Shown one piece after another: positions 1-64,000 of a stretch of DNA of 64,000 bases; the first letter of the stretch is position 1; every line of letters begins with the position of its first letter. Under the pieces are notes generated by a model, which was not told the origin of the DNA, did no database searches, and saw only the letters and a list, made by a program, of their open reading frames with translations. Source of the stretch: Roseicella frigidaeris. Lineage in GTDB: Bacteria > Pseudomonadota > Alphaproteobacteria > Acetobacterales > Acetobacteraceae. Made by a program: the position numbers and the translations under genes. The stretch lies in the NCBI RefSeq assembly GCF_003258945.1, contig NZ_QLIX01000006.1, positions 186,001-250,000 of the forward strand, given 5' to 3'.

Positions 1-101
1 CCCGAGAGCCCCTGCACGAAGCCGCCCGCGGCGGCGCCGAGCGCCACCACGGCGATGAGACTCTCCACGTCCCGGTCTCCCCCTCGGCCCCTGACTGCCA
101 T
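1..101 (-). CDS. TauE/SafE (TSUP) family permease, N-terminal fragment
   Basis: Only the first 33 codons lie in the window; the gene continues beyond base 1. The translation contains LIAVVALGAAAGGFVQGLSG, a hydrophobic helix with the AGGFVQGLSG signature seen at the start of TSUP permeases, which export or import sulfite, sulfonates and similar anions across the inner membrane. I used the ATG ending at base 101. A GTG at base 68, just before the hydrophobic stretch, is an equally plausible start. The gene is divergent from the isochorismate synthase gene. The family call rests on one motif in a fragment and the substrate cannot be told. Confidence 0.6.
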   Translation of the reverse strand, partial: MAVRGRGGDRDVESLIAVVALGAAAGGFVQGLS

Positions 102-177
102 GGGCCGCCGGCGGGCGCCAGACGCCGACGCCGGAGCCGACGCCGGCGCGGCGCCCGGAGCCGGCGGGCAGGGCATG

Positions 178-203
178 GGTTTTTATTGATATTTCAGAAT
201 GAA
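178..203 (+). promoter_or_regulatory. AT-rich patch upstream of isochorismate synthase
   Basis: A short T/A-rich run (gtttttattgatatttcag) interrupts otherwise extremely GC-rich DNA about 60-85 bases upstream of the isochorismate synthase start. Such a composition break before a gene usually marks a promoter or operator. Iron-dependent control would suit the product, but I do not see a convincing Fur, Irr or RirA palindrome, so no regulator is assigned. Confidence 0.25.
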
Positions 204-262
204 GGACCAGGCGATACAACCGCAGGCGCCCCGCAGCACCCGCCTCCGACGGACCGCCCCGC

Positions 263-1441
263 ATGCCCCTCGGCGAAGCCGCCCCCGCCCCGCTCTTCGC
301 GTTCCGCAGCGCGGAGGGCACGCTCATCGGCCTCGGTCAGGCCGCCGCCCTGCCAGGCGGCCCCGCCGCCACCCTGGCCGCCCGGCTGGACACCTTCTTC
401 CGCAGCGCCGGCCCGGACGCCATCCTCGCCGGCGCGATGCCCTTCGATCGCGCGGCCAAAGACGACCTGCGCCAGGCAGCGCGGGTCGCAAGCGCCTTGC
501 CGCCCCAGCCTGCGCCGGCCCGTTCCGTCCGCTGGTCCCTGCGGCACGAGCCGGATGCCGCAGGCTATGCCGATGCCGTGCGGCGCGCGCTGGACATCCT
601 GGCCGCGGAGGCGGCCCTGTCCGCGCCGCCGGGCGACGCGCTCACGAAGATCGTTCTGTCCCGCAGCCTCCTGGCGACGGCCGATGCGCCGATCGACCCC
701 GTCGCCCTGCTGCATCGCCTGGCCGCCGACCCGTCCGTGACCACCTTCCTGGTGCCGCTGCCGGACGGACAGGCCGGCCCGCGCCAGCTGGCCGGGGCGA
801 CGCCGGAGCTCCTGCTCTCCAAGCGGGCCGACCGCGTGGCCTCGCACCCGCTGGCCGGCTCGGCCCGTCGCCACCGCGAGCCGGCGCGGGACGCCGCGGC
901 CGCCGAGGCGCTGCTACGCTCCGGGAAGGACGGGCGGGAGCACGCCATCGCGGCCGAGTTCGTCCTCGACACCCTCGCGCCCTGGTGCCGGACACTGGCG
1001 CGGCCCCAGGGCGTCCAGCTCCGGGGCACCGCCAGCCTGTGGCATCTCGGCACCCGGATCGAGGGCCGGCTGAAGGACCCCGGCCTCTCCGCCGCCCTGC
1101 TGGCCTCCATCCTGCACCCCACCCCCGCCGTCTGCGGTCTGCCGCGCGACCGGGCCGCCGCGCTGATCGACAGGCTGGAGCCGCGCGACCGCGGCTTCTA
1201 TGGCGGGGCCATCGGCTGGTGCGACGGGCGCGGCGACGGCACGTGGCATGTCGCCATCCGTTGCGCCGAGCTGTCCGGGCGGCAGGCGCGGCTCCATGCC
1301 GGCGCCGGCATCGTGCCGGGCTCCGAGCCCTGGAAGGAGGTGGACGAGACCGCGGCGAAGTATGGGGCGATGCTGGCCGCGCTCGGCATCGACCTGCCGG
1401 AGGACCGCGCAGGGACAGCCGGCCCGCCGGGGCCGCCGTGA
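263..1441 (+). CDS. isochorismate synthase
   Basis: Predicted to isomerise chorismate to isochorismate, the first step toward catecholate siderophores, salicylate or menaquinone. The 392-residue protein carries chorismate-binding-enzyme motifs: HPLAGSARR near residue 195, KDGREHAIAAEFV near 222, ILHPTPAVCGLP near 282 and DRGFYGGAIGW near 308, with the acidic and Lys residues that hold Mg and activate water. Length matches EntC/DhbC (about 390). The ATG at 263 was chosen because the N-terminal chorismate-binding region begins soon after it. No isochorismatase, DHB dehydrogenase or NRPS gene is nearby, so the product is used elsewhere. The family is certain, the pathway is not. Confidence 0.85.
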   Translation: MPLGEAAPAPLFAFRSAEGTLIGLGQAAALPGGPAATLAARLDTFFRSAGPDAILAGAMPFDRAAKDDLRQAARVASALPPQPAPARSVRWSLRHEPDAAGYADAVRRALDILAAEAALSAPPGDALTKIVLSRSLLATADAPIDPVALLHRLAADPSVTTFLVPLPDGQAGPRQLAGATPELLLSKRADRVASHPLAGSARRHREPARDAAAAEALLRSGKDGREHAIAAEFVLDTLAPWCRTLARPQGVQLRGTASLWHLGTRIEGRLKDPGLSAALLASILHPTPAVCGLPRDRAAALIDRLEPRDRGFYGGAIGWCDGRGDGTWHVAIRCAELSGRQARLHAGAGIVPGSEPWKEVDETAAKYGAMLAALGIDLPEDRAGTAGPPGPP

Positions 1442-1516
1442 CCCCGCGGGGTCACGCCCGGCGCGGATCGCGGCGGGGCGTGACGCCCCGGGACGGCGAT
1501 GCCCCGGCGGCGCCGC

Positions 1517-1726
1517 TCAGCCCTTGCCCACCATCACGTCGGAGGCCTTGATCACCGCGAAGACGCTGTCGCCCGGCTTCAGCGCCAGGTCGGCCACCGC
1601 CTCGTTGGTGATGGAGGCGACGACCGTGCCGCCGCCGTTCAGCTTGATGGTGACATGGGCGGTGGTGGCGCCGGGCGAGACCGCCTCGACGGTGCCGGGG
1701 AGCTGGTTGCGGGCGGACAGCTTCAT
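1517..1726 (-). CDS. Mop/TOBE-domain molybdopterin-oxyanion binding protein
   Basis: A 69-residue single TOBE (Mop) domain starting [13 protein letters not shown], with [17 protein letters not shown] and [11 protein letters not shown]. Free-standing Mop domains (molbindins) assemble into hexamers that bind molybdate or tungstate and buffer it in the cytoplasm; the same fold occurs at the C-terminus of ModC and ModE. A clear GAGGAG ribosome-binding site lies 7-8 bases before the ATG. The gene is divergent from queA and no other molybdate-transport gene is visible, so it is probably a single-gene unit. Confidence 0.85.
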
Positions 1727-1933
1727 GGGGGATCTCCTCGTCGGGTGGCGGCGCCCGGCGGCGCGGCGCGGCGCGCAGCCATGTCGCGCGGCCGGGGCAG
1801 GGTCAAGCCGGGGGCGGACCGGCCCGGCCGGCGCCCGGCGCTCCGCCCGCCGCAATTCGCCGCGATGCCGCCGGCCGGCCCAGCTGGGGCGGGTTTGGTT
1901 GCCTTCGCGCCCCGCCCGCGCTAGCCCCCCGCC

Positions 1934-3070
1934 GTGCCCGACAGCCCCGCCCTCGCGCCTCCCCCGCCGCATCGCCCCCTGCGGGCGGAGGAGTTCGACT
2001 TCGCCCTGCCCGAGCGCCTGATCGCCCAGGCCCCGGCGCGGCCGCGCGACGCCGCCCGGCTGCTGCTGGTGCGGCCGGAGGGCTGCGCCGATCGCGGCAT
2101 CGGCGACCTGCCGGCGCTGCTCGGCCCCGGCGACGTCATGGTGGTGAACGACACCCGCGTCATCCCCGCCCGGCTGCGCGCCCGCCGCGGCGCGGCGGCG
2201 ATCGAGATCATGCTGAACCGCGCCGAGCCGGACGGGACATGGGAGGCGCTGGTGCGCAACGCCCGCCGGCTGCGCCCGGGCGATGCGCTGCAGGTCGAGG
2301 GCGCGCCGGAGCTGCCCTGCCGGGTGCTGGCGCGCGAGGGCGGCACGGCGCGGCTCGATTTCGGCCCCGATCCGGCGGTGCTGGCGGCGGCGCTGGAGCG
2401 CGCCGGCGAAATCCCCCTCCCCCCCTATATCGCCCGGCCGGAGGGGCCGCGGCCGGAGGACCGGGAGGACTACCAGACCCTCTTCGCCGCCCGGCCCGGC
2501 GCCGTCGCCGCGCCGACCGCCAGCCTGCATTTCACCCCCGGGCTGGTCGCGGCGCTCGAGGCGCGGGGGGTGCGGCGGGCGACGGTGACGCTGCATGTCG
2601 GCGCCGGCACCTTCCTGCCGCTGCGCGGCGAGGACCCGCGCGCCCACCGGCTGCATGCCGAATGGGGCGAGGTGACGCCGGAAGCGGCGGCGATCATCAA
2701 CGCCGCCCGGCCGGCGGGCGGGCGGATCCTGGCGATCGGCACCACGGCGCTGCGGCTGCTGGAGACGGCGGCGCAAGGCGCCGGGGGCGACCCGCTGCGG
2801 CCGGTGCGGCCCTTCCGCGGGCTGACCGATCTCTACCTGCTGCCCGGCCACCGCTTCCGGGCGGCGGATCTGCTGCTGACCAATTTCCACCTGCCGCGGA
2901 GCACGCTCTTCATGCTGGTCTCGGCCTTCGCCGGCACCGCCCGCATGCGCGCCGCCTATGCGCATGCCATCGCCGCGGGCTACCGCTTCTACAGCTATGG
3001 CGATGCCAGCCTCCTGACACGGGCGGATGCCGTAGCGGGCTCTCGAGCCAGCGAAGGCCAACAGCCGTGA
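1934..3070 (+). CDS. queA: S-adenosylmethionine:tRNA ribosyltransferase-isomerase QueA
   Basis: QueA transfers and rearranges the ribosyl group of SAM onto preQ1 in the tRNA anticodon loop to make epoxyqueuosine (oQ). The 378-residue product starts at GTG and shows the family blocks [14 protein letters not shown] near residue 17, [12 protein letters not shown] near 70, [14 protein letters not shown] near 221, [15 protein letters not shown] near 321 and a terminal [12 protein letters not shown]. It is the first gene of the queuosine operon. Its TGA overlaps the GTG start of tgt by four bases, implying coupled translation. No preQ1 riboswitch is recognisable in the 207-base divergent intergenic region upstream. 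Confidence 0.93.
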
Positions 3071-4251
3071 CGCTCTCCTGGACCTGCGCCGCCACCGACG
3101 GCGCCGCCCGGCGCGGGGTGCTGCGGACCGCGCATGGCGCGGTGGAGACGCCGGTCTTCATGCCGGTCGGCACCGCCGGCACGGTGAAGGCGATGACCGC
3201 CGACGCGGTGCGCGCGACCGGCGCCCGCATGGTGCTCGGCAACACCTACCACCTGATGCTGCGCCCCGGCGCCGAGCGCGTCGCCCGGCTCGGCGGGCTG
3301 CACCGGATGATGGACTGGCAGGGCCCGATCCTGACCGATTCCGGCGGCTTCCAGGTGATGAGCCTCGCCGCGCTGCGCGAGATGGACGAGCAGGGCGTCA
3401 CCTTCCGCTCGCATCTCGACGGCTCCCGCCACCGGCTGACGCCGGAGCGGAGCGTCGAGATCCAGCGCCTGCTCGGCGCCGACGTCACCATGTGCCTCGA
3501 CGAATGCACGCCCTTCCCGGCGAGCGAGGCGGTGGCGGCGGAGTCCATGCGCCGCTCCATGCGCTGGGCGGCGCGCTGCCGCGAGGCCTTCGTCCCGCGC
3601 CCCGGGCATGGGCTGTTCGGCATCGTCCAGGGCAGCACCTATCCGGCGCTGCGGGCCGAGAGCGTGGCAGCGCTCGCCGCGACCGGCTTCGAGGGCTATG
3701 CGGTGGGCGGGCTCGCCGTCGGCGAGGGCCAGCCGGCCATGTTCGCGGTGCTCGACTGCACCCTGCCGCTGCTGCCGGCCTCGGCGCCGCGCTACCTGAT
3801 GGGGGTCGGCACGCCGTCCGACATCCTCGGCGCGGTGCGGCGCGGCATCGACATGTTCGACTGCGTCATCCCGACCCGCAGCGGGCGCACCGGCCGCGCC
3901 TATACCAGCCGCGGCGTGCTGAACCTGCGCAACGCGAAGCATGCCGAGGACCCGCGGCCGCTCGACCCCGCCTGCCCCTGCCCGGCCTGCACCCGGCATT
4001 CCCGCGCCTATCTGCACCACCTGATCAAGGCGGCGGAGATGCTCGGGCCGATGCTGCTGACCTGGCACAACATCCAGTACTACCAGGACCTGACGCGCGG
4101 GCTGCGCGAGGCCATATCGGCCGGGCGGCTGGCGGCGCATTGCGCCGCGGTCGAGGCCGGCTGGGCGGCGGGCGACGCGCTGCCCGAGGACAATATCGGC
4201 GACGACCCCGCCGCCGCCGCGCTCGCCGAGGACCGGGAGACGCCCGCATGA
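3067..4251 (+). CDS. tgt: queuine/preQ1 tRNA-guanine transglycosylase
   Basis: Tgt swaps guanine-34 of GUN-anticodon tRNAs for preQ1. The 394-residue product has [10 protein letters not shown] (substrate pocket with the general-acid Asp) near residue 92, GGLAVGEG near 217, the nucleophilic Asp in [14 protein letters not shown] near 263, and a zinc site [10 protein letters not shown] followed by the distal His near 303-330. The start is the GTG that overlaps the queA stop. An in-frame open region runs much further upstream but overlaps queA and shows no Tgt-like sequence. The last codons overlap the queF ATG (ATGA). Confidence 0.93.
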
Positions 4252-4718
4252 CCGAAGCCAGCACCGACACCAGCGGCCTCACCCTGCTCGGCCGCCCCGC
4301 CGGGGTGCCGGCGAGCCCGGAGGCGGCGCGGCTGGAGCGGGTGCCGAACCCGCATCCCGGCACGCCCTATCTGGTGCGCTTCGCGGCGCCGGAGTTCACC
4401 TCGCTCTGCCCGCTGACCGGCCAGCCGGACTTCGCGCATCTGGTGATCGACTACCTGCCGGGCGACTGGCTGGTGGAGAGCAAGTCGCTGAAGCTCTACC
4501 TCTCGGCCTTCCGCAACCACGGCGCCTTCCACGAGGCCTGCACCGTCGCCATCGCCCGGCGGCTGGTGGCGGAGCTGGCGCCGGTCTGGCTGCGCATCGG
4601 CGGCTACTGGTATCCGCGCGGCGGCATGCCGATCGACGTCTTCTACCAGACCGGCCCGGCGCCGGAGGGGGTCTGGATCCCCGACCAGGGCGTCGCGCCC
4701 TATCGCGGCCGGGGATAG
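4248..4718 (+). CDS. queF: NADPH-dependent 7-cyano-7-deazaguanine reductase QueF
   Basis: QueF reduces the nitrile of preQ0 to the aminomethyl of preQ1 with NADPH. At 156 residues this is the short unimodular type (Bacillus-like). The thioimide-forming Cys lies in [13 protein letters not shown] near residue 54. The NADPH-binding [16 protein letters not shown] segment follows near 76, with the HE residues of the active site just after it. It overlaps tgt by four bases and sits three bases from queG, so it is co-translated within the queuosine operon. Confidence 0.93.
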
Positions 4719-4721
4719 CGG

Positions 4722-5813
4722 ATGGCGGCCGAGGCCGGGGCGCGGGCGGCGATCCGGGACGAGGCGCTGCGCCTCGGCTTCGACGCGGTCGGCTTCGCCC
4801 GCGCCGAGCTGGGGCCGGAGGTGCGGCAGCGGCTGGGGGATTTCCTCGCCGCCGGGATGCATGGCGAGATGGGCTGGATGGAGGCCCGCGCCGAGCAGCG
4901 GGCGCAGCCCCGGGCGCTCTGGCCGGAGGCGCTCTCCGTGATCTGCCTCGGCCTCTCCTACGCCCCGGCCGAGGACCCGCTGGCGCCGCTGGCGCGGCCG
5001 GATCGCGGCACCATCAGCGCCTATGCCCGGCACCGCGACTACCACGACATCGTCAAGCCGCGGCTGAAGGCGCTGGCGCGCTGGATGGTGGCGCGCTTCG
5101 CCGGGACGGGGGTGAAGGTCTTCGTCGACACCGCCCCGGTCTCGGAGAAGCCGCTGGCGGCGGCGGCCGGGCTCGGCTGGCAGGGCAAGCACACCAACCT
5201 CGTCTCCCGCGCGCATGGCTCCTGGCTCTTCCTCGGGGAGGTCTACACCACCCTGGCGCTGGCCCCGGACGCGCCGCATGCCGATCGTTGCGGGAGCTGC
5301 ACCCGCTGCCAGGCGGCCTGCCCGACCGAGGCCTTCCCCGCCCCCTACCGGCTCGACGCGCGGCGCTGCATCTCCTATCTCACCATCGAGCATCGCGGTC
5401 CGATCCCGGCGGCGCTGCGGCCGAAGCTCGGCAACCGCGTCTATGGCTGCGACGACTGCCTGGCGGTCTGCCCCTGGAACCGCTTCGCCCGCCCGACGAC
5501 GGTGCCGGGGCTGATCGCGCGGGAGGATCTGATCGCGCCGGCGCTCGCCGAGCTGGCGCGGCTCGACGATGCCGGCTTCCGGGCGCGCTTCGCCGGCTCG
5601 CCGGTCAAGCGGATCGGCCGCGACCGCTTCGTGCGCAACGTGCTCTATGCCATCGGCAATTCCGGCGAGGCCGGGCTGCGGCCGGTGGCGGGGGCGCTCT
5701 GCGGCGATTCCGACGCCGTGGTGGCGGAGGCGGCGCGCTGGGCGCTGGCCCGGCTGGAGGCGACGGCGCCCGCCCTGGAGGCGAGGGCCGAAGGGATGGT
5801 GCAGGATGGGTGA
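4722..5813 (+). CDS. queG: epoxyqueuosine reductase QueG
   Basis: QueG is a cobalamin-dependent iron-sulfur enzyme that removes the epoxide of oQ-tRNA to give queuosine, the last step of the pathway. The 363-residue protein has the N-terminal cobalamin/substrate region ([16 protein letters not shown]). It then has two [4Fe-4S] ligand sets: [16 protein letters not shown] near residue 190 and [11 protein letters not shown] near 241. A HEAT-like C-terminal region ends the protein. It lies directly after queF with a three-base gap. The organism must make or import B12 to use this enzyme rather than QueH. Confidence 0.93.
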
Positions 5814-5849
5814 CGGCAAGGGATGCCGCCAAGTGCGGCGGAGGGCGTG

Positions 5850-6554
5850 ATGCGCGAGGATGCGGCGCTGGTGCTGTTCAGCGGCGGACAGGATTCCGCC
5901 ACCTGCCTCGCCTGGGCGCTGGATCGCTTCGCCCATGTCGAGACCATCGGCTTCGACTACGGCCAGCGCCACCATGTGGAGATGCTGGTGCGCGGCGGCT
6001 TCCGGGCGCGGCTGCGGCGGGAGAACCCCGGCTGGGCGCCGCGGCTCGGGCCGGACCACGTGCTCAGCCTCGATGCGCTGCGCGCCGTCTCCGACACCGC
6101 CCTGACCCGCGAGACCGAGATCGCCATGCAGGCGGACGGGCTGCCCAACACCTTCGTCCCCGGGCGCAACCTGCTCTTCGTCACCTTCGCCGCCGCGCTC
6201 GCCTATCGCCGCGGGCTGAAGCACCTCGTCGCCGGCATGTGCGAGACCGACTATTCCGGCTACCCCGATTGCCGCGACGACACGCTGAAGGCGCTGCAGG
6301 TGGCGATCAACCTCGGCATGCAGACGCGCTTCGTGCTGCACACGCCGCTGATGTGGCGCGACAAGGCGGCGACCTGGGCGCTGGCGGAGCGGCTGGGCGG
6401 CACGCCGCTGGTCGAGGCGATCCGCGAGGACACCCATAGCTGCTATCTCGGCAACCGGCAGCAGCGCCACGTCTGGGGCTATGGCTGCGGCACCTGTCCC
6501 GCCTGCGAGCTGCGGCGGCATGGCTGGGAGGCCTGGCGGGCGGAGCATGTTTGA
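5850..6554 (+). CDS. queC: 7-cyano-7-deazaguanine synthase QueC
   Basis: QueC converts 7-carboxy-7-deazaguanine to preQ0 using ATP and ammonia. The 234-residue product has the N-type ATP pyrophosphatase P-loop [14 protein letters not shown] from residue 8, [12 protein letters not shown] near 35, FVPGRNLLF near 110, and a C-terminal zinc site SCYLGNRQ...[11 protein letters not shown] with four Cys. I chose the ATG at 5850, preceded by GGAGGG, over an in-frame ATG nine codons upstream because known QueC proteins begin just before the P-loop strand. The C-terminus overlaps the queD start by eight bases. Confidence 0.92.
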
Positions 6555-7074
6555 GCTGGTCTTCCGCCGCCGCTTCGCCATGGCGCACCGGCTGCTGACC
6601 GACGGCACGGCGCAATGCGCGGTGCCGCACGGCCATACCGAGACGGTGACGGTGCGGCTGCGGGCGGTGCGGCCGGAGCGGCTGGACGGGGCGGCCAACA
6701 TGGTCGAGCCCTTCGCGCGGGCGAAGGCGCGCTGGCACCACTGGATCGACGGCCATGTCGACCACGCGCTGCAGCTCGGCGAGGCGGACCCGCTGCTCGG
6801 CTGGTTCCGCGCGGCGGAGCCGGAGCGGCTGCCGCGCCTCCTGGTGACGCCGGGCGATCCGACGACGGAGCTGCTCTGCGGCCTCTTCGCGGCCAAGCTC
6901 GGCGCCTTCCTCGCCGCCGATGGCGGGCGGCTCGCCTGCGTCGGGGTCGAGATCGAGGAGACGCCGACCAACACGGTGCGCTTCGAGGGCGACCCCTACG
7001 ACATCCTGCCGCGGCGCCACGGCTGGTGGTCGCGCGCCGATCTCAGCATCAACGCATGGGACGCGGCGCGGTGA
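6547..7074 (+). CDS. queD: 6-carboxy-5,6,7,8-tetrahydropterin synthase QueD
   Basis: QueD makes 6-carboxytetrahydropterin from dihydroneopterin triphosphate, the committed step of deazaguanine synthesis. The 175-residue product begins [15 protein letters not shown], with the first zinc His. It then has [13 protein letters not shown], holding the catalytic Cys and the HxH zinc ligands, and [11 protein letters not shown] near the C-terminus with the substrate-binding Glu. It is longer than typical QueD (about 120-140 residues) because of an inserted segment around residues 60-105. Its TGA overlaps the GTG of queE. Confidence 0.85.
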
Positions 7075-7703
7075 GCTACGCGGTCAAGGAGATCTTCCCG
7101 ACCCTGCAGGGCGAGGGCGGCCAGGCCGGCCGCGCCGCGGTGTTCTGCCGCTTCGCCGGCTGCAACCTCTGGAGCGGGCGGGAGGAGGACCGGGCGGCGG
7201 CGGTCTGCCGCTTCTGCGACACGGCGTTCGTCGGCCTGGATGGCGAGGGCGGCGGCCGCTTCGCCGATGCCGCGGCGCTGGCCGCGGCGATCCTCGCCGC
7301 CTGGCGGGGCGGCGCCGAGGGGCGGCACGTGGTCTTCACCGGCGGCGAGCCGCTGCTGCAGCTCGATGCGCCGCTGATCGCGGCGATGCATGCGGCGGGC
7401 TTCGCCATCTCGGTCGAGAGCAACGGCACGCTGGAGCCGCCGCCGGGGATCGACTGGCTCTGCGTCAGCCCCAAGGCCGGGGCGCCGCTGCGGGCGACGC
7501 GCGGCGAGGAGCTGAAGCTCGTCTACCCGCAGCCCGGCCTGATGCCGGAGGCGGTGGCGCATCTCGACTTCCGCCACTTCTTCCTGCAGCCCATGGACGG
7601 GCCGGACCGCGCCGCGCATACGGCGGCCGCCGTCGCCTACTGCCTCCGCCACCCCCGCTGGCGGCTTTCGCTGCAAACCCACAAGCTGATCGGGATTCCC
7701 TGA
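7071..7703 (+). CDS. queE: 7-carboxy-7-deazaguanine synthase QueE
   Basis: QueE is a radical SAM enzyme that ring-contracts 6-carboxytetrahydropterin to 7-carboxy-7-deazaguanine. The 210-residue protein starts YAVKEIFPTLQGEGGQAGR. Its cluster motif is CX14CX2C (C-NLWSGREEDRAAAV-CRFC), the expanded spacing known for some QueE enzymes instead of the usual CX3CX2C. FTGGEPLLQL near residue 87 contributes SAM binding. I used the GTG that overlaps the queD stop; an in-frame ATG five codons upstream is possible. This is the last gene of the queuosine operon. Confidence 0.9.
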   Translation: MSYAVKEIFPTLQGEGGQAGRAAVFCRFAGCNLWSGREEDRAAAVCRFCDTAFVGLDGEGGGRFADAAALAAAILAAWRGGAEGRHVVFTGGEPLLQLDAPLIAAMHAAGFAISVESNGTLEPPPGIDWLCVSPKAGAPLRATRGEELKLVYPQPGLMPEAVAHLDFRHFFLQPMDGPDRAAHTAAAVAYCLRHPRWRLSLQTHKLIGIP

Positions 7704-7710
7704 GTCGCCC

Positions 7711-7790
7711 CGCGTTGCCCTGGCGCGGCTTCGCCGCGGCAGGCTGTGCCGCGCCTCGGGCCCTTCGCCAATCCCGGGGCCCCCGCGAAG
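7711..7790. repeat. dispersed palindromic repeat, family A, copy 1
   Basis: Lies between the queE stop and the Anbu gene, which are convergent. It contains an 11-bp hairpin with one mismatch (CCTGGCGCGGC, loop TTC, GCCGCGGCAGG at 7719-7743) followed by CTGTGCC and a GGGCCC...CCCGGGGCCC block. Read on the minus strand it aligns with the copy near 13783-13862 (shared CCCCGGG, CAGCCTGCCG and CAGGGCAACG). It may also serve as a bidirectional terminator. Confidence 0.6.
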
Positions 7791-7815
7791 GCGCGCAGCG
7801 GCTTCGTGGGGCGTA

Positions 7816-8550
7816 TCACGGCACCCAGTCGGGCCGCGGCATCTCCAGATAGGCCTGCCGCAGCGCGCTGCTCCAGCCCTCGCGGATGATGCGCAAATAG
7901 GCATCCTCCTCGGTGAGCCGCTTGCGCAGCGTCACCGCGAAGCTGTCCGCCCGGTAGACCAGCAGATCGACCGGCAGTCCGACCGTCAGGTTCGAGCGCA
8001 AGGTGCTGTCCATGCTGATCAGCACCAGCTTCACGCCGTCGACGAGGGCGGTGTCGAAGCTCACCGCCCGATCGAGGATCGGCTTGCCGTATTTGTGCTC
8101 GCCGATCTGCAGGAAGGGCGTGTCGGCCGTCGCCTCGATGAAATTCCCCGCGGCATAGACGAGGAAGAGCCGCGGCGCCTCGCCGGCGATCTGGCCGCCC
8201 AGCATCAGCGAGATGTCGAAGCGCACCTCCTGCGCCTTCAGCGCCTCGCCATCGGCGGCGAAGACGTCGCGCACCGCCTGGCCGACGAGCTGGGCGGCGC
8301 GGAACATGTTCGGCACGCTGCGCAGCGTGTGCCGCACGCCGCTGAGCTCCACCCCCTCCTGCAGCCGGTTCCAGACCGCCTGGGTGATGGCGAGGTTGCC
8401 GGCCGAGAGCATGGCGAGCACCCGCTCCCCCGGCACCTCCTCGACCTGCATCTTGCAGAAGACCGAGATGTGGTCGACGCCGGCATTGGTCCTGGTGTCC
8501 GAGAGCAGGACCAGCCCGTCCCGCAGATAGAGTCCGACGCAATAGGTCAT
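7816..8550 (-). CDS. anbu: Anbu-type proteasome-like peptidase
   Basis: A 244-residue Ntn-hydrolase of the ancestral beta-subunit (Anbu) family related to HslV and the 20S proteasome. The mature N-terminus would be Thr-2 in MTYCVGLYL, the nucleophile after Met removal. The conserved LLSDTRTNAGVD block follows near residue 15, with FDISLMLGGQI near 118 and LVLISMDSTLRSNLTVG near 180. Anbu assembles into helical or ring oligomers in the cytoplasm and its substrate is unknown. It is third in a minus-strand operon after the ATP-grasp and alpha-E genes, the arrangement usual for this family. The transglutaminase-like gene often present is not here. Confidence 0.9.
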   Translation of the reverse strand: MTYCVGLYLRDGLVLLSDTRTNAGVDHISVFCKMQVEEVPGERVLAMLSAGNLAITQAVWNRLQEGVELSGVRHTLRSVPNMFRAAQLVGQAVRDVFAADGEALKAQEVRFDISLMLGGQIAGEAPRLFLVYAAGNFIEATADTPFLQIGEHKYGKPILDRAVSFDTALVDGVKLVLISMDSTLRSNLTVGLPVDLLVYRADSFAVTLRKRLTEEDAYLRIIREGWSSALRQAYLEMPRPDWVP

Positions 8551-8621
8551 GCCACCCGTTCCCGCCTGCGCGTCCCGGCGCGGCCGGGCGCAGGCGGAGC
8601 ATAGGGCCGATCGCGCCGCCC

Positions 8622-9560
8622 TCAATGGCGGATGTAGAAGGCCTCGATCTCCGCGCCGAGTTCGGCGGTGTGGGTGATCATGTCGGTCAGGAACTCGTGC
8701 AGCCCCTGGGCGAAGATGTCCTCGATGCGCCCGTAGCGGAGCTGCGCCTTCAGCAGGCCGGAGACGCGGTGGCATTCGCCGAACCGCCCGCCCTGGCCGA
8801 CGCCGATCGCCTCCAGCGTGTCGGCGACGGCGGCATGGCAGGCGGCGAGGCTGCGCGGCAGCTCCGGGCGCAGGATCATCAGCTCGGCGATGCGCCGGCC
8901 GGAGAGCCGTTCCCGGTACACCCACTGGTAGGAGCGCATGGCCGAGACCGAGCGCAGCACCGCCTGCCACTGCACGTAGTCCACCGCCCCCTCGATCTCC
9001 GGCGCGAAGAGGGCGTGCTTCACGTCGAGCAGCCGGGCGGTGTTGTCCGCCCGCTCCAGCATCGTGCCGAGATGCACGAAGCGCCAGGGCTCGTAGCGCA
9101 GCATGGTCTCGTTCGCCGCGCCATTGAACAGCGTCACCCGCTCGCGCACCCAGCCGAGGAAGTCGACGAGGTTCTCGCCCTCGGTCGCGTCGGGGGCCAG
9201 GTTGCGCAGGTGGTTCCAGCTGTCGTTCAGCGCCTCCCACATGTCGACGGTGAGCGCGGTGCGCACCGAGCGGGCGTTGCGCCGCGCCGCCTCGAAGCAG
9301 GCGAGGATGGAGGAGGGGTTGTCGGGGTCGAGGAGCAGCCAGTGGATGGCGGCCTCGGCGGTCGGCGCCTCGTATTTCCGGTAGAAGCCGGCATCGCCGC
9401 CCGAGGCGGTGAGCAGGGCGCGCCACTCGGCGCCCTCGTCGCCGAGCCGGGCCGAGATCGCCGCCATGCGGAAGGCGACGGCGACCCCGCGCGCCACGTT
9501 GCCGGCCCGCTCGGTGTAGCGGGCCAGCCAGAACAGGTTCTCGGCCGTGCGGCTCAGCAT
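8622..9560 (-). CDS. alpha-E domain protein (COG2307)
   Basis: A 312-residue all-alpha protein starting MLSRTAENLFWLARYTERA, the invariant opening of the alpha-E family. It also shows NDSWNHLRNLAP near residue 150, FVHLGTMLERADNTARLLDVK near 195 and a C-terminal ITHTAELGAEIEAFY. Its role is not established. It is almost always encoded beside a circularly permuted ATP-grasp and often beside Anbu or a transglutaminase, suggesting a ligase-protease modification system. Here the ATG overlaps the ATP-grasp stop by seven bases (ATGCTGA), indicating translational coupling. Confidence 0.88.
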   Translation of the reverse strand: MLSRTAENLFWLARYTERAGNVARGVAVAFRMAAISARLGDEGAEWRALLTASGGDAGFYRKYEAPTAEAAIHWLLLDPDNPSSILACFEAARRNARSVRTALTVDMWEALNDSWNHLRNLAPDATEGENLVDFLGWVRERVTLFNGAANETMLRYEPWRFVHLGTMLERADNTARLLDVKHALFAPEIEGAVDYVQWQAVLRSVSAMRSYQWVYRERLSGRRIAELMILRPELPRSLAACHAAVADTLEAIGVGQGGRFGECHRVSGLLKAQLRYGRIEDIFAQGLHEFLTDMITHTAELGAEIEAFYIRH

Positions 9561-11125
9561 CCGAGCGAGGCCGTCTGCGCCTGTCCCTTCCCCTGGCTCT
9601 GCCCTTGGCCCTGTCCCTGGCTTTGGCTCTGCCCCTGGATTTGGCCCTGGCTTTGGCCCTGGCTTTGGCTTTGGCCCTGGGCCGCCGCCTCGCCCGGCCC
9701 CTCGTCCTCCAGCACCCAGGTATCCTTGGTGCCGCCGCCCTGGGAGGAGTTCACCACCAACGAGCCGTCCTTCAGCGCGACGCGGGTCAGGCCGCCCGGG
9801 ACGATGCGGATCTCCTTGCCCGAGAGCACGAAGGGCCGCAGGTCCACATGCCGCGGCGCGATGCCCTGCTCGACCACGGTCGGGCAGGTGGAGAGGGCGA
9901 GCGTCGGCTGGGCGATGTAGTCGCCCGGCTTGGCCAGGATGCGGGCGTGGAATTCCTCGCGCTGGCCCTTGGTGGCGTGCGGCCCGATCAGCATGCCGTA
10001 GCCGCCCGAGCCCTTGGCGAGCTTCACCACCAGCTTGTCGAGGTTGGAGAGGACGTATTTGCGGTCCTCCTCGCGCTCGCAGAGGAAGGTGGGCACGTTC
10101 TGCAGGATCGGCTCCTCGCCGAGATAGAAGCGCACCATCTCCGGCACATAGGGGTAGACCGCCTTGTCGTCGGCGATGCCGCCGCCCGGCGCGTTGGCCA
10201 GCGCCACGTTGCCGGCGCGGTAGGCCTCCATCAGGCCGGGCACGCCGACCAGGCTGTCCGGGCGGAAGGCGTCGGGGTCGAGGAACTCGTCGTCGATGCG
10301 GCGGTAGAGGACATCGACCCGCTTCGGCCCCGCGGTGGTCCGCATGTAGACCACCCGGTCCTGCACGCAGAGATCGGCACCCTCCACCACCTCGACGCCC
10401 ATCTCGTCGGCGAGGAAGCAATGCTCGTAATAGGCGCTGTTGTAGGGGCCGGGGGTGAGGATGGCGACCGTCGGGTGCTCCCCGGCGCGGGCCGGCGCCA
10501 CCGCCTTCAGCGTCTCCAGCAGCTCCTCCGGGTAGCGGCTGACCGGCGCGATCCGGTGCCGGGCGAAGAGCTTGGGGAAGAGCCGCAGCATCGCCTCGCG
10601 GTTCTCCAGCATGTAGGAGACGCCGGAGGGGGTGCGGCAATTATCCTCGAGCACGTAGAAGTCGTCGGGCCCGGTGCGCACCATGTCGATGCCCGAGATA
10701 TGCGTGTAGACCCCGCCCGGCGGCCGCACGCCCACCAGCGCCTTGTGGAAGCCCTCGTTCTCCAGCACCAGGGCGCTCGGGATCCGCCCGGCCTTCAGGA
10801 TCTCCTGCGGCCCGTAGACATCGGCGAGGAAGGCGTTCAGCGCCTGCACCCGCTGGCGCAGCCCGACCGAGAGGCGATCCCATTCCGATCTCGCAATGAT
10901 GCGGGGAATGATGTCGAAGGGGATCAGCCGCTCCGGGTCGCCACCCTCCCCATAGACGGCGAAGGTGATGCCGATGCGGCGGAACAGCAGTTCCGCCTCG
11001 CGGCGCTTGCGGTCCAGCTGCTCGCGCGGCGTGGCACGAAGCCAACGCTCGATCTCGGCATAAGCGGCACGGACCCCATCCTCGGCGCGCATTTCGTCGT
11101 ATGCGGCACTCTTAGCAGGCGACAC
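9554..11125 (-). CDS. circularly permuted type 2 ATP-grasp protein with Q/G/S-rich tail
   Basis: The 523-residue product is a circularly permuted ATP-grasp (COG2308) resembling the carboxylate-amine ligase fold, predicted to form amide or peptide bonds with ATP; the substrate is unknown. Motifs seen: ERLIPFDIIPRI near residue 58, VLEDNCRTPSGVSYMLENRE near 150, ANAPGGGIADDKAVYPYVP near 305 and VVKLAKGSGGYGM near 372. The core ends near residue 478 and is followed by about 44 residues made almost only of Gln, Gly and Ser. I used a GTG next to the conserved YDEMR; an ATG 22 codons upstream (base 11191) is possible, but that extension looks unlike the family. First gene of the Anbu operon. Confidence 0.88.
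   Translation of the reverse strand: MSPAKSAAYDEMRAEDGVRAAYAEIERWLRATPREQLDRKRREAELLFRRIGITFAVYGEGGDPERLIPFDIIPRIIARSEWDRLSVGLRQRVQALNAFLADVYGPQEILKAGRIPSALVLENEGFHKALVGVRPPGGVYTHISGIDMVRTGPDDFYVLEDNCRTPSGVSYMLENREAMLRLFPKLFARHRIAPVSRYPEELLETLKAVAPARAGEHPTVAILTPGPYNSAYYEHCFLADEMGVEVVEGADLCVQDRVVYMRTTAGPKRVDVLYRRIDDEFLDPDAFRPDSLVGVPGLMEAYRAGNVALANAPGGGIADDKAVYPYVPEMVRFYLGEEPILQNVPTFLCEREEDRKYVLSNLDKLVVKLAKGSGGYGMLIGPHATKGQREEFHARILAKPGDYIAQPTLALSTCPTVVEQGIAPRHVDLRPFVLSGKEIRIVPGGLTRVALKDGSLVVNSSQGGGTKDTWVLEDEGPGEAAAQGQSQSQGQSQGQIQGQSQSQGQGQGQSQGKGQAQTASLGC
9580..9690 (-). repeat. low-complexity coding repeat (GQSQ-type)
   Basis: On the plus strand the DNA is a degenerate array of ggctttggccctgg / ctctgcccctgg units of six and twelve bases. 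On the minus strand these encode alternating GQSQ and GQGQ units at the C-terminus of the ATP-grasp protein. Hexamer expansion by slippage is the obvious origin. The array stays in frame and ends ten codons before the stop. Confidence 0.7.
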
Positions 11126-11345
11126 TCGGCTCCGATCCCCTGATGCAGCGGCTCCCCGCGCAAAGCAGCACGGCGAGCGGCATCCCTGCAAGCCGAGACG
11201 CGCATCGAAATGCGGCGTTCCCGGTTGCCCTGCTCAGCTTTTTGCCAGGCATGCCTAAGTGAACGGCAGCGGCCCGCGCCCGACGGGCTGCGGCGGCCGC
11301 CGCGGGCGCCTATGCTGGGGCGCCACAGGACCGGAAGGACATGCG

Positions 11346-13001
11346 ATGCCGATGCCGCAGCGGGATGCCACCCCCTCGACCGGAGCCGGGGCGGTCGCCG
11401 CCGCCCTCCACGCCGCCGGCGTGCCGCGCCTCTATGGCGTGCCGGGCGGCGGCTCCAGCCTCGATCTCGTCGAGGCGGCCGCCGCCCGCGGCATCCCCTT
11501 CGTCCTGGCGCGGCACGAGACGGCGGCGGTGATCATGGCCGCGACCGAGGCCGAGCTGGCGCAGCGGCCCGTCGCCGCCCTGGTCACCCGCGGGCCCGGC
11601 GTCGGCAACGCCGCCAACGGCATGGCCCAGGCCTCGCTCGACCGCGCCCCGGTGCTGCTGCTGGCCGATGGCTTCACCGGCGCCGAGCGGGCCTATGCCA
11701 ACCACCAGTTCTTCGACCATGCCGCCATGCTGGCGCCGGTGACCAAGGCGGCCGCCCGGGCGGTCGAGCCCGGCGGCGCGCCGGGCCTCATGGCGGCGAG
11801 CCTGCTGGCGACGGCGATGGCCGCGCCGCGCGGCCCGGCGCTGCTCGAGCTCTCGGGCCAGGCCGCCCGCGCCCCGGCCGCCCTGCCCGGCCCCGCGGCC
11901 CTCGCCGCCGCCGGCACCGTGCCGGAGGGCGCGGCGCTCGAGGCGGCGCGGGGGCTGCTGCGGGCGGCGCGGCACCCGGTGATCGTCGCCGGGCTGGAGG
12001 CGGCGGAGCCCGCCGCCTGCGCCGCGCTGCGCGCCCTCGCCGAGCGGCTCGGCTGCCCGGTGCTCGTCACCTACAAGGCCAAGGGCGTGCTGCCGGACGC
12101 GCATCCCCTCTTCGCCGGGGTCTTCACCGGCGGCGCGGCGGAGGCGCCGGTGCTGGCGGCGGCGGATCTCATCCTGCTCGCCGGCGCCGATCCGGTGGAG
12201 TTCATCCCGCAGCCCTGGCGCTACGCGGCGCCGCTGCTCGATCTCGGCACCGCGCCGCGGCCGCTGCACTACGCGGTGCCGGCGGCCGGGCTCTACGGCC
12301 CCCTCGCCCCGGCGCTCGCCGCGCTCGGCGGCGGGGCCTCGGCCTGGACGCCGGCGGCGATCGCCGGCCACCGCGAGGCCTGGCTGGCGGCGCTGGCCAA
12401 CGGCGCGACCCCGCCCGGCGGCGGCAATCGCGGCCTCTCGCCGCAGGCGGTGGTGGCGCTCGCCGCCGCGGCCTGCCGCGAGGCCGGGCGCGACCCGCGC
12501 GTCGCCGTCGATGCCGGGGCGCATATGTTCCCCTGCACGACGTTCTGGCCGGCGGCGCGGCCGGGCGACCTGCTGATCTCGAACGGCCTCGCCACCATGG
12601 GCTTCGCCCTGCCCGCCGGCATCGCCGCGGCGCTGCACGACCCGGGGCGCGGCGCCATCGCCTTCACCGGCGATGGCGGGCTGCTGATGGCGCTCGGCGA
12701 GCTGGCGACGGCGGTGACCCTCGGCGTGAAGCTCGCCATCGTCGTCTTCAACGATGCGACGCTCTCGCTCATCGACATCAAGAAGGCCGGGCGCGACCTG
12801 CCGGGCGGCGCGCTCGGCTGGCCGGAGGCGGATCTCGCCGGCGTCATGCAGGCGCTCGGCGGGATCGGGCTGCGCGCGACGGACGAGGCGGGCTACCGCG
12901 ACGCGCTCGCCACGGCGCTCGCCGCGCCCGGCCCGGCGCTGGTCGATGTGCGGGTCGATCCCGGCAGCTATCCGGCGCAGATCAAGGCGCTGCGCGGATG
13001 A
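11346..13001 (+). CDS. thiamine-diphosphate-dependent enzyme, acetolactate synthase-like
   Basis: A 551-residue three-domain ThDP enzyme of the IlvB/benzoylformate decarboxylase superfamily. The N-terminal PYR domain has GVPGGGSSLDL near residue 35 and the activating Glu in ARHETAAVIMAATEAEL near 57. The central domain follows, and the C-terminal PP domain has GDGGLLMALGELATAV near 441 with FNDATLS closing the Mg/ThDP site near 468. Homologues decarboxylate 2-keto acids or make acetolactate; the substrate cannot be assigned. GGAAGGA lies upstream of the ATG. Its last codon overlaps the downstream PPOX flavoprotein gene (ATGA), so the two probably act together. Confidence 0.8.
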   Translation: MPMPQRDATPSTGAGAVAAALHAAGVPRLYGVPGGGSSLDLVEAAAARGIPFVLARHETAAVIMAATEAELAQRPVAALVTRGPGVGNAANGMAQASLDRAPVLLLADGFTGAERAYANHQFFDHAAMLAPVTKAAARAVEPGGAPGLMAASLLATAMAAPRGPALLELSGQAARAPAALPGPAALAAAGTVPEGAALEAARGLLRAARHPVIVAGLEAAEPAACAALRALAERLGCPVLVTYKAKGVLPDAHPLFAGVFTGGAAEAPVLAAADLILLAGADPVEFIPQPWRYAAPLLDLGTAPRPLHYAVPAAGLYGPLAPALAALGGGASAWTPAAIAGHREAWLAALANGATPPGGGNRGLSPQAVVALAAAACREAGRDPRVAVDAGAHMFPCTTFWPAARPGDLLISNGLATMGFALPAGIAAALHDPGRGAIAFTGDGGLLMALGELATAVTLGVKLAIVVFNDATLSLIDIKKAGRDLPGGALGWPEADLAGVMQALGGIGLRATDEAGYRDALATALAAPGPALVDVRVDPGSYPAQIKALRG

Positions 13002-13615
13002 GCGACCCGCATGCGGTGGACAGCGAGGCGGCGCTGGCGGCGCTCTACGAGCCGCCGCATCCGCGCTTCCTCGCCAAGGTGACCGACCGGCTGGAGGCGA
13101 CGGCGCGCGCCTTCATCGCCGCCTCGCCCTTCTGCATCCTGGCGACCGCCGGGCCGGCGGGGCCGCATGCGACGCCGCGCGGCGACGCGCCGGGCTTCGC
13201 GGTGCCGCTGGAGGACCGGCTGCTCGCCCTGCCCGACCGGCGCGGTAACAACCGGCTGGATGCGCTGCGCGACGTCATCGCCCATCCCGAGGTGGCGCTG
13301 CTGTTCCTCATCCCCGGCGTCGGCGAGACGCTGCGGGTGCAGGGCCGGGCGCGCATCACCGCCGACCCGGCGCTGCGCGCCCGGCTCGCGGCGCAGGGGC
13401 GGGAGCCGGCGACGGTGCTGCTGGTGGCGGTGCGGGAGGTCTATGCGCATTGCGCCAAGTCGGTGCTGCGGTCGCGGCTCTGGGGCGATGCGCCGCGGCC
13501 GCCCGGCGTGCCGACCAACGGGCAGATGATCGCGGCGCACAGCGCCGGCGCGGCGATCGACCCGGCGCGCTACGAGGCGGAGTACCAGGCGCGGATCCGG
13601 GCGCAGATGTACTGA
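12998..13615 (+). CDS. pyridoxamine 5'-phosphate oxidase family FMN protein (MSMEG_1061-like)
   Basis: A 205-residue split-barrel flavoprotein. PFCILATAGPAGPHATPRGD near residue 40, LEDRLLALPDRRGNNRLDALRDV near 70, LLFLIPGVGETLRVQGRA near 99 and EVYAHCAKSVLRSRLW near 144 match the PPOX-type family containing MSMEG_1061, which binds FMN or F420 in actinobacterial relatives. The reaction is unknown. The gene overlaps the ThDP enzyme by four bases, so a joint pathway, for example processing of a keto-acid product, is reasonable but inferred. A strong hairpin follows the stop codon. Confidence 0.82.
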   Translation: MSDPHAVDSEAALAALYEPPHPRFLAKVTDRLEATARAFIAASPFCILATAGPAGPHATPRGDAPGFAVPLEDRLLALPDRRGNNRLDALRDVIAHPEVALLFLIPGVGETLRVQGRARITADPALRARLAAQGREPATVLLVAVREVYAHCAKSVLRSRLWGDAPRPPGVPTNGQMIAAHSAGAAIDPARYEAEYQARIRAQMY

Positions 13616-13622
13616 TACGAAC

Positions 13623-13650
13623 GGCCGTTGATGTCGACACATCAACGGCC
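13623..13650 (+). terminator. hairpin after PPOX flavoprotein gene
   Basis: A perfect 12-bp inverted repeat, GGCCGTTGATGT, loop CGAC, then ACATCAACGGCC, begins seven bases after the stop. No T-run follows, so it is either a weak intrinsic terminator or an mRNA 3'-end stabiliser. Confidence 0.6.
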
Positions 13651-13862
13651 CCCTCAAACGCCGGGCGCAAACCTCCGGTTTGCTTGGCTTCGCCGCATGT
13701 GCGGCGGCGCCCATTCGGGCGCTCGGCATGAATGAAGCATTCATGCCGTTGGTATGATAGTCCCACGACGTCGCTGCGCGACGCCGCGGGGCCCCGGGGA
13801 TTCGCTCCGGGTCCGGGATGCGTCACAGCCTGCCGAGGCGAAGCCTCGGCAGGGCAACGGGA
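13651..13862. repeat. composite intergenic palindromic repeats, family A copy 2 and associated modules
   Basis: This fills most of the 323 bases between the PPOX and DUF3750 genes. In order: a module ccctcaaacgccgggcgcaaa that recurs inverted near 34853-34885; a 10-bp hairpin CGGCATGAAT/ATTCATGCCG near 13726-13750 that recurs near 16818-16842; a CGTCGC/GCGACG hairpin near 13769-13783 similar to the one at 14729-14759; and an 11-bp hairpin CCTGCCGAGGC, loop GAA, GCCTCGGCAGG at 13829-13853 shared with 7711-7790. No coding potential or tRNA is evident. This is a mosaic of REP-like units. Confidence 0.65.
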
Positions 13863-13938
13863 GGCGGCGGGCGGCGGCAGGGGGCTCCCCGGTGCGGGGG
13901 CCGTGGGGCGGCTTGTCCGGTGGGTGGGGCGGGCAAAT

Positions 13939-14721
13939 ATGGTGGGGCGGATGTCCCTGCTTCGCCTGGCCCTGCTGCTCTTCCTGGTCGTCTTCCTGCT
14001 CCCCATCGGGCTTTCCGCGGCGCGCCACGCCTGGGCGGGCGGCGGCGAGGGCTGGCGCACCGCCGACCGCTCCAGCGCCGGGCTGCTGCCCCCGGCTGCC
14101 GCGCACCGTCCGGCCCTGGTCCGCGTCCTCGCCGCCCGCACCGTGCGCTGGCGCGGCATCTTCGCCGTGCATTGCTGGCTGGTGCTGAAGCCCGAGGGCG
14201 CGCCGGGCTACACGCGCTACGACTACACCGCCTGGGGCGAGCCGATCCGCATGAACGGCTTCGAGCCGGACGGGCGCTGGTTCGGCCAGGTGCCGGAGGT
14301 GATCCTCGCCGCCGACGGGCCGGAGGCGGCGGCGATGATCCCGCAGCTGCAGGCGGCGATCGAGACCTATGCCTGGCGCAACCGCGGCGACTACCGGCCC
14401 TGGCCGGGGCCGAACTCCAACACCTTCGTCGCCGCGGCGCTGGAGGCGGTGCCGGGGCTGCGCGCCACCCTGCCGCCCACCGCGATCGGCAAGGACTACC
14501 CCTATGACGGGCGCTGGCTGCGGCCGACGCCCTCCGGCACCGGGCTGCGCCTCAGCCTCGGCGGCTATGCCGGGCTCACCCTCGCCTGGGTCGAGGGGAT
14601 CGAGCTGAACCTGCTGGGCGCCGTCGCCGGCCTCGACCTGCGGCGGCCGGCCCTGAAGCTGCCCGGGCTCGGCCGCCTCGGCCTGCCCGGGCGGGAGGGC
14701 GCGGGCACGGCCCTGCCGTGA
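13939..14721 (+). CDS. DUF3750 family protein
   Basis: A 260-residue protein with an N-terminal hydrophobic helix (LLRLALLLFLVVFLLPIGLSAA, residues 7-28) that anchors it to the inner membrane or acts as a signal. The DUF3750 core includes VRWRGIFAVHCWLVLKP near residue 70, TRYDYTAWGEPIRMNGFEPDGRW near 92 and NRGDYRPWPGPNSNTFVAA near 147. The SNTF motif is typical of this family, which resembles papain-like membrane proteins of unknown function. GGGGCGGG precedes the chosen ATG; a second ATG four codons on is possible. The gene converges with the amidase across a strong hairpin. Confidence 0.82.
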   Translation: MVGRMSLLRLALLLFLVVFLLPIGLSAARHAWAGGGEGWRTADRSSAGLLPPAAAHRPALVRVLAARTVRWRGIFAVHCWLVLKPEGAPGYTRYDYTAWGEPIRMNGFEPDGRWFGQVPEVILAADGPEAAAMIPQLQAAIETYAWRNRGDYRPWPGPNSNTFVAAALEAVPGLRATLPPTAIGKDYPYDGRWLRPTPSGTGLRLSLGGYAGLTLAWVEGIELNLLGAVAGLDLRRPALKLPGLGRLGLPGREGAGTALP

Positions 14722-14728
14722 CGTGCCC

Positions 14729-14759
14729 CCCCACGGCGTCGCGCGGCGACGCCGTGGGG
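14729..14759. terminator. bidirectional hairpin between convergent genes
   Basis: A perfect 14-bp stem, CCCCACGGCGTCGC with loop GCG and GCGACGCCGTGGGG, lies between the stop codons of the DUF3750 gene and the amidase gene. An AAAA run on its right side gives a T-run entering, not leaving, the hairpin for minus-strand transcripts, so it is not a textbook intrinsic terminator. Its position strongly suggests termination in both directions. Confidence 0.65.
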
Positions 14760-14766
14760 AAAACCC

Positions 14767-16194
14767 TTACAGCGCCGGCGCGCGGCGGTGCCAGTCCGTC
14801 ACCCGCTGGAAGGCGTCGCCGGCGCGCAGCACCGTCGCCTCGGCGAAGGGCCGCCCGGCGAGCTGCAGCCCGACCGGCAGGCCACGGTCGTCGAAGCCGC
14901 AGGGCACGCTCAGCGTCGGCAGGCCGAGATAGTTGAAGGGCCGCGTATTCGCCGAGACCGCCATGAAGCGGTGCCAGTTCGCCGGATCGGCATCGATGTC
15001 GGTCTCGGCGAGCGTCGGCACCCGGATGCGGAGCGTCGGCGTCGCCACCAGGTCGTGGCCGGTCAGCGCCTCGGCGACGAATTGCCGCAGCAGCGCGCCG
15101 CGCCGCGACAGCGCCTCGACATAGAGATGCCCCGGGATGGCATAGCCGCCGAAGAGCCGCGCCGAGAGATGGATGGCGTAGTCGCCCGGATGCTCGCGCA
15201 TCCAGTTGGCGTGGATCGCCGCCCCCTCCACCCGGCTGACGAGGGCGGTGTAGGCGGCGATGGCGGCGAGGCTCGGCGCCTTGACGCGCGTCACCACCGC
15301 CCCCGCCTCGCGCAGCGCGGCGAGCGCCTGCTCGAAGGCGGCCACCACCGGCGCATCGGCGCCGTCAAGGAAATAGGTCTCGCAGACCGCGATGCGCATC
15401 CCCTTCACGGTGCCGGAGAGCGCCGCTTCGTAGTCCGGCACCGGCTCGGCGGCGCTGGTCGGGTCCTTCGGGTCCTGCCCGGCGGTGACGCGGAGGAAGC
15501 GCGCCGCGTCGCGCGCGGTGCGGACCAGCGGCCCGACATTGTCGCAGGAGAAGGAGAGCGGCATCACCCCGTGGCGCGAGACCCGGGTCTGGGTGGCCTT
15601 CAACCCGGTCACGCCGCAGAGCGTCGCCGGCAGGCGGATGGAGCCGCCGGTGTCGCTGCCGAGCGCCGCGGTGAAGAAGCGCGCCGCGACGCCGGCGCCC
15701 GAGCCGGAGGAGGAGCCGCCGGTGCAGTAGTCGAGGTTCCACGGGTTGTGGCAATGGCCGAAATGCGCGTTGTGCCCGGTCGGGTTCTGCGCGAACTCCG
15801 CCATGTTCAGCGTGCCCATGTCGATCGCGCCGGCCGCATCCAGCCGCTCGAGCACGGTCGCGGTCACCGGCGGCACGAAGTCGCGGCGGATCTTCGAGCC
15901 GCAGCTGCTCACCTTGCCGGCACGGTAGTACATGTCCTTGTGCATCATCGGCGCGCCGGCAAGCGGGCCGCACGCCTCGCCGGCGGCGCGCGCCTTGTCC
16001 TGCGCCGCGGCGGCGGCGAGCGCCGCCTCGCGGTCGAGCCGGATCACGGCATTGACCTTGCCGTCATGCGCCTCGATGCGGGCGAGGCAGGCGCGGACCA
16101 GCGCCTCCGCCCGCAGCTCGCCGCGGGCGAAGGCGTCGGCGGCCTCGGTCATGGAGAGATCGGCGAGATCGCTGGCGGCGACGGGGGCGTTCAT
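14767..16194 (-). CDS. amidase (amidase-signature family)
   Basis: A 475-residue amidase-signature enzyme hydrolysing an unidentified carboxamide. The catalytic Lys is in AGAPMMHKDMYYRAG near residue 87. The Gly/Ser-rich stretch YCTGGSSSGSGAGVAARF near 157 and GSDTGGSIRLPATLCG near 179 supply the cis-Ser and nucleophilic Ser. SVPCGFDDRGLPVGLQL near the C-terminus is also typical. Its ATG overlaps the stop of a 70-codon gene upstream (ATGA), a layout like GatC-GatA or AtzG-AtzE, so it may work as a two-subunit enzyme. Confidence 0.88.
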   Translation of the reverse strand: MNAPVAASDLADLSMTEAADAFARGELRAEALVRACLARIEAHDGKVNAVIRLDREAALAAAAAQDKARAAGEACGPLAGAPMMHKDMYYRAGKVSSCGSKIRRDFVPPVTATVLERLDAAGAIDMGTLNMAEFAQNPTGHNAHFGHCHNPWNLDYCTGGSSSGSGAGVAARFFTAALGSDTGGSIRLPATLCGVTGLKATQTRVSRHGVMPLSFSCDNVGPLVRTARDAARFLRVTAGQDPKDPTSAAEPVPDYEAALSGTVKGMRIAVCETYFLDGADAPVVAAFEQALAALREAGAVVTRVKAPSLAAIAAYTALVSRVEGAAIHANWMREHPGDYAIHLSARLFGGYAIPGHLYVEALSRRGALLRQFVAEALTGHDLVATPTLRIRVPTLAETDIDADPANWHRFMAVSANTRPFNYLGLPTLSVPCGFDDRGLPVGLQLAGRPFAEATVLRAGDAFQRVTDWHRRAPAL

Positions 16195-16403
16195 TGGCCC
16201 GGCTCCTTGCAGGCGCGCAGCGCCGCCTCGAAATTGCTCGGCTCCTCCTCGAACGCCATGCTGCCGCGCAGCGCCTCGAGCTCGGCGATCAGCGCGATAT
16301 GGTCGGCGAGGCCATGGCGGGCGGCGGCATTCGGCACGCTGACGCCGCTCCAGCGGCGGATCGCCTCCATCGTCGGCACGACGAGCTCCGGTTCCATCGG
16401 CAT
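16191..16403 (-). CDS. small GatC/AtzG-like partner of the amidase (hypothetical)
   Basis: A 70-residue acidic, helical protein starting MPMEPELVVPTMEAIRRW and ending FEEEPSNFEAALRACKEPGQ. It is translationally coupled to the amidase gene by an ATGA overlap. Size, position and the C-terminal acidic/aromatic segment resemble GatC and AtzG, small subunits that wrap amidase-signature partners. I cannot demonstrate homology by eye, so the role is inferred from context. An alternative start is the next Met, two codons in. Confidence 0.6.
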   Translation of the reverse strand: MPMEPELVVPTMEAIRRWSGVSVPNAAARHGLADHIALIAELEALRGSMAFEEEPSNFEAALRACKEPGQ

Positions 16404-16576
16404 CCTTGTCCCCTCTGTTCGGGCGCCGGCCGCCGGGGTCCCCCCGGGGTCTCCGCGCGGCGGCGCGCCTGCACGGGGCGAGCGGGTCTGCAAGGCGCGT
16501 GCCGCACTATAACTCTACGGTTGAATTACGCCGCGGCGGCTTCTATGCAGACCGGCGGAGCCTGGAAGGAGTCCGC

Positions 16577-16792
16577 ATGCGCCGCCTCGCCCTGCCCCTC
16601 GCCCTGGTGCTGTTCGCCAGCCTGCCCGCCCTCGCCGCCGAGACCAAGCCCCAGAAGGCGCCGAGCCCGGCGCAGCAGGCGCAGCACGAGAAGATGCGCC
16701 AGTGCAGCGCCTCGGCGAAGGAGAAGGCGCTGCATGGCGACCCGCGCAAGGCCTTCATGAAGGACTGCCTCTCGAAGCACGGGGCGGGATAG
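16577..16792 (+). CDS. PsiF-repeat family protein
   Basis: A 71-residue secreted protein with a signal peptide MRRLALPLALVLFASLPALAAE (cleavage after about residue 20). One PsiF-type repeat follows, with KMRQCSASAKEKAL and KAFMKDCLSKHG giving the two conserved Cys. PsiF is phosphate-starvation inducible in E. coli and its function is unknown; E. coli PsiF carries two repeats. GGAAGGAG precedes the ATG. An AT-richer stretch (ctataactctacggttgaatta) 40-70 bases upstream is the likely promoter; I could not identify a clear Pho box. Confidence 0.8.
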   Translation: MRRLALPLALVLFASLPALAAETKPQKAPSPAQQAQHEKMRQCSASAKEKALHGDPRKAFMKDCLSKHGAG

Positions 16793-16816
16793 GGCGTCGC
16801 CCCTCCGCAGGCCTGC

Positions 16817-16930
16817 GCGGCATGAATGGAACAGTCATGCCGTTGGCAGGAGCGCCCGGTGAAACCGTCGCTGCCCGTTGTCCTGTCGCGGCAGGTTGAG
16901 GGAACGCCCCGGGGTCCCCGCACCGCCGCG
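16817..16930. repeat. palindromic repeats, family A copy 3 (degenerate)
   Basis: Between the psiF-like gene and the 3' end of the MocR gene. Contains CGGCATGA...TCATGCCGTTGG (8-bp arms), matching the hairpin near 13726-13750. Further on, reading on the minus strand, it contains CCCCGGGG, CAACCTGCCG and AGGACAACGGG, a shortened version of the module at 13783-13862. It may double as a terminator. Confidence 0.5.
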
Positions 16931-16965
16931 ACGCGGTTTCGGGGGGCGTCCCGAGGGCGCCTCCG

Positions 16966-18399
16966 TCAGACCACCTCCGCGAACGGGGCCGGCGTCTCCT
17001 CCGTCAGCGCGTTTGCGACGACGCGCAGGGCGGCCCGCAGCCCCTCCTGGCCCGGCGCCGCGCCCAGCGACACGCGCACCCGGCCGGCCAGCGCCGGTTC
17101 CGCCGCGGCGCCGGCGGCGAAGGCGTCGCTCGGCACGACCGCCAGGCCGCCATGCCGGCGGAGATGGGCGGTGAAGTGAAGCCGGTCCCAGCGGGCCGGC
17201 AGCCGCAGCCACAGATGCAACCCCTCGGGATGCGCCTCGAACGAGCCGGGCGGCAGGATGGCGCGCGCGATCCGCTGCCGCGCCGCGCATTCCCGGCGGA
17301 TCGCCGCGAGGATCGCGCCCGCGGTGCCGTCCCCGATCCAGGCCGTCGTCAGCCCGCTCAGCAAGGGCGAGGCCATCAGCACGTTGGCGCGCAGCGCCCC
17401 CGCCAGCCTGGCCGCGCCGGCGGCGTCCGGCGCGACGAGATAGGCGATGCGCAGCGCCGGCGTCAGGACCTTCGACAGGGTTGCGATGTGGAAGGTGCGG
17501 TCCGGGGCGAGCGACCCGATGGCGGGCAGCGGCGTCGAGGGCAGCAGCCCGTAGGCGTCATCCTCCACGATGCTCAGCCCGTGGCGCCGGGCCAGCTCGG
17601 CGATGGCCTGCCGCCGCCCCGGCGGCAGGGTCGCGGTGGTCGGGTTCTGCACCGTCGGGATGCAGTAGAGCGCCCTGGCGCCGGTCTCCCGGCAGGCGGC
17701 CTCGAGGGCATCGGGGGACAGGCCCTCGCCATCGGCAGCGACACCCACGAGCCGCAGGCCGAGCGCGGCCGCGGCGCTGCGCAGCCCCGGATAGGTGAAG
17801 GCATCCGCCAGCAGGGTGTCGCCCGGCGCGGCCACGGCGCCGAGGACGGCCAGCAGGGCCGGCTGGGCGCCGGGGCAGACCAGGATGCGCGCCGGGTCCA
17901 CCGCGCCGAGCGTCGGGCGCAGCCAGGTCGCGCCCGCGGCGCGCTCCTCGGCCGAGCCGGCGCCGGTGCGGTAGGTCAGGAGGTCGGGCGCGTCGCCGCG
18001 CGCCAGCACGCCCGAGAGGCCGCGCTGCAGGAGGTCGGGCAGCGCCAGGCCGGCCGGGTGGGGCGGCATGTTCATGCCGAGATCCACGGGGCCGCCGCCC
18101 TCCTCGGCCCGGCTCGCCGCGACGGGCAGTCGGTGGCGGCGCACGAAGGTGCCACGCCCGATCGTCGCCTCCAGCAGGCCGCGCCGGCGGGCTTCGGCAT
18201 AGGCGCGGGTGATGGTGGTGAGGTCCAGGCCCAGGGCCTGGGCCAGGGCGCGATGGGTCGGCAGCCGCGCTCCGGGCCGCAGCGCGCCCGAGGCGATCGC
18301 CGCCGCGATGGCATCGGCGACGGCGCGGTAGAGCGGCCCGGTGGCGCCCGCGATGTCGGGCACCCAGCCGCTGTCCTGGCGCTCCGGTGGCGCAGTCAT
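16966..18399 (-). CDS. MocR/GntR-type regulator with aminotransferase domain
   Basis: A 477-residue transcription factor. Residues 1-90 form a GntR winged helix (LYRAVADAIAAAIASGALRP, LPTHRALAQALGLDLTTITRAY). The rest is a fold-type I aminotransferase domain with YCIPTVQNPTTATLP near 235, VEDDAYG near 272 and the PLP Lys in HIATLSKVLTPALRIAYL near 305. MocR proteins sense amino acids or B6 vitamers through PLP and bind direct-repeat operators. It is divergent from the DUF983 gene, and paired octamers 21 bp apart lie in the shared intergenic region. The target pathway is not evident. Confidence 0.88.
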   Translation of the reverse strand: MTAPPERQDSGWVPDIAGATGPLYRAVADAIAAAIASGALRPGARLPTHRALAQALGLDLTTITRAYAEARRRGLLEATIGRGTFVRRHRLPVAASRAEEGGGPVDLGMNMPPHPAGLALPDLLQRGLSGVLARGDAPDLLTYRTGAGSAEERAAGATWLRPTLGAVDPARILVCPGAQPALLAVLGAVAAPGDTLLADAFTYPGLRSAAAALGLRLVGVAADGEGLSPDALEAACRETGARALYCIPTVQNPTTATLPPGRRQAIAELARRHGLSIVEDDAYGLLPSTPLPAIGSLAPDRTFHIATLSKVLTPALRIAYLVAPDAAGAARLAGALRANVLMASPLLSGLTTAWIGDGTAGAILAAIRRECAARQRIARAILPPGSFEAHPEGLHLWLRLPARWDRLHFTAHLRRHGGLAVVPSDAFAAGAAAEPALAGRVRVSLGAAPGQEGLRAALRVVANALTEETPAPFAEVV

Positions 18400-18404
18400 C
18401 TTGC

Positions 18405-18476
18405 GTACAAGTCCTACAATCCATATATTGGGCGTGTTGCCCGTCGCATTGTATGTATATCTTCTGCCATTGTATG
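18405..18476. promoter_or_regulatory. candidate MocR operator: ATTGTATG direct repeats plus inverted TACAAT
   Basis: The 127-base divergent region holds an AT-rich island with two identical octamers ATTGTATG at 18448-18455 and 18469-18476. Their starts are exactly 21 bp apart (two helical turns). An inverted half-site, TACAAT, is at 18415-18420 and a related GTACAA at 18405-18410. Two same-face direct repeats plus one inverted site is the arrangement described for MocR/PdxR/GabR operators. Probably autoregulatory and controlling the DUF983 gene. Confidence 0.6.
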
Positions 18477-18526
18477 GCAAAGGCGCCAGGGGCACCCAGA
18501 TCAGGGGCACCCAGAGGAGACAGCCG

Positions 18527-18898
18527 ATGACCGAGACGTCCAGAATCGCCGTGGGTGTCCGCCGCGGCCTTGGCCTGCGCTGCCCGCATTGCGGCGAAGG
18601 CCGGCTGTTCTCGCGCTTCCTCAAGGTGCGGGAAAGGTGCGACGCCTGCGGGGCCGACAACACGATCTACCCCTCCGACGATGCGCCGCCCTATCTGACG
18701 CTCCTCCTCGTCGGGCACCTGATCCTTCCCTTCATGTTCTGGATGGACAAGGCGTGGGCGCCGGCGATGTGGGTGATGTTCGCGATCTGGCTGCCGCTGA
18801 TCGCCGTGCTCACCCTCGCTGTCCTGCCGGTCCTGAAGGGCGCCGTGGTCGGCTTCGCCTGGGCCACCGGCGTGACGCGCGAGACCGCCCGGCAATAG
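18527..18898 (+). CDS. DUF983 membrane protein
   Basis: A 123-residue protein with an N-terminal zinc-ribbon-like region (LRCPHCGEGRLFSRFLKV, then CDACGAD), giving two CxxC pairs. Two transmembrane helices follow: LTLLLVGHLILPFMFWMD near residue 63 and MFAIWLPLIAVLTLAVLPVL near 87. DUF983 proteins are common in alphaproteobacteria and have no established function. GAGGAGA precedes the ATG. The leader contains a 15-bp direct duplication (AGGGGCACCCAGA-type) just upstream of the ribosome-binding site. Divergent from the MocR regulator and possibly controlled by it. Confidence 0.85.
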   Translation: MTETSRIAVGVRRGLGLRCPHCGEGRLFSRFLKVRERCDACGADNTIYPSDDAPPYLTLLLVGHLILPFMFWMDKAWAPAMWVMFAIWLPLIAVLTLAVLPVLKGAVVGFAWATGVTRETARQ

Positions 18899-18964
18899 GC
18901 CCCGGGGCGCGCCCGCCCGGGACGGCCGCGCCGCGAGGCGCGGATCACGCGACCCGGCGGGCGG

Positions 18965-20923
18965 TCAGCGCCGCCCGCTGCCCTCGGTGCCCTGGCCGCC
19001 CCGGCCGCCCCGGGCCAGCCGCTCGCATTTGTCGTTCTCGCCGACGCCGAATTGGATGGTCGGCAGCAGGGCGAGCGGCGGGAAGACGATGCCGAGCCCG
19101 GTCGCCGCGCCGGCCCGCGCCGCGAGCTCGCCGACATCGGGCATGATGCCCGGCTCCTTGAAGGTGCCGGTGATCTTGATGCTGGTCGGCAGCGAGCCGA
19201 TGCTGAAATGCTTGCTGTCGGTGCGCAGCCAGAGATCGAGGATCTCCTTGCCCAGCCCGGCCATGCCGCCGCCCGTCACCAGGTTGGTGTCGGTGTCGAG
19301 CATCAGCGTGTCGACCGAGAGCGCGCCGCGGCGCAGGCTGACATCGCCGATCATGCACTCGATATCCGATTCGGCGGGGATGCCGAGGGCCGAGAGCAGC
19401 GCCCGGCCGAATTGCAGGCCGGAGAGATCGGTCAGGAGGGCGCTGACCTTGCCGCCGGTGCTCACCACCGTCAGCCCGCCATCGCCGTTGCCGAGCATCT
19501 CCGACATCGAGCGGCCGGTGGCGTCCAGCCGGCCCTTGCCGTTCAGGGTCCCGGCCCCGGTCGCGCCGGCCGCCTGCATCAGGCGCGAGATGTCCACCCG
19601 GCGCAGCTCGAAGGTCGCTTGCGCGCGCGGCATGCCGTTCTCCTGCGGGGTGACGGTGAGGTCGGTGCCGATCTCGCCGCGGCCGACGCGGAACTTGCCC
19701 GGCTGCAGCCGGATCACGCCGTCGACGATGTCGAGCTTGGCCTCCAGCCCGTCGAAGGGGATGCCCTTGCCGCGGATGCTGTCGGCGCGGTAGCGCACAT
19801 GCACATCGGCCATCTTCAGGTTCGGCACGCTGATCGGCGTGGTCGGGATCAGCCGCGGGCTGGCCTCCGCCTGGGCCAGGGCGCGCCGCTGCGCCGCGGT
19901 CTGCCCCGGCGTCCCCTCCCGGCCCGGCTGGGCGCCGATCAGCCCGCCGAGATCGGCGAGATCGACGCGCTTCGAGCGCAGGTCGGCGGTGAAGACGGTG
20001 GGGGTGCCGGTGCCGACGGTGAAGTCGCCGGCGAGGTCGCTGCTGCCGAGCGTGCCCTCGACATCGGTGAAGCGCGCGCGGCCCTCGGCATAGTCGAGCT
20101 GGCCGACGACGTGCAGCGGCGGCGTCGGGGCGATCGGCACGCCGATCAGCGGCCGCAGCAGCGCCATGTCCGGCGTGCGGATGTCGAGCCGCAGATTGGC
20201 GCCGGCGAGCTTCACCGGGTCCCGCACCGTCCCCTTCAGCGCCACCCGGGTCGGGCCGTTGGCGAGCTGCAGGTCGATCGGCCAGGGGCGGTTGGGGTCG
20301 CGCAGGTTCAGGATGGCGCCGCTGCGCAGCCGGGCCTCGATCGGCTGCGCCGCATAGGTGCCCTTGGCATCGGCGAGCAGCGCCGGATCGCCCTCCGCCG
20401 GCTCCTCGGTGCGGAAATCGACGTTGAAATCCGCCTTCAGCCCGGCGATGGCGGTGTGCACCTTGCCGCCGTTGATGCGGAGCGCGCCGATCTTCGGGCC
20501 GCCCTCGCCCGCCCCCTCGCCCGCCGGCCCCGAGGCGTTGAAGGCGTAGTTGGTGCTGCCATCGGGGCGGCCGAGGACCTCGACCTGCGGCTGGTCGAGG
20601 GTGACGGAGGGGATCACCACCTCGCCGCGCAGCAGCGGCGCGAAGGCGACGTCGATGCTGCCGCGCGGCAGCACGGCGAAGGGCGGGTCCTCCGGGAAGC
20701 CGGCCGGGTTGCCGACGCGCACCCCCTCGGCGGTGATGGTGATGGTGCGGCCGAGCCCGACATGCAGATGCTCGATCTTCACCGGCCGGCCGAGCTTGGC
20801 GCTCGCCTGCGCCTCGATGATCGGGATCAGCCAGTCCCAGCGGAACAGGGCGAGGAAGAGCGCGAGCGCCAGCAGGGGCAGCCCGACCCCCAAGCCCCAC
20901 CGCCATGCCCTGCGCGTCGCCAT
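18965..20923 (-). CDS. AsmA family protein
   Basis: A 652-residue envelope protein with a single N-terminal membrane helix (WGLGVGLPLLALALFLALFRW). The AsmA N-terminal domain follows: KLGRPVKIEHLHVGLGRTITITAEGVRVGNPAGF, read in segments near residues 40-75. A long beta-rich periplasmic region ends in an AsmA_2-like domain (GKGRLDATGRSMSEMLGNGDG near 475, LRTDSKHFSIGSLPTSIKITGTF near 580). AsmA-like proteins form bridges for phospholipid transport to the outer membrane. It is a single-gene unit. Upstream lie repeated gtcatggccag units and no clear promoter. Confidence 0.88.
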   Translation of the reverse strand: MATRRAWRWGLGVGLPLLALALFLALFRWDWLIPIIEAQASAKLGRPVKIEHLHVGLGRTITITAEGVRVGNPAGFPEDPPFAVLPRGSIDVAFAPLLRGEVVIPSVTLDQPQVEVLGRPDGSTNYAFNASGPAGEGAGEGGPKIGALRINGGKVHTAIAGLKADFNVDFRTEEPAEGDPALLADAKGTYAAQPIEARLRSGAILNLRDPNRPWPIDLQLANGPTRVALKGTVRDPVKLAGANLRLDIRTPDMALLRPLIGVPIAPTPPLHVVGQLDYAEGRARFTDVEGTLGSSDLAGDFTVGTGTPTVFTADLRSKRVDLADLGGLIGAQPGREGTPGQTAAQRRALAQAEASPRLIPTTPISVPNLKMADVHVRYRADSIRGKGIPFDGLEAKLDIVDGVIRLQPGKFRVGRGEIGTDLTVTPQENGMPRAQATFELRRVDISRLMQAAGATGAGTLNGKGRLDATGRSMSEMLGNGDGGLTVVSTGGKVSALLTDLSGLQFGRALLSALGIPAESDIECMIGDVSLRRGALSVDTLMLDTDTNLVTGGGMAGLGKEILDLWLRTDSKHFSIGSLPTSIKITGTFKEPGIMPDVGELAARAGAATGLGIVFPPLALLPTIQFGVGENDKCERLARGGRGGQGTEGSGRR

Positions 20924-21197
20924 GGATGCGTGCCCCGTCCTGTCATGGCCAGATCCGTCAGGGCCAGGCCCCGTCATGGCCAGAGCGCAACAGGCGGTTA
21001 CGAGTTCACCCGGGATGCAACCGGATCGGTCGGCTTGACGTCGCCGCGGATTCTTGATGTCCTGCGCCGCTGGCTCGGTCGGAGCCTCCCTGTCCGCGGA
21101 AAGGGCTGCGCCCACGACCAACGGTAGAGCGGCCTGCTTTTCCTCTCCACCCTTTCCTGTCTGGCCGGCGGACGCAGACGCGAGGAAGGGGCATGCC

Positions 21198-22481
21198 TTG
21201 GCCGATCCGTCCGAACCCGCGGCGCTGCGCGCGGCCTCGCCGTTCCGGCTGACTCTCGAACAGCAACGCAAGCGCGCCAAGGAATTGCTCGCCGCCCTGC
21301 GCGCGGGCGAGCCGGCGGCGCTGCAACGCCTCCGCAGCCGGCATCCGCGCGGCGCGGCGGCGGCGCCGCGTCTCGCCGAGGCGCAGCTCGTCATCGCCCG
21401 CGAGCTCGGCCTGCCGAGCTGGCCGTGGCTGGCGGCACATGTCGCCGCGCTGGAGGACAGCCGCGCCCGCATCCGGCAGGGCGCGCCGCCGCCGGATGGC
21501 GCGGTGCCGACGCTGCATCTCCGCTGCGGCTGCGACATCGCGCCGGGGCTGCGCGAGGCCGGCTTCGTCGGCGCGTTCCTGGAATATGCCGATCCCCTCT
21601 GCCAGGGGCCGGTGCTGCCCGGCGCCGACTGGCTCGAGGCCCGCATCGATTTCCTGCACCAGAGCTACAGCGCCGGCACCGGCCTCGACCAGGCGGCGAT
21701 CGCGGCGCGGCGGCAGCGGGAGGAGGCGGCGCTGCTCGCCGCCGCCGATCATCCGCGCGTCGTGCTCTGGTTCGAGCAGGACAGCTACGACCAGCTCCTC
21801 CTCGCCCGCTGCCTCGCCGCCTTCGCCGAACGCCCGCCGGCGCGGCTGGAGCTGATCTCGCCGGGCCACTACCCGGGCGGCACGCGCTTCATCGGCCTCG
21901 GGCAATTGCCGCCGGAGGCGCTGCGCCTGCTCTGGGCGGAGCGCGTGCCGGTTTCGGCGGCGATGCTGGCGCTGGGCCAGGCGGCCTGGGCGGCGCTGCG
22001 GGCGCCCGATCCCCGGCCGCTGGCCGCGCTCGCCGCCGGCACGCCGGACCTGCCGCAGCTCGGCCGGGCGCTGCGGCGGCATTGCCAGGAACTCCCCTGG
22101 GCCGGCGACGGGCTCGGCCTGAGCGAGCGGCTGATCCTGCAGCTCCTGGCCGAGGCGCCGCGCAGCGCCGGCGCCGTGTTCCACGCCCTGATGATGGAGC
22201 GCGAGCCGCTGCCCTGGATGACCGACCTCATCGGGCAGGCGGTGATCGAGGGGCTGCGGCGCGGCGGCACGCCGCTGCTCGCCGGCCGCTTCGAGGGGGC
22301 GGACCGGCACTGGCCGCGCGAGCATCTCAGCCTCACCCCGGAAGGCCGGGCGGTGCTGGCGGGCGGGCGGGACCGGATGGCCCTCGGCCCGACGCCGCGC
22401 TGGGTCGGCGGCGTGCGCATCCCCGGCGCGGCGCCCTGCTGGCGCTGGGACGAGCAGGCCGGCGGCGTGGCCTGGGGCTAG
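21198..22481 (+). CDS. DUF1835 domain-containing protein
   Basis: A 427-residue protein whose central part matches DUF1835: LHLRCGCDIAPGLREAGF near residue 104, WFEQDSYDQLLLARCLAAF near 195 and ELISPGHYPGGTRFIGLGQL near 218. An N-terminal helical region (TLEQQRKRAKELLAAL) resembles short degenerate ankyrin-like or packing repeats found in some members. The C-terminal LTPEGRAVLAG is typical of DUF3658-like endings. Function is unknown. I chose a TTG start because GAGGAAGG lies eight bases before it. An in-frame ATG far upstream gives an N-terminus without family similarity. Confidence 0.75.
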   Translation: MADPSEPAALRAASPFRLTLEQQRKRAKELLAALRAGEPAALQRLRSRHPRGAAAAPRLAEAQLVIARELGLPSWPWLAAHVAALEDSRARIRQGAPPPDGAVPTLHLRCGCDIAPGLREAGFVGAFLEYADPLCQGPVLPGADWLEARIDFLHQSYSAGTGLDQAAIAARRQREEAALLAAADHPRVVLWFEQDSYDQLLLARCLAAFAERPPARLELISPGHYPGGTRFIGLGQLPPEALRLLWAERVPVSAAMLALGQAAWAALRAPDPRPLAALAAGTPDLPQLGRALRRHCQELPWAGDGLGLSERLILQLLAEAPRSAGAVFHALMMEREPLPWMTDLIGQAVIEGLRRGGTPLLAGRFEGADRHWPREHLSLTPEGRAVLAGGRDRMALGPTPRWVGGVRIPGAAPCWRWDEQAGGVAWG

Positions 22482-22557
22482 AGCGTGATCGCGTGAGGCG
22501 GAGTCACCGAAAGCGTGACTCACGCCATCAAACAATTGCCTAGACTACGATCCGCTC
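22481..22557. repeat. dispersed palindromic repeat, family C, copy 1
   Basis: Begins at the stop of the DUF1835 gene. It contains GAGCGTGATCGCGTGAGGCGG, then GCGTGACTCACGCCATCAAACAA, giving interrupted inverted repeats (GTGA/TCAC). The same order of blocks, GAGCGTGATCGC-TGAGG-GGA...ATCACGC-ACC/ATCAAACAA, occurs inverted at about 56755-56842. It lies between convergent genes and may act as a transcription end. Confidence 0.55.
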
Positions 22558-24844
22558 AGAACTGCTGCCGCAGCGTGGCGATGACGCTGCGGCCGAAGCC
22601 GTACCAGCACCAGGAATAGGTGTTGCAGGTCGAGACGTAGCGCGTGTCGAAGAGGTTGGTGACGTTGAGCTGGAGCTGGGTGTCGCGCAGGCCCGGGATG
22701 ACCTGGCCGAGGTCGTAGCGCGCCATCAGGTCGACCAGCGTGTAGTCCGGCACGCGCAGGGTGTTCGCGGTGTCGCCCCAGCTCGCGCCGACATAGCGGA
22801 TGCCGCCGCCGAGGGCGAGGCCATGCAGCCGCGCCTCCGGCTGGAAGCGGTAGCTGGCCCAGGCCGAGGCCAGCCAGTTCGGCACCCCGACCGGCGTCTT
22901 GCCCTTCTCCGGGATGCCGGTGACGACCGTGGTGCCGGCGAGGCCGCGGTTGATCGAGACGGTGGAGTTGCTGCCCGTCACCTCGTTGTCGAGATAGGAG
23001 AAGGAGGCGGCCAGATCGAGGCCCGCCGCCAGGCTGGTCTTGGCCTCGACCTCGATGCCGCGGGAGCGCACCTCGCCGGTCTGCACCGAGTAGTTGAGGT
23101 TGGCGGTGTCGGCCGTCAGCACGTTCTGCCGCCGCAGGTCGTAGAGCGCGGCCGAGAACAGCGCGTTGGTGCCGGGCGGCTGGTAGCGCAGGCCGATCTC
23201 GTGCTGCTGGCCGGTGGTGGGCTCGAAGGGGCCGCCGCCGCGCGCCGGCGCGAAGGTGCCGGCCTGCGGCTCGAAGCTCTCGGCATAGGAGTAATAGGGC
23301 GCGAAGCCGCTGTCGAAGAGGTAGACGATGCCGACGCGGCCGGTGAAGGCGCCGGCATCCTGGTCGGTGCTGGTGCGGGCGCCGGTGGCGAAGGTGAGGT
23401 TGCGGGTATTGGCGTTGTACCAGTCGTAGCGGCCGCCGAGCTGGAGCGCGACGCGGCCGATCCGGATCTGGTCCTGGGCGTAGAGGCCGAGGCTGTCCTG
23501 CACCTGGCGCGACCAGGTCTGGTAGGTGAGCGGGCCGATCCTGGCGGTGCCGAAGGAGGGCGCGAAGAGGTCGTAGCTCGGCGCCAGCGCGGCGCTGCTG
23601 GAGGAGCCGCTGAAGGTGCGGTTGCGGTTGGTGTAGTAGTCGATGCCGGTGAGCAGCGTGTGGCGCAGCGGCCCGGTCTCGAAGCGCGACTGCAGCTGGG
23701 TGTCGAGCGTCAGCGTGTCGTGGTCGACATCCGTGCCGGTGATGCCGCGCTGCATGGTGCGGTAGTCGCGGCCGAGGGTCAGCCCCTGGGTGCCGTAGAG
23801 CTGGCGGTAATAGCCGTCGCTATGCGCGTAGCGCAGGTTCTGGCGCAGGGTGAAGGTGTCGTCGAAGCGGTGCTCGGCGAGGTAGCCGAGCTGCCATTGC
23901 GTGCGGTCGAGCCGGTCGAAATTCGGGTCGCCGTCCCAGCGCTCGCGCGGGATGCGGCCATTCGGGTTGCCGAGCACCGAGCCATAGGCTGGGACGGAGC
24001 CATAGGCGCCGCCCCAGGGGTCGCGCTGGTAGAGGCCGAGCAGGGTGATGCTGGTGTGGCCGGTGGGGCGCAGCGTCAGCGAGGGGGCGATGAAGTAGCG
24101 CTCCTCCTCCACCCGCTCGATCTGGGTGTCGGAGCGGTAATAGGAGCCGACGACGCGGCCGAGCACGGTGCGGTCGGCGTTGAGCGCGCCGCTGAGGTCG
24201 AGGCCGGCGCGGAAGGTGCCGTAGCTGCCGCCCTGCAGCAGCAGCTCGCGGTAGGGCTCGGCGGTCGGGCGCTTGCTGACCAGGTTGACGAGGCCGCCCG
24301 GCGAGGACTGGCCATAGACCACCGAGGGCGGGCCGCGCAGCACGTCCACCCGCTCGAGCCGGTAGAAATCGACGCTCGGATTGGCGTCGCGGCCGCCGAA
24401 TTGCCGCATGCCGTCGAGGAAGGTCGGCACGCTGAAGCCGCGCATGCTGAACTGGTCGAGCCGCAGCGCGATGGCGCCGCGGGTGTCGGCGGCGATGCCG
24501 GGCGTGTAGCGCAGGATGCCGTTCAGGTTCTGCGCCGCCTGCGCCTCGATCTGGTCGCGGGTGACGACGGAGAGGGATTGCGGCGTCTCCAGCAGCGGCG
24601 TGTCGGTCTTGGTGGCGGTCGAGCTGACCTCGGCGACATAGCCGCGCACCGGGCTGTGGCCCTGCAGCGCGCCGGCATTCACGTTCACCTCGGGGAGCGC
24701 CACGGTCCCCCTCGCCGCCTCGCGGTCGCCGCCCTCCTGGGCGAGCAGGCCGGTCGGCAGGCCGAGCGCCAGGATGGCTGGCAACAGGGTTGGCATCAGG
24801 GCACGGGCCCGGCGGGAGCGAGGATGGACAGGGACCCGGTGCAC
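22556..24844 (-). CDS. TonB-dependent siderophore receptor
   Basis: A 762-residue outer-membrane receptor of the FhuA/FpvA type. It has a signal peptide ending LPTGLLAQ near residue 35, then a plug domain with ETPQSLSVVTRDQIEAQ near 85, GFSVPTFLDGMRQF near 135 and RLERVDVLRGPPSVVYGQSSPGG near 161. A beta-barrel follows, closing with a terminal Phe (SVIATLRQQF). It would import a ferric siderophore, likely hydroxamate-like, with TonB energy. The start is a GTG preceded by GGAGG at eight bases. The upstream region is AT-richer. No TonB, periplasmic binding protein or biosynthesis gene is adjacent. Confidence 0.92.
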   Translation of the reverse strand: MHRVPVHPRSRRARALMPTLLPAILALGLPTGLLAQEGGDREAARGTVALPEVNVNAGALQGHSPVRGYVAEVSSTATKTDTPLLETPQSLSVVTRDQIEAQAAQNLNGILRYTPGIAADTRGAIALRLDQFSMRGFSVPTFLDGMRQFGGRDANPSVDFYRLERVDVLRGPPSVVYGQSSPGGLVNLVSKRPTAEPYRELLLQGGSYGTFRAGLDLSGALNADRTVLGRVVGSYYRSDTQIERVEEERYFIAPSLTLRPTGHTSITLLGLYQRDPWGGAYGSVPAYGSVLGNPNGRIPRERWDGDPNFDRLDRTQWQLGYLAEHRFDDTFTLRQNLRYAHSDGYYRQLYGTQGLTLGRDYRTMQRGITGTDVDHDTLTLDTQLQSRFETGPLRHTLLTGIDYYTNRNRTFSGSSSSAALAPSYDLFAPSFGTARIGPLTYQTWSRQVQDSLGLYAQDQIRIGRVALQLGGRYDWYNANTRNLTFATGARTSTDQDAGAFTGRVGIVYLFDSGFAPYYSYAESFEPQAGTFAPARGGGPFEPTTGQQHEIGLRYQPPGTNALFSAALYDLRRQNVLTADTANLNYSVQTGEVRSRGIEVEAKTSLAAGLDLAASFSYLDNEVTGSNSTVSINRGLAGTTVVTGIPEKGKTPVGVPNWLASAWASYRFQPEARLHGLALGGGIRYVGASWGDTANTLRVPDYTLVDLMARYDLGQVIPGLRDTQLQLNVTNLFDTRYVSTCNTYSWCWYGFGRSVIATLRQQF

Positions 24845-25045
24845 GGCGACGCCTCCAGAAGTATATCCGGAAAGTTACCGAGACGTCATTACAAGTGCAA
24901 TTGGGTCGCATTCGCATATCTGTGGGAAACCCATGGCCGGGATGCGTGGCGCGGCCCGCCCGGGAGCGGCGGGCGGGCCGGCCCAGGATGTCCCGATCCT
25001 ATCCCTCCCCTTGCCCCCTCCCCTCGCCTCCTCCTGGCGCGGCCC

Positions 25046-25639
25046 TCAGGCGGCGCGCGGCCGCCCGCGCCGGCCGAGGCCCTGCAGCCGCGCCAGCCCG
25101 GCGAGGCGGCGGTCGAGGAATTGCAGGGCGCCGGCGAGGCCGGGGTCGTCGTCGCGCAGCCACCAGGCGATGGTGGCGGCATAGATCGCGGCGAGCGTGG
25201 CGCGGCGCGTGTACCAGGAGAAATCCGCCGAGACATCGCCCGCGGCGTGCCACAGGGAATCCGCCGCCGCCCCGGCCGCGGCGGCGGCGCAGCCGGCGTT
25301 CCAGGGCAGGGCGAGCAGGCTGGCCGCCCGCCGTAGCGCCTGCTTGTGCGGCGCCAGGGCCGCGAGGCGCAGCTCCACCACCCGCCGGATGCGGGCCGGG
25401 ACGCGCAGGCCGGCCACCCCCTCGGCGGCGGCGGCCGCCTCCGTCTCCCGGTTCACCAGGTCGAACCAGGCCAGCACGGCCCCGACGGCACCGCGCGGGA
25501 AATGGCTGGGGGCGAGCGCCGGATCCTCGCCGATCGCCGCCAGCCCGGCCCGCAGCGTGCCCTGGTTCCAGCCCTCGCGCGCGGCCAGGGGCAGCATCGC
25601 CCGCACCGCCCGGTCGCGGATGTCGCTGCGCTCGATCAC
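25046..25639 (-). CDS. COQ9 family protein
   Basis: A 197-residue COQ9-like protein (IERSDIRDRAVRAMLPLAAREGW, then TRRATLAAIYAATIAWWLRDDDP near residue 150), ending in an amphipathic LQFLDRRLAGLARLQGLG segment. COQ9 is a TetR-fold lipid-binding protein that presents ubiquinone precursors to the COQ7-type hydroxylase at the membrane. Bacterial versions are largely alphaproteobacterial. The start is a GTG overlapping the stop of the deformylase gene (GTGA). The pairing with def looks like operon convenience rather than shared function. Confidence 0.85.
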   Translation of the reverse strand: MIERSDIRDRAVRAMLPLAAREGWNQGTLRAGLAAIGEDPALAPSHFPRGAVGAVLAWFDLVNRETEAAAAAEGVAGLRVPARIRRVVELRLAALAPHKQALRRAASLLALPWNAGCAAAAAGAAADSLWHAAGDVSADFSWYTRRATLAAIYAATIAWWLRDDDPGLAGALQFLDRRLAGLARLQGLGRRGRPRAA

Positions 25640-26142
25640 CGGCCGGTGCTCCCCGCCGTCCGCGCCAGCTCCTCGGTGAAGCCGAACAGGGAATGGTCGC
25701 GCATGCGCATGGGATAGAGCACCCCGTCGAGATGGTCGGCCTCGTGCTGCATCACCCGCGCCAGCATCCCCTCCGCCTCGCCCTCGACCGGCGCGCCCTC
25801 GGCATCGAGGCCGCGGAAGCGGATGCGGGCGGGCCGGCTGACGCAGCCGCGCAGGCCGGGGATGGAGAGGCAGCCCTCCCAGGCGCTCTCCTCCGCCTCG
25901 CCGAGCGGCGCGAGCTCGGGATTGGCGAGGCAGCCGACGCCGCCCTCCGGCTCGCGCCAGACGAAGAGGCGGAGCGGCACATGCACCTGCGGCGCGGCGA
26001 GGCCGATGCCGCCGGCATCCTGCATGGTCTCGGCCATGTCGGCGATCAGGCGGCGGATCTCCGGATCGGTCGGGTCCTCGACCGGATCGGCCCGCCGCAG
26101 CAGGACGGGGTGGCCCATGCGGGCGATCTTGAGAATGGACAT
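25636..26142 (-). CDS. def: peptide deformylase
   Basis: Removes the N-formyl group from new proteins. The 168-residue enzyme has all three metal-site motifs: GGIGLAAPQVHVP near residue 45, EGCLSIPGLRG near 90 with the metal-ligand Cys, and QHEADHLDG near 131 with the HExxH. The start MSILKIARMGHP matches the family; a longer in-frame start 12 codons upstream adds unrelated residues. Translationally coupled to the downstream COQ9 gene. The fmt gene, often adjacent to def, is absent, so this may be a second deformylase of the genome. Confidence 0.9.
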   Translation of the reverse strand: MSILKIARMGHPVLLRRADPVEDPTDPEIRRLIADMAETMQDAGGIGLAAPQVHVPLRLFVWREPEGGVGCLANPELAPLGEAEESAWEGCLSIPGLRGCVSRPARIRFRGLDAEGAPVEGEAEGMLARVMQHEADHLDGVLYPMRMRDHSLFGFTEELARTAGSTGR

Positions 26143-26356
26143 GGCGCTCCGAGGGGAAGCCGGGCTTTCCCGGGACATAGGCGCGCCGGGGCGCGGCGGC
26201 GAGGGCTTCCTGTCCGGCGAGGAATCGTGCTAGAGCCCGCCTCTCCGCATTCCGGTGGGTGGTGCCGCGCGGCGTCCCGAGGAGGGACCCGGCCGGACCC
26301 ATCCGCCGCCTGCGGCCATTTCCCATTGGTCCCACAGCGATTGGAGGCTGGGCCGC

Positions 26357-26560
26357 GTGCAAGTCGTCGTCCGTGACAACAACATCGATCAGGCGCTGAA
26401 GGCGCTCAAGAAGAAGCTGCAGCGGGAAGGCGTTTTCCGCGAGATGAAGCTTCGCCGCCATTACGAGAAGCCGTCCGAGCGCCGCGCCCGCGAGGCCGCC
26501 GAGGCCGTTCGCCGCGCCCGCAAGGTCGAGCGCAAGCGCCTGGAGCGCGAGGGCTTCTGA
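26357..26560 (+). CDS. rpsU: 30S ribosomal protein S21
   Basis: A 67-residue, strongly basic protein, [20 protein letters not shown]..., with the S21 signature [19 protein letters not shown]. It binds the 30S platform near the anti-Shine-Dalgarno helix and aids initiation. The start is GTG, with TTGGAGG eight bases upstream. It is a single-gene unit with a 214-base leader. A GGGGGCG/CGCCCCC hairpin four bases after the stop (26565-26582) may terminate it. Confidence 0.95.
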
Positions 26561-26564
26561 GCCT

Positions 26565-26582
26565 GGGGGCGTCGCCGCCCCC
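26565..26582 (+). terminator. short hairpin downstream of rpsU
   Basis: A 7-bp GC stem, GGGGGCG, loop TCGC, CGCCCCC, directly follows the rpsU stop. No T-run follows, so confidence as an intrinsic terminator is modest. Confidence 0.4.
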
Positions 26583-26902
26583 GAGCCTGCCCTGCCTGCC
26601 CGCCCCTTGGCAGGCCTTCCCGATCAGGACGGATCGCGGCGCGGGGAAACCTGCGCATCGCGCTTTCTTGAATTCTGGCTGCCCTGCCCTGGGCCGCAGC
26701 CGCGCGCCGGCCTGTCGCCGCGCCGGTCGCACGCCCTGTTGCCGGGCATCCCCCCCTGCGCGCCCCTTGGCCCGGCCCCTTCCGGGGCTTCTGCCGCGGC
26801 GCCGCCAGGGGCAGACTGGCCCCCTGCCCGGGCGGACGGGCCCGGAACGGGATGGGGGAACACGATGCCAGCAGGCCGCCACCACGCCGGGCCCGGCGCC
26901 GC
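26583..26902. other. intergenic region, no gene seen
   Basis: These 320 bases between rpsU and the glutathione S-transferase gene have no convincing reading frame in either direction. They include AT-richer gctttcttgaattctgg near 26660, the most promoter-like part, and several C-rich runs. No tRNA-like cloverleaf or conserved riboswitch element was recognised. Confidence 0.4.
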
Positions 26903-27514
26903 ATGATGCAGCTGCACTGGTCCTCGCGCTCGCCCTTCGTCCGCAAGGTCATGGTGGCGGCGCATGAGCGCGGCCTCGCCGGGCAGATCGAATGCCTGCC
27001 GACGGTGGTGGCGCTGACCCGGCCCGACCTCTCCCTGCTGCCGCGCAACCCGCTCGGCAAGATCCCGACCCTGGTCCTGCCGGACGGCAGCACCCTCTAC
27101 GATTCCCTCGTCATCTGCGAATATCTCGACGGGCTCGGCAGCGCCCCGCCGCTCTTCCCCGGCCCCGGCCCGGCCCGCATCGAGGCGTTGCGGCGGCATG
27201 CGCTGGGCAACGGCTTCCTGGACTTCCTGCTGCTCTGCCGCACCGAGATGGGGCGCGAGCAGCCGGACCGGCGCATCCTCGACGGCTTCTCCGCCAAGCA
27301 GGCGGCGGTGCTCGAGGCGCTGGAGGCGGAGGCGCCGCGGCTCGGCGGCGCGGGCCTGGACATCGGCCGCATCGCCATCGGCTGCGCCCTCTCCTATCTC
27401 GATTTCCGCTGGCCGAAATGCGGCTGGCGCGGCCTGCACCCGGCGCTCGCCGCCTGGCATGAGGGCTTCGCCGCGCGCCCCTCGGTGCGGGCGACCGAGC
27501 ATGTCGATGCCTGA
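26903..27514 (+). CDS. glutathione S-transferase family protein
   Basis: A 203-residue GST. The N-terminal thioredoxin fold has LHWSSRSPFVRKVMVAAHE with the glutathione-activating Ser, NPLGKIPTLVLPDG near residue 49 and the gamma-glutamyl-binding DSLVICEYLD near 68. The all-helical C-terminal domain has IGCALSYLDFRWP near 160. It conjugates or isomerises small electrophiles in the cytoplasm; the substrate is unknown. Two ATGs in tandem are possible starts. It appears monocistronic, 84 bases before the MBL hydrolase gene. Confidence 0.87.
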   Translation: MMQLHWSSRSPFVRKVMVAAHERGLAGQIECLPTVVALTRPDLSLLPRNPLGKIPTLVLPDGSTLYDSLVICEYLDGLGSAPPLFPGPGPARIEALRRHALGNGFLDFLLLCRTEMGREQPDRRILDGFSAKQAAVLEALEAEAPRLGGAGLDIGRIAIGCALSYLDFRWPKCGWRGLHPALAAWHEGFAARPSVRATEHVDA

Positions 27515-27598
27515 CCGCCGCGGCGCCGCGCGGCACCGCCCCCCGCATCTTCGCGCCGCCGCCGATCCGCTCTAGGCTCCCCCGCAACGGGGGAGAGG

Positions 27599-28471
27599 AT
27601 GGCCATGCGGCCCTTGCGGATCGGCGACGTCGGCATCACCAGCATCGTCGAGCGCGACGGCCCCTGGCGCCGCCCGGCCGACATGTTCCCGGCCTATGAC
27701 GAGGCGAAGGGCGCGCGGCACCTGGCCGAGCTCGACCCGGTGGTCTTCGACCCCGCCTCCGGCCGGATGGTCATCACCTACCAGACCTTCGTGCTGCGCA
27801 CGCCGAAGCACACCATCCTGGTCGATACCTGCACCGGCGAGGACAAGGGCTACCCGCCGCCGATGGATTTCCCGAAGGCGCCGTGGCTGGAGGGATTCAA
27901 GGCCGAGGGGCTGCGCTTCGAGGACATCGACTACGTCTTCTGCACCCATCTGCATCTCGACCATTGCGGCTGGAACACGCGGCTGGTGAACGGGCGCTGG
28001 GTGCCGACCTTCCCGCGCGCGAAATACGTCTTCCACAAGCGGGAATACGCCGCCTGGGAGGAGGCGACGCGGCAGGGCGCCAACCCGCCGGGCAATGTCT
28101 GGCGCTACAACTGCGAGCCGGTGGTCGCCGCCGGCCAGGCGCTGCTGGTCGATGACGACTTCCAGCTCGACGACACCATCTCGCTGACGCCGACGCCGGG
28201 CCATGCGCCCTGCCATTGCTGCGTGAACATCCATTCGCGCGGCGAGCGGGCCGTCGTCACCGGCGACCTCATGCACCACGCGCTGCAGATCCGCGAGCCG
28301 GACTGGTCCACCATCTTCGACTGGGACCCGCGCCAGGCCGCCGAGTCGCGCCGCCAATTCCTCGGCGAGGTGGTCGACACGCCGACCGTGGTGCTGCCGA
28401 TCCACTTCCCCGGCGGCACCGCCGGCCGCATCACCGCCCGCCCCGACGGCTTCGACTACCGCTTCCTCTGA
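27599..28471 (+). CDS. MBL-fold metallo-hydrolase (AttM/AiiA-like)
   Basis: A 290-residue metallo-beta-lactamase-fold hydrolase. The dinuclear metal site is visible: THLHLDHCGWN near residue 118, PTPGHAPCHCCVNIH near 199 and VTGDLMHH near 219, with a late VLPIHFPGG His. The layout resembles lactonases of the AttM/AiiA group, but with 2-3 residue changes around the second ligand set. A lactone or ester substrate is a guess. GGGGAGAGG precedes the ATG. It probably begins a short operon with the CMD-family and aminotransferase genes. Confidence 0.85.
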   Translation: MAMRPLRIGDVGITSIVERDGPWRRPADMFPAYDEAKGARHLAELDPVVFDPASGRMVITYQTFVLRTPKHTILVDTCTGEDKGYPPPMDFPKAPWLEGFKAEGLRFEDIDYVFCTHLHLDHCGWNTRLVNGRWVPTFPRAKYVFHKREYAAWEEATRQGANPPGNVWRYNCEPVVAAGQALLVDDDFQLDDTISLTPTPGHAPCHCCVNIHSRGERAVVTGDLMHHALQIREPDWSTIFDWDPRQAAESRRQFLGEVVDTPTVVLPIHFPGGTAGRITARPDGFDYRFL

Positions 28472-28545
28472 CAAGACCGGCCCGCGCCGGCGCCCGAGGG
28501 CGGCGATGCCCCTCATCGCCGCACGCATATGGAAGGAGACGCCCC

Positions 28546-29103
28546 TTGGCCCGCCTGCCCTACCTGGAAAAATCCGACCTCCGGCCGGAGGACCAGGACC
28601 TGCTGAAGCGCGAGATCACCCTGCACAAGGCGCTGGTGAACAATCCCGGCGCGGCGCGCGCCTTCGGCACGCTCGGCCAGTACATCCGGCACGGCTCGAA
28701 GCTCGATCCGCGGCTGCGCGAGCTGGCGATCCTGCAGGTCGGCTGGCTGGCCCGCTCGCCCTATGAATGGTCGCACCACGTCAAGATCGGCTACGATTTC
28801 GGCGTCACCGACGAGGATATCGAGGCGGTGAAGGCCGAGAGCCGCGGCGAGGCCTCGGCGCTGGAGCCCCTCGCGCGGCTGGTGCTGCGGGCGGCGCGGG
28901 AGGTCTATGCCGGGCCGGGGATCGGCTACGAGACCTTCGCCTCGCTGCGCGCCGCGCTCGACAACGAGAGCCTGGTCGACCTCGCCATGACCGCGAGCTT
29001 CTACTGCGCGGTGGTGCGGGTGCTGGCCTCGCTCGAGGTGGATGTGGAGGAGAGCTACATGCCCTATCTGCGCAAGCACCCCTTTCCGATCCAGGCGGGC
29101 TGA
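28546..29103 (+). CDS. carboxymuconolactone decarboxylase family protein
   Basis: A 185-residue AhpD/CMD-like helical protein with LRELAILQVGWLARSPYEWSHH near residue 62 and IGYDFGVTDEDIEAVK near 84. The CxxC of AhpD-type peroxidase partners is missing (the equivalent segment is SPYEWSHH), so it is more likely a decarboxylase-type or non-redox member. The start is TTG, with GGAAGGAG seven bases upstream; an upstream open region in frame overlaps the MBL gene and lacks similarity. Two bases separate its stop from the aminotransferase ATG. Confidence 0.83.
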   Translation: MARLPYLEKSDLRPEDQDLLKREITLHKALVNNPGAARAFGTLGQYIRHGSKLDPRLRELAILQVGWLARSPYEWSHHVKIGYDFGVTDEDIEAVKAESRGEASALEPLARLVLRAAREVYAGPGIGYETFASLRAALDNESLVDLAMTASFYCAVVRVLASLEVDVEESYMPYLRKHPFPIQAG

Positions 29104-29105
29104 GC

Positions 29106-30296
29106 ATGGGCGCGACGCCGAAGCCCGCCCGCCCGCGCGGCCGCCACTTCTTCGCCAATCCGGGGCCGACCAACATCCCGGACAGCGTGCTGCTCGCCAC
29201 CGCGCATCATACGGTGGACTTCAACGATCCCTCCTTCGCCGAGGTCTATTGGGGCTGCGTCGAGGGGCTGAAGCGGGTGCTGCGCACGACGCAGCACGTC
29301 TTCCTCTATACCGGCTCCGGCCATGCCGCCTGGGAGGCGAGCCTGGTCAACCTGCTCTCGCCCGGCGATGCCATCCTGATCCTGGAGAGCGGGCATTTCT
29401 CGCAATCCTGGGGCCGCATGGCGCAGGAATTCGGCCTCGAGCTGCGCACCGTCCCGGCGGATTGGCGCCGCGGCGTGGAGATGGAGGCGGTGCGCGCCGC
29501 CCTCGCCGCCGACACCGCGCATGCCATCAAGGCGGTCGGCGTGGTCCACAACGAGACCTCGACCGGGCTGACCACGCCGGTCGCCGCGGTGCGGGCGGCG
29601 CTGGACGCGACCGGGCATCCGGCGCTGCTGCTGGCCGACACCATCTCCTCCCTCGGCAGCCTCGACTTCCGCATGGATGAATGGGGCGTCGATGCCGCGG
29701 TGGGCGGCAGCCAGAAGGGGCTGATGCTGCCGACCGGGCTCAGCTTCACCGGCGTCTCGGAGAAGGCGATGCGGGCGCATGCGGAGTCCCGCCTGCCGAA
29801 GCACTACTTCCGCTGGAGCGCCATGCTGCAGCGGCCGCTGAAGAGCTTCCTCGGCACGGTGCCGACCAGCCTCTTCTACGGCTTGCAGGAATCGCTGCGG
29901 CTGATCGAGGAGGAGGGGCTGGACAAGGTCCTCGCCCGCCACAGCCGCCTCGCCGGCGCGGTGCGGGCGGCGGTGCAGCGCTGGTCGGGCAATGACGGGC
30001 CGCAGCTCTTCTGCCTCGACCCGTCGCGCTATTCCGACAGCGTCACCGCGGTGCTGATGCCGGAGGGCGGCGATGCCGATGCGCTGCGCCGCGTCGCGCT
30101 GCAGCGCTTCAACCTCTCGCTCGGCGGCGGGCTCGGGCCGCTCGGCGGCCGGGTCTTCCGCATCGGCCATCTCGGCGACCTGAACGAGCCGATGATCCTC
30201 GGCACGCTGGCGACCGTCGAGCTGGCGATGCGGGTGAGCGGCGTGCCGCATCGCGCGGGCGGGGTCGAGGCGGCGCTGGACGCCCTCGCCGCCTGA
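29106..30296 (+). CDS. alanine-glyoxylate / serine-pyruvate aminotransferase family protein
   Basis: A 396-residue class V PLP enzyme. FFANPGPTNIPDSVLLA at the N-terminus is the AGXT/SPT signature. YTGSGHAAWEASLVNLLSPGD near residue 67, HNETSTGLTTP near 145 and VGGSQKGLMLPTGLSF near 205 (Schiff-base Lys) give the cofactor site, with GRVFRIGHLGD near 355. Such enzymes transaminate serine, alanine or taurine-like amines with glyoxylate or pyruvate. Two bases after the CMD-family gene and therefore probably co-transcribed with it and the MBL hydrolase. Confidence 0.87.
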   Translation: MGATPKPARPRGRHFFANPGPTNIPDSVLLATAHHTVDFNDPSFAEVYWGCVEGLKRVLRTTQHVFLYTGSGHAAWEASLVNLLSPGDAILILESGHFSQSWGRMAQEFGLELRTVPADWRRGVEMEAVRAALAADTAHAIKAVGVVHNETSTGLTTPVAAVRAALDATGHPALLLADTISSLGSLDFRMDEWGVDAAVGGSQKGLMLPTGLSFTGVSEKAMRAHAESRLPKHYFRWSAMLQRPLKSFLGTVPTSLFYGLQESLRLIEEEGLDKVLARHSRLAGAVRAAVQRWSGNDGPQLFCLDPSRYSDSVTAVLMPEGGDADALRRVALQRFNLSLGGGLGPLGGRVFRIGHLGDLNEPMILGTLATVELAMRVSGVPHRAGGVEAALDALAA

Positions 30297-30340
30297 CCCT
30301 GCCGGGGCGGTGACCGGGGCGGCGCCGCGGCCGCCCCCCC

Positions 30341-31441
30341 CTACCCTTTCAGGACGTGGTCGCGCAGCACCTCCGGCTTGAAGGCGAGGCCATGGCCCGG
30401 GCGCTCCGGGGCGATGGCATGGCCGGCCTCGAAGCGCGGCGGCTCGACCCAGAGATCGTCCAGCAGCCCCATCTGCTCGATCCAGGCGCCGTTCGGGATG
30501 CTGGCCAGGAGATGCACGTTCAGCTCGGGGAAGAGATGCGGCGCCATGCTCATCCCCCAGGTCTCGGCGACGGTGGCGATCTTGCGCAGCTCGGTCAGGC
30601 CGCCGCGCATCGGGTCCGGCTGCAGGATCGGCAGGCGGGGATTCGCCAGCACCGGCTTCAGGTCGGCGCGGCCGAAATGCGTCTCGCCGCCGACGACGCG
30701 CGTGGTCAGCGCCTCGGCGCAGCGGAGATAGCCGGCGAAGTCGTCGGCGGTCACCGGCTCCTCGATCCAATAGGGGTCGTAGTCCTGGAAGGCGCGGCCG
30801 GCGATGATCGCCTGGTCGGCGGTCCAGCCCATGTTGATGTCGATCATGATCTCGACATCCGGCCCCACCGTGTCGCGCACCAGCCGGAGGTTGCGCACAT
30901 CCTGGCGCCAATCGCCGATATGCGCCGCCTGCATCTTGATCGCCCGGTAGCCCTGGTCGACGTAGTGCTTCGCCTTGGCCGCCATCCCCTCGCCCAGCGC
31001 GCCGCGGAAGCAGCCGCTGCCATAGGCCGGGATGCGGCTGCGCACATGGCCCCAGAGCCGGTGCAGCGGCAGCCCGGCCGCCTTGCCCAGCACGTCCCAG
31101 AGCGCGATGTCGATCGCCGACTGCGCCATCATGGTGACGCCGCCGCGCCCGCCGGTCAGCGTCGCCCGCCAGAGATCCTGCCAGATCCCCTCCACCTCGG
31201 TGGCGTCGCGGCCGATGAGGCGGGGCGCCATCGCCTCGGCGAGGCAGGCGCCGATGGTGCGCTGCAAGGGCAGGTTCAGCAGGTGCAGATAGCCCATGCC
31301 GGCGAGGCCGGAGCCGGTGACGACCTCCACCACCACCAGGTCGCGCGTCGCGCCGAGCGCATGGCCGGCGAGCCAGGGATCCGCCGCCCAGGGCAGTTGC
31401 AGCAGGGTGGTGCGGAGCTCGCGGATGGTCAGGTCGGTCAT
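30341..31441 (-). CDS. mandelate racemase/muconate lactonizing enzyme family protein
   Basis: A 366-residue enolase-superfamily enzyme. The N-terminal capping domain is followed by a barrel with GYRAIKMQ near residue 164 (catalytic Lys), metal ligands in EIMIDINMGW near 197, YWIEEPV near 222 and VVGGETHFG near 247, and a late MAPHLFPELN His near 300. It probably dehydrates or racemises a sugar acid. It lies directly after an MFS transporter gene, overlapping it by four bases (ATGA), so the carrier likely imports its substrate or exports its product. Confidence 0.87.
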   Translation of the reverse strand: MTDLTIRELRTTLLQLPWAADPWLAGHALGATRDLVVVEVVTGSGLAGMGYLHLLNLPLQRTIGACLAEAMAPRLIGRDATEVEGIWQDLWRATLTGGRGGVTMMAQSAIDIALWDVLGKAAGLPLHRLWGHVRSRIPAYGSGCFRGALGEGMAAKAKHYVDQGYRAIKMQAAHIGDWRQDVRNLRLVRDTVGPDVEIMIDINMGWTADQAIIAGRAFQDYDPYWIEEPVTADDFAGYLRCAEALTTRVVGGETHFGRADLKPVLANPRLPILQPDPMRGGLTELRKIATVAETWGMSMAPHLFPELNVHLLASIPNGAWIEQMGLLDDLWVEPPRFEAGHAIAPERPGHGLAFKPEVLRDHVLKG

Positions 31442-32688
31442 GCGGGCGTCTCCTCCTCGCGCGCCAGGATGGCACGCCAGAGCGGCAGGGTCAGGGCCAG
31501 CACCAGCAGCCCGGCGATGCCGGTGAGGGCGCAGGCCGCGGTCGCCCCGAAGCTGTCCGCCAGCAGGCCGAGGCCGAGGAAGCCGATGGGGCCGAGGCCG
31601 ATGCAGACCGAGAGCAGGCCGAGCACCCGCATCCGCACCTCCGGCGGCGCCAGCAGGTAGACCAGCGTCGCCTGCATGATGCTGAAGCCCGACTGGCCGA
31701 AGCCGACCAGGAACAGCGCCCCGCCGGCCGCGACCGCGCCGGGCGCGAGGGCGAAGCCCGAGACCATGGCGAGGTAGAGGGCGAGGCCGCCGACATAGAG
31801 CCGGGCATACCAGGCCGGCCGGGCGAACCAGGCCATCAGCAGCGCGCCGAGGAAGGCGCCGACGCCGTCCATGCTGGCGAGCAGGCCGGTCGTCTCGGCG
31901 CCGAGGGCGAAGCGGTCCTGCGCCACCACGGGGACGAGGCTGGTGAAGGGCCAGCCGAAGACGTTGAACAGCACCGTCACCAGCAGCGTGCCGCGCAGCC
32001 GCGGCGAGCGCCGCACCACCGCCAGCCCCTCCCCCATCCGCGCCAGCACCCCCTCCCCGGTCGCCGGGGCCGGCGCGGTGCGGTAGCGCAGCAGCAGGGT
32101 GGCGATCAGGGCGCCGCCATAGAGCAGGACGGAGGTGATGAAGGTGCCCTCGATGCCAACCGCGGCGAAGAGCAGGCCGGAGACGGTCGGCCCCATCATG
32201 CGGCTGGCATTGTTGCTGCCGACGTCGAAGGACATCGCCTCGCCCATGCGGGCGGGGCCGACCACCTGGCCGATCATCATCCGTCGCACCGGGTTGTCGG
32301 CCGCCCAGGCGACGCCGTTGATGAAGCTCGCCACCGCCAGGTGCCAGACGGCGAGCGCCCCGGCGAGGCTCAGCAGGGCGAGGGCGAGGGAGGTGGCGAG
32401 GCTGGCGAGCACGATCGCCAGCAGCGCGGTGCGCGGCTGCACCCGCTCGGCCAGCACGCCGAGCGGCGCGCCGAACAGCCCCATGGGCAGGATGCGCAGC
32501 ATGCCCATCATGGCGACGAGGAAGGCCGAGCCGGTGGCCTGCCAGATGAAGAGGGAGACCGCCAGCATCTCCAGCCAGCGCACCAGGAAGACGACCAGCC
32601 CGACCGCCCAGAGGCAGCGGAAATCGCGGACCGCGAATGGGCGCGGCGGCGCCACCGCGGCCGGCGCTGCCCTGATCGTTCCCTCCAT
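31438..32688 (-). CDS. MFS transporter
   Basis: A 416-residue major-facilitator permease of the MFS_1/enterobactin-exporter-like type, with about 12 hydrophobic helices. RCLWAVGLVVFLVRWLEML lies near residue 23, with ILPMGLFGAPLGVLAERVQPRTAL, the loop 2-3 signature, near 65, and GWPFTSLVPVVAQDRF near 245. By operon context, though it is annotated transcriptionally first on the minus strand, it is coupled to the enolase-superfamily gene downstream. The start region is divergent from the CoA transferase gene with only about 70 bases between them. Confidence 0.87.
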   Translation of the reverse strand: MEGTIRAAPAAVAPPRPFAVRDFRCLWAVGLVVFLVRWLEMLAVSLFIWQATGSAFLVAMMGMLRILPMGLFGAPLGVLAERVQPRTALLAIVLASLATSLALALLSLAGALAVWHLAVASFINGVAWAADNPVRRMMIGQVVGPARMGEAMSFDVGSNNASRMMGPTVSGLLFAAVGIEGTFITSVLLYGGALIATLLLRYRTAPAPATGEGVLARMGEGLAVVRRSPRLRGTLLVTVLFNVFGWPFTSLVPVVAQDRFALGAETTGLLASMDGVGAFLGALLMAWFARPAWYARLYVGGLALYLAMVSGFALAPGAVAAGGALFLVGFGQSGFSIMQATLVYLLAPPEVRMRVLGLLSVCIGLGPIGFLGLGLLADSFGATAACALTGIAGLLVLALTLPLWRAILAREEETPA

Positions 32689-32766
32689 GCGCCCATGGTG
32701 CCGCCGATTGGCGCCCGCCGCCAAGCCCGGCATAGTCCCTGTCGAAGCATTGCAGGGATGACGTCC

Positions 32767-33954
32767 ATGCGGCCCTTCGAAGGCATCCGGATCATCGACA
32801 TCACGCATGTGCTGGCCGGGCCCTTCGCGGCCTATCAGCTCGCCCTGCTCGGCGCCTACGTCATCAAGGTGGAGCCGCCGGAGGAGCCGGACCAGAGCCG
32901 CGACAGCGGCCCCGACCTGGCGCTGAACCGCGAGGCCATGGGCAGCTACTTCCTCACCCAGGCCGCCAACAAGCGCGCGATCACGCTCGACCTGAAGCAG
33001 GACGCGGCGCGCGAGGTGCTGCGGAAGCTGGTGGCGGGCGCCGACGTGCTGGTGGAGAATTTCCGCCCCGGCGCCTTCGAGGCGCTCGGCCTCGGGCCGG
33101 AGGCGCTGCTGGCGATCAACCCGCGCCTCATCTACTGCTCCATCTCCGCCTTCGGGCAATCCGGCCCGCGCGGCCACCAGACCGCCTATGACCATGTGAT
33201 CCAGGCCACCTCCGGCATCATGGCGGCGACCGGCACGCCGGAGGTGAACCCGATCAAATTCGGCGCCCCGGCGATCGACTACGCGACCGGCACCATGGGC
33301 GCCTTCGCCCTCGCGGCGGCGCTGTTCCAGCGGGAGCGGACGGGCCGCGGCCAGCGCATCGACCTCGCCATGCTCGATGTGGCGATGATGATGCAGGCCT
33401 CGCATGTCACCGCCTGGCTCGCCTCCGGCAAACCCGCGCGGCCGAACGGCAACAAGCACGCCCATGCCACGAACAGCGCCTATGCCACGCAGGACGGGAT
33501 GGTGATGCTGGGCGCCAGCAACCTGCGGCAGCAGCGGCGGCTCTGGGCGGCGCTCGGCCGGCCGGAGATGGCGAAGGACAGCAACGAGGCGCGCCTCGCC
33601 GACCGCGACCGGGAGGAGGCGGTGCTGGCCGGGATCATGCTGACCCGCACCGCCGATGAATGGGAGGCCTATCTGCAATCGCGCCACGTGCCGGCGGCGC
33701 GGGTGCGGCGGATGGAGGAGGCGCTGGCCGACCCGCATCTCGAGAGCCGCGGCCTGCTGCACCGCTTCCCCGAGGGCGCGCCCGGCGTGCCGCAGCCCTT
33801 CGGCGTGCCGGTCGCCGCCTTCACCCTGGCGCATGGCGGGCCGCGGGTGGACAGCCCGCCGCCCCGCCTCGGCGCCGATACCGAGGCGGTGCTCGGCGAG
33901 CTCGGCTACGGCCCCGGGGAGATCGCGGCGCTGCGCGCGAGCGGCGCGATCTAG
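32767..33954 (+). CDS. CaiB/BaiF family CoA transferase
   Basis: A 395-residue family III CoA transferase, transferring CoA between acyl-CoA and a free acid. RIIDITHVLAGPFAAYQLALLGAYVIKVEPP (read in parts, residues 8-38) is the N-terminal signature. The active-site Asp lies in the AYDHVIQATSGIMAATG region near 140-155. GRGQRIDLAMLDVAMMM near 195 is the domain linker. I used the second ATG because AGGGA lies eight bases before it; an ATG three codons upstream has no spacing to a ribosome-binding site. A racemase-like gene follows two bases after the stop. Confidence 0.87.
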   Translation: MRPFEGIRIIDITHVLAGPFAAYQLALLGAYVIKVEPPEEPDQSRDSGPDLALNREAMGSYFLTQAANKRAITLDLKQDAAREVLRKLVAGADVLVENFRPGAFEALGLGPEALLAINPRLIYCSISAFGQSGPRGHQTAYDHVIQATSGIMAATGTPEVNPIKFGAPAIDYATGTMGAFALAAALFQRERTGRGQRIDLAMLDVAMMMQASHVTAWLASGKPARPNGNKHAHATNSAYATQDGMVMLGASNLRQQRRLWAALGRPEMAKDSNEARLADRDREEAVLAGIMLTRTADEWEAYLQSRHVPAARVRRMEEALADPHLESRGLLHRFPEGAPGVPQPFGVPVAAFTLAHGGPRVDSPPPRLGADTEAVLGELGYGPGEIAALRASGAI

Positions 33955-33956
33955 CC

Positions 33957-34820
33957 ATGGGGGACCCGGCGCGGCGGCCCCGCTTCCTCCTGGTGCAGGC
34001 CTTCAGCCTGCCGCCCGGCTCGCCCAATCAATTCCGCGCCGCAGAGGGCGGGAAGGAGGCGCAGCTCATGAACCACGCGGCGCTGGCCCCGCTGCTCGCC
34101 GATCTCGACTGGGACCTGCATCCCGGTCCCCTCGCCCCGCATGGCGACTGGCCGGTGGAGACGCGCGAGGAGTTCGCCATCGCCGGCGTCGCCCGGCTGC
34201 CGATCGTGCGCGAGGCCTGCGCCGGCGGCGGCTACGATGCCATCGTCCTGCTCGGCGGCGGCGATCCCGGCTATATGGAGGCGCGGGAGATCGGCCGGCG
34301 CCACCGCATCCCGGTCACCGCCAACGCGCATGCCCAGATGCATCTGGCGATGACGCTCGGCAACCGCTTCTCGATCATCGACATCGCCGAGACGCACAAT
34401 GCCCGCATGGCCGAGCTGGTCGTGCAGTACCGCATGACGCACGGCCTCGCCTCGATCCGCAACATCGACGTCCCGCTGCCGCGGCCGGCGCATCGCGACC
34501 GGCCGACCCTGCGCGGCGAGGCGGAGCGGCATGCGGCCGGCGAGCCGAGCCCGATGCTGGAGGCGGCGGTCGCGGCCGCCCTCGCGGCGCTGGAGGAGGA
34601 TGGCGCGGAGGTGCTGCTGCTCGGCTGCTCGGCCGCCTTCTGGCTGCAGGCGCCGTTGCAGCAGCGCCTTGCCGCGCTTGGCTGGGAGGTGCCGGTGCTG
34701 GAGGGCTATCGCTGCGCCATCGAACTGGCGCGGGTCTTCGTGCGGCTCGGCCTCGATGCCAGCGGCATCACCTTCCCCGGCGACCCGCCGCGGCACCGCC
34801 GACGGCGGCGCCTCGCCTGA
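33957..34820 (+). CDS. Asp/Glu/hydantoin racemase superfamily protein lacking one catalytic Cys
   Basis: A 287-residue HyuE-like protein. FLLVQAFSLPPGSPNQF opens the fold. YDAIVLLGGGDPGYMEARE near residue 96 corresponds to the hydantoin racemase CFGDPG block, but Gly replaces the first catalytic Cys. The second Cys is kept in GAEVLLLGCSAAFWL near 219. With one Cys the enzyme may not racemise; decarboxylase or isomerase relatives (maleate isomerase, arylmalonate decarboxylase) also tune this pair. Two bases after the CoA transferase gene and presumably co-expressed. The C-terminus ends in an Arg-rich stretch. Confidence 0.72.
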   Translation: MGDPARRPRFLLVQAFSLPPGSPNQFRAAEGGKEAQLMNHAALAPLLADLDWDLHPGPLAPHGDWPVETREEFAIAGVARLPIVREACAGGGYDAIVLLGGGDPGYMEAREIGRRHRIPVTANAHAQMHLAMTLGNRFSIIDIAETHNARMAELVVQYRMTHGLASIRNIDVPLPRPAHRDRPTLRGEAERHAAGEPSPMLEAAVAAALAALEEDGAEVLLLGCSAAFWLQAPLQQRLAALGWEVPVLEGYRCAIELARVFVRLGLDASGITFPGDPPRHRRRRRLA

Positions 34821-34844
34821 GCCGCCGCGCCGCGTGGCGCGAAG

Positions 34845-34912
34845 GCCCATGCCAACCGGAGATTTGCGCCCGGCGTTCGAGGGGCAGGACGGCGAAGCCG
34901 TCCCGCGCTCGG
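34845..34912. repeat. dispersed repeat module, inverted copy, with hairpin
   Basis: Between convergent racemase-like and GST genes. The block ccggagatttgcgcccggcgttcgagggg is the inverted counterpart of the module at 13651-13680, with about two differences in 27 bases. It is followed by a 7-bp hairpin GGACGGC, loop GAA, GCCGTCC near 34888-34904, with the same GAA loop as the family A hairpins. It probably also serves as a terminator for both genes. Confidence 0.6.
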
Positions 34913-34914
34913 CA

Positions 34915-35526
34915 TCAAGCGGCCGCCGAGGGCCGCCCCTTCATGTGGTCGTAATGCGCCGCCACGGATTTGAGCGCCGGGTTGAGGGGCTGGCCGACCT
35001 TCGCGCCGAAATCGAGGAAGCAGAACAGCAGGATGTCGGCCAGCGTCAGCCGCTCGCCGCAGATGAAGCGGCGCCCCTCGATCAGCCCGTCGAGCCAGGC
35101 GAGCTTCTCCTGCGCCAGCAGCTTCAGATCCGCGGCCGCCTGCGGGATGCAGCGGATGCGGCTCTGGAACATCGTCAGCCCGTCGCTGTAGCGGAAGCCG
35201 TTGCCCATGGGCTCGAGGATGTTGAGGTCGATCCGCCGCACCCACATGCGCGTCTCGGCGCGCTGCTCCGGCGTCGCGCCGATCAGGCTGGTGCCCGGCG
35301 CCGTCTCGTCGAGATATTCGCAGATGGCGGTGACCTCGGCCAGCACCGTGCCGTCATCCAGCTCGAGGCAGGGAAGCTGGCCGGCGGGGTTCTTCGCCAG
35401 GTAGTCGGGGCGGCGATTCTCGCCGCCGAGCAGGTCGATGGTGGTGCGCGGGATCTCGATGCCGCGCTCGGCCATGAACATCCGCACAACGCGCGGATTG
35501 GGGCCGATGGAATCATAGAGGCGCAT
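34915..35526 (-). CDS. glutathione S-transferase family protein
   Basis: A 203-residue GST. It starts MRLYDSIGPNPRVVRMFMAE, the N-terminal strand-helix with a Ser/Asn glutathione site, followed by NPAGQLPCLELDDG near residue 46 and EVTAICEYLDE near 64. The C-terminal domain has FICGERLTLADILLFCFLDF near 158. The second GST of the window; about 25% similar by eye to the one at 26.9 kb, so not a recent duplicate. It converges with the racemase-like gene and is divergent from the NIPSNAP gene. Confidence 0.88.
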   Translation of the reverse strand: MRLYDSIGPNPRVVRMFMAERGIEIPRTTIDLLGGENRRPDYLAKNPAGQLPCLELDDGTVLAEVTAICEYLDETAPGTSLIGATPEQRAETRMWVRRIDLNILEPMGNGFRYSDGLTMFQSRIRCIPQAAADLKLLAQEKLAWLDGLIEGRRFICGERLTLADILLFCFLDFGAKVGQPLNPALKSVAAHYDHMKGRPSAAA

Positions 35527-35693
35527 GCTGGTTTCCTCCCCGGCGCGGCAGGCAGTGCCGGCCGGCCGGAGCCTACCGGCGCGCCGCCCGGCTGGCGAGC
35601 ACCCCCCAGGACAGCGAACCGACGGCCAGGGCAGGTCTTCCCGCCGCGCCGATCCGCGGTAGCATCGCCCACCCCAAAGGGAGGACACCAGGG

Positions 35694-36020
35694 ATGATCC
35701 ACGAGCTCCGCATCTATCACTGCCTGCCCAACCGGCTGCCGGCGCTGCTCAAGCGCTTCGACACGGTGACGCTGAAGCTCTGGGAGCGCTTCGGCATCCG
35801 CCAGGCCGGCTTCTGGACCACGCTGGTCGGCCCCTCGAACCACGCCCTCTACTACCTGCTGGAATGGGAGAGCCTGGCCGAGCGGGAGGAGAAGTGGAAC
35901 CGCTTCGCCGTGGACCCGGAATGGGTCGCCGCGCGCAGCGCCTCGGAAGCCGACGGTCCGATCCTGCAGCGGGTGGAGAACATGTTCCTGCAGCCCACCA
36001 GCTTCTCCTCGGTGAAGTAG
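35694..36020 (+). CDS. NIPSNAP family protein
   Basis: A 108-residue ferredoxin-like-fold protein starting MIHELRIYHCLPNRLPALLKRF, the NIPSNAP opening. LWERFGIRQAGFWTTLVG and YYLLEWESLAEREEKWNRF follow. Bacterial NIPSNAP proteins are small and often sit beside catabolic enzymes; their role is unknown. GGGAGGACACC precedes the ATG. Four bases separate it from the agmatinase gene, so it shares the polyamine transcript. Confidence 0.88.
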   Translation: MIHELRIYHCLPNRLPALLKRFDTVTLKLWERFGIRQAGFWTTLVGPSNHALYYLLEWESLAEREEKWNRFAVDPEWVAARSASEADGPILQRVENMFLQPTSFSSVK

Positions 36021-36024
36021 GGCC

Positions 36025-36915
36025 ATGGCCGGCACCCCGACCTTCGCCACGCCGCCGGGCTTCCTCGGCATCACGCGGCAGGACCGGGGGGCCGGCATCT
36101 GCATCGCCGGCATCCCGCTCGATATCGGCACCACCAACCGCAGCGGCACGCGCGACGGGCCGGCCGCCATCCGCCGCGCCAGCCGCATGCTGGTCGATGG
36201 CGTGCATCCGGCGCACTGGACCGATCCGCGCGATCTCGACATCGCCGATGCCGGCGACTTCGCCATCGCCCTCGGCGACATCCCGGCGAGCCTGGCGCTG
36301 ATCGAGCGGCAGGCGGCGGACTGCGCGCATCTCGTCGCCCTCGGCGGCGAGCACCTGATCACCCTGCCGCTGCTGCGGGCGCTGTCCCGGCGCCTCGGTA
36401 CCCCGCTCGGCCTGCTGCACATGGATGCGCATGTCGATACCTGGGAGACGAATTTCGGCCAGAGCCTCGCCCATGGCTCGGTCTTCTTCCACGCCATCCG
36501 GGAGGGGCTGGTCGATCCCCGCCGCATGATCCAGATCGGCATCCGCTCGCCGGTGGACCGCGAGACCTGGGACTGGACGCTCGCCCAGGGGGTGACGGTG
36601 GTGACGGCGCAGGAGGCGCATGAATCGTCGCCGGCGGCGCTGGCGGCCCGGGTGCGCGCGGTGCTCGGCGCGGCGCCCTGCTACCTCTCCTTCGACATCG
36701 ACGCGCTCGACCCCGCCTTCGCCCCGGGCACCGGCACGCCGGAGGTGGGCGGCCTCGCCTCCTGGCAGGCGCAGGGCATCCTGCGCCGGCTGGGCGGCCT
36801 CGCCTGGGCCGGCATGGACCTGGTCGAGGTCTCGCCGGCGCATGACCAGGCGGAGATCACCGCGCTCGCCGGCGCCACCATGGCCTGGGAATACCTCTCG
36901 CTGCTGGCCGCCTGA
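36025..36915 (+). CDS. speB: agmatinase / ureohydrolase family protein
   Basis: A 296-residue binuclear-Mn ureohydrolase predicted to split agmatine into putrescine and urea. The metal ligands are visible: ALGGEHLITLP near residue 109, HMDAHVDTWE near 133 and SFDIDALDPAFAPGTGTPE near 223. The early GTTNRSGTRDGPAAIRRASRML is the substrate-loop signature of agmatinase-like members. Guanidinobutyrase or proclavaminate amidinohydrolase activity is an alternative. It lies upstream of ornithine decarboxylase and homospermidine synthase, fitting a putrescine supply role, and the urea could be linked to the nitrogen economy. Confidence 0.85.
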   Translation: MAGTPTFATPPGFLGITRQDRGAGICIAGIPLDIGTTNRSGTRDGPAAIRRASRMLVDGVHPAHWTDPRDLDIADAGDFAIALGDIPASLALIERQAADCAHLVALGGEHLITLPLLRALSRRLGTPLGLLHMDAHVDTWETNFGQSLAHGSVFFHAIREGLVDPRRMIQIGIRSPVDRETWDWTLAQGVTVVTAQEAHESSPAALAARVRAVLGAAPCYLSFDIDALDPAFAPGTGTPEVGGLASWQAQGILRRLGGLAWAGMDLVEVSPAHDQAEITALAGATMAWEYLSLLAA

Positions 36916-37183
36916 CCGGGCAATTTCCGGCGGCCGGGCCCGGGCTCCGGCGTCTCTGCCGGCAGCGCATGGCTGGCCCGAAAAAAAGGCCTGGAATTCC
37001 GCGGCGGCAGACCCTATTTCTCCGGCCGTGCCCGGTTCGCGCCGGGCGCTGACGCCATCGCACGTGCCGCGAGCCCGGCCGGGATCCTTCGACCCGCGGG
37101 CACAGCAACGACGGGACGCGTCCTTTTCGTCCATGCCGGGGCTGCGGGCCTGCCCGCCGCGCCGGGGTCGTGAGGGATTGTCT
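36916..37183 (+). other. long 5' leader region before the ornithine decarboxylase upstream ORF
   Basis: This is the first part of the 429-base gap between the agmatinase and decarboxylase genes. It has an A7 run near 36981-36987 flanked by GGCC arms, an AT-richer patch ccctatttctcc near 37012 that could be a -10 region, and a GGACGCGTCC palindrome followed by TTTT near 37114-37127. No reading frame of note. Its length and structure suggest a regulatory leader for the decarboxylase. Confidence 0.45.
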
Positions 37184-37234
37184 ATGTCGCTCGAACGGTT
37201 CGACGCGATGCGAAAACCCCACCGCATCGCCTGA
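37184..37234 (+). CDS. candidate leader peptide upstream of ornithine decarboxylase
   Basis: A 16-codon ORF encoding MSLERFDAMRKPHRIA, with GAGGG seven bases before its ATG, ends 110 bases before the decarboxylase start. It has no similarity I know to a stable protein. In gammaproteobacteria the SpeFL/OrgP leader peptide senses ornithine by ribosome stalling and controls Rho-dependent termination ahead of speF. In alphaproteobacteria a structured speF RNA motif is known upstream of the decarboxylase. A C-rich, G-poor stretch after the stop (37273-37300) could be a Rho-loading site. The regulatory role is inferred. Confidence 0.6.
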   Translation: MSLERFDAMRKPHRIA

Positions 37235-37344
37235 GCTCGGTGCCGGAAGCCGCGGGATCGCCCCGCCGCCCGGCCCGTCCACCCCCACCCGATGCCCTGT
37301 CGGCGCGCCCTGCCGCGCGCCGCGATGCCGTGAGGATGTTTGCC
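37235..37344 (+). promoter_or_regulatory. C-rich leader segment, possible rut site
   Basis: Between the leader ORF stop and the decarboxylase start. It includes ccgtccacccccacccgatg, one of the few C-rich and G-poor stretches in the window, followed by a GGCGCGCCCTGCCGCGCGCC hairpin-prone block just before the ribosome-binding site. This arrangement would suit Rho-dependent attenuation controlled by translation of the leader ORF. No direct proof in sequence. Confidence 0.4.
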
Positions 37345-38580
37345 ATGGACCTGCTGCGTGCGCGCGCCGCCGGCGCCCCGCCCTCGCTGCCCGCCGTCGA
37401 TGCGCTCGTCGCCGTCGCCCGGCCGGAGGAGCCGATGCACTGCCTGCGCCCGGCCGCCATCACCGAGGCCGCCGCCGGCTTCGTCGCCGGCTTCCCGGGC
37501 GAGACGCTCTATGCCGTGAAGTGCAACCCGGAGCCCGCCGTGCTGCGCGCGGTCTGGGCGGGCGGCGTGCGGCATTTCGACTGCGCCTCCGCCGGCGAGG
37601 TGGCGCTGGTCCGCAGCCTGCTGCCCGAGGCGGCGATCCACTTCATGCATCCGGTGAAGGCACGCTCGGCGATCCGCGAGGCCTGGCAGCGCCAGGGCGT
37701 GCGCGACTTCGTGCTCGACACGCCGGAGGAGCTGGCGAAGATCGGGGCGGAGACGGGCGCCGGCGCGGCCGAGGGGCTCGGCCTCTTCGTGCGGCTGGCG
37801 CTGCCCAAGGGGGTGGCCCGCTACGACCTCTCCGGCAAGTTCGGCGCCGAGCCGGAGGCGGCGGCGGCCCTGCTGCGCGCGGCCCGGCCGCGGGCGGCGC
37901 GGCTCGGCCTCTGCTTCCATGTCGGCTCGCAATGCCTCGACCCACTGGCCTGGCGGCGCGCCCTGGCGCTGGCAGGGGCGGTGATCCGCGCCGCCGGCGT
38001 CGCCGTTGACGTCATCGATGTCGGCGGCGGCTTCCCGGTGGCCTATCCGGGCGTCACCCCGCCGCCGCTCGGCGCCTTCTTCGCCGAGATCGAGGCGGCG
38101 TTCGAGGCGCTGGCGCTGCCGGGCGCGGCGCTCTGGGCGGAGCCGGGCCGGGCGCTGGTCGCCGGCGGCGGCAGCGTCGTCGTGCAGGTGCAGCAGCGCC
38201 GGGACGGCGCGCTCTACGTGAATGACGGGGTCTACGGCATGCTGTCGGATGCCGGCGCGCCGGGCTTCGTCTTTCCCTGCCGGCTGATCCGCCCCGACGG
38301 GCCGGCCGCCGCGGAGCAGGAGGATTTCGTGCTCTTCGGCCCGACCTGCGACAGCGCCGACCGCATGGCCGGCCCCTTCCGCCTGCCGGCCGATATCCGG
38401 GAGGGCGACTGGATCGAGATCGGCCAGCTCGGCGCCTATGGCGCCTGCCTGCGCACCGCCTTCAACGGCTTCGACCGGGCCCGGATGGTCGAGGTGCGGG
38501 ACCGGCCGATGCTGGAGGCCACGGAGATCGGCCTGGCGGAGGAGGCCCTGGTGGAGGAGACCCTGGCCGAGGCCGCCTGA
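37345..38580 (+). CDS. ornithine/lysine-type decarboxylase (fold III, PLP)
   Basis: Predicted to decarboxylate ornithine to putrescine. The 411-residue protein has the alanine-racemase-like barrel: the PLP Lys in LYAVKCNPEPAVL near residue 57, HVGSQCLDP near 193, DVGGGFPVAYPG near 225, EPGRALVAGGG near 267 and the second-domain Cys in FGPTCDSAD near 333. This matches the eukaryotic-type ODC common in alphaproteobacteria. The ATG at 37345 has GAGG nine bases upstream; an ATG three codons earlier has none at usable spacing. Lies between agmatinase and homospermidine synthase; relatives can also take lysine. Confidence 0.85.
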   Translation: MDLLRARAAGAPPSLPAVDALVAVARPEEPMHCLRPAAITEAAAGFVAGFPGETLYAVKCNPEPAVLRAVWAGGVRHFDCASAGEVALVRSLLPEAAIHFMHPVKARSAIREAWQRQGVRDFVLDTPEELAKIGAETGAGAAEGLGLFVRLALPKGVARYDLSGKFGAEPEAAAALLRAARPRAARLGLCFHVGSQCLDPLAWRRALALAGAVIRAAGVAVDVIDVGGGFPVAYPGVTPPPLGAFFAEIEAAFEALALPGAALWAEPGRALVAGGGSVVVQVQQRRDGALYVNDGVYGMLSDAGAPGFVFPCRLIRPDGPAAAEQEDFVLFGPTCDSADRMAGPFRLPADIREGDWIEIGQLGAYGACLRTAFNGFDRARMVEVRDRPMLEATEIGLAEEALVEETLAEAA

Positions 38581-38605
38581 CCGCGGCGCCCCGTCCCGCG
38601 CCGGC

Positions 38606-38680
38606 GCCAATTCACCCGGCGGGGCTTGCGCGCCCCGATGCCAATTCACATGGCGGGGCTTGCGCGCCCCGCCGGGCCCT
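38606..38680. repeat. 34-bp tandem hairpin repeat between polyamine genes
   Basis: Two adjacent units with a period of 34 bases (starts 38606 and 38640), each beginning gccaattcac and containing GGCGGGGC, loop TTGC, GCGCCCCG. Each unit can fold into a GC hairpin; the second reaches about 9 bp. It lies in the 218-base gap between ornithine decarboxylase and homospermidine synthase. Possible roles are mRNA stabilisation, partial termination or simple duplication. Confidence 0.75.
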
Positions 38681-38798
38681 GCTCGAACCCGCTCGGCCCC
38701 GCGCCGCCTTCCCCCGTCTTCCAAGACGGTTTCATGACACCGCCGCCGGCCCCCGCCCCGCGGCGTTGTCCCGCCACGTGCCCCGGAGTGCCTGACCC

Positions 38799-40217
38799 AT
38801 GATCCACACCTCCTTCTCCGGCCGCCTGGTGATGCTCGGCTTCGGCAGCATCGGCCAGGGCGTGCTGCCGCTGATCCTCCGCCACATCGCCATCCCGCGC
38901 GAGCGGATCACCATCGTCACCGCCGAGGAGCGCGGCCGCGCCGTCGCCGAGGAATACGGCATCCGCTTCGTCATCGAGCCGGCGACGCGCGAGAATTACC
39001 GCGACCTGCTGGCGCCGCTGCTGGGGCCGGGCGACTTCCTGCTCAACCTCTCGGTCGATGTCTCCTCCGTCGCGCTGATGCGGCTCTGCCAGGAGCTGGG
39101 CGCGCTCTATCTCGACACGGTGGTGGAGCCCTGGGCCGGCGGCTACACCGACCCCGCCCTCACCCCCTCGCAGCGCTCCAACTACGCGATGCGCGAGGAG
39201 GCGATCGGGCTGCGGGAGGCGATGCGCGGCGGCCCGACCACGATCACCGCGCATGGCGCCAATCCCGGCCTGGTCAGCCATTTCGTCAAGCAGGCGCTGC
39301 TCGACATCGCCCGCGACACCGGCGCGCCGGTCGCCACGCCGCCGCCGGCCACCGACCGCGCCGCCTGGGCGCGCATCGCCCAGTCGCTCGGCGTGAAGGT
39401 GATCCATATCGCCGAGCGCGACACCCAGGTGTCCGACCGCCCGAAGCGCGTCGGCGAGTTCGTCAACACCTGGTCGGTGGAGGGCTTCGTCGGCGAGGGC
39501 TGCCAGCCGGCCGAGCTCAGCTGGGGCACGCATGAGAAGACGCTGCCCCCGGATGGTCGCCGGCACGGCTTCGGCTGCGACGCGGCGATCTACCTGCTGC
39601 GGCCCGGCGCCTCGACGCGCGTCCGCACCTGGACGCCGCTGGAGGGGCCCTTCCACGGCTTCCTCATCACCCACAACGAGAGCATCTCGCTGGCCGACTA
39701 CTACACCGTCCGCGACGAGGCCGGCCGCGTCCTGTACCGGCCGACGGCGCATTACGCCTACCATCCCTGCGACGACGCGGTGCTCTCGGTGCACGAGCTG
39801 GCCGGCAAGAACTGGCAGATGCAGCCGGAGAGCCGGCTGATGACCGACGAGATCACCAGCGGCATCGACGAGCTCGGCGTGCTGCTCTGCGGCCATGCCA
39901 AGGGCGCCTACTGGTACGGTTCGCGCCTCTCCATCGAGGAGGCACGGCGCCTGGTGCCGCACAACAACGCCACCTCGCTGCAGGTGACGGTCGCGGTGCT
40001 GGCCGGGGTGATCTGGGCGATGGAGAACCCGCGCGCCGGGCTGGTCGAATCCGACGAGCTGGACCATGCGCGGATCCTCGAGATCTGCCGCCCCTATCTC
40101 GGCAAGGTGGTCGGCGCCTATTCCGACTGGACGCCGCTGCAGGACCGCGCCCGGCTGTTCCCGGAGGCGCTGGACGAGAGCGATCCCTGGCAGTTCGGCA
40201 ATATCCGCGTGGCCTGA
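38799..40217 (+). CDS. hss: homospermidine synthase
   Basis: Makes sym-homospermidine from two putrescines with NAD. The 472-residue protein has an N-terminal Rossmann motif MLGFGSIGQGVLP, NLSVDVSSVALMRLCQELGALYLDTVVEPW (read in parts near residues 84-113), HGANPGLVSHFVKQALLD near 149 and TEN-type DEITSGIDELGVLLCGH near 348, all of the alphaproteobacterial HSS family. It is downstream of ODC with its own leader of more than 200 bases. With agmatinase and ODC it forms a route from arginine and ornithine to homospermidine. Confidence 0.92.
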   Translation: MIHTSFSGRLVMLGFGSIGQGVLPLILRHIAIPRERITIVTAEERGRAVAEEYGIRFVIEPATRENYRDLLAPLLGPGDFLLNLSVDVSSVALMRLCQELGALYLDTVVEPWAGGYTDPALTPSQRSNYAMREEAIGLREAMRGGPTTITAHGANPGLVSHFVKQALLDIARDTGAPVATPPPATDRAAWARIAQSLGVKVIHIAERDTQVSDRPKRVGEFVNTWSVEGFVGEGCQPAELSWGTHEKTLPPDGRRHGFGCDAAIYLLRPGASTRVRTWTPLEGPFHGFLITHNESISLADYYTVRDEAGRVLYRPTAHYAYHPCDDAVLSVHELAGKNWQMQPESRLMTDEITSGIDELGVLLCGHAKGAYWYGSRLSIEEARRLVPHNNATSLQVTVAVLAGVIWAMENPRAGLVESDELDHARILEICRPYLGKVVGAYSDWTPLQDRARLFPEALDESDPWQFGNIRVA

Positions 40218-40224
40218 TGCCGGA

Positions 40225-40249
40225 CGCAGGACGGCTTCACCGTCCTGCG
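40225..40249. terminator. terminator hairpin between hss and alcohol dehydrogenase
   Basis: A perfect 10-bp stem, CGCAGGACGG, loop CTTCA, CCGTCCTGCG, lies between two convergent genes. No T-run. The GGACGG arm and small TTC-type loop resemble the hairpins of the dispersed repeats at 34888-34904. Confidence 0.6.
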
Positions 40250-40286
40250 CCTGACATGACGCGGGCGGCGCGCCGCCCGCCGCCCG

Positions 40287-41420
40287 CTACATGTTCGGCC
40301 GCAGCACCTGCCGCAGCACGTTGCCGTCGGCCAGGCGGTCGAAGCCGGCATTGATCTCGGAGAGCGGCAGGAAGCCGCTCTTCAGCGAGCCGACCGGCAG
40401 CTTGCCGCGCTTGTAGAGGCCGAGGAAGCGCGGGATGTCCCGCTCCGCGATGCAGGAGCCCATATAGCTGCCGCGGATGCTCTTCTCGTCCGAGACGAGC
40501 CCGGAATGCATGTAGGAGAAATTGGCGCCCTGGGCCGGCAGCCCGGCGCTGACCACGCTGCCGCCGCGGGCGGTGATGGCATAGGCCAGTTCCATCGCGC
40601 GGATGTTGCCCGCGGTCTCGATCACCGTATCGACGCCGCCATCGGTGGCCGCCCGCACCTGCTCGGCGCAATCCGGCTCGGTGGCGAGGAAGGTGTCGGT
40701 CGCGCCCCATTGCCGGGCGAGGCCGAGCTTCTCCGGATTGGCGTCCACCGCGATGATCCGCTCCGCCCCGCCGGCCACCGCGGCGAAAAGCGCGTTCATC
40801 CCGACGCCGCCGAGCCCGACCACCGCGATGGTGTCGCCCGCCTGCATCGCCGCGGTGTTCAGCACCGCGCCGGCGCCGGTCATCACCGCGCAGCCGAAGA
40901 TCGCCGCATCCTCGAGCGGGATGCCGGGATCGATCTTCACCGCCGAGCGGCGCCCGACCACGGCATATTGCGCGAAGAGCGAGAGGCCGCTGCCATGGTT
41001 GATCCGCTCGCCGTTCAGCCGACGGATCCGCTTCGCGCCCGAGAGCAGCGTGCCCGCCGCCCGGGCGGCGTTGCCGGCGGTGCAGATGTTCGGCCGGCCG
41101 CGCACGCAGTTGCGGCAGACCCCGCAGGAGGCGACGAAGACGGTGATGACATGGTCGCCCGGCTTGAGGTCGGTGATGCCCTCCCCGACCTCGCGGACGA
41201 TGCCGGCGCCCTCATGCCCGATCACCACCGGCAGCGGCCGCGGCCGGATGCCCTCGATGGCCGAGAGGTCGGAATGGCAAAGGCCCGCCGCCGCCACCTC
41301 GATCAGCACCTCGCCGGGGCCGGGCCCCTCCAGCTCCACCTCCTCGATGACCAGCGCGTTCGAGCTGGCGTAAGGGCGCGGCTTGCCCTGCTCGAACATG
41401 ATCGCGGCCTGCATGCGCAT
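40287..41420 (-). CDS. zinc-dependent alcohol dehydrogenase, class III-like
   Basis: A 377-residue medium-chain NAD(P)-dependent alcohol dehydrogenase. The catalytic zinc site is GLCHSDLSAIEG near residue 46 and VIGHEGAGIVREVG near 66. The structural zinc site is CGVCRNCVRGRPNIC near 97. The nucleotide fold is VVGLGGVGMNALFAAVAGG near 200. It resembles S-(hydroxymethyl)glutathione dehydrogenases and broad alcohol dehydrogenases; the substrate cannot be fixed. An alternative Met start lies two codons in. Downstream of, and probably separate from, the Bug-protein gene (31 bases). Confidence 0.88.
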   Translation of the reverse strand: MRMQAAIMFEQGKPRPYASSNALVIEEVELEGPGPGEVLIEVAAAGLCHSDLSAIEGIRPRPLPVVIGHEGAGIVREVGEGITDLKPGDHVITVFVASCGVCRNCVRGRPNICTAGNAARAAGTLLSGAKRIRRLNGERINHGSGLSLFAQYAVVGRRSAVKIDPGIPLEDAAIFGCAVMTGAGAVLNTAAMQAGDTIAVVGLGGVGMNALFAAVAGGAERIIAVDANPEKLGLARQWGATDTFLATEPDCAEQVRAATDGGVDTVIETAGNIRAMELAYAITARGGSVVSAGLPAQGANFSYMHSGLVSDEKSIRGSYMGSCIAERDIPRFLGLYKRGKLPVGSLKSGFLPLSEINAGFDRLADGNVLRQVLRPNM

Positions 41421-41451
41421 GGCGGTCCCCTTCCCCTATGACGTCCCATAC

Positions 41452-42471
41452 TCAATCGGCGTGGATGCCGAGCGCCTTCGCCACCGCGATGCTCTCGGCC
41501 ATCTCGCGCTGGATGCGGGCGGCGAATTCCTCCGGCCCCTCATCGATCACGAAGCCACCCTGCTCGATGATGCGCCGGCGCGTCTCCGGCCGCCGCAGCA
41601 CGGTGCGGGCATCGGCGGCGATGCGCTGCAGCACCGCGGGCGGCAGGCCGGCCGGCGCCACCAGGCCGAACCAGGGGCTGGTATCCGGGATGTCGAGATG
41701 GCTCTCGGCGAGGGTCGGCACGCCCGGCAGCGTCTCCACCCGCTGCGGCCCGCAGACGGCGATGGCGCGCAGCGCGCCGCCCTGCACCAGCGGCAGCGCG
41801 CCGGAGAGGGTGGAGAAGGTGATCGGCACGCGGCCGCCGACGACATCCTGCAAGGCCGGCGAGGCGCCGCGATAGGCGATATGCGTCAGCTCCACCCCGG
41901 CCTTGCGGGCGAACATGCCGCCAGCGAAGTGGCCGGAGGAGCCGTTGCCCGAGCTGGCGAAGGCCAGCCCGCCCTCCTTCCGCGCCAGCGCCACCACATC
42001 GGCCGCCGTCTTCAGCGGCGAGCTCGCCTTGACGAGCAGCACGGTCGGCGAGGCGTAGAGCAGCGCGATCGGCGCGAAGTCCCGCAGGCTGTCATAGGGC
42101 AGCTTCGGATAGATCGCCGGGTTGCTGGCCTGCACGCTGGTCGCCAGCAGCAGGGTGTAGCCGTCGGGCGCGGCATGCGAGACGAATTCGGTGGCCAGCA
42201 CGGCGCTGGCGCCGGGGCGGTTCTCGATCACCACCGGCTGTCCCCAGAGCTGCTGCAACGGCTCCTGGAACAGCCGCGCGACGAAATCGGTGGGGCCGCC
42301 GGCGGTGTAGCCGACGACGAGCCGGACCGGCTGGGTCGGCCAGGCGGCCTGGGCGCGGCTGGCGCCGATGCCCCCGAGGCTTGCGTTCCCCAGGGCAGCC
42401 CCGAGCGTCGCGCCGATCAGCCGGCGGCGCCCCGGCGGACTGCTCCGCCGCGGGCGGCTGTCTCTCTGCAT
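41452..42471 (-). CDS. Bug family tripartite tricarboxylate transporter substrate-binding protein
   Basis: A 339-residue periplasmic binding protein of the TctC/Bug family. A Tat-like signal RRRLIGATLGAALGNAS ends near residue 42 (ASRAQA). The mature protein begins WPTQPVRLVVGYTAGGPTDFVAR, with GQPVVIENRPGASAVLA near 75 and SSGNGSSGHFAGGMFA near 175 shaping the ligand pocket. No TctA/TctB membrane genes are nearby, so this is an orphan, as is usual for the many Bug proteins of Acetobacteraceae and Burkholderiales. GGGGAGGAGACG precedes the ATG. Confidence 0.9.
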   Translation of the reverse strand: MQRDSRPRRSSPPGRRRLIGATLGAALGNASLGGIGASRAQAAWPTQPVRLVVGYTAGGPTDFVARLFQEPLQQLWGQPVVIENRPGASAVLATEFVSHAAPDGYTLLLATSVQASNPAIYPKLPYDSLRDFAPIALLYASPTVLLVKASSPLKTAADVVALARKEGGLAFASSGNGSSGHFAGGMFARKAGVELTHIAYRGASPALQDVVGGRVPITFSTLSGALPLVQGGALRAIAVCGPQRVETLPGVPTLAESHLDIPDTSPWFGLVAPAGLPPAVLQRIAADARTVLRRPETRRRIIEQGGFVIDEGPEEFAARIQREMAESIAVAKALGIHAD

Positions 42472-42656
42472 CGTCTCCTCCCCGGCAACGGTGCCTGGCC
42501 CCGCAACCCTGCGCGGCAACGATCCGACCGCTGGCGGGCAGCGTCAAGCACCCGCAACCCCGCGCCGGGCCCGCCGTTCTGGCAGCACCGCGCCGGCGCC
42601 GACGCGCGCCCGCGCGTGGTGCCGGTGCCGCAGTCACAGGCAGGATCCCGCATTCC

Positions 42657-43214
42657 ATGGCAGAGCAGTTGCAAGGCAAGACGGTCGCGGTGCTGGCGAC
42701 GGACGGGTTCGAGCAGGTCGAGCTCACCGAGCCGGTGAAGGCGCTGAAGCAGGCCGGCGCCGAGGTGCATGTCGTCGCGCCGCATGGCGGCAGCATCCAG
42801 GGCTGGAACCACCACGACAAGGGCGACAGCGTGCCGGTCGACCAGCCCCTCGATGCGGCCGATCCCGCCCGCTACGCGGCGCTGCTGCTGCCGGGCGGCG
42901 TGATCAACCCGGATGAGTTGCGGCTGCAGCCGAAGGCGATCGCCTTCATCCGGCATTTCGTCGAGCAGAAGAAGCCGATCGCGGCGATCTGCCATGGCCC
43001 CTGGACGCTGATCGATGCCGACGGCGTGCGCGGCCGCAAGATGACGAGCTGGCCCTCGCTGCAGACCGATCTGCGCAATGCCGGGGCGGACTGGGTGGAC
43101 GAGGCGGTGGTGACCGATCGCGGCCTGGTCACCTCGCGCAAGCCCGACGACATCCCGGCCTTCACGCAGACGATGATCAAGGCGTTCCGCGAGGGGCGGC
43201 ACACCGCCGCCTGA
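42657..43214 (+). CDS. DJ-1/PfpI family intracellular protease/glyoxalase-like
   Basis: A 185-residue class I glutamine-amidotransferase-like protein, LQGKTVAVLATDGFEQVELTEP..., with the nucleophile elbow AAICHGPWTLIDA near residue 103 (Cys followed by His) and Glu-15 region as in PfpI and YhbO. Members act as holdases, glyoxalases III or deglycases under carbonyl and oxidative stress, and are cytoplasmic hexamers. It is a single-gene unit between two convergent/divergent neighbours, 80 bases before gamma-glutamyltransferase. Confidence 0.9.
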   Translation: MAEQLQGKTVAVLATDGFEQVELTEPVKALKQAGAEVHVVAPHGGSIQGWNHHDKGDSVPVDQPLDAADPARYAALLLPGGVINPDELRLQPKAIAFIRHFVEQKKPIAAICHGPWTLIDADGVRGRKMTSWPSLQTDLRNAGADWVDEAVVTDRGLVTSRKPDDIPAFTQTMIKAFREGRHTAA

Positions 43215-43294
43215 CCGCGGCGGCGGCGCCCCTCCGGGCTTCCGCCGCCGCGCCCTCCGTGCTGGCATGGCCGGGTCGAGCCAGGGATCCGGTC

Positions 43295-44899
43295 ATGCAA
43301 GCGCTGCCACGCTGTCACCGTCCGCCGATCATGGGGCGCCACGGCGCCGTCGCCACCAACCATCCGGTCGCCACTCAGGCGGGGCTCGACATCCTGCGCG
43401 CCGGCGGCACGGCGGTGGATGCGAGCATCGCCATCTCCCTCACCCTCGGCGTGGTCGAGCCGGCCATGTCCGGGCTCGGCGGCGACGGCTTCTTCCAGCT
43501 CCATCGCGTCAACGGCGCGCCGCTCTGCGTCAACGCGACCGGCGCGGCGCCGCTGGCGGCGACGCCCGAGGCCTATGCGGGCGGCATTCCCGTCGCCGGC
43601 CCGCGCAGCGCCTCGACGCCGGGGCTGCTGGCCGGGCTGGCGCTGCTGCATGCCGGGCATGCCACCCTGCCCTGGGCGCGACTGGTGGCGCCGGCGATCG
43701 AGGCGGCGCGGGACGGCTTCGCGGTGACGCATCACTACCGGCATTTCGCCGCGGATTGCCTGGCGAAGCTGCGGGCCAGCCAGGGCAGCGCCGCGCGCTT
43801 CCTCGCCGATGGCGCCACCCCGCCCCTCGGCGCCGTGCTGACCCAGCCCGAGCTGGCCGAGAGCCTCGCCGAGATCGCCCGCGACGGCGCCGAGGGCTTC
43901 TATCGCGGCCGGCTGGCGCGGCGCCTCGCCGCCGGGATCGCCGCCGCGGGCGGGGTGGTGGCGGAGGCCGATCTCGCCGCCTGCGCGGCCGAGGCGCAGC
44001 CGCCGATCGCCGTGCCCTTCCAGGGCTTCGAGGTGCGGCAGACCCCGCCGAACTCCACCGGCTTCACCTTCCTGCAGATGCTGCGCATCCTCGACCGCTT
44101 CGACCTCGCCGCGCTCGGGCGCGACAGCGCGGCGCTGATCCATCTGATGGTGGAGGCGAAGAAGCGCGCCTTCCTCGACCGCGAGCGCTGGGGCGCCGAT
44201 CCGCGCGGCCTCGTCATCCCGCTCGACCGGCTGCTCGGCGCCGCGCATGCCGCGGAGACGGCGGCGCTGATCGATCCGGAGCGCGCCGCCAGCCTGCCGG
44301 TGCGCGGCGGCGAGGGCGGCGACACCACCTATTTCTGCGTCGTCGATGCCGTGGGGAATGCGGTCTCGGCCATCCAGTCGATCAACTCCGCCTTCGGCAG
44401 CGGCGTGACCGCCGGCGATACCGGCATCCTGCTGAACAACCGCATGGCCTATTGGCATCTCGAGCCCGGGCACCCGAACCGGCTGCGGCCGGGGATGCGG
44501 GTGCGGCACACGATGAACGCGCCGATGGTCTTCCGCGACGGCCGGCTCTGGGGCGTCTTCGGCACGCCGGGCGCCGACAACCAGGTGCAGGTGAACCTGC
44601 AGGTCATGCTGGCGATGGCGGTCTTCGGCCTCGATCCGCAGCAGGCGGTGGAGGCGCCGCGCTGGACCAGCAGCCAGCCCGGCCAGGCGGCGAACTACCC
44701 GCACGAGGCCGATGCGGTGCTGACGCTGGAGGCCGGACTCGCCGGGGCGGTGCCGGGCTTGGAGACGCGCGGCCATGCGGTGCGGGTGGTGCCGCCGCTG
44801 GAGGGGCCGTGCAGCGTCGAGGTCATCCGGGTGCTGGGGAACGGCGTGCGCATGGCCGGCAGCGATCCGCGCCGGGATGGCTGGGCGGCGGCCTACTGA
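43295..44899 (+). CDS. gamma-glutamyltransferase family protein
   Basis: A 534-residue Ntn-hydrolase precursor. The autoprocessing site is a Thr in GGEGGDTTYFCVVDAVGN near residue 348, giving large and small subunits. ATNHPVATQAGLDILRAGGTAVDASIA near residue 24 (read in parts) and GLGGDGFFQL near 64 belong to the large subunit. No signal peptide is apparent, so it is cytoplasmic, unlike E. coli GGT. Members act on glutathione, cephalosporin precursors or related gamma-glutamyl amides. The ATG is 12 codons after an in-frame ATG with a less plausible N-terminus. Confidence 0.85.
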   Translation: MQALPRCHRPPIMGRHGAVATNHPVATQAGLDILRAGGTAVDASIAISLTLGVVEPAMSGLGGDGFFQLHRVNGAPLCVNATGAAPLAATPEAYAGGIPVAGPRSASTPGLLAGLALLHAGHATLPWARLVAPAIEAARDGFAVTHHYRHFAADCLAKLRASQGSAARFLADGATPPLGAVLTQPELAESLAEIARDGAEGFYRGRLARRLAAGIAAAGGVVAEADLAACAAEAQPPIAVPFQGFEVRQTPPNSTGFTFLQMLRILDRFDLAALGRDSAALIHLMVEAKKRAFLDRERWGADPRGLVIPLDRLLGAAHAAETAALIDPERAASLPVRGGEGGDTTYFCVVDAVGNAVSAIQSINSAFGSGVTAGDTGILLNNRMAYWHLEPGHPNRLRPGMRVRHTMNAPMVFRDGRLWGVFGTPGADNQVQVNLQVMLAMAVFGLDPQQAVEAPRWTSSQPGQAANYPHEADAVLTLEAGLAGAVPGLETRGHAVRVVPPLEGPCSVEVIRVLGNGVRMAGSDPRRDGWAAAY

Positions 44900-44924
44900 G
44901 CGGCGCCGCGCGGCGGCGCCGCCC

Positions 44925-45569
44925 CTACACCCCGCGCAGGAAGGGGTTGCTGCGGCGCTCCTGGCCGAAGCTCGAGCCGGGGCCATGGCCGCAGAGGAAG
45001 GCGATGTCGTCGCCGAGCGGCAGCAGCTTCTCCCGGATCGCGGCGATCAGCGCCGCATGGTCGCCATAGGGGAAGTCGGTGCGGCCGACCGAGCCCTGGA
45101 ACAGCACGTCGCCGACGATCGCGATCCGCAGCGCCGCGTTGACGAAGACGAGATGCCCCGGCGTGTGGCCCGGGCAATGCAGCACGGCGAAGTCCTCGCC
45201 GCCGATGCGCACCGTCTCGCCCTCCGCCAGCCAGCGATCCGGCGTGACGTTGCGGCAGTCGAAGCCGTATTGCGCGCCCTGCGCCTCCAGCCCCTCGAGC
45301 AGGAAGCGGTCGCGCTCGTCCGGCCCGATGATCGGCGGCCGGCCGGGCAGCGCCGCCTGCAGCGCCGTCGCGCCGCCGGCATGGTCGAGATGGCCATGGG
45401 TCAGCAGGATGCTGCCGACCTTGATCTTCAGCTCGTCCAGCGCGTGCAGGATGCGCTCCACCTCGCCGCCCGGATCGATGACGACGCCCTCGCCGCTCGC
45501 CTCGTCCCACCAGAGCGAGCAGTTCTGCTGGAAGGGCGTGACGGGGAGGATGGCGGCCTTGAGACCCAT
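44925..45569 (-). CDS. MBL-fold hydrolase, YcbL/glyoxalase II-like
   Basis: A 214-residue metallo-hydrolase. ILLTHGHLDHAGGATAL near residue 57, LHCPGHTPGHLVFV near 130 and IVGDVLFQGSVGRTDFPYGDH near 152 give the metal ligands. The GSVGRTDFP block is the YcbL (type II glyoxalase) signature. It hydrolyses thioesters such as S-lactoylglutathione in the cytoplasm. Converges with gamma-glutamyltransferase across 25 bases and is divergent from urtA. Confidence 0.9.
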   Translation of the reverse strand: MGLKAAILPVTPFQQNCSLWWDEASGEGVVIDPGGEVERILHALDELKIKVGSILLTHGHLDHAGGATALQAALPGRPPIIGPDERDRFLLEGLEAQGAQYGFDCRNVTPDRWLAEGETVRIGGEDFAVLHCPGHTPGHLVFVNAALRIAIVGDVLFQGSVGRTDFPYGDHAALIAAIREKLLPLGDDIAFLCGHGPGSSFGQERRSNPFLRGV

Positions 45570-45882
45570 GGCGACGGTTCCGGCATGTTGAGGGGGTGGG
45601 CGGCGGGCGGGCGACGGTCGATCGGCAATGTCGTGGCCGGACGGCGCGGGCGCAACCTCGGCTGACGCGTGCCGCTGCCGCCGCGGCTTGCAGCCCGCTG
45701 CGCCCCTGGCAGGCGATTGCCGGGAATTTGGGCAAACCCGCGCCGCTCCCCGCGGTGTGAGCGGTTCGAAAACTGGCACGCATCTCGCTTTCGGAAGCGG
45801 GCCAACCGCGTCCGGACCCATGCGCCCGCGCATCCAGGCCGGTCCGGCACGCCGCAGACGTCACACAGGGAACGACAGCCCC
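45570..45882. other. urt promoter region
   Basis: A 313-base divergent region between the YcbL-like gene and urtA. It carries the sigma-54 promoter listed separately. A GGAATTTGGGCAAACCCG segment near 45723-45740 could be part of an activator site, but I cannot recognise a consensus NtrC palindrome. The 5' leader after the predicted start contains the imperfect dyad ctcgctttcggaagcgg. No gene seen. Confidence 0.5.
45774..45789 (+). promoter_or_regulatory. sigma-54 (RpoN) promoter of urtA
   Basis: TGGCACG-catc-TCGCT matches the sigma-54 consensus TGGCACG-N4-TTGCW at every fixed position but one (T to C). The invariant GG (45775-45776) and GC (45787-45788) lie exactly 12 bases apart. Transcription would start near 45800, giving a leader of about 83 bases before the urtA ATG. 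This implies nitrogen-limited expression through an NtrC-type activator, as known for urea transporters in other bacteria. Confidence 0.7.
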
Positions 45883-47136
45883 ATGCCCAACGACCGCTTC
45901 ACCCTCACGCGGCGCGCCACGCTGGCGGGGCTCGGCGCCGCCATCGCCCCCCTGGCCGCCCCGGCGATCCGCCCGGCCTTCGCCCAGGGCGCGCCGATCA
46001 AGGTCGGCGTCCTGCACTCCCTCTCCGGCACCATGGCGATCAGCGAGACGGCGCTGCGCGACACGGTGCTGATGATGGTCGAGTGGATCAACGGCAAGGG
46101 CGGGCTGCTCGGCCGCAAGGTGGAGGCGGTGGTGGTCGACCCGGCCTCCAACTGGCCGCTCTTCGCCGAGAAGGCGCGCGAGCTGCTGCAGGTCCACAAG
46201 GTGGACGCCACCTTCGGCTGCTGGACCTCGGTCTCCCGCAAGTCGGTGCTGCCGGTTTTCGAGGAGCTGAACGGCATGCTCTTCTACCCCGTCCAGTACG
46301 AGGGCGAGGAGGAGAGCAAGAACATCTTCTATACCGGCGCCGCGCCAAACCAGCAGGCGATCCCGGCGGTCGAGTACCTGATGAGCGCCGATGGCGGCGA
46401 TGCCAAGCGCATCGCCCTGCTCGGCACCGACTATGTCTACCCGCGCACCACCAACCGCATCCTGCGCGGCTTCCTCAACTCCAAGGGCATCGGCGATGCC
46501 GACATCATGGAGGAATACACCCCCTTCGGCCATTCCGACTGGCAGGGCATCGTCGCCCGGGTGAAGCGCTTCGCCGGCGAGGGCAAGAAGACCGCGATCG
46601 TCTCCACCATCAACGGCGACGCCAACGTCCCCTTCTACCGCGAGCTCGGCAACCAGGGCATCAAGGCCGAGGACATCCCCTGCGTCGCCTTCTCGGTGGG
46701 CGAGGAGGAGCTGGCCGGCATCGACACCAAGCCGCTGGTCGGCCACTTGGCGGCCTGGAACTACTTCATGTCGATCAAGGGCACGCCGAACGAGGAATTC
46801 CTCAAGCTCTGGCGCGCCTACATCAAGAACCCGAAGCGCGTCACCAACGACCCGATGGAGGCCACCTATACCGGCTTCCGCATGTGGACCCAGGCGGTGG
46901 AGAAGGCCAAGACCACCAAGGTGGACGAGGTCCGCGCGGCGATGATCGGCCAGAAGCTCATGGCCCCCTGCGGCTACGAGGAGGAGATGCTGCCGAACCA
47001 TCACCTCTCGAAGCCGGTCTTCATCGGCGAGGTGCAGGCCGACGGCCAGTTCAACATCGTCTGGAAGACGCCGAGCGTGGTGAAGGCCGAGAACTGGTCG
47101 CCCTTTATCCCCGAGAACGCGAACCGCAAGAAGTAG
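45883..47136 (+). CDS. urtA: urea ABC transporter substrate-binding protein
   Basis: A 417-residue periplasmic binding protein for urea. A Tat signal TRRATLAGLGAAIAPLAAPA ends at AFAQ near residue 35. The mature start is IKVGVLHSLSGTMAISE, then PASNWPLFAEKARELL near 84, FGCWTSVSRKSVLPVFE near 107 and FYPVQYEGEEESKNIFYTGA near 130 (read in parts), all strongly conserved in UrtA. It is first in urtABCDE. The 119-base gap to urtB carries a strong hairpin, probably raising the urtA:urtB ratio. Confidence 0.94.
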   Translation: MPNDRFTLTRRATLAGLGAAIAPLAAPAIRPAFAQGAPIKVGVLHSLSGTMAISETALRDTVLMMVEWINGKGGLLGRKVEAVVVDPASNWPLFAEKARELLQVHKVDATFGCWTSVSRKSVLPVFEELNGMLFYPVQYEGEEESKNIFYTGAAPNQQAIPAVEYLMSADGGDAKRIALLGTDYVYPRTTNRILRGFLNSKGIGDADIMEEYTPFGHSDWQGIVARVKRFAGEGKKTAIVSTINGDANVPFYRELGNQGIKAEDIPCVAFSVGEEELAGIDTKPLVGHLAAWNYFMSIKGTPNEEFLKLWRAYIKNPKRVTNDPMEATYTGFRMWTQAVEKAKTTKVDEVRAAMIGQKLMAPCGYEEEMLPNHHLSKPVFIGEVQADGQFNIVWKTPSVVKAENWSPFIPENANRKK

Positions 47137-47173
47137 GGACCGCGGCCGCGGCGGGCGCGGGCCCGCCCGGACG

Positions 47174-47197
47174 GCCCGGGGAGATGTCTCCCCGGGC
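47174..47197 (+). terminator. intra-operon hairpin between urtA and urtB
   Basis: An 11-bp stem, GCCCGGGGAGA, loop TG (effectively ATGT), TCTCCCCGGGC, lies 38 bases after the urtA stop. No T-run follows. Hairpins after binding-protein genes usually protect the upstream mRNA from 3' decay or cause partial termination, so the binding protein exceeds the membrane components. Confidence 0.6.
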
Positions 47198-47255
47198 GGA
47201 CACCCCCAGGGCGAGGGTGCCGGCCCGCCGGCGCCGCCGTCCCGCGAAGGGCATC

Positions 47256-48824
47256 ATGACCTCTTTCATCCTCCGCATGGCGTTCCTGCTGCTGCTGGCC
47301 CTGCCGGCACGCGCGCAGGAGGACTACGCCGCCACCCTGCCCGGCCTCGCCGGCGGCTTCGGCGAGATCGCCGGCGCGGTCGAGCGGCTGGGCGCCCTCG
47401 GCGACCCGCGCGCCCTGCCGGTGCTGCAGGCGCTGCAGGACGGCCGGCTCCTGAAGACGGCCGATGGCCATGTCCTGCTGCCGCAGGGCGCCGGCTTCGT
47501 CGATGCCGCGACCGGGCAGCCGGCCGAGGCCGCCGGCGCCGAGGCCGTGCGCCTCAACAACCGCGTCCGCCAGGCGCTGCGCGGCGCCCTCGGCCGGCTG
47601 CAGCTCGTCTCGCCCGATGCGGCGCAGCGCGGCGCCGCGGCGGAAGCGATCTTCCGCAGCCGCAGCGCCGAGGACGTGCCGCCCCTGCAGGCCGCCATCG
47701 CCCGCGAGCAGGATGCCGGCGTGCGGGCGAAGCTGGAGCTGGCGCTGGCCGCGGCGCAGCTCGTCGCCGCCGATCCCGCCGCCAAGCGCGACGCCATCGC
47801 CCGCCTCGGCGCCGCCGGCACGGTGGAGGCCCGCGCCCTGCTGATCGAGGCGCGCGCCGGCAATCCCGGCGAGGCCGGGGCGATCGAGGCCGCCATCGCC
47901 CGCATCGACCAGAGCCTGGCGATCCGCCGCGCCGCCGAGACGCTGTTCCAGGGCCTCTCGCTCGGCTCGGTGCTGCTGCTCGCCGCGCTCGGCCTCGCCG
48001 TGACCTTCGGCGTCATGGGCGTGATCAACATGGCGCATGGCGAGTTCGTCATGCTCGGCGCCTATGCCACCTTCGCCGTGCAGGAGCTCTGTCGCGGCAT
48101 CCCCTGGCTGGCGCCCTGGTCGCTGCCCCTCTCGGTCCCCGCCGCCTTCCTGGTGACAGCGGCCTGCGGCGCGCTGCTCGAGCGCGGGCTGATCCGGCAT
48201 CTCTATGGCCGGCCGCTGGAGACGCTGCTGATGACCTTCGGCGTCGGCATGATCATCCAGCAGGCGGTGCGCCTGGCCTTCGGCGCGCAGAACCGGGAGG
48301 TGATCTCGCCCGCCTGGATGCAGGGCACCATCACCCTGCCCGGCGGCGTCGCGGTGACGCAGAACCGGCTCTGGATCATCGTCTTCGGCCTGCTGGTCCT
48401 CGCCCTCGTCTTCGCCGCCATCCGGCTGACGCGCTTCGGCCTCGAGATGCGGGCGGTGGTGCAGAACCGGCGCATCGCCGCCACCATGGGCATCCGCACC
48501 GGACGGGTGGACGCCATGACCTTCGCCTTCGGGTCCGGCCTCGCCGGCATGGCCGGCGTCGCGCTCAGCCAGATCGACAACGTCTCGCCCAATCTCGGCA
48601 CCGGCTACATCATCGACAGCTTCATGGTGGTGGTCTTCGGCGGCGTCGGCTCGCTGGCCGGCACGCTGGTCGGGGCGCTGACCCTCGGCGTGGTCAACAA
48701 GATGCTGGAACCCTATGCCGGCGCGGTGCTGGCCAAGGTCTTCGTCCTCGTCGCCATCATGCTGTTCATCCAGCGCCGGCCGAAGGGCCTCTTCGCGCTC
48801 AAGGGAAGGGCCGCCGAATCGTGA
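47256..48824 (+). CDS. urtB: urea ABC transporter permease UrtB
   Basis: A 522-residue inner-membrane permease. A signal-like start (FILRMAFLLLLALPARAQ) leads to a long N-terminal extracytoplasmic region of about 200 residues, rich in short helices, the feature that marks UrtB among LivH-type permeases. The permease domain has GLAVTFGVMGVINMAHGEFVMLGAY near 247, TFGVGMIIQQAVRLAFGAQN near 327 and a late SFMVVVFGGVGSLAGTLVGAL near 455 (read in parts). The stop overlaps the urtC GTG by four bases. Confidence 0.93.
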   Translation: MTSFILRMAFLLLLALPARAQEDYAATLPGLAGGFGEIAGAVERLGALGDPRALPVLQALQDGRLLKTADGHVLLPQGAGFVDAATGQPAEAAGAEAVRLNNRVRQALRGALGRLQLVSPDAAQRGAAAEAIFRSRSAEDVPPLQAAIAREQDAGVRAKLELALAAAQLVAADPAAKRDAIARLGAAGTVEARALLIEARAGNPGEAGAIEAAIARIDQSLAIRRAAETLFQGLSLGSVLLLAALGLAVTFGVMGVINMAHGEFVMLGAYATFAVQELCRGIPWLAPWSLPLSVPAAFLVTAACGALLERGLIRHLYGRPLETLLMTFGVGMIIQQAVRLAFGAQNREVISPAWMQGTITLPGGVAVTQNRLWIIVFGLLVLALVFAAIRLTRFGLEMRAVVQNRRIAATMGIRTGRVDAMTFAFGSGLAGMAGVALSQIDNVSPNLGTGYIIDSFMVVVFGGVGSLAGTLVGALTLGVVNKMLEPYAGAVLAKVFVLVAIMLFIQRRPKGLFALKGRAAES

Positions 48825-49915
48825 GCGCCACCCTCGCCACCCCCTCGCCCGGCGGCTCCGGCCGGCTGACGCTGCGCCTGCTGATGCTGGGCGCGGTGCT
48901 GCTGCTCGCCGTGCTGCCGGCGCTGAACCGCCTGCCGGCCGACAGCGCCCTGCATGTCTCGGACTTCATCGTCAGCGTCAGCGGGAAGTGGATCACCTAC
49001 GCCATCCTGGCGCTGGCGATCGACCTGGCCTGGGGCTATGCCGGCATCCTCTCGCTCGGCCACGGCGCCTTCTTCGCGCTCGGCGGCTATGCGATCGGCA
49101 TGCATCTGATGCGGCTGATCGGCCCGCGCGGCGTCTATGGCCACCCGACCCTGCCGGATTTCATGGTCTTCCTCGGCTACAAGGAACTGCCCTGGTACTG
49201 GCTCGGCTTCGACCACTTCCCCTTCGCCATCCTCATGGCGATGGCGGTGCCCGGCCTGCTCGCCGCGGTGGTCGGCTACCTCGCCTTCCGCAGCCGCATC
49301 ACCGGCGTCTACTTCTCGATCATCACCCAGGCGATGACCTATGCGTTGATGCTCGCCTTCTTCCGCAACGACATGGGCTTCGGCGGCAACAACGGCTTCA
49401 CCGACTTCAAGGAGCTGCTGGGCATGCCGCTGAACACGCCGACCGCCCGCTCGGCGCTGTTCTACGCCTCGCTCGCCCTGCTCGTGCTGAGCTACGCCAT
49501 CTGCAGCCGCATCACCCAGTCGAAGCTCGGCCGGGTGCTGGTGGCGATCCGCGACGCCGAGAGCCGGGTGCGCTTCCTCGGCTACGACGTGACGCAGCAC
49601 AAGCTCTTCGTCTTCGTGCTCTCGGCGGTGCTGGCCGGCCTCGCGGGCGCGCTCTACGTGCCGCAGGTGGGCATCATCAACCCCGGCGAGTTCAGCCCGG
49701 GCAACTCCATCGAGGCGGTGATCTGGGTGGCGGTGGGCGGGCGCGGCACGCTGGTCGGCGCCCTGCTCGGCGCCTTCTCGGTGAATGCGCTGAAGACCTG
49801 GCTCACCACCGTCGCGCCGGATCTCTGGCTCTTCGCGCTCGGCGGCCTCTTCGTCGCCGTCACGCTGTTCCTGCCGCGCGGATTGATCGGCCTGGTCTCG
49901 AAGGTGACGAAATGA
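48821..49915 (+). CDS. urtC: urea ABC transporter permease UrtC
   Basis: A 364-residue LivM-type permease with about nine membrane helices. AILALAIDLAWGYAGILSLGHGAFFALGGYAIG (read in parts near residues 64-94), FRNDMGFGGNNGFTDFKELLG near 184 and SPGNSIEAVIWVAVGGRGTL near 292 are UrtC signatures. GTG start overlapping the urtB stop. It pairs with UrtB to form the channel. Its stop overlaps the urtD ATG. Confidence 0.93.
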   Translation: MSATLATPSPGGSGRLTLRLLMLGAVLLLAVLPALNRLPADSALHVSDFIVSVSGKWITYAILALAIDLAWGYAGILSLGHGAFFALGGYAIGMHLMRLIGPRGVYGHPTLPDFMVFLGYKELPWYWLGFDHFPFAILMAMAVPGLLAAVVGYLAFRSRITGVYFSIITQAMTYALMLAFFRNDMGFGGNNGFTDFKELLGMPLNTPTARSALFYASLALLVLSYAICSRITQSKLGRVLVAIRDAESRVRFLGYDVTQHKLFVFVLSAVLAGLAGALYVPQVGIINPGEFSPGNSIEAVIWVAVGGRGTLVGALLGAFSVNALKTWLTTVAPDLWLFALGGLFVAVTLFLPRGLIGLVSKVTK

Positions 49916-50688
49916 GCGACGGCATCAGCCCGCCCCTCGGCACGCCGAAGGAGGCCGCGCCGGTCCTCTATCTCGACGGCGTCTCGGTGGTCTTCGACGG
50001 CTTCCGGGCGCTGAACAACCTCTCGCTCATCGTCGGCGCGGGCGAGCTGCGCGCCATCATCGGCCCGAATGGCGCTGGCAAGACGACGATGATGGACGTG
50101 ATCACCGGCAAGACCCGGCCGACCGAGGGCGTCGTCCGCTTCCGCGACCACGACCTGACGCGGCTGGACGAGGCGACCATCGCCAATCTCGGCATCGGCC
50201 GGAAGTTCCAGAAGCCAACCATGTTCGACGCGCTCACCGTGTTCGAGAACCTGGAGCTCGCCCTGAAGGCGCCGCGCGGACCCCTCGCCTGCCTGCGCTG
50301 GGCGCTCTCGGGCGAGGCGCGGCGGCGGATCGAGGCGGTGCTGGAGGAGGTCGGGCTGACCGCCCGGGCGCAGGACCGCGCCGCCATCCTCAGCCATGGC
50401 CAGCGGCAATGGCTCGAGATCGGCATGCTGCTGATGCAGGACCCGGAGCTGCTGCTGGTGGACGAGCCGGTCGCCGGCATGACCGACCAGGAGACCGAGC
50501 ACACCGCAGCGCTGCTGGTGCGCATCGCCGGCAAGCGCAGCGTCGTCGTGGTCGAGCACGACCTGGAATTCGTCCGGGCGCTGGGCAGCAAGGTGACGGT
50601 GCTCTGCGAGGGCAGCATGCTCTCGGAGGGCAGCATCGACCACGTGCAGAACGACCCGCGGGTCATCGAAGTCTATCTGGGCAGGTAA
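49912..50688 (+). CDS. urtD: urea ABC transporter ATP-binding protein UrtD
   Basis: A 258-residue ATPase of the LivG type. Walker A GPNGAGKTTMMDV near residue 49, Q-loop GIGRKFQKPTMFDALTVFEN near 96, signature LSHGQRQWLEIGMLLMQDP near 161 (SHGQ instead of SGGQ, usual in UrtD) and Walker B LLLVDEPVAGM near 180. The following VVVEHDLEF contains the switch His. Overlaps urtC by four bases; three bases before urtE. Confidence 0.93.
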   Translation: MSDGISPPLGTPKEAAPVLYLDGVSVVFDGFRALNNLSLIVGAGELRAIIGPNGAGKTTMMDVITGKTRPTEGVVRFRDHDLTRLDEATIANLGIGRKFQKPTMFDALTVFENLELALKAPRGPLACLRWALSGEARRRIEAVLEEVGLTARAQDRAAILSHGQRQWLEIGMLLMQDPELLLVDEPVAGMTDQETEHTAALLVRIAGKRSVVVVEHDLEFVRALGSKVTVLCEGSMLSEGSIDHVQNDPRVIEVYLGR

Positions 50689-50691
50689 GCG

Positions 50692-51384
50692 ATGCTCCGC
50701 GTCGAGACCATCGATCTCTCCTATGGCGCCTCGCGCTGCCTGCGCGGCGTCTCGCTCGAGGCCGATCCCGGCCGCATCACCTGCGTCCTCGGGCGCAACG
50801 GCGTCGGCAAGTCGAGCCTGATGCGCTCCATCGCCGGGCTCGAGCGCATCCAGGGCGGCCGCATCCTGTGGGAGGGCAAGGATGTCTCCGCCCTCGGCCC
50901 GGCGGACCGGGCGCGCGCCGGCATCGGCTACGTGCCGCAGGGGCGGGAGATCTTCCCCTTCCTCACCGTGCAGGAGAACCTGGAGACGGCGCTGGCCGCG
51001 GCGCCGCGCGGCAGCAAGGTGCCGGAGGAGGTCTTCACCCTCTTCCCGATCCTGAAGCAGTTCCTGCGCCGGCGGGGCGGCGACCTCTCCGGCGGGCAGC
51101 AGCAGCAGCTCGCCATCGCCCGGGCGCTGACCGCCCGGCCGCGGCTGCTCATCCTCGACGAGCCGACCGAGGGCATCCAGCCGAGCGTCATCAAGGACAT
51201 CGCCCGGGTGATCCGGCTGCTGGCGCGGGAGAAGAATTTCGCCGTGGTGCTGGTCGAGCAGTATTACGAGTTCGCCCGCGAGCTCGCCGACCGCATCGCC
51301 GTCATGGTGCGCGGCGAGGTGGCGCTCGGCGGCCCGATCGACGCGATGGACGACGAGGCGGTGCGGCGCCTGCTGACGGTGTAG
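50692..51384 (+). CDS. urtE: urea ABC transporter ATP-binding protein UrtE
   Basis: A 230-residue LivF-type ATPase. LRVETIDLSYGASRCLRGVS opens it, with Walker A GRNGVGKSSLMRS near residue 34, GYVPQGREIFPFLTVQENLE near 79, signature LSGGQQQQLAIARALTARP near 133 and Walker B LLILDEPTEGIQPSVI near 152. It ends the operon. No hairpin of note separates it from the convergent MBL gene, whose stop lies 13 bases away. No urease genes are in the window. Confidence 0.93.
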   Translation: MLRVETIDLSYGASRCLRGVSLEADPGRITCVLGRNGVGKSSLMRSIAGLERIQGGRILWEGKDVSALGPADRARAGIGYVPQGREIFPFLTVQENLETALAAAPRGSKVPEEVFTLFPILKQFLRRRGGDLSGGQQQQLAIARALTARPRLLILDEPTEGIQPSVIKDIARVIRLLAREKNFAVVLVEQYYEFARELADRIAVMVRGEVALGGPIDAMDDEAVRRLLTV

Positions 51385-51396
51385 CAGCCCCCTGCG

Positions 51397-52302
51397 TCAA
51401 GGCGCGGCGGGCGTCTTGCCGGCGAGGCCGCCCGTCATCCGCACCGGGATGCGCATATAGCGCACGCCATTCGCCTCGGCCGGCGGGAAGCGGCCGGCGC
51501 GCATGTTCACCTGGATGCTCGGCAGCAGCAGCAGCGGCGCCGGCAGCGTGGCGTCGCGCTCCCGCCGCATGGCGACGAACTCCTCCTCCGTCATGCCCGC
51601 GCCGAGATGCGGGTTGCGCGCCCGCTGCTCGGCCACCGTGCTCTCCCAGGCGAAATGCGCGCGCCCCGGCGCCTTGTAGTCGTGGCAGGTGAAGATCCGC
51701 GTCCCGGGCGGCAGCGCCAGCAGCCGCTGGATCGAGCGCCACAGCGCCCGCGCGTCGCCGCCCGGGAAGTCGCAGCGGGCGGTGCCGTAATCCGGCATGA
51801 AGAGCGTGTCGCCGACGAAGGCCGCATCGCCCGCCAGATAGGCGACGCAGGCCGGGGTGTGGCCGGGCACGTGCAGCACCTGCACCGGCAGGCTGCCGAG
51901 CAGGAACCGGGCGCCATCGGCGAAGAGCAGGTCGAAATCGCCGCCCTCGGGCGTGACGTCCTCGGCGCCGAAGACCGGGCGGAAGATCTGCTGCACCGCG
52001 CGGATATGCTCGCCGATGCCGATCCGCCCCCCCGCCTCCGCCTTCACATAGGGCGAGGCGGTCAGGTGATCGGCATGCACATGCGTCTCCAGCACCCAGT
52101 CGAGGCCGAGGCCCTCGGCCCGCAGGGCATCGAGGACGCGGTCCGCGCTCGCCGTCCCGGCCTCGCCGCTGCGGTTGTCCCAGTCGAGGACCGGATCGAC
52201 GATCGCAGCCCGCCGCGTCGCCGGGTCCCAGACCAGATAGGTGACGGTGTTGGTCGCCTCGTCGAAGAAGGCCCGGACCGCCGGGCTGCCCGTCTCGCCC
52301 AT
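51397..52302 (-). CDS. MBL-fold protein, persulfide dioxygenase / Blh-like
   Basis: A 301-residue metallo-hydrolase-fold protein of the ETHE1/Blh family, oxidising glutathione persulfide to sulfite. WVLETHVHADHLTASPY near residue 69, VLHVPGHTPACVAYLAGD near 143 and FVGDTLFMPDYGTARCDFPGGDA near 165 (read in parts) are the signatures. The mononuclear iron ligands are the first His pair, the second His and the Asp of GDTLF. Homologues sit beside BigR or sulfide:quinone reductase; here the neighbours are urtE and a GNAT, so its sulfur partner genes are elsewhere. Confidence 0.87.
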   Translation of the reverse strand: MGETGSPAVRAFFDEATNTVTYLVWDPATRRAAIVDPVLDWDNRSGEAGTASADRVLDALRAEGLGLDWVLETHVHADHLTASPYVKAEAGGRIGIGEHIRAVQQIFRPVFGAEDVTPEGGDFDLLFADGARFLLGSLPVQVLHVPGHTPACVAYLAGDAAFVGDTLFMPDYGTARCDFPGGDARALWRSIQRLLALPPGTRIFTCHDYKAPGRAHFAWESTVAEQRARNPHLGAGMTEEEFVAMRRERDATLPAPLLLLPSIQVNMRAGRFPPAEANGVRYMRIPVRMTGGLAGKTPAAP

Positions 52303-52380
52303 GCTGCACCTCCCGCAGCGGCGGATCATGGCCCGCGCCGGGGCGGCGGCGCACGGCAATTCGCGCGGCGGGGCGGCGCC

Positions 52381-52917
52381 TCAGCCCGGCAGGTCGCGGT
52401 CGCCGGCGCCGATGCTGCGCTGCATGAAGACCACGTCCAGCCACCGGCCGAATTTGATCCCGGCGGATTTCAGCACCCCCGCCCGGTGGAAGCCGAGCGA
52501 GAGATGCAGGCCGATGGAGCCGACATTGTCGCTGTCGCCGATCACCGCGAACATCTGGCGGAACCCCGCCGCCTCGGCCCGCTGCAGCAGCGCCGCCACC
52601 AGCGCCTTGCCGACGCCCATGCCGCGGACGTCGTTGCGCACATAGACGCTGTTCTCGGCGGCGAAGCGATAGGCCGAGCGCATGCGGAACTGGGCGTAGT
52701 AGGCGTAGCCGATCAGGCCCGGCGCCTCGCCCGGCAGCTCCTCGCCCTCGGCCACCAGCCAGGCCCAGCCATGCGCCTCGCCCTCGGCCATGCGGCCCGC
52801 CATCTCCGCCTCGGTCGGCGGCACCTCCTCGAAGGTGCCGGTGCCGTGCAGCACGTGATGCGCATAGATGGCGGTGATGGCCGGGATGTCGGCGTGCACG
52901 GCGTCGCGGATGCGCAT
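52381..52917 (-). CDS. GNAT family N-acetyltransferase (Pat-like)
   Basis: A 178-residue GCN5-type acetyltransferase related to phosphinothricin and methionine-sulfone acetyltransferases. The start is RDAVHADIPAITAIYAHHVLHGTGTFEE. Near residue 75, IGYAYYAQFRMRSAYRFAAENSVYV precedes the acetyl-CoA loop RGMGVGKALVAALLQRAE near 103, and SDNVGSIGLHLSLGFHRAGVL follows near 132 (all read in parts). It acetylates small amines. The 370 bases upstream hold no clear gene. Confidence 0.88.
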   Translation of the reverse strand: MRIRDAVHADIPAITAIYAHHVLHGTGTFEEVPPTEAEMAGRMAEGEAHGWAWLVAEGEELPGEAPGLIGYAYYAQFRMRSAYRFAAENSVYVRNDVRGMGVGKALVAALLQRAEAAGFRQMFAVIGDSDNVGSIGLHLSLGFHRAGVLKSAGIKFGRWLDVVFMQRSIGAGDRDLPG

Positions 52918-53287
52918 TCGGTCGATCCTGTTCTGTCCGGCCGGGGGCGTCTTCCAGGGGACCCGTCGCCGGCCGGGGACGGTGCAGCCCGGCAGCGCCG
53001 ACGGCATGGCACCCGGCCGGCCCATGCCCCTCCGGTCCCCCGCCGGCCGACTCCGGTCTGGGAAGACTCCCTCATGGCCGAATTCCCCCCGTCCTGGAAA
53101 GCACTCATGGCGATGCCGCCGCGTCAGGCCGGCGATGCGCCCGAAGGCCGGGCCTCCTCGCTCGTCCAGCCTCATCCGCGCGCGCGGAACCCGGAGTGCC
53201 GCCCGCCGCCCTCGGAGCACGCCGCGTTCGCCTGCGGTCACGGCAGCCTCATCCGTTCGGGCGTTTCCGCGGCGAACGAGCCCCCCC
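52918..53287. other. intergenic region, no gene seen
   Basis: A 370-base gap between the 3' end of the second amidase and the GNAT start, both on the minus strand. A plus-strand open frame starting ATG at 53073 (MAEFPPSWKALMAMPP) has no good ribosome-binding site and runs into the amidase antisense, so I do not call it. The sequence is rich in CCGGCCGG-type dyads. No RNA gene recognised. Confidence 0.4.
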
Positions 53288-54526
53288 CTAGACCGGCAGC
53301 CCGAGCGCTCCGGCGAGGCGCTCCGCCAGCGCCAGCAGGGCCCGGTCGCGGCCCGGCGCGGCGACCAGCGAAAGGCCCACCGGCGCCCCGGCCGCCTCGG
53401 CCACCGGCAGGCTCACCTCGCAGAGCCCGGCGAAGCCGGCGATGGCGGTGACGCCCATGCTGCGCTCGCGCACCGCATTCTGCTCGGCCTGGCTGGCCTC
53501 CAGCCGGGGCGCCGGCGCCGGGCTGGTCGGGTAGGCGAGCACCGCGCCGCCGGCCAGCAGGGCGCGGAGCCGGGCGGCGACCTGGCGCCGGAAGTCCCGG
53601 CCGGCCGCGGCCCGGGCCGGATCCATGTCGCGCGCCGCGGCGAAGCGCTCGGCGACACCGGGGCCGAAGCGCGGCCGGGTGGCGGCGACCCAGCTTCCCA
53701 GGGTCGCCCAGGCCTCGGCCGCCTGCGCGTTGCGGAAATGCTCGTAGAAGGCCGGCAGCCCCTCGGGCGCCAGGCCGATCGACAGCGCCGGCCCGAGCAG
53801 GCCCTGCAGCGCCTCCATCGCCTCGCCCAGCGCCAGCGCGGTCGAGGGATCGGCGTTCACCCAGGGCTCCTCCGGCTTCAGCAGCGGGCCCGGGTGCTGG
53901 CCGGGCGCGGCATCCTCGGGCAGCAGCACCGCGCCGACCCGCGCCAGCAGGCCGGCCCGGGCGGCGAACCAGCCGGCGGTGTCGAAGCTCGGGCCGAGGC
54001 CGCAGGCGCCGGCCAGGCTCACCGCGCCCCAGGAGGGCCGGATGCCGTAGACGCCGCAATAGCTGGCGGGGATGCGGACGGAGCCGCCGGTGTCCGAGCC
54101 GAGGGCGAAATCGACCAGCCCGGCCGCGACGGCCGCCGCCGAGCCGCAGGAGGAGCCGCCCGGGAAGCGGTCCGGGGCCCGCGGATTGAGCGGCGTGCCC
54201 TGCCAGACATTCTCGCCGGTGAGGCCGTAGGCGAGCTCGACGGTCCGGGTCTTGCCGCGCAGCGAGGCGCCGGCCTGCAGCAGCATCTGCACCACCGGCG
54301 CGGTGCCCGCCGCGACCGGATGGGTCCGCTCCCAGTCCGGGTTGCCGTAGCCGGTCGGCCAGCCGGCGATGTCGTAGAGGTCCTTCACCGCGAAGCCGAG
54401 CCCGGCGAGGGGCCCTTCCGGGGCGCCGGCGCAGGTGGCGCGCGGCCCCGGCACGAAGGCCCCGACGCTGTCATCCGTCCCGTCCCGCTCCGCCATCGCC
54501 GCCTCCGCCTGCCGCGGCGACAGCAT
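53288..54526 (-). CDS. amidase (AMI1-like amidase-signature protein)
   Basis: A 412-residue amidase, shorter than most of the family and closest in layout to plant AMI1-type indole-acetamide hydrolases. PLAGLGFAVKDLYDIAG near residue 42 has the catalytic Lys. FPGGSSCGSAAAVAAGLVDFALGSDTGGSVR (read in parts near 122-152) holds the Ser cis-Ser-Lys triad and nucleophilic Ser. A late EVSLPVAEAAGAPVGLSLV near 372 is typical. Single gene; the substrate is unknown. Not closely similar to the amidase at 14.8-16.2 kb, which has a partner subunit gene and this one does not. Confidence 0.87.
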   Translation of the reverse strand: MLSPRQAEAAMAERDGTDDSVGAFVPGPRATCAGAPEGPLAGLGFAVKDLYDIAGWPTGYGNPDWERTHPVAAGTAPVVQMLLQAGASLRGKTRTVELAYGLTGENVWQGTPLNPRAPDRFPGGSSCGSAAAVAAGLVDFALGSDTGGSVRIPASYCGVYGIRPSWGAVSLAGACGLGPSFDTAGWFAARAGLLARVGAVLLPEDAAPGQHPGPLLKPEEPWVNADPSTALALGEAMEALQGLLGPALSIGLAPEGLPAFYEHFRNAQAAEAWATLGSWVAATRPRFGPGVAERFAAARDMDPARAAAGRDFRRQVAARLRALLAGGAVLAYPTSPAPAPRLEASQAEQNAVRERSMGVTAIAGFAGLCEVSLPVAEAAGAPVGLSLVAAPGRDRALLALAERLAGALGLPV

Positions 54527-54541
54527 GGCCGATCGGGCCCC

Positions 54542-54600
54542 GGCCTCCCAGGGGCGGGCCTTCCAGGGATGGGCCTCCCAGGGGCGGGCCTAGCTGGGGC
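54542..54600. repeat. 30-bp tandem repeat upstream of amidase
   Basis: Two units with period 30 share ggcctcccaggggcgggcc exactly (54542-54560 and 54572-54590). A partial third unit follows as tagctggggcggg. It lies between the second amidase and the small membrane protein gene and may simply be slippage-derived. Confidence 0.6.
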
Positions 54601-54609
54601 GGGCGGCGC

Positions 54610-54759
54610 TCAGCCCAGGAAGGCGGATTTCAGGGCGAGCGCCGCGAGGGCGGCGCTGATGGAGGCCGCCGGCAGGCCGCGTCGGGCCATGGCCGCGAAG
54701 GTGACGCCGGCGACGATCAGGGCCCAGGCCAGGACCTCGGTGAGTTCGATCTCGGGCAT
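54610..54759 (-). CDS. small hydrophobic membrane protein
   Basis: A 49-residue protein, MPEIELTEVLAWALIVAG..., with two short hydrophobic segments (VLAWALIVAGVTFAAM and SISAALAALALKSAFLG) separated by RRGLP, so one or two membrane helices. Reality as a gene is supported by a strong GAGGAGG eight bases before the ATG and by an AT-rich promoter-like region upstream (54775-54830). Function unknown; I recognise no family. Divergent from the ferredoxin-NADP reductase gene. Confidence 0.65.
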   Translation of the reverse strand: MPEIELTEVLAWALIVAGVTFAAMARRGLPAASISAALAALALKSAFLG

Positions 54760-54774
54760 TGTCGGCCTCCTCGA

Positions 54775-54830
54775 ACCAGTATTATGTATTTTTTGTAATT
54801 CTATTTTCATCTAGACGCCAGAAAATTCGC
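54775..54830. promoter_or_regulatory. AT-rich divergent promoter region
   Basis: The most AT-rich stretch of the window (agtattatgtattttttgtaattctattttcatctag), lying between the small membrane protein gene and the ferredoxin-NADP reductase gene. It likely contains promoters for both directions. No regulator site assigned. Confidence 0.5.
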
Positions 54831-54926
54831 ATCTGGCCCGGCGGCGGCGGATTTCACCCCCGTGCAAGGCTCATATGCGGCATCTCCTGTTGCGCTGCGG
54901 CGAGGCTTTCCGCATCTAGGCTGGCC

Positions 54927-55739
54927 ATGGACGCCCTGCCCCTCGCCCCCGCGAAGCCCGCCATCCCGCCCGCCTTCTTCGGCGAGACGGTGACCTGGGT
55001 CCATCACTGGACGGACCGGCAATTCTCCTTCCGCTGCACGCGCGACCCGGCGCTGCGCTTCGTCGCCGGCCAGTTCGCCATGATCGGCCTGATGCTCGGC
55101 GCCAAGCCGCTGGTCCGGGCCTATTCCATGGTGAGCCCGCCCTGGGACGAGGAGCTGGAATTCCTCTCCATCAAGGTGCAGGACGGCCCCCTCACCTCCC
55201 GGCTGCAGCACATCAAGGTCGGCGACACGGTGCTGATCGGCAAGAAGCCGACCGGCACGCTGCTGACCGAGAACCTGCTGCCCGGCCGGACCCTCTGGAT
55301 GGTCTCGACCGGCACCGGCCTCGCCCCCTTCATGTCCCTCATCCGCGAGCCCGAGGTCTATGAGCGCTTCGAGCGGGTGGTGCTCATGCACGGCGTGCGC
55401 GAGGTGAAGGAGCTCGCCTATCACGAGTACATCCAGAACGACCTGCCGGCGCACGAATTCCTCGGCGAGATGCTGCGCGGCAAGCTGCTCTACTACCCGA
55501 GCGTGACGCGCGAGCCCTTCCGCACCCAGGGCCGCGTCACCACCCTGCTCGAGAGCGGCCAGGTCTGCGCCGATCTCGGCCTGCCGCCCCTCTCGCCCGA
55601 GCAGGACCGGGTGATGCTCTGCGGCTCCGAGGCGATGAATGCCGATGTGAAGGCCATCCTCGAGGCGCGCGGCTTCGTCGAGGGCTCGAACAGCGAGCCG
55701 GGCACCTATGTCCTCGAGAAGGCCTTCGTGACGAAGTAG
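54927..55739 (+). CDS. fpr: ferredoxin-NADP reductase
   Basis: A 270-residue FAD enzyme exchanging electrons between NADPH and ferredoxin or flavodoxin. Near residue 62, the FAD motif is KPLVRAYSMVSPPWDEELEF (RAYSM = RxYS). KVGDTVLIGKKPTGTL follows near 94, then the NADP motif VSTGTGLAPFMSLIREPE near 115 and VMLCGSEAMNADVK near 225. The C-terminus VLEKAFVTK is the bacterial subclass I (Azotobacter/Rhodobacter) type. It often answers to oxidative stress (SoxR) in this group; the AT-rich upstream region is long enough for an operator. Confidence 0.9.
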   Translation: MDALPLAPAKPAIPPAFFGETVTWVHHWTDRQFSFRCTRDPALRFVAGQFAMIGLMLGAKPLVRAYSMVSPPWDEELEFLSIKVQDGPLTSRLQHIKVGDTVLIGKKPTGTLLTENLLPGRTLWMVSTGTGLAPFMSLIREPEVYERFERVVLMHGVREVKELAYHEYIQNDLPAHEFLGEMLRGKLLYYPSVTREPFRTQGRVTTLLESGQVCADLGLPPLSPEQDRVMLCGSEAMNADVKAILEARGFVEGSNSEPGTYVLEKAFVTK

Positions 55740-56035
55740 CCGGGCGCCCTGGCCGGCCGGCAGCCCCCGGGGGCCGCCGGTGTGCGATTCGCCACAGGCC
55801 GGACCGGGGCAGGGCAGCGAGTTTCCACCGCGGCTCCACTCTTCGATATGGTCGCCGCAGCGGTGGCGCTTGACGCAGCCTCTGCCGCGGGGATCCGCCG
55901 TGCGCGATCCGTCGGCAGGGCCGCGCGGCTTGGCGTGCCATCCGGCCGAAAGGCGCCCCCGCCGGGACATCCCGTCACGCGGCGTTCGTGGTGGCATGCG
56001 GCCGCCGCGACGGCCGCGGCGCGGAGGAACGGCCG

Positions 56036-56737
56036 ATGGATGCAGCCCTGCGCGACCGCGCGGCCGCGGCGCTGGCGGAGGCCCTGCGACAGGATACCGG
56101 GTCCGGCCCCCTGCCCCCGGCCGCGATCCCGCGCAGCATGCTCGACGGCCAGCGGATCGCCGCCCGCATGCTGGACATGCTCGGCCTGGCGCCCTGCGGG
56201 CTGCGCCTCATCACCCTGTCCGGCCGCCCGGTGGCGGGGCCGGTGCTGCCGACGCGGCTGCGCGAGGAGGGCGAGGCCGTCCCGCTGACGCGGCTGCGGC
56301 TGGCCCGCGCCGCCGCGGCGGTCGCCGGTCGGCTGGCCGAGGACCTGCCGCGCCGCGGCGACGAGATGCCGAAATTCGCCAGCCTGCATCCGGCGCTCGA
56401 TATCGGGAGCTGGCGGCTGCCCGAGATGCCGACGACCGGCGCCCTGGCGGCCGCCGATCTCGCCGGCCTCGGCGAGATCGTGCTCGGCAAGGGCCGCCGC
56501 CTGGCCCCGATGCGGCTGCGGGTCTCCCTCGCCATCGCCGGCACCTGGCGGCGGGGCGAGGAGGTCGATATCGAGGAGGCGATGATGGCCGCGGCGCTCG
56601 CGGCGCGCCGGGCCGGCGGCCTGCCGGAGGGCTCGCTCATCGTGGTGTCGGTCGGGGTGGCGATCGCACCGATGCCGGGGATGGAATTGCACGCCGCCTT
56701 CGGGCGGCTCGGCCGCCTCGCCGTCCGTTTCAGCTAG
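56036..56737 (+). CDS. uncharacterised protein, possibly MhpD/FAH-like hydratase fold
   Basis: A 233-residue protein of Ala/Arg/Leu-rich composition with no strong motif. RDRAAAALAEALRQDTGSGPLP near the N-terminus, APCGLRLITLSGRPVAGPVLP near 66 and a glycine-rich GSLIVVSVGVAIAPMPGMELHAAFG near the C-terminus (read in parts) faintly recall 2-keto-4-pentenoate hydratases, including the late hydrophobic strand pair. The metal-binding Glu residues of that family are not evident, so I do not assign function. GGAGGA precedes the ATG eight bases away. Single gene between the reductase and a repeat. Confidence 0.55.
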   Translation: MDAALRDRAAAALAEALRQDTGSGPLPPAAIPRSMLDGQRIAARMLDMLGLAPCGLRLITLSGRPVAGPVLPTRLREEGEAVPLTRLRLARAAAAVAGRLAEDLPRRGDEMPKFASLHPALDIGSWRLPEMPTTGALAAADLAGLGEIVLGKGRRLAPMRLRVSLAIAGTWRRGEEVDIEEAMMAAALAARRAGGLPEGSLIVVSVGVAIAPMPGMELHAAFGRLGRLAVRFS

Positions 56738-57142
56738 GGCGCTTCCCGTGAACGCCGGTTCGCGGATCATGGTCCAGCGCGTTGTTTGGTCGCGTGATTC
56801 GCGCCTCCGGTACGTCCACCTCAGGCGATCACGCTCCAGGGCGGACCGGCATCGGCCGGTGACGCGCCGGAGCGACGGCTCCGGCGCCCCGGCCGTGAAG
56901 GTGGGCGAACCGAGAGTGTCGAGGGAGCGCGCAGCGTCGTCCCGGCCAGGGGCAAAGCCTGCGGTGCCTTCATAATCCGTTCATCTTCAGTGGTTTCGTT
57001 GCCGAATCTCACCGAATCCGGGCTAGGCTGCCGGCCGACGGCCGTCTGCGTCCGGGACCATCGTTCCGTGCCGGCGCCGGGAAGCGACACGAAACGGGGC
57101 AGGCGCCGTCCGACGGCGCCCGGAAACGACAAGAGGCGCGGA
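56738..57142. other. intergenic region with repeat and promoter
   Basis: A 405-base gap. Its first third is the inverted family C repeat. Then comes an AT-richer stretch ttcataatccgttcatcttcagtggtttcgttgcc near 56969-57003, with a possible TTCATA/-35 and -10-like elements for the MHS transporter. No gene or RNA recognised. Confidence 0.4.
56755..56842. repeat. dispersed palindromic repeat, family C, copy 2 (inverted)
   Basis: Read on the minus strand it gives GAGCGTGATCGCCTGAGGTGGA, then CGCGAATCACGCGACCAAACAA and ATGATCCGCGAACC. These are the same blocks, in the same order and spacing, as the copy at 22481-22557 (roughly 70% identity over about 78 bases by eye). Confidence 0.55.
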
Positions 57143-58897
57143 ATGGCCAGCCAGGCGGCAATCGTCAGATCGGATCAGGACGTCCGTCCCATGACGCGGG
57201 AGGAGCGGAAGGTCATCATCGCCTCCTCCGCCGGGACGGTCTTCGAATGGTACGACTTCTACCTCTACGGGTCGCTCGCCGCGATCGTCGGGGCCAAATT
57301 CTTCAGCCAGTACCCCGAGGGCACCCGCAACATCTTCGCCCTGCTGGCCTTCGCCGCCGGCTTCCTCGTCCGCCCCTTCGGCGCCCTGGTCTTCGGCCGG
57401 CTCGGCGACCTGGTCGGGCGGAAATACACCTTCCTCATCACCATCCTGATCATGGGCAGCTCGACCTTCCTGGTCGGCATCCTGCCCACGGCGGAGAGCA
57501 TCGGCATCGCCGCGCCGGTCATCCTGATCGTGCTGCGGCTGCTGCAGGGCCTGGCCCTGGGCGGCGAGTATGGCGGCGCCGCGACCTATGTCGCCGAGCA
57601 TGCCCCGCATGGCCGCCGCGGCTTCTACACCAGCTTCATCCAGGTCACCGCGACGGCGGGGCTGTTCCTCTCCCTGCTGGTGATCCTCTTCACCCAGCTC
57701 GCCCTCGGCGACGCCGCCTTCCGCGACTGGGGCTGGCGCATCCCCTTCCTGGTCTCGATCCTGCTGCTCGGCATCTCGGTCTGGATCCGGCTGCAGCTCG
57801 AGGAAAGCCCGGCCTTCAAGCGGATGAAGGAGGAGGGCACGCATTCCAAGGCGCCGATCACCGAGGCCTTCGGCCAGTGGAAGAATGCGAAGGTGGCGCT
57901 GCTCGCCCTGCTCGGCCTCGTCGCCGGCCAGGCGGTGGTCTGGTACACGGGCCAGTTCTACGCCCTGTTCTTCCTCGGCTCGGTGCTGAAGGTGGACGGC
58001 TACACCACCAACCTGCTGATCGCCTGGTCGCTGCTGCTCGGCTCCGGCGGCTTCGTGCTCTTCGGCTGGCTCTCCGACAAGATCGGCCGCAAGCCGATCA
58101 TCCTCGGCGGCTGCCTGATCGCGGCGCTGACCTATTTCCCGCTGTTCAAGCTGATGAGCGCGGAGGCGAACCCGGCGCTGCACCAGGCGCACCAGACCAT
58201 CGCGGTGCAGGTGCTGACCGACCGCGACACCTGCTCCTTCCAATTCAACCCGGTTGGCACGGCGCAGTTCACCGCCGCCTGCGACGTCGCCAAGGCGGCG
58301 CTCGCCCGCGCCTCGGTCAATTACTCGGTCGAGGGCACGCCCGGCCGCGCCGGCACCGCGGTGCGGATCGGCGACAAGGTCATCGCGGCGCCGCAACTGC
58401 GGGAGATGGGCCCGGCCGAGCGCGGGCCGGCGACCGCCGCCTTCAACCGCGACCTCGCCGCGGCGCTGACGGCGGCGGGCTACCCGCCGGCGGCCAACCC
58501 CACCGTCGTGCGGATGGCCTCGCCCTTCGACATCTTCCGCGAGCAGCCGGCGGTGCTGATCGGCATCCTGACCCTGCTGGTGATCTACGTGACCATGGTC
58601 TACGGGCCGATCGCGGCGGCGCTGGTGGAGCTGTTCCCGACCCGCATCCGCTACACCTCGATGTCGCTGCCCTACCATATCGGCAATGGCTGGTTCGGCG
58701 GCCTGCTGCCGGCGACGGCCTTCGCCATGATCGCCCAGACCGGCGACATCTATTTCGGCCTCTGGTACCCGATCGTCATCGCCGCCGCGACCGTCGTCAT
58801 CGGCACGCTCTTCGTGCCCGAGACGAAGGACCGCGACATCTTCGCCGCCGACGCCGCGGAGCCGCCGCAGCGGCGGCCGGCGAGCGCCGACCTGTAG
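57143..58897 (+). CDS. MHS-family MFS transporter with large extracytoplasmic insert
   Basis: A 584-residue proton symporter of the metabolite:H+ family. VIIASSAGTVFEWYDFYLYGSLAA near residue 27 (read in parts) and RPFGALVFGRLGDLVGRKYTFL near 77 are the family signatures. LALGGEYGGAATYVAEHAP near 136 and SDKIGRKPIILGG near 312 follow. Normal members have about 430-450 residues. Here about 125 residues (338-462) are inserted between helices, with two Cys (DTCSFQF, AACDVAK) that could pair if the segment faces the periplasm. Substrate unknown, probably a carboxylate or osmolyte. Single gene with its own promoter region. Confidence 0.85.
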   Translation: MASQAAIVRSDQDVRPMTREERKVIIASSAGTVFEWYDFYLYGSLAAIVGAKFFSQYPEGTRNIFALLAFAAGFLVRPFGALVFGRLGDLVGRKYTFLITILIMGSSTFLVGILPTAESIGIAAPVILIVLRLLQGLALGGEYGGAATYVAEHAPHGRRGFYTSFIQVTATAGLFLSLLVILFTQLALGDAAFRDWGWRIPFLVSILLLGISVWIRLQLEESPAFKRMKEEGTHSKAPITEAFGQWKNAKVALLALLGLVAGQAVVWYTGQFYALFFLGSVLKVDGYTTNLLIAWSLLLGSGGFVLFGWLSDKIGRKPIILGGCLIAALTYFPLFKLMSAEANPALHQAHQTIAVQVLTDRDTCSFQFNPVGTAQFTAACDVAKAALARASVNYSVEGTPGRAGTAVRIGDKVIAAPQLREMGPAERGPATAAFNRDLAAALTAAGYPPAANPTVVRMASPFDIFREQPAVLIGILTLLVIYVTMVYGPIAAALVELFPTRIRYTSMSLPYHIGNGWFGGLLPATAFAMIAQTGDIYFGLWYPIVIAAATVVIGTLFVPETKDRDIFAADAAEPPQRRPASADL

Positions 58898-58922
58898 GGG
58901 AGCGGCCGCCGGCCCTCCCCCT

Positions 58923-59600
58923 TCACCCGACGATGGGCGGCAGGGCCTGGCGGCTCTGCCGCTCGCGCGGGATGCGCACGCCCCGCGCCTGCAGGTCGCG
59001 CAGCGCCAGATAGGCCATCGCCGCCATCACCGCGTCGTTCAGCGCGTCATGCGCCGGCAGCGGCGGGATGCCGAGATCGCGCAGCAGGCTGGCGAAGCGG
59101 AGATCGAAGACCGTCCCGGGCGGGGCGTCGCCGTATTTGCGGTCGTAGTAGAGCGCGCTGACCTCGATCCGCGGATTGGGCAGCTTCACCTCGATCAGGT
59201 CCATCGCCGCCCGGTCCAGCATGCGGATATCGAAATCGATGTAGTAGCCGACCAGCGGCCGGCCGCCGATGAAGCGCAGCAGCGCCGGCAGGAGCTGGCG
59301 CATCGGCCGGGCATCGACGAGGTCGCGGCGCCGGAGCTGGTGCACCTTGATCGACTCCGCGCCGGGCTGGCCCGCCTCCGGCCGGACGATCGCCTGGAAG
59401 CGCTCGCTGGTCAGGATGCGGTTGCCGCGGATGCGCACCGCCGCCACGGCGAGGATCTCGTCGCGCCGGGGATCGAGGCCGGTGGTCTCGCAGTCGAGCG
59501 CCACCGCCTCGCCCGGCGGCCCCGGCTCGAAGAGGAATTTGTAGGCATGGTCGCCGAGCGAGGCCCGGTAGAAGAGCCGCCAGAGGGCGCCGCGCCGCAT
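58923..59600 (-). CDS. DnaQ-like 3'-5' exonuclease
   Basis: A 225-residue DEDDh exonuclease: AVALDCETTGLDPRRDEILAV near residue 33 (Exo I Asp and Glu), FIGGRPLVGYYIDFDIRMLDRA near 110 (Exo II Asp) and PLPAHDALNDAVMAA near 180 (Exo III His and Asp). It lies eight bases after the DUF294/CBS gene, the fixed arrangement of the alpha/betaproteobacterial acetate-symporter cluster. Its role there is unclear; nucleotide or RNA turnover has been suggested for homologues. Confidence 0.9.
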   Translation of the reverse strand: MRRGALWRLFYRASLGDHAYKFLFEPGPPGEAVALDCETTGLDPRRDEILAVAAVRIRGNRILTSERFQAIVRPEAGQPGAESIKVHQLRRRDLVDARPMRQLLPALLRFIGGRPLVGYYIDFDIRMLDRAAMDLIEVKLPNPRIEVSALYYDRKYGDAPPGTVFDLRFASLLRDLGIPPLPAHDALNDAVMAAMAYLALRDLQARGVRIPRERQSRQALPPIVG

Positions 59601-59608
59601 GCCCGGGC

Positions 59609-61429
59609 TCAGCCGAAGCCCGCCAGGGCATAGCGGTTGCGCAGCAGCTCGCGGAACTCGCGGACGATGCGGAAGGCGTCGCGGAGGATGTCGCGATCGG
59701 CGGCCGAGAGCGCGCCGGGCGCCACCATCGCCTCATGCTCCAGCCGGCCGCGCTGCACCGCCTCGAGCTGGGCGCGCAGGCGATATTCCATGAAGACCCG
59801 GAGCGCCGAGAGCAGCTCCCGCCCGAAGGCCTCGGAGAGGCTGCCCGCGGCCGCCAGCGCCTCGATCCGCCCCGCCGTCGAGGGCACCATGACGCCGCGG
59901 TCGAGCGCCATCGCCCGGATCCCCTGCACCACGGGGAAGATGCCGGCCTTCTTGATGTCGATCGCATCGGGGGCGAGGCCGACCCGCTCCATCAGGCCGG
60001 AGAGCATGCCGAGCGCCGGCGTCTCGAAGGCCTCCACCAGGCTGGCGAAGCGGGCGATCAGCGCCCGGTCGTCGCGCAGCGCCGTCGCCATGGCCTGCTT
60101 CGCCTCGGCGAGCAGCCCGGCCCGGCCGGTGACGGCGACCGCATCGAAGAAGATCGCCAGGTTCATCGCCGCCTCCGGCGTCCGCTCCATGATCCAGAGG
60201 CGGAGCTGGCGGACCAGCCCCTCGACCGGCTGCGACCAGAGCGGGTTGCTGACCATGACCCCGCCCGGGCAGGGCGGGAAGCCGAACGCGGCGAGCGCCG
60301 CCGAGAAGGTCGTGCGGAAGCCGGCGAGCTCCGCCTCGGGCACCGGGCCCTCCAGCAGCAGCCCGTTATCCTGGTCGGTGCGCACCGTCTGCTCGCCGCG
60401 GCCCTCCGAGCCCATGATGACGAGGCAGCCCTGCGCCCGGATGGCCGGGGGGGCGAGCAGCTCGAAGAGCCGGACGAAGAGCCGGCGGTTGAGGTCGGAG
60501 GTGATCTCGGCGATCTGCTCCACCTTCACGCCCTGGCGGTGCAGCCGTTCCACCTGGCGCTGGATGTCCTGCGCCGGGCCGGCGAGCTCCTCGACGCCGC
60601 GGGCGCGGTCGATCCGGCCCGGGATGAGCTGGGAGTTGCCGGCGACGAGGCCGAGGATGTGGATGTCCTCGAGGAAGCCGGTGAAGGCGCCGCCCGAGCG
60701 CACCGCGATGCGGCGCTTGTCGTGCCGGGTCATCAGCAGCAGCGCATCGAAGATGAAGTCCCCGGCCTCCACCGCGATGACGTCGAAATGGCAGGCCTCG
60801 CGCACCGGCGTCTCCGGCGGCAGGCCGCGCAGCAGCACCGCCTTCGCCAGGTTCATGCCGGTGACGACGCCGGTGCGCGCGCCGTCCCGCACGAAGGCGG
60901 CGTTGATATGCGCCTCCTGCATCTGCCGCGCCGCCGCCTGGATCGAGGCGTCGCCCGGCAGCAGCAGGGCCGGCCCGCGGCTCGCCTCCCCCACCCGGGC
61001 GCGCAGCACGCTCTCCATCCCCTCGGCGCGGTGCGACCGGGCGAAGGCGTCGAGCTTGGCCGAGACCTCGGAGTAGAAGAAGGCGGCGAAGCCGGGGTTG
61101 CGGGCGATCAGGTCGAGGACCAGGGCGCGCGGGATCAGGTAGCAGAGTGTCTCCTCGGCGGCGACGAAGGCCTCGCCGGCCGCGCCATGCACCAGGGCGC
61201 GGCTGTCGAAGCTGTCCTTCGGGCCGAGCACGGCGTTCAGCGTCTCGCCGTCGCGCGCCTCGACCGCGCCCTTGATGACGACGTGCAGGTGCTCGGCCGC
61301 CTGGCCCGGCCGCAGCACCGCCTCGCCCGGCGCCAGATAGGCGATGTCGAGCGCGGCCCGCAGCTCGCCGATCTCGGGCTGGGTCAGCCGGTCGAAGGGC
61401 GGGTTGCTGGCGTCGAAGCCGTTCGGCAT
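59609..61429 (-). CDS. cyclic-nucleotide/CBS/DUF294 nucleotidyltransferase-like protein
   Basis: A 606-residue regulatory-type protein. An N-terminal cNMP-binding barrel (AYLAPGEAVLRPGQAAEHLHVVIKGAVEARDG in parts, residues 30-60) is followed by a CBS pair (INAAFVRDGARTGVVTGMNL near 177 and HFDVIAVEAGDFIFDALLLM near 222). A GlnD-like nucleotidyltransferase domain follows, with GSEGRGEQTVRTDQDNGLL near 342, then a C-terminal DUF294_C helical domain. GS..R.E...TDQD matches active nucleotidyltransferases. In an operon with actP and an exonuclease; probably links a nucleotide signal to acetate uptake, which is inference. Confidence 0.88.
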   Translation of the reverse strand: MPNGFDASNPPFDRLTQPEIGELRAALDIAYLAPGEAVLRPGQAAEHLHVVIKGAVEARDGETLNAVLGPKDSFDSRALVHGAAGEAFVAAEETLCYLIPRALVLDLIARNPGFAAFFYSEVSAKLDAFARSHRAEGMESVLRARVGEASRGPALLLPGDASIQAAARQMQEAHINAAFVRDGARTGVVTGMNLAKAVLLRGLPPETPVREACHFDVIAVEAGDFIFDALLLMTRHDKRRIAVRSGGAFTGFLEDIHILGLVAGNSQLIPGRIDRARGVEELAGPAQDIQRQVERLHRQGVKVEQIAEITSDLNRRLFVRLFELLAPPAIRAQGCLVIMGSEGRGEQTVRTDQDNGLLLEGPVPEAELAGFRTTFSAALAAFGFPPCPGGVMVSNPLWSQPVEGLVRQLRLWIMERTPEAAMNLAIFFDAVAVTGRAGLLAEAKQAMATALRDDRALIARFASLVEAFETPALGMLSGLMERVGLAPDAIDIKKAGIFPVVQGIRAMALDRGVMVPSTAGRIEALAAAGSLSEAFGRELLSALRVFMEYRLRAQLEAVQRGRLEHEAMVAPGALSAADRDILRDAFRIVREFRELLRNRYALAGFG

Positions 61430-61483
61430 GGCGGCGGCCCCCGGTGGGGCCGGGACGCCGGCGCGGCGCCCCGGCCCCCGTGG

Positions 61484-63181
61484 TCAGTGGATATGCGCCG
61501 AGGCCGCCCCGATGCCCGTCTCCGAGCGCACATATTGCGCGTCGTAGGCGGCGATCTCCCGCCGCGCCCGCTGGCTGTTGTCCAGCCGCGAGATGACGTA
61601 GATGCCGAGGAAGGCGATCGTCATCGAGAACAGCGCCGGGTTGTCGTAGGGGAACAGCGCCCGCGGATGGCCGAGGGTCTGCACCCAGACCGCCTTGGAC
61701 AGCACCACCATCGCCACCGCCGAGACCAGGCCGAGGAAGCCGCCCCACATCGCCCCGCGGGTGGTGCAGCCCTTCCACATCGTGCTCATCAGCAGCACCG
61801 GGAAGTTGCAGCTCGCCGCGACCGCGAAGGCGAGGCCGACCATGAAGGCGACGTTCTGGTTCTCGAAGACATAGCCGAGAACGATGGCGACGATGCCGAT
61901 GACGACGGCGGCGGCCTTCGAGATGTTGACCTCCCGCCGCTCCGAGGCGCGGCCGCGGGAGAAGACCTCGGCATAGAGGTCGTGGCTGACCGCCGAGGCC
62001 CCGGCGAGGGTCAGCCCGGCCACCACCGCGAGGATGGTGGCGAAGGCGACGGCCGAGATGAAGCCGAGGAAGAGGCTGCCGCCGACCGCGTTCGCCAGGT
62101 GCACCGCCGCCATGTTGGTGCCGCCGAGGAGGCCGGTGATCCGGTTGAAGGTCCCGTCCGCGGCGGTCTGGTAGTAGCCCGGATCGACCATCAGGAAGGT
62201 GATGGCGCCGAAGCCGATGATGAAGGTGAGGATGTAGAAATAGGCGATCAGGCCGGTGGCGTAGAACACGCTCTTCCGCGCCGCCTTGGCGTCGGAGACG
62301 GTGAAGAAGCGCATCAGGATGTGCGGCAGCCCGGCGGTGCCGAACATCAGGGCGAGGCCGAGCGAGATGGCCGAGATCGGATCGGCCACCATCTGGCCGG
62401 GCGCCATGATGGCCTCGCCGCGCGGATGGACGCGCACGGCCTCGGCGAACATCGCCTCCGGGCTGAAGCCGAAATGCAGCATCACCATGAAGGCCATGAA
62501 GGTGGCGCCGCCGAGCAGCAGGCAGGCCTTGATGATCTGCACCCAGGTGGTCGCCTTCATGCCGCCGAAGGCGACATAGACGATCATCAGCGCGCCGACG
62601 ATGACGACGGCATAGAGGTAGTCGAGGCCGAAGAGGAGCTGGATGAGCTTCCCCGCGCCGACCATCTGCGCGATCAGGTAGAAGGCGACGACGACCAGCG
62701 TGCCGGTGGCCGAGAGGATGCGGATCTGCGTCTGGTCGAGCCGGAAGCTGGCCACGTCGGCGAAGGTGAACTTGCCGAGGTTGCGCAGCCGCTCGGCGAT
62801 GAGGAAGAGCACCACCGGCCAGCCGACCAGGAAGCCGATGGAGTAGATCAGCCCGTCGAAGCCGGAGGCGAAGACGAGGCCGGAGATGCCGAGGAAGGAG
62901 GCCGCCGACATGTAGTCGCCGGCGATCGCCAGCCCGTTCTGGAAGCCGGTGATGCCGCCGCCGGCGGCGTAGAAATCCGCCGCCGACTTGGAGGAGGCGG
63001 CGGCGCGGTAGGTGATGAAGAGCGTGCCGAGGACGAAGAGGAAGAACATCGCGATCGCGGCGATGTTCAGCCCCTGCTTCTGGACATTGCCCTCGACGGC
63101 GCCGGCCGCCCAGGCGATGGCATGGGTGCCGAGGAAGCCGAGGAGGCCCGCGGCGAGGGCGAGCGGAAGGCGGCGGCGCAT
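61484..63181 (-). CDS. actP: cation/acetate symporter ActP
   Basis: A 565-residue sodium:solute symporter with about 13-14 membrane helices after an N-terminal signal-like helix ([21 protein letters not shown]). [36 protein letters not shown] near residue 65 (read in parts) and [25 protein letters not shown] near 275 are strong ActP signatures. It imports acetate and other short acids. Start ATG shares a base with the DUF485 stop. The minus-strand operon continues with DUF294 and exonuclease genes. The divergent partial gene at the window edge makes the matching CoA thioester. Confidence 0.92.
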
Positions 63182-63486
63182 CAGGCGATCTCCCGCTGCA
63201 GGTCGCGGGTCAGCGCGTCGAAGCGGCCATTCGCCCGCTGCACGTAGAGGCCGGTCAGCAGGAAGGCCGCGACGATGACGACGAGGCCGAGCACGATGCC
63301 GACCGAGGTGACGCCGCTGCCGATCCGGGCCGCCATCAGGTCATGCGCGAAGGCGACGAGGAAGATGAAGGCCAGGTAGATCCCCAGCATGATGCCGGCC
63401 AGGGTCCAGGCGAAGCGCGAGCGGCTCCGCACCAATTCCTGGAATTTCGGATTGTCCAGGATCCGCGCCTCGTCGGCTGTGGCCAC
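63181..63486 (-). CDS. DUF485 membrane protein (YjcH-like)
   Basis: A 101-residue inner-membrane protein with [20 protein letters not shown] followed by two membrane helices ([22 protein letters not shown] and [21 protein letters not shown]). DUF485 proteins accompany ActP as in E. coli yjcH-actP and probably help its assembly. GTG start with AGGGAG eight bases upstream. Its stop and the actP ATG overlap by one base. Confidence 0.9.
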
Positions 63487-63831
63487 GCCTGCTCTCCCTG
63501 ACCGTTATGTTTGCATTGCAGCATAGGCGGCCAGGGGCCGGGCTCGGCATTGATCCAGGGCAAATGCCGCGCCGTCCAGCCGTGCTTGCGGGGGATCGGC
63601 CTGCGGGTGCCGGCCACCGTCCCGGCGGCGGCCGTCGCTCCTGGAGCAGATGCACGCGCGGGGCGTCAGGCCTGTCCTCCGGCCGCTTTAGCGAACCGCG
63701 ATCGCCGCCGCCAGCCTTTCCTGGCCCGGCCCAGGGCCTAGCCGCGGTGCGCCCCTCCGGGGCGGCCGCAACCGCTTGCCCAGCCTGCCGGGCCTTGCCA
63801 GTTTCCCCGGCAGGAAATGCGGGAGGCGACA
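63487..63831. other. divergent promoter region of the acetate/propionate genes
   Basis: A 345-base gap between the DUF485-actP operon and the CoA-synthetase gene. An AT-richer patch ttatgtttgcattgcagcat (63505-63524) has a rough dyad around TTTGCA/TGCAA-type half-sites, as seen for short-chain-acid regulators such as RamB/PccR, but the match is loose. The right part has CAGG/CCTG-type dyads and CAGGAAATGCGGGAGG leading into the start. No gene recognised. Confidence 0.4.
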
Positions 63832-64000
63832 ATGCAGAAGGCCACGGGGCAGACGGCGATAGGGCAGACGGCGACAGGGCAGACGGCGACGGGACAGGCC
63901 GGCGCGGGGGCCAGCGCCTATGACGCGACCTATGCCGCCTGGCGGCGCGACCCCGAGGGCTTCTGGGCCTCAGCGGCCGCGGCGATCGACTGGGCCGAGG
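63832..64000 (+). CDS. acetyl/propionyl-CoA synthetase, N-terminal fragment
   Basis: The first 56 codons of a gene continuing past the window. After a low-complexity start MQKATGQTAIGQTATGQTAT (a 15-base tandem repeat in frame), the translation reads AYDATYAAWRRDPEGFWASA and then AIDWAE. The YAAWRRDPEGFW...AIDW pattern is the N-terminal domain of acyl-CoA synthetases, closest to propionyl-CoA synthetase. GGGAGG lies eight bases before the ATG. Divergent from the actP operon, consistent with activation of imported short-chain acids. Family confidence is limited by the truncation. Confidence 0.7.
   Translation, partial: MQKATGQTAIGQTATGQTATGQAGAGASAYDATYAAWRRDPEGFWASAAAAIDWAE
63847..63896 (+). 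repeat. 15-bp in-frame tandem repeat at a gene start
   Basis: Three units of gggcagacggcga(t/c)(a/g) at 63847, 63862 and 63877, with a partial fourth (ggacag). They encode GQTAI/GQTAT units directly after the start codon of the CoA-synthetase gene. Unit number probably varies between strains because the repeat precedes the folded domain. Confidence 0.75.

Follow-up and report, generated by a model that had tools for sequence, protein, structure and literature searches.

A conserved ar45/speF-like leader RNA with a short open reading frame precedes an ornithine decarboxylase gene in Roseicella frigidaeris

Introduction

In enterobacteria, speFL is an ornithine-sensing peptide, and the enzyme encoded behind the speFL/orf34 leader differs in fold from the ornithine decarboxylase (ODC) studied here. 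In Salmonella, translation of orf34 is reported to be coupled to Rho and to RNA refolding (PMC6386406). Among alphaproteobacterial RNAs, the speF motif was proposed in 2005 (Corbino et al., PMC1273637); that paper places its conserved 5' end near a putative start site and reports no binding of the A. tumefaciens speF RNA to any of six compounds tested, homospermidine not being among them. A further RNA, ar45, is treated in published work as a separate small RNA (PMC2780559, PMC7717549). The accessible open-access literature, including parts of PMC2573895 and PMC12403871, gives no ligand for speF, and in the same accessible portions there is neither a description of the element reported below in Acetobacteraceae nor a joining of ar45 and speF as one leader.

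Here we analysed a stretch of 64,000 nucleotides from Roseicella frigidaeris (the window), in which the original prediction had proposed a regulatory leader of the ODC gene with a 16-codon open reading frame (ORF). We compared this leader with those of relatives in the family, the class and the phylum and with the catalogued speF and ar45 RNAs.

Results

The short ORF lies in a polyamine gene cluster

The locus around the short ORF is a polyamine cluster composed of an agmatinase-family enzyme, an ODC whose best PDB matches are lysine/ornithine decarboxylases and a homospermidine synthase:

36025-36915, + strand: agmatinase-family ureohydrolase, upstream of the leader (NF002564 agmatinase, 313 bits; cut-off 302)
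36992-37020, + strand: promoter-like pair TGGAAT - 17 - TATTTC (picked by eye; weak)
37172-37176, + strand: Shine-Dalgarno sequence (SD) GAGGG of the short ORF, inside the stem P4 listed below (G37175 invariant and G37176 near-invariant in the alignment A3)
37184-37234, + strand: short ORF MSLERFDAMRKPHRIA, 16 codons, read from the sequence (frame and length kept in 97 leaders)
37235-37344, + strand: spacer from the short ORF to the ODC gene, by base composition mildly richer in C than in G
37345-38580, + strand: ornithine/lysine decarboxylase (group IV, PLP; ODC), 411 aa (PF02784/PF00278)
38799-40217, + strand: homospermidine synthase (612 bits to PDB homospermidine synthase chains, e.g. 4xq9)

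The layout originally described was found as claimed, with GAGGG at 37172-37176, seven bases, the ATG at 37184, MSLERFDAMRKPHRIA, the TGA at 37232-37234, 110 bases and the ODC ATG at 37345. The spacer had also been called C-rich and G-poor, and of this description the first half stood (45% C) but the second did not (34% G). Among 3454 windows taken from both strands of the 64-kb sequence, 9.5% reach the C-over-G skew of the spacer (0.15). Over 97 Acetobacteraceae loci the 90 bases 3' of the ORF have a mean skew of 0.12, and 25% of these loci exceed 0.2 compared with 5% of background windows, a weak skew that is compatible with Rho.

The by-eye promoter-like pair TGGAAT/TATTTC, if used at all, would set the transcription start ahead of the RNA element described next. 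A consensus promoter scan of the window leader found none, and the best pair given by scripted scoring in the window differs from the by-eye one. The mean promoter score over 96 distinct sequences is in slight excess of that in shuffles (8.70 versus 8.11), and relatives repeatedly have AT-rich positions some 33-45 and 66-69 bases ahead of the element. An intrinsic terminator, sought in the window leader, was not found.

A folded RNA ends in the SD and start codon of the short ORF

Judged by alignment, the dominant conserved feature is a predicted structured RNA upstream of the ORF, a feature absent from the original prediction. Most of 12 Acetobacteraceae ODC leaders share a block that opens with GACGC..ATCGCACGTGCC and closes with the SD and start codon, the block being degenerate or shortened in two (L006, L011). 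The model R1 was built from 10 of these 12, and its training was thereby restricted to Acetobacteraceae. A wider model, R2, was built from A3, an alignment of 54 diverse leaders on which the structure was written by hand; it derives partly from R1 class sites and contains no speF-type leaders. The features of the RNA are as follows:

37048-37186, + strand: conserved structured leader element, ar45/speF-like (118.4 bits with R1 and 69.6 bits with R2, the element itself being among the training sequences of both)
37051-37055, + strand: 5' strand of P1, GACGC, with GCGUC at 37118-37122 (99.6% of cells paired)
37059-37068, + strand: 5' strand of the core, CGCACGUGCC, with AGCAACGAC at 37104-37112 (CG/CG and UGC/GCA pairs; near invariant in 54 sequences)
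37071-37103, + strand: P2 stem (37071-37076 with 37098-37103) carrying an insert of variable length (changes on both sides in six of seven counted pairs)
37123-37175, + strand: P4, a long bulged hairpin whose 3' strand contains most of the SD (from A3 pairing counts)
37123-37129, + strand: stem of P4, CUUUUCG, with 37169-37175 (82.1% of cells paired; both-side changes in three pairs)
37136-37141, + strand: tip of P4, with 37160-37165 (90.3% of cells paired; both-side changes in four pairs)

The folded RNA thus ends in the short ORF's own SD and start codon, and the invariant core (CG-CACG-UGCC / GCA-ACGAC) sits within the domain closed by P1. The A3 structure has 85.8% of its cells paired and 63 double-change cells, compared with 30.7 after shuffling (0 of 500 shuffles as high) and at most 27 when the structure was slid along the alignment. 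Most of this covariation falls in P2, P4 and the P4 tip, although three of the six both-side-changed pairs of P2 are unpaired in 21-37 of the 54 sequences and one P4 pair fails in many of them. P1 and the core are nearly invariant and therefore covary only weakly; at the place of P1 the ar45 model has GCCC/GGGC. Single-sequence folds were not unusually stable (z of 0.01 for the relative L012 and -0.88 for the window).

The short ORF is kept in position, frame and length

An SD-started ORF at the same place closes within 14-25 codons in all 97 Acetobacteraceae leaders counted (90 distinct ORF sequences), and the proposal of a regulatory leader of the ODC gene agrees with this retention of position, frame and length. 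In the two other frames closure by 25 codons occurs in 32 and 55 of the 97 leaders, and the band of 14-18 codons holds 89 leaders in the ORF frame versus 6 and 2 in the others. Five start picks had been changed by hand or script (L033, L035, L052, L066 and L070, before at 21, 21, 5, 7 and 44 codons); with uncorrected picks, 96 of 97 close within 25 codons and 84 fall in the 14-18 band. The 97 come from 105 family loci, eight rows having been dropped: a homospermidine synthase site (L061), a site of the second decarboxylase type, ODC2 (L135), three leaders without the upstream ORF (L127, L129, L134), two whose ORFs of 23 and 17 codons were missed by a text pattern (L069, L114) and one with no start codon at the usual place (L106). 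In the last, GAG stands where the start codon would be, and the ORF seems lost with the element and the ODC gene remaining. Roseicella sp. DB1501 (L273) encodes the same peptide as the window.

Across the wider class the ORFs range from 10 to 59 codons with mostly unrelated peptides. At six sites (L127, L129, L134, L189, L156/L196 counted as one, and L203; L127 and L129 being of one genus) the start codon of the element is in frame with the decarboxylase and opens it, without a short ORF, and in L192 this SD is used for an ATG of the enzyme that lies five bases past the first ATG. Since the start codon of the element opens the decarboxylase at some sites, initiation at the SD seems to be what the element is built around, and the short ORF seems to be one thing able to stand behind it. 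In three further loci (L151, L155, L164) an ORF from the element's ATG runs in frame into an ODC2-type decarboxylase as a long N-terminal extension.

The fixed parts of the ORF look like nucleotide motifs

Arginine accounts for 18.3% of the ORF codons compared with 12.1% in shuffles, and none of the 90 distinct ORFs is without it, so that arginine codons may contribute. The speed of translation over these codons would then sense charged arginine tRNA and reshape the leader, as is reported for Salmonella orf34 (PMC6386406), and an agmatinase/arginase-family gene does lie upstream. However, Ala, Ile and Met are enriched in the short ORFs as well, the positions of Arg are not fixed, part of the Arg comes from a conserved GCGATGCGA segment able to base pair, and one ORF of the wider class (L139) contains no Arg. 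We consider this explanation unlikely, if still worth keeping in view.

The original prediction went further and assigned the sensing of ornithine or a polyamine to the residues of the peptide, which would stall the ribosome. The retention of position, frame and length in the 97 leaders and an R-S-P-R-I-A-like ending that recurs in many ORFs speak in its favour, as does the enterobacterial precedent of speFL. Against it, the synonymous bias expected over the 16 codons does not reach significance (58 of 172 single-base codon changes synonymous, 48.9 expected, p = 0.13), differences between 53 nearest pairs are spread as 92/101/117 over the three codon positions, and the C-termini differ widely. 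Conservation of RFDxMRKPHR, on which the prediction had been staked beforehand, is not seen among 37 distinct 16-codon relatives, in which only A8 (36) and M9 (35) are near-invariant after the start. Residues under protein-level selection, by which an arrest leader peptide would be recognised, were thus not found in the short ORF. Together with the mostly unrelated ORFs of the wider class, the leaders that have no ORF and the six sites at which the element opens the decarboxylase directly, this makes sensing by a specific nascent peptide improbable.

The fixed parts of the ORF look, in alignment, like nucleotide motifs. In the codon of A8 the third base is as fixed as the second (97% each), which fits base pairing better than selection on the protein. 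One motif, U-U-G-C-like, follows the start codon and is complementary to the core, and another, GCGATGC, can pair with CATCGC on either side. The window fold gives a hairpin within the ORF:

37205-37230, + strand: hairpin GCGAUGCG/CGCAUCGC inside the short ORF

Its mean z is -1.23 over the 97 Acetobacteraceae leaders and only -0.24 over 27 leaders of the wider class, and for this reason it is not claimed class-wide. A closing helix of 37058-37066 with the GCGATGCGA segment of the ORF, suggested by RNAalifold, scored -10.2 versus -7.2 after shuffling but -9.6 with the ORFs of other species, and it was retained as a lead only.

The element precedes polyamine genes across the class

R1 found the element in 107 of 397 family genomes, counted regardless of the presence of an ODC gene. 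In a draw of 289 genomes from the class, 40 had a hit at E <= 0.01. The family search gave 108 places, of which 105 were read (G310 and G331 lie near contig ends and G020 is the same as L007): 103 precede an ODC of the window type (ODC1), one a homospermidine synthase (G169) and one the second decarboxylase. Outside the window genome the class search gave 48 places, two of which run into a contig end; among the 46 readable sites, 42 precede ODC1, an ODC2-type gene or homospermidine synthase, the other four being G466 (E 1.4e-4) and G578, G049 and G552:C42 (E 0.001-0.009). R2, at E <= 0.001, hit 37 of the 289 class genomes, and its 48 sites outside the window genome comprise 25 before ODC2-type genes, 15 before ODC1, four before homospermidine synthase, two before other ORFs, in G466 and G430, and two at contig ends; 44 of the 46 readable sites thus precede polyamine genes.

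Homospermidine synthase is also preceded by the element in five genomes (L188, L193, L194, L201, L205). In G466 (L208, 306-1187) the start codon of the element opens an ORF with a class-I glutamine amidotransferase domain, and in G430 (L246, 1996-2403, - strand) a 136-codon ORF with no assignment stands at that start codon.

In the window's own genome (5.8 Mb), R2 at E <= 1 gave exactly two hits, the window element and a second copy that was not in the training set (G000, contig C78, 74076-74248; L217, L251; 36 bits, E 0.004) and that precedes a second group IV decarboxylase. Of 299 genomes drawn from the phylum, in a draw given without its make-up by class, six had hits, all belonging to the window's class. 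In a named collection overlapping the training species, the element was present at 77 of the 80 ODC loci returned, with Roseicella, Belnapia, Siccirubricoccus, Roseomonas, Rhodopila, Acidocella and Magnetospirillum among the carriers; the loci with no hit were L331, with full upstream DNA, and L284 and L306, which start near contig ends. Ten of the 11 ODC2-type loci L020-L030 had an R2 hit. Six ODC relatives of 37-52% identity gave a best E of 0.82 in the upstream DNA searched (L013-L016, L018, L019; L017 starts at a contig end), and R2 had no hit in L006 (G025), which has ODC1 and a 16-codon ORF.

The element, ar45 and the 5' part of speF probably belong together

The pointer in the original prediction to the alphaproteobacterial speF motif was right. 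The Rfam speF covariance model that it named (RF00518), run over 36000-38700 with E allowed up to 10, gave no match. In the whole window genome the best RF00518 score was 12.5 bits, with none at the window (cut-off 37), and the ar45 model (RF02347; cut-off 40 bits) had no match at E <= 10 in the window and none in the relatives L002-L012. When thresholds were relaxed, the Rfam matches in the window and its relatives were no more than chance-like and scored far under the cut-offs.

RF00518 itself hit 17 of the 289 class genomes at E <= 0.01, nine of them over the cut-off. Applied to 11 speF-type loci (L170-L180), R2 placed hits where expected in 9 at E <= 0.05 and in all 11 at E < 1, with modest scores (12-32 bits) and rough E-values; L170 had one further weak hit at another place, and the seven loci with weak RF00518 matches (L181-L187) had none. 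Just 5' of the Rfam match in L171-L180 we found GCACGTG in 9 of 10 loci and AACGACG in 10 of 10, followed by a U-run. The start of the RF00518 hits lies about 25 bases past AACGACG, and the Rfam model therefore lacks the 5' half. Rfam places ar45 at 7-8 bases 5' of speF in all six speF loci scanned (L171, L172, L173, L175, L176 and L180, the last with a speF match below cut-off), and R2 aligns to this ar45 stretch. The pairs GuCG/CGaC and uGC/GCa of the ar45 model follow the same plan in A3, where two to three of the four GuCG/CGaC pairs are present. In G423 an R1 hit overlaps an RF00518 hit over the cut-off. On these sequence relations we take ar45, the initial portion of speF and the element of the window to be a single leader type, and the ar45 RNA may be a terminated speF-type leader.

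It might instead be argued that the ar45-like 5' domain acts separately as a small RNA, like ar45/SmrC45, and is merely upstream of the ODC gene. S. meliloti SmrC45 has been given a length of 181 nt, ending in a U-run that follows a terminator hairpin (PMC2780559), and Bartonella ar45 is reported to appear apart from speF on northern blots (PMC7717549). A terminated leader would resemble a small RNA, however, and the element goes with polyamine genes, carries the SD either of these genes or of the short ORF, and supplies the start codon that opens the decarboxylase at six sites; we give this explanation little credence. That the conserved block is instead a DNA operator for a transcription factor (palindrome GCACGTGC) is hardly credible, almost invariant as GCACGTGCC is, since more than 100 bases are conserved, P2 and P4 show compensatory changes and the inserts vary in length.

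Discussion

Sequence comparison shows the conservation, most of the helices, the genes that the element precedes and its kinship with speF leaders. The folded RNA, and not the little peptide, looks like the regulator. At a probability of about 0.6, we favour a divergent ar45/speF-type leader that controls initiation at its own SD, an effect relayed through a short ORF whose translation, and not its peptide sequence, matters. The ODC mRNA would begin with this alphaproteobacterial polyamine-gene leader, in which the P1-closed domain with its invariant core is followed by P4, whose 3' strand holds the SD. A core strand could have two alternative partners, one inside the core and the other, in a pseudoknot, directly behind the start codon, and a polyamine-related signal acting on the core would decide whether the ribosome can start at the SD. 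The start codon concerned is the enzyme's own in some lineages, and in the lineage of the window it starts the 16-codon ORF, the translation of which would act as the relay to the ODC gene, most likely by barring Rho from the spacer, by unfolding the leader or by both; the peptide sequence itself would carry little information. By analogy with Salmonella orf34 (PMC6386406), the relay probably runs through Rho and leader folding.

The pseudoknot in this proposal has a candidate partner:

37186-37191, + strand: GUCGCU just after the start codon, candidate pseudoknot, partly complementary to the core at 37104-37112

Complementarity between core and message is strongest at the start codon, where the mean duplex energy is lowest (121 distinct leaders; family and class sets), and the longest complementary run averages 5.29 versus 4.06 after shuffling (126 leaders), averages that include five mis-picked cores (L108, L116, L159, L160, L199) not cited as cases. 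Compensatory changes occur in L208 (GCUAC/GUAGC, the best case) and in L156/L196 (CGGC/GCCG), with a counter-case in L144, where the core is changed as in L208 but its partner is not. P1 and P4 lie next to each other and might just be stacked, in which case there would be no switch.

As to the signal, the gene set of ODC, second decarboxylase and homospermidine synthase points to what may be sensed, and homospermidine, outside the compounds reported as tested (PMC1273637), is a candidate ligand. Tentatively, and with a chance that we judge to be well short of even, ar45 and speF could be a single orphan class of leaders sensing homospermidine or a related end product of polyamine synthesis, with feedback on both ODC and homospermidine synthase. 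The core would switch between its own stem and the start-codon pseudoknot, in Acetobacteraceae a sequence-neutral ORF would relay the state to the ODC gene, and the ar45 'small RNA' would be the terminated leader. Two Rfam families, one a small RNA (ar45) and the other a leader (speF), are thereby suggested to be halves of a single leader, and the short ORF is suggested to be kept for being translated and not for its peptide. Compact versions of the element, of about 80-140 bases and in some cases ending at the enzyme start codon, are also available.

The element can be set beside four described leaders or RNAs. The spermidine riboswitch is, like the window element, a leader RNA of a polyamine gene, but it is a variant of the SAM-I aptamer (PMC10853860), and a SAM-I match sought with Rfam in the window region was not found. 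The enterobacterial speFL/orf34 leader likewise has a short ORF in a long ODC leader; its peptide core HIRRT-HIM (DUF2618), a motif taken from PMC6386406, is absent by eye from the window ORF, and in the window, unlike in that leader, a structured RNA precedes the ORF. The ar45 RNA (RF02347; SmrC45 of S. meliloti, Bbar45 of Bartonella) shares the plan of core and closing stem with the window element, but it is catalogued as a small RNA and its P1 is GCCC/GGGC instead of GACGC/GCGUC. The speF motif (RF00518), as described in PMC1273637, lies upstream of an alphaproteobacterial group IV, COG0019-type ODC, as the window element does, and has the same plan of a 5' conserved block, a stem with a variable insert and a long bulged stem-loop; by eye, the speF leaders of L171-L180 have no ATG directly after the SD-like GAAGAGG, whereas the window element carries a start codon after its SD.
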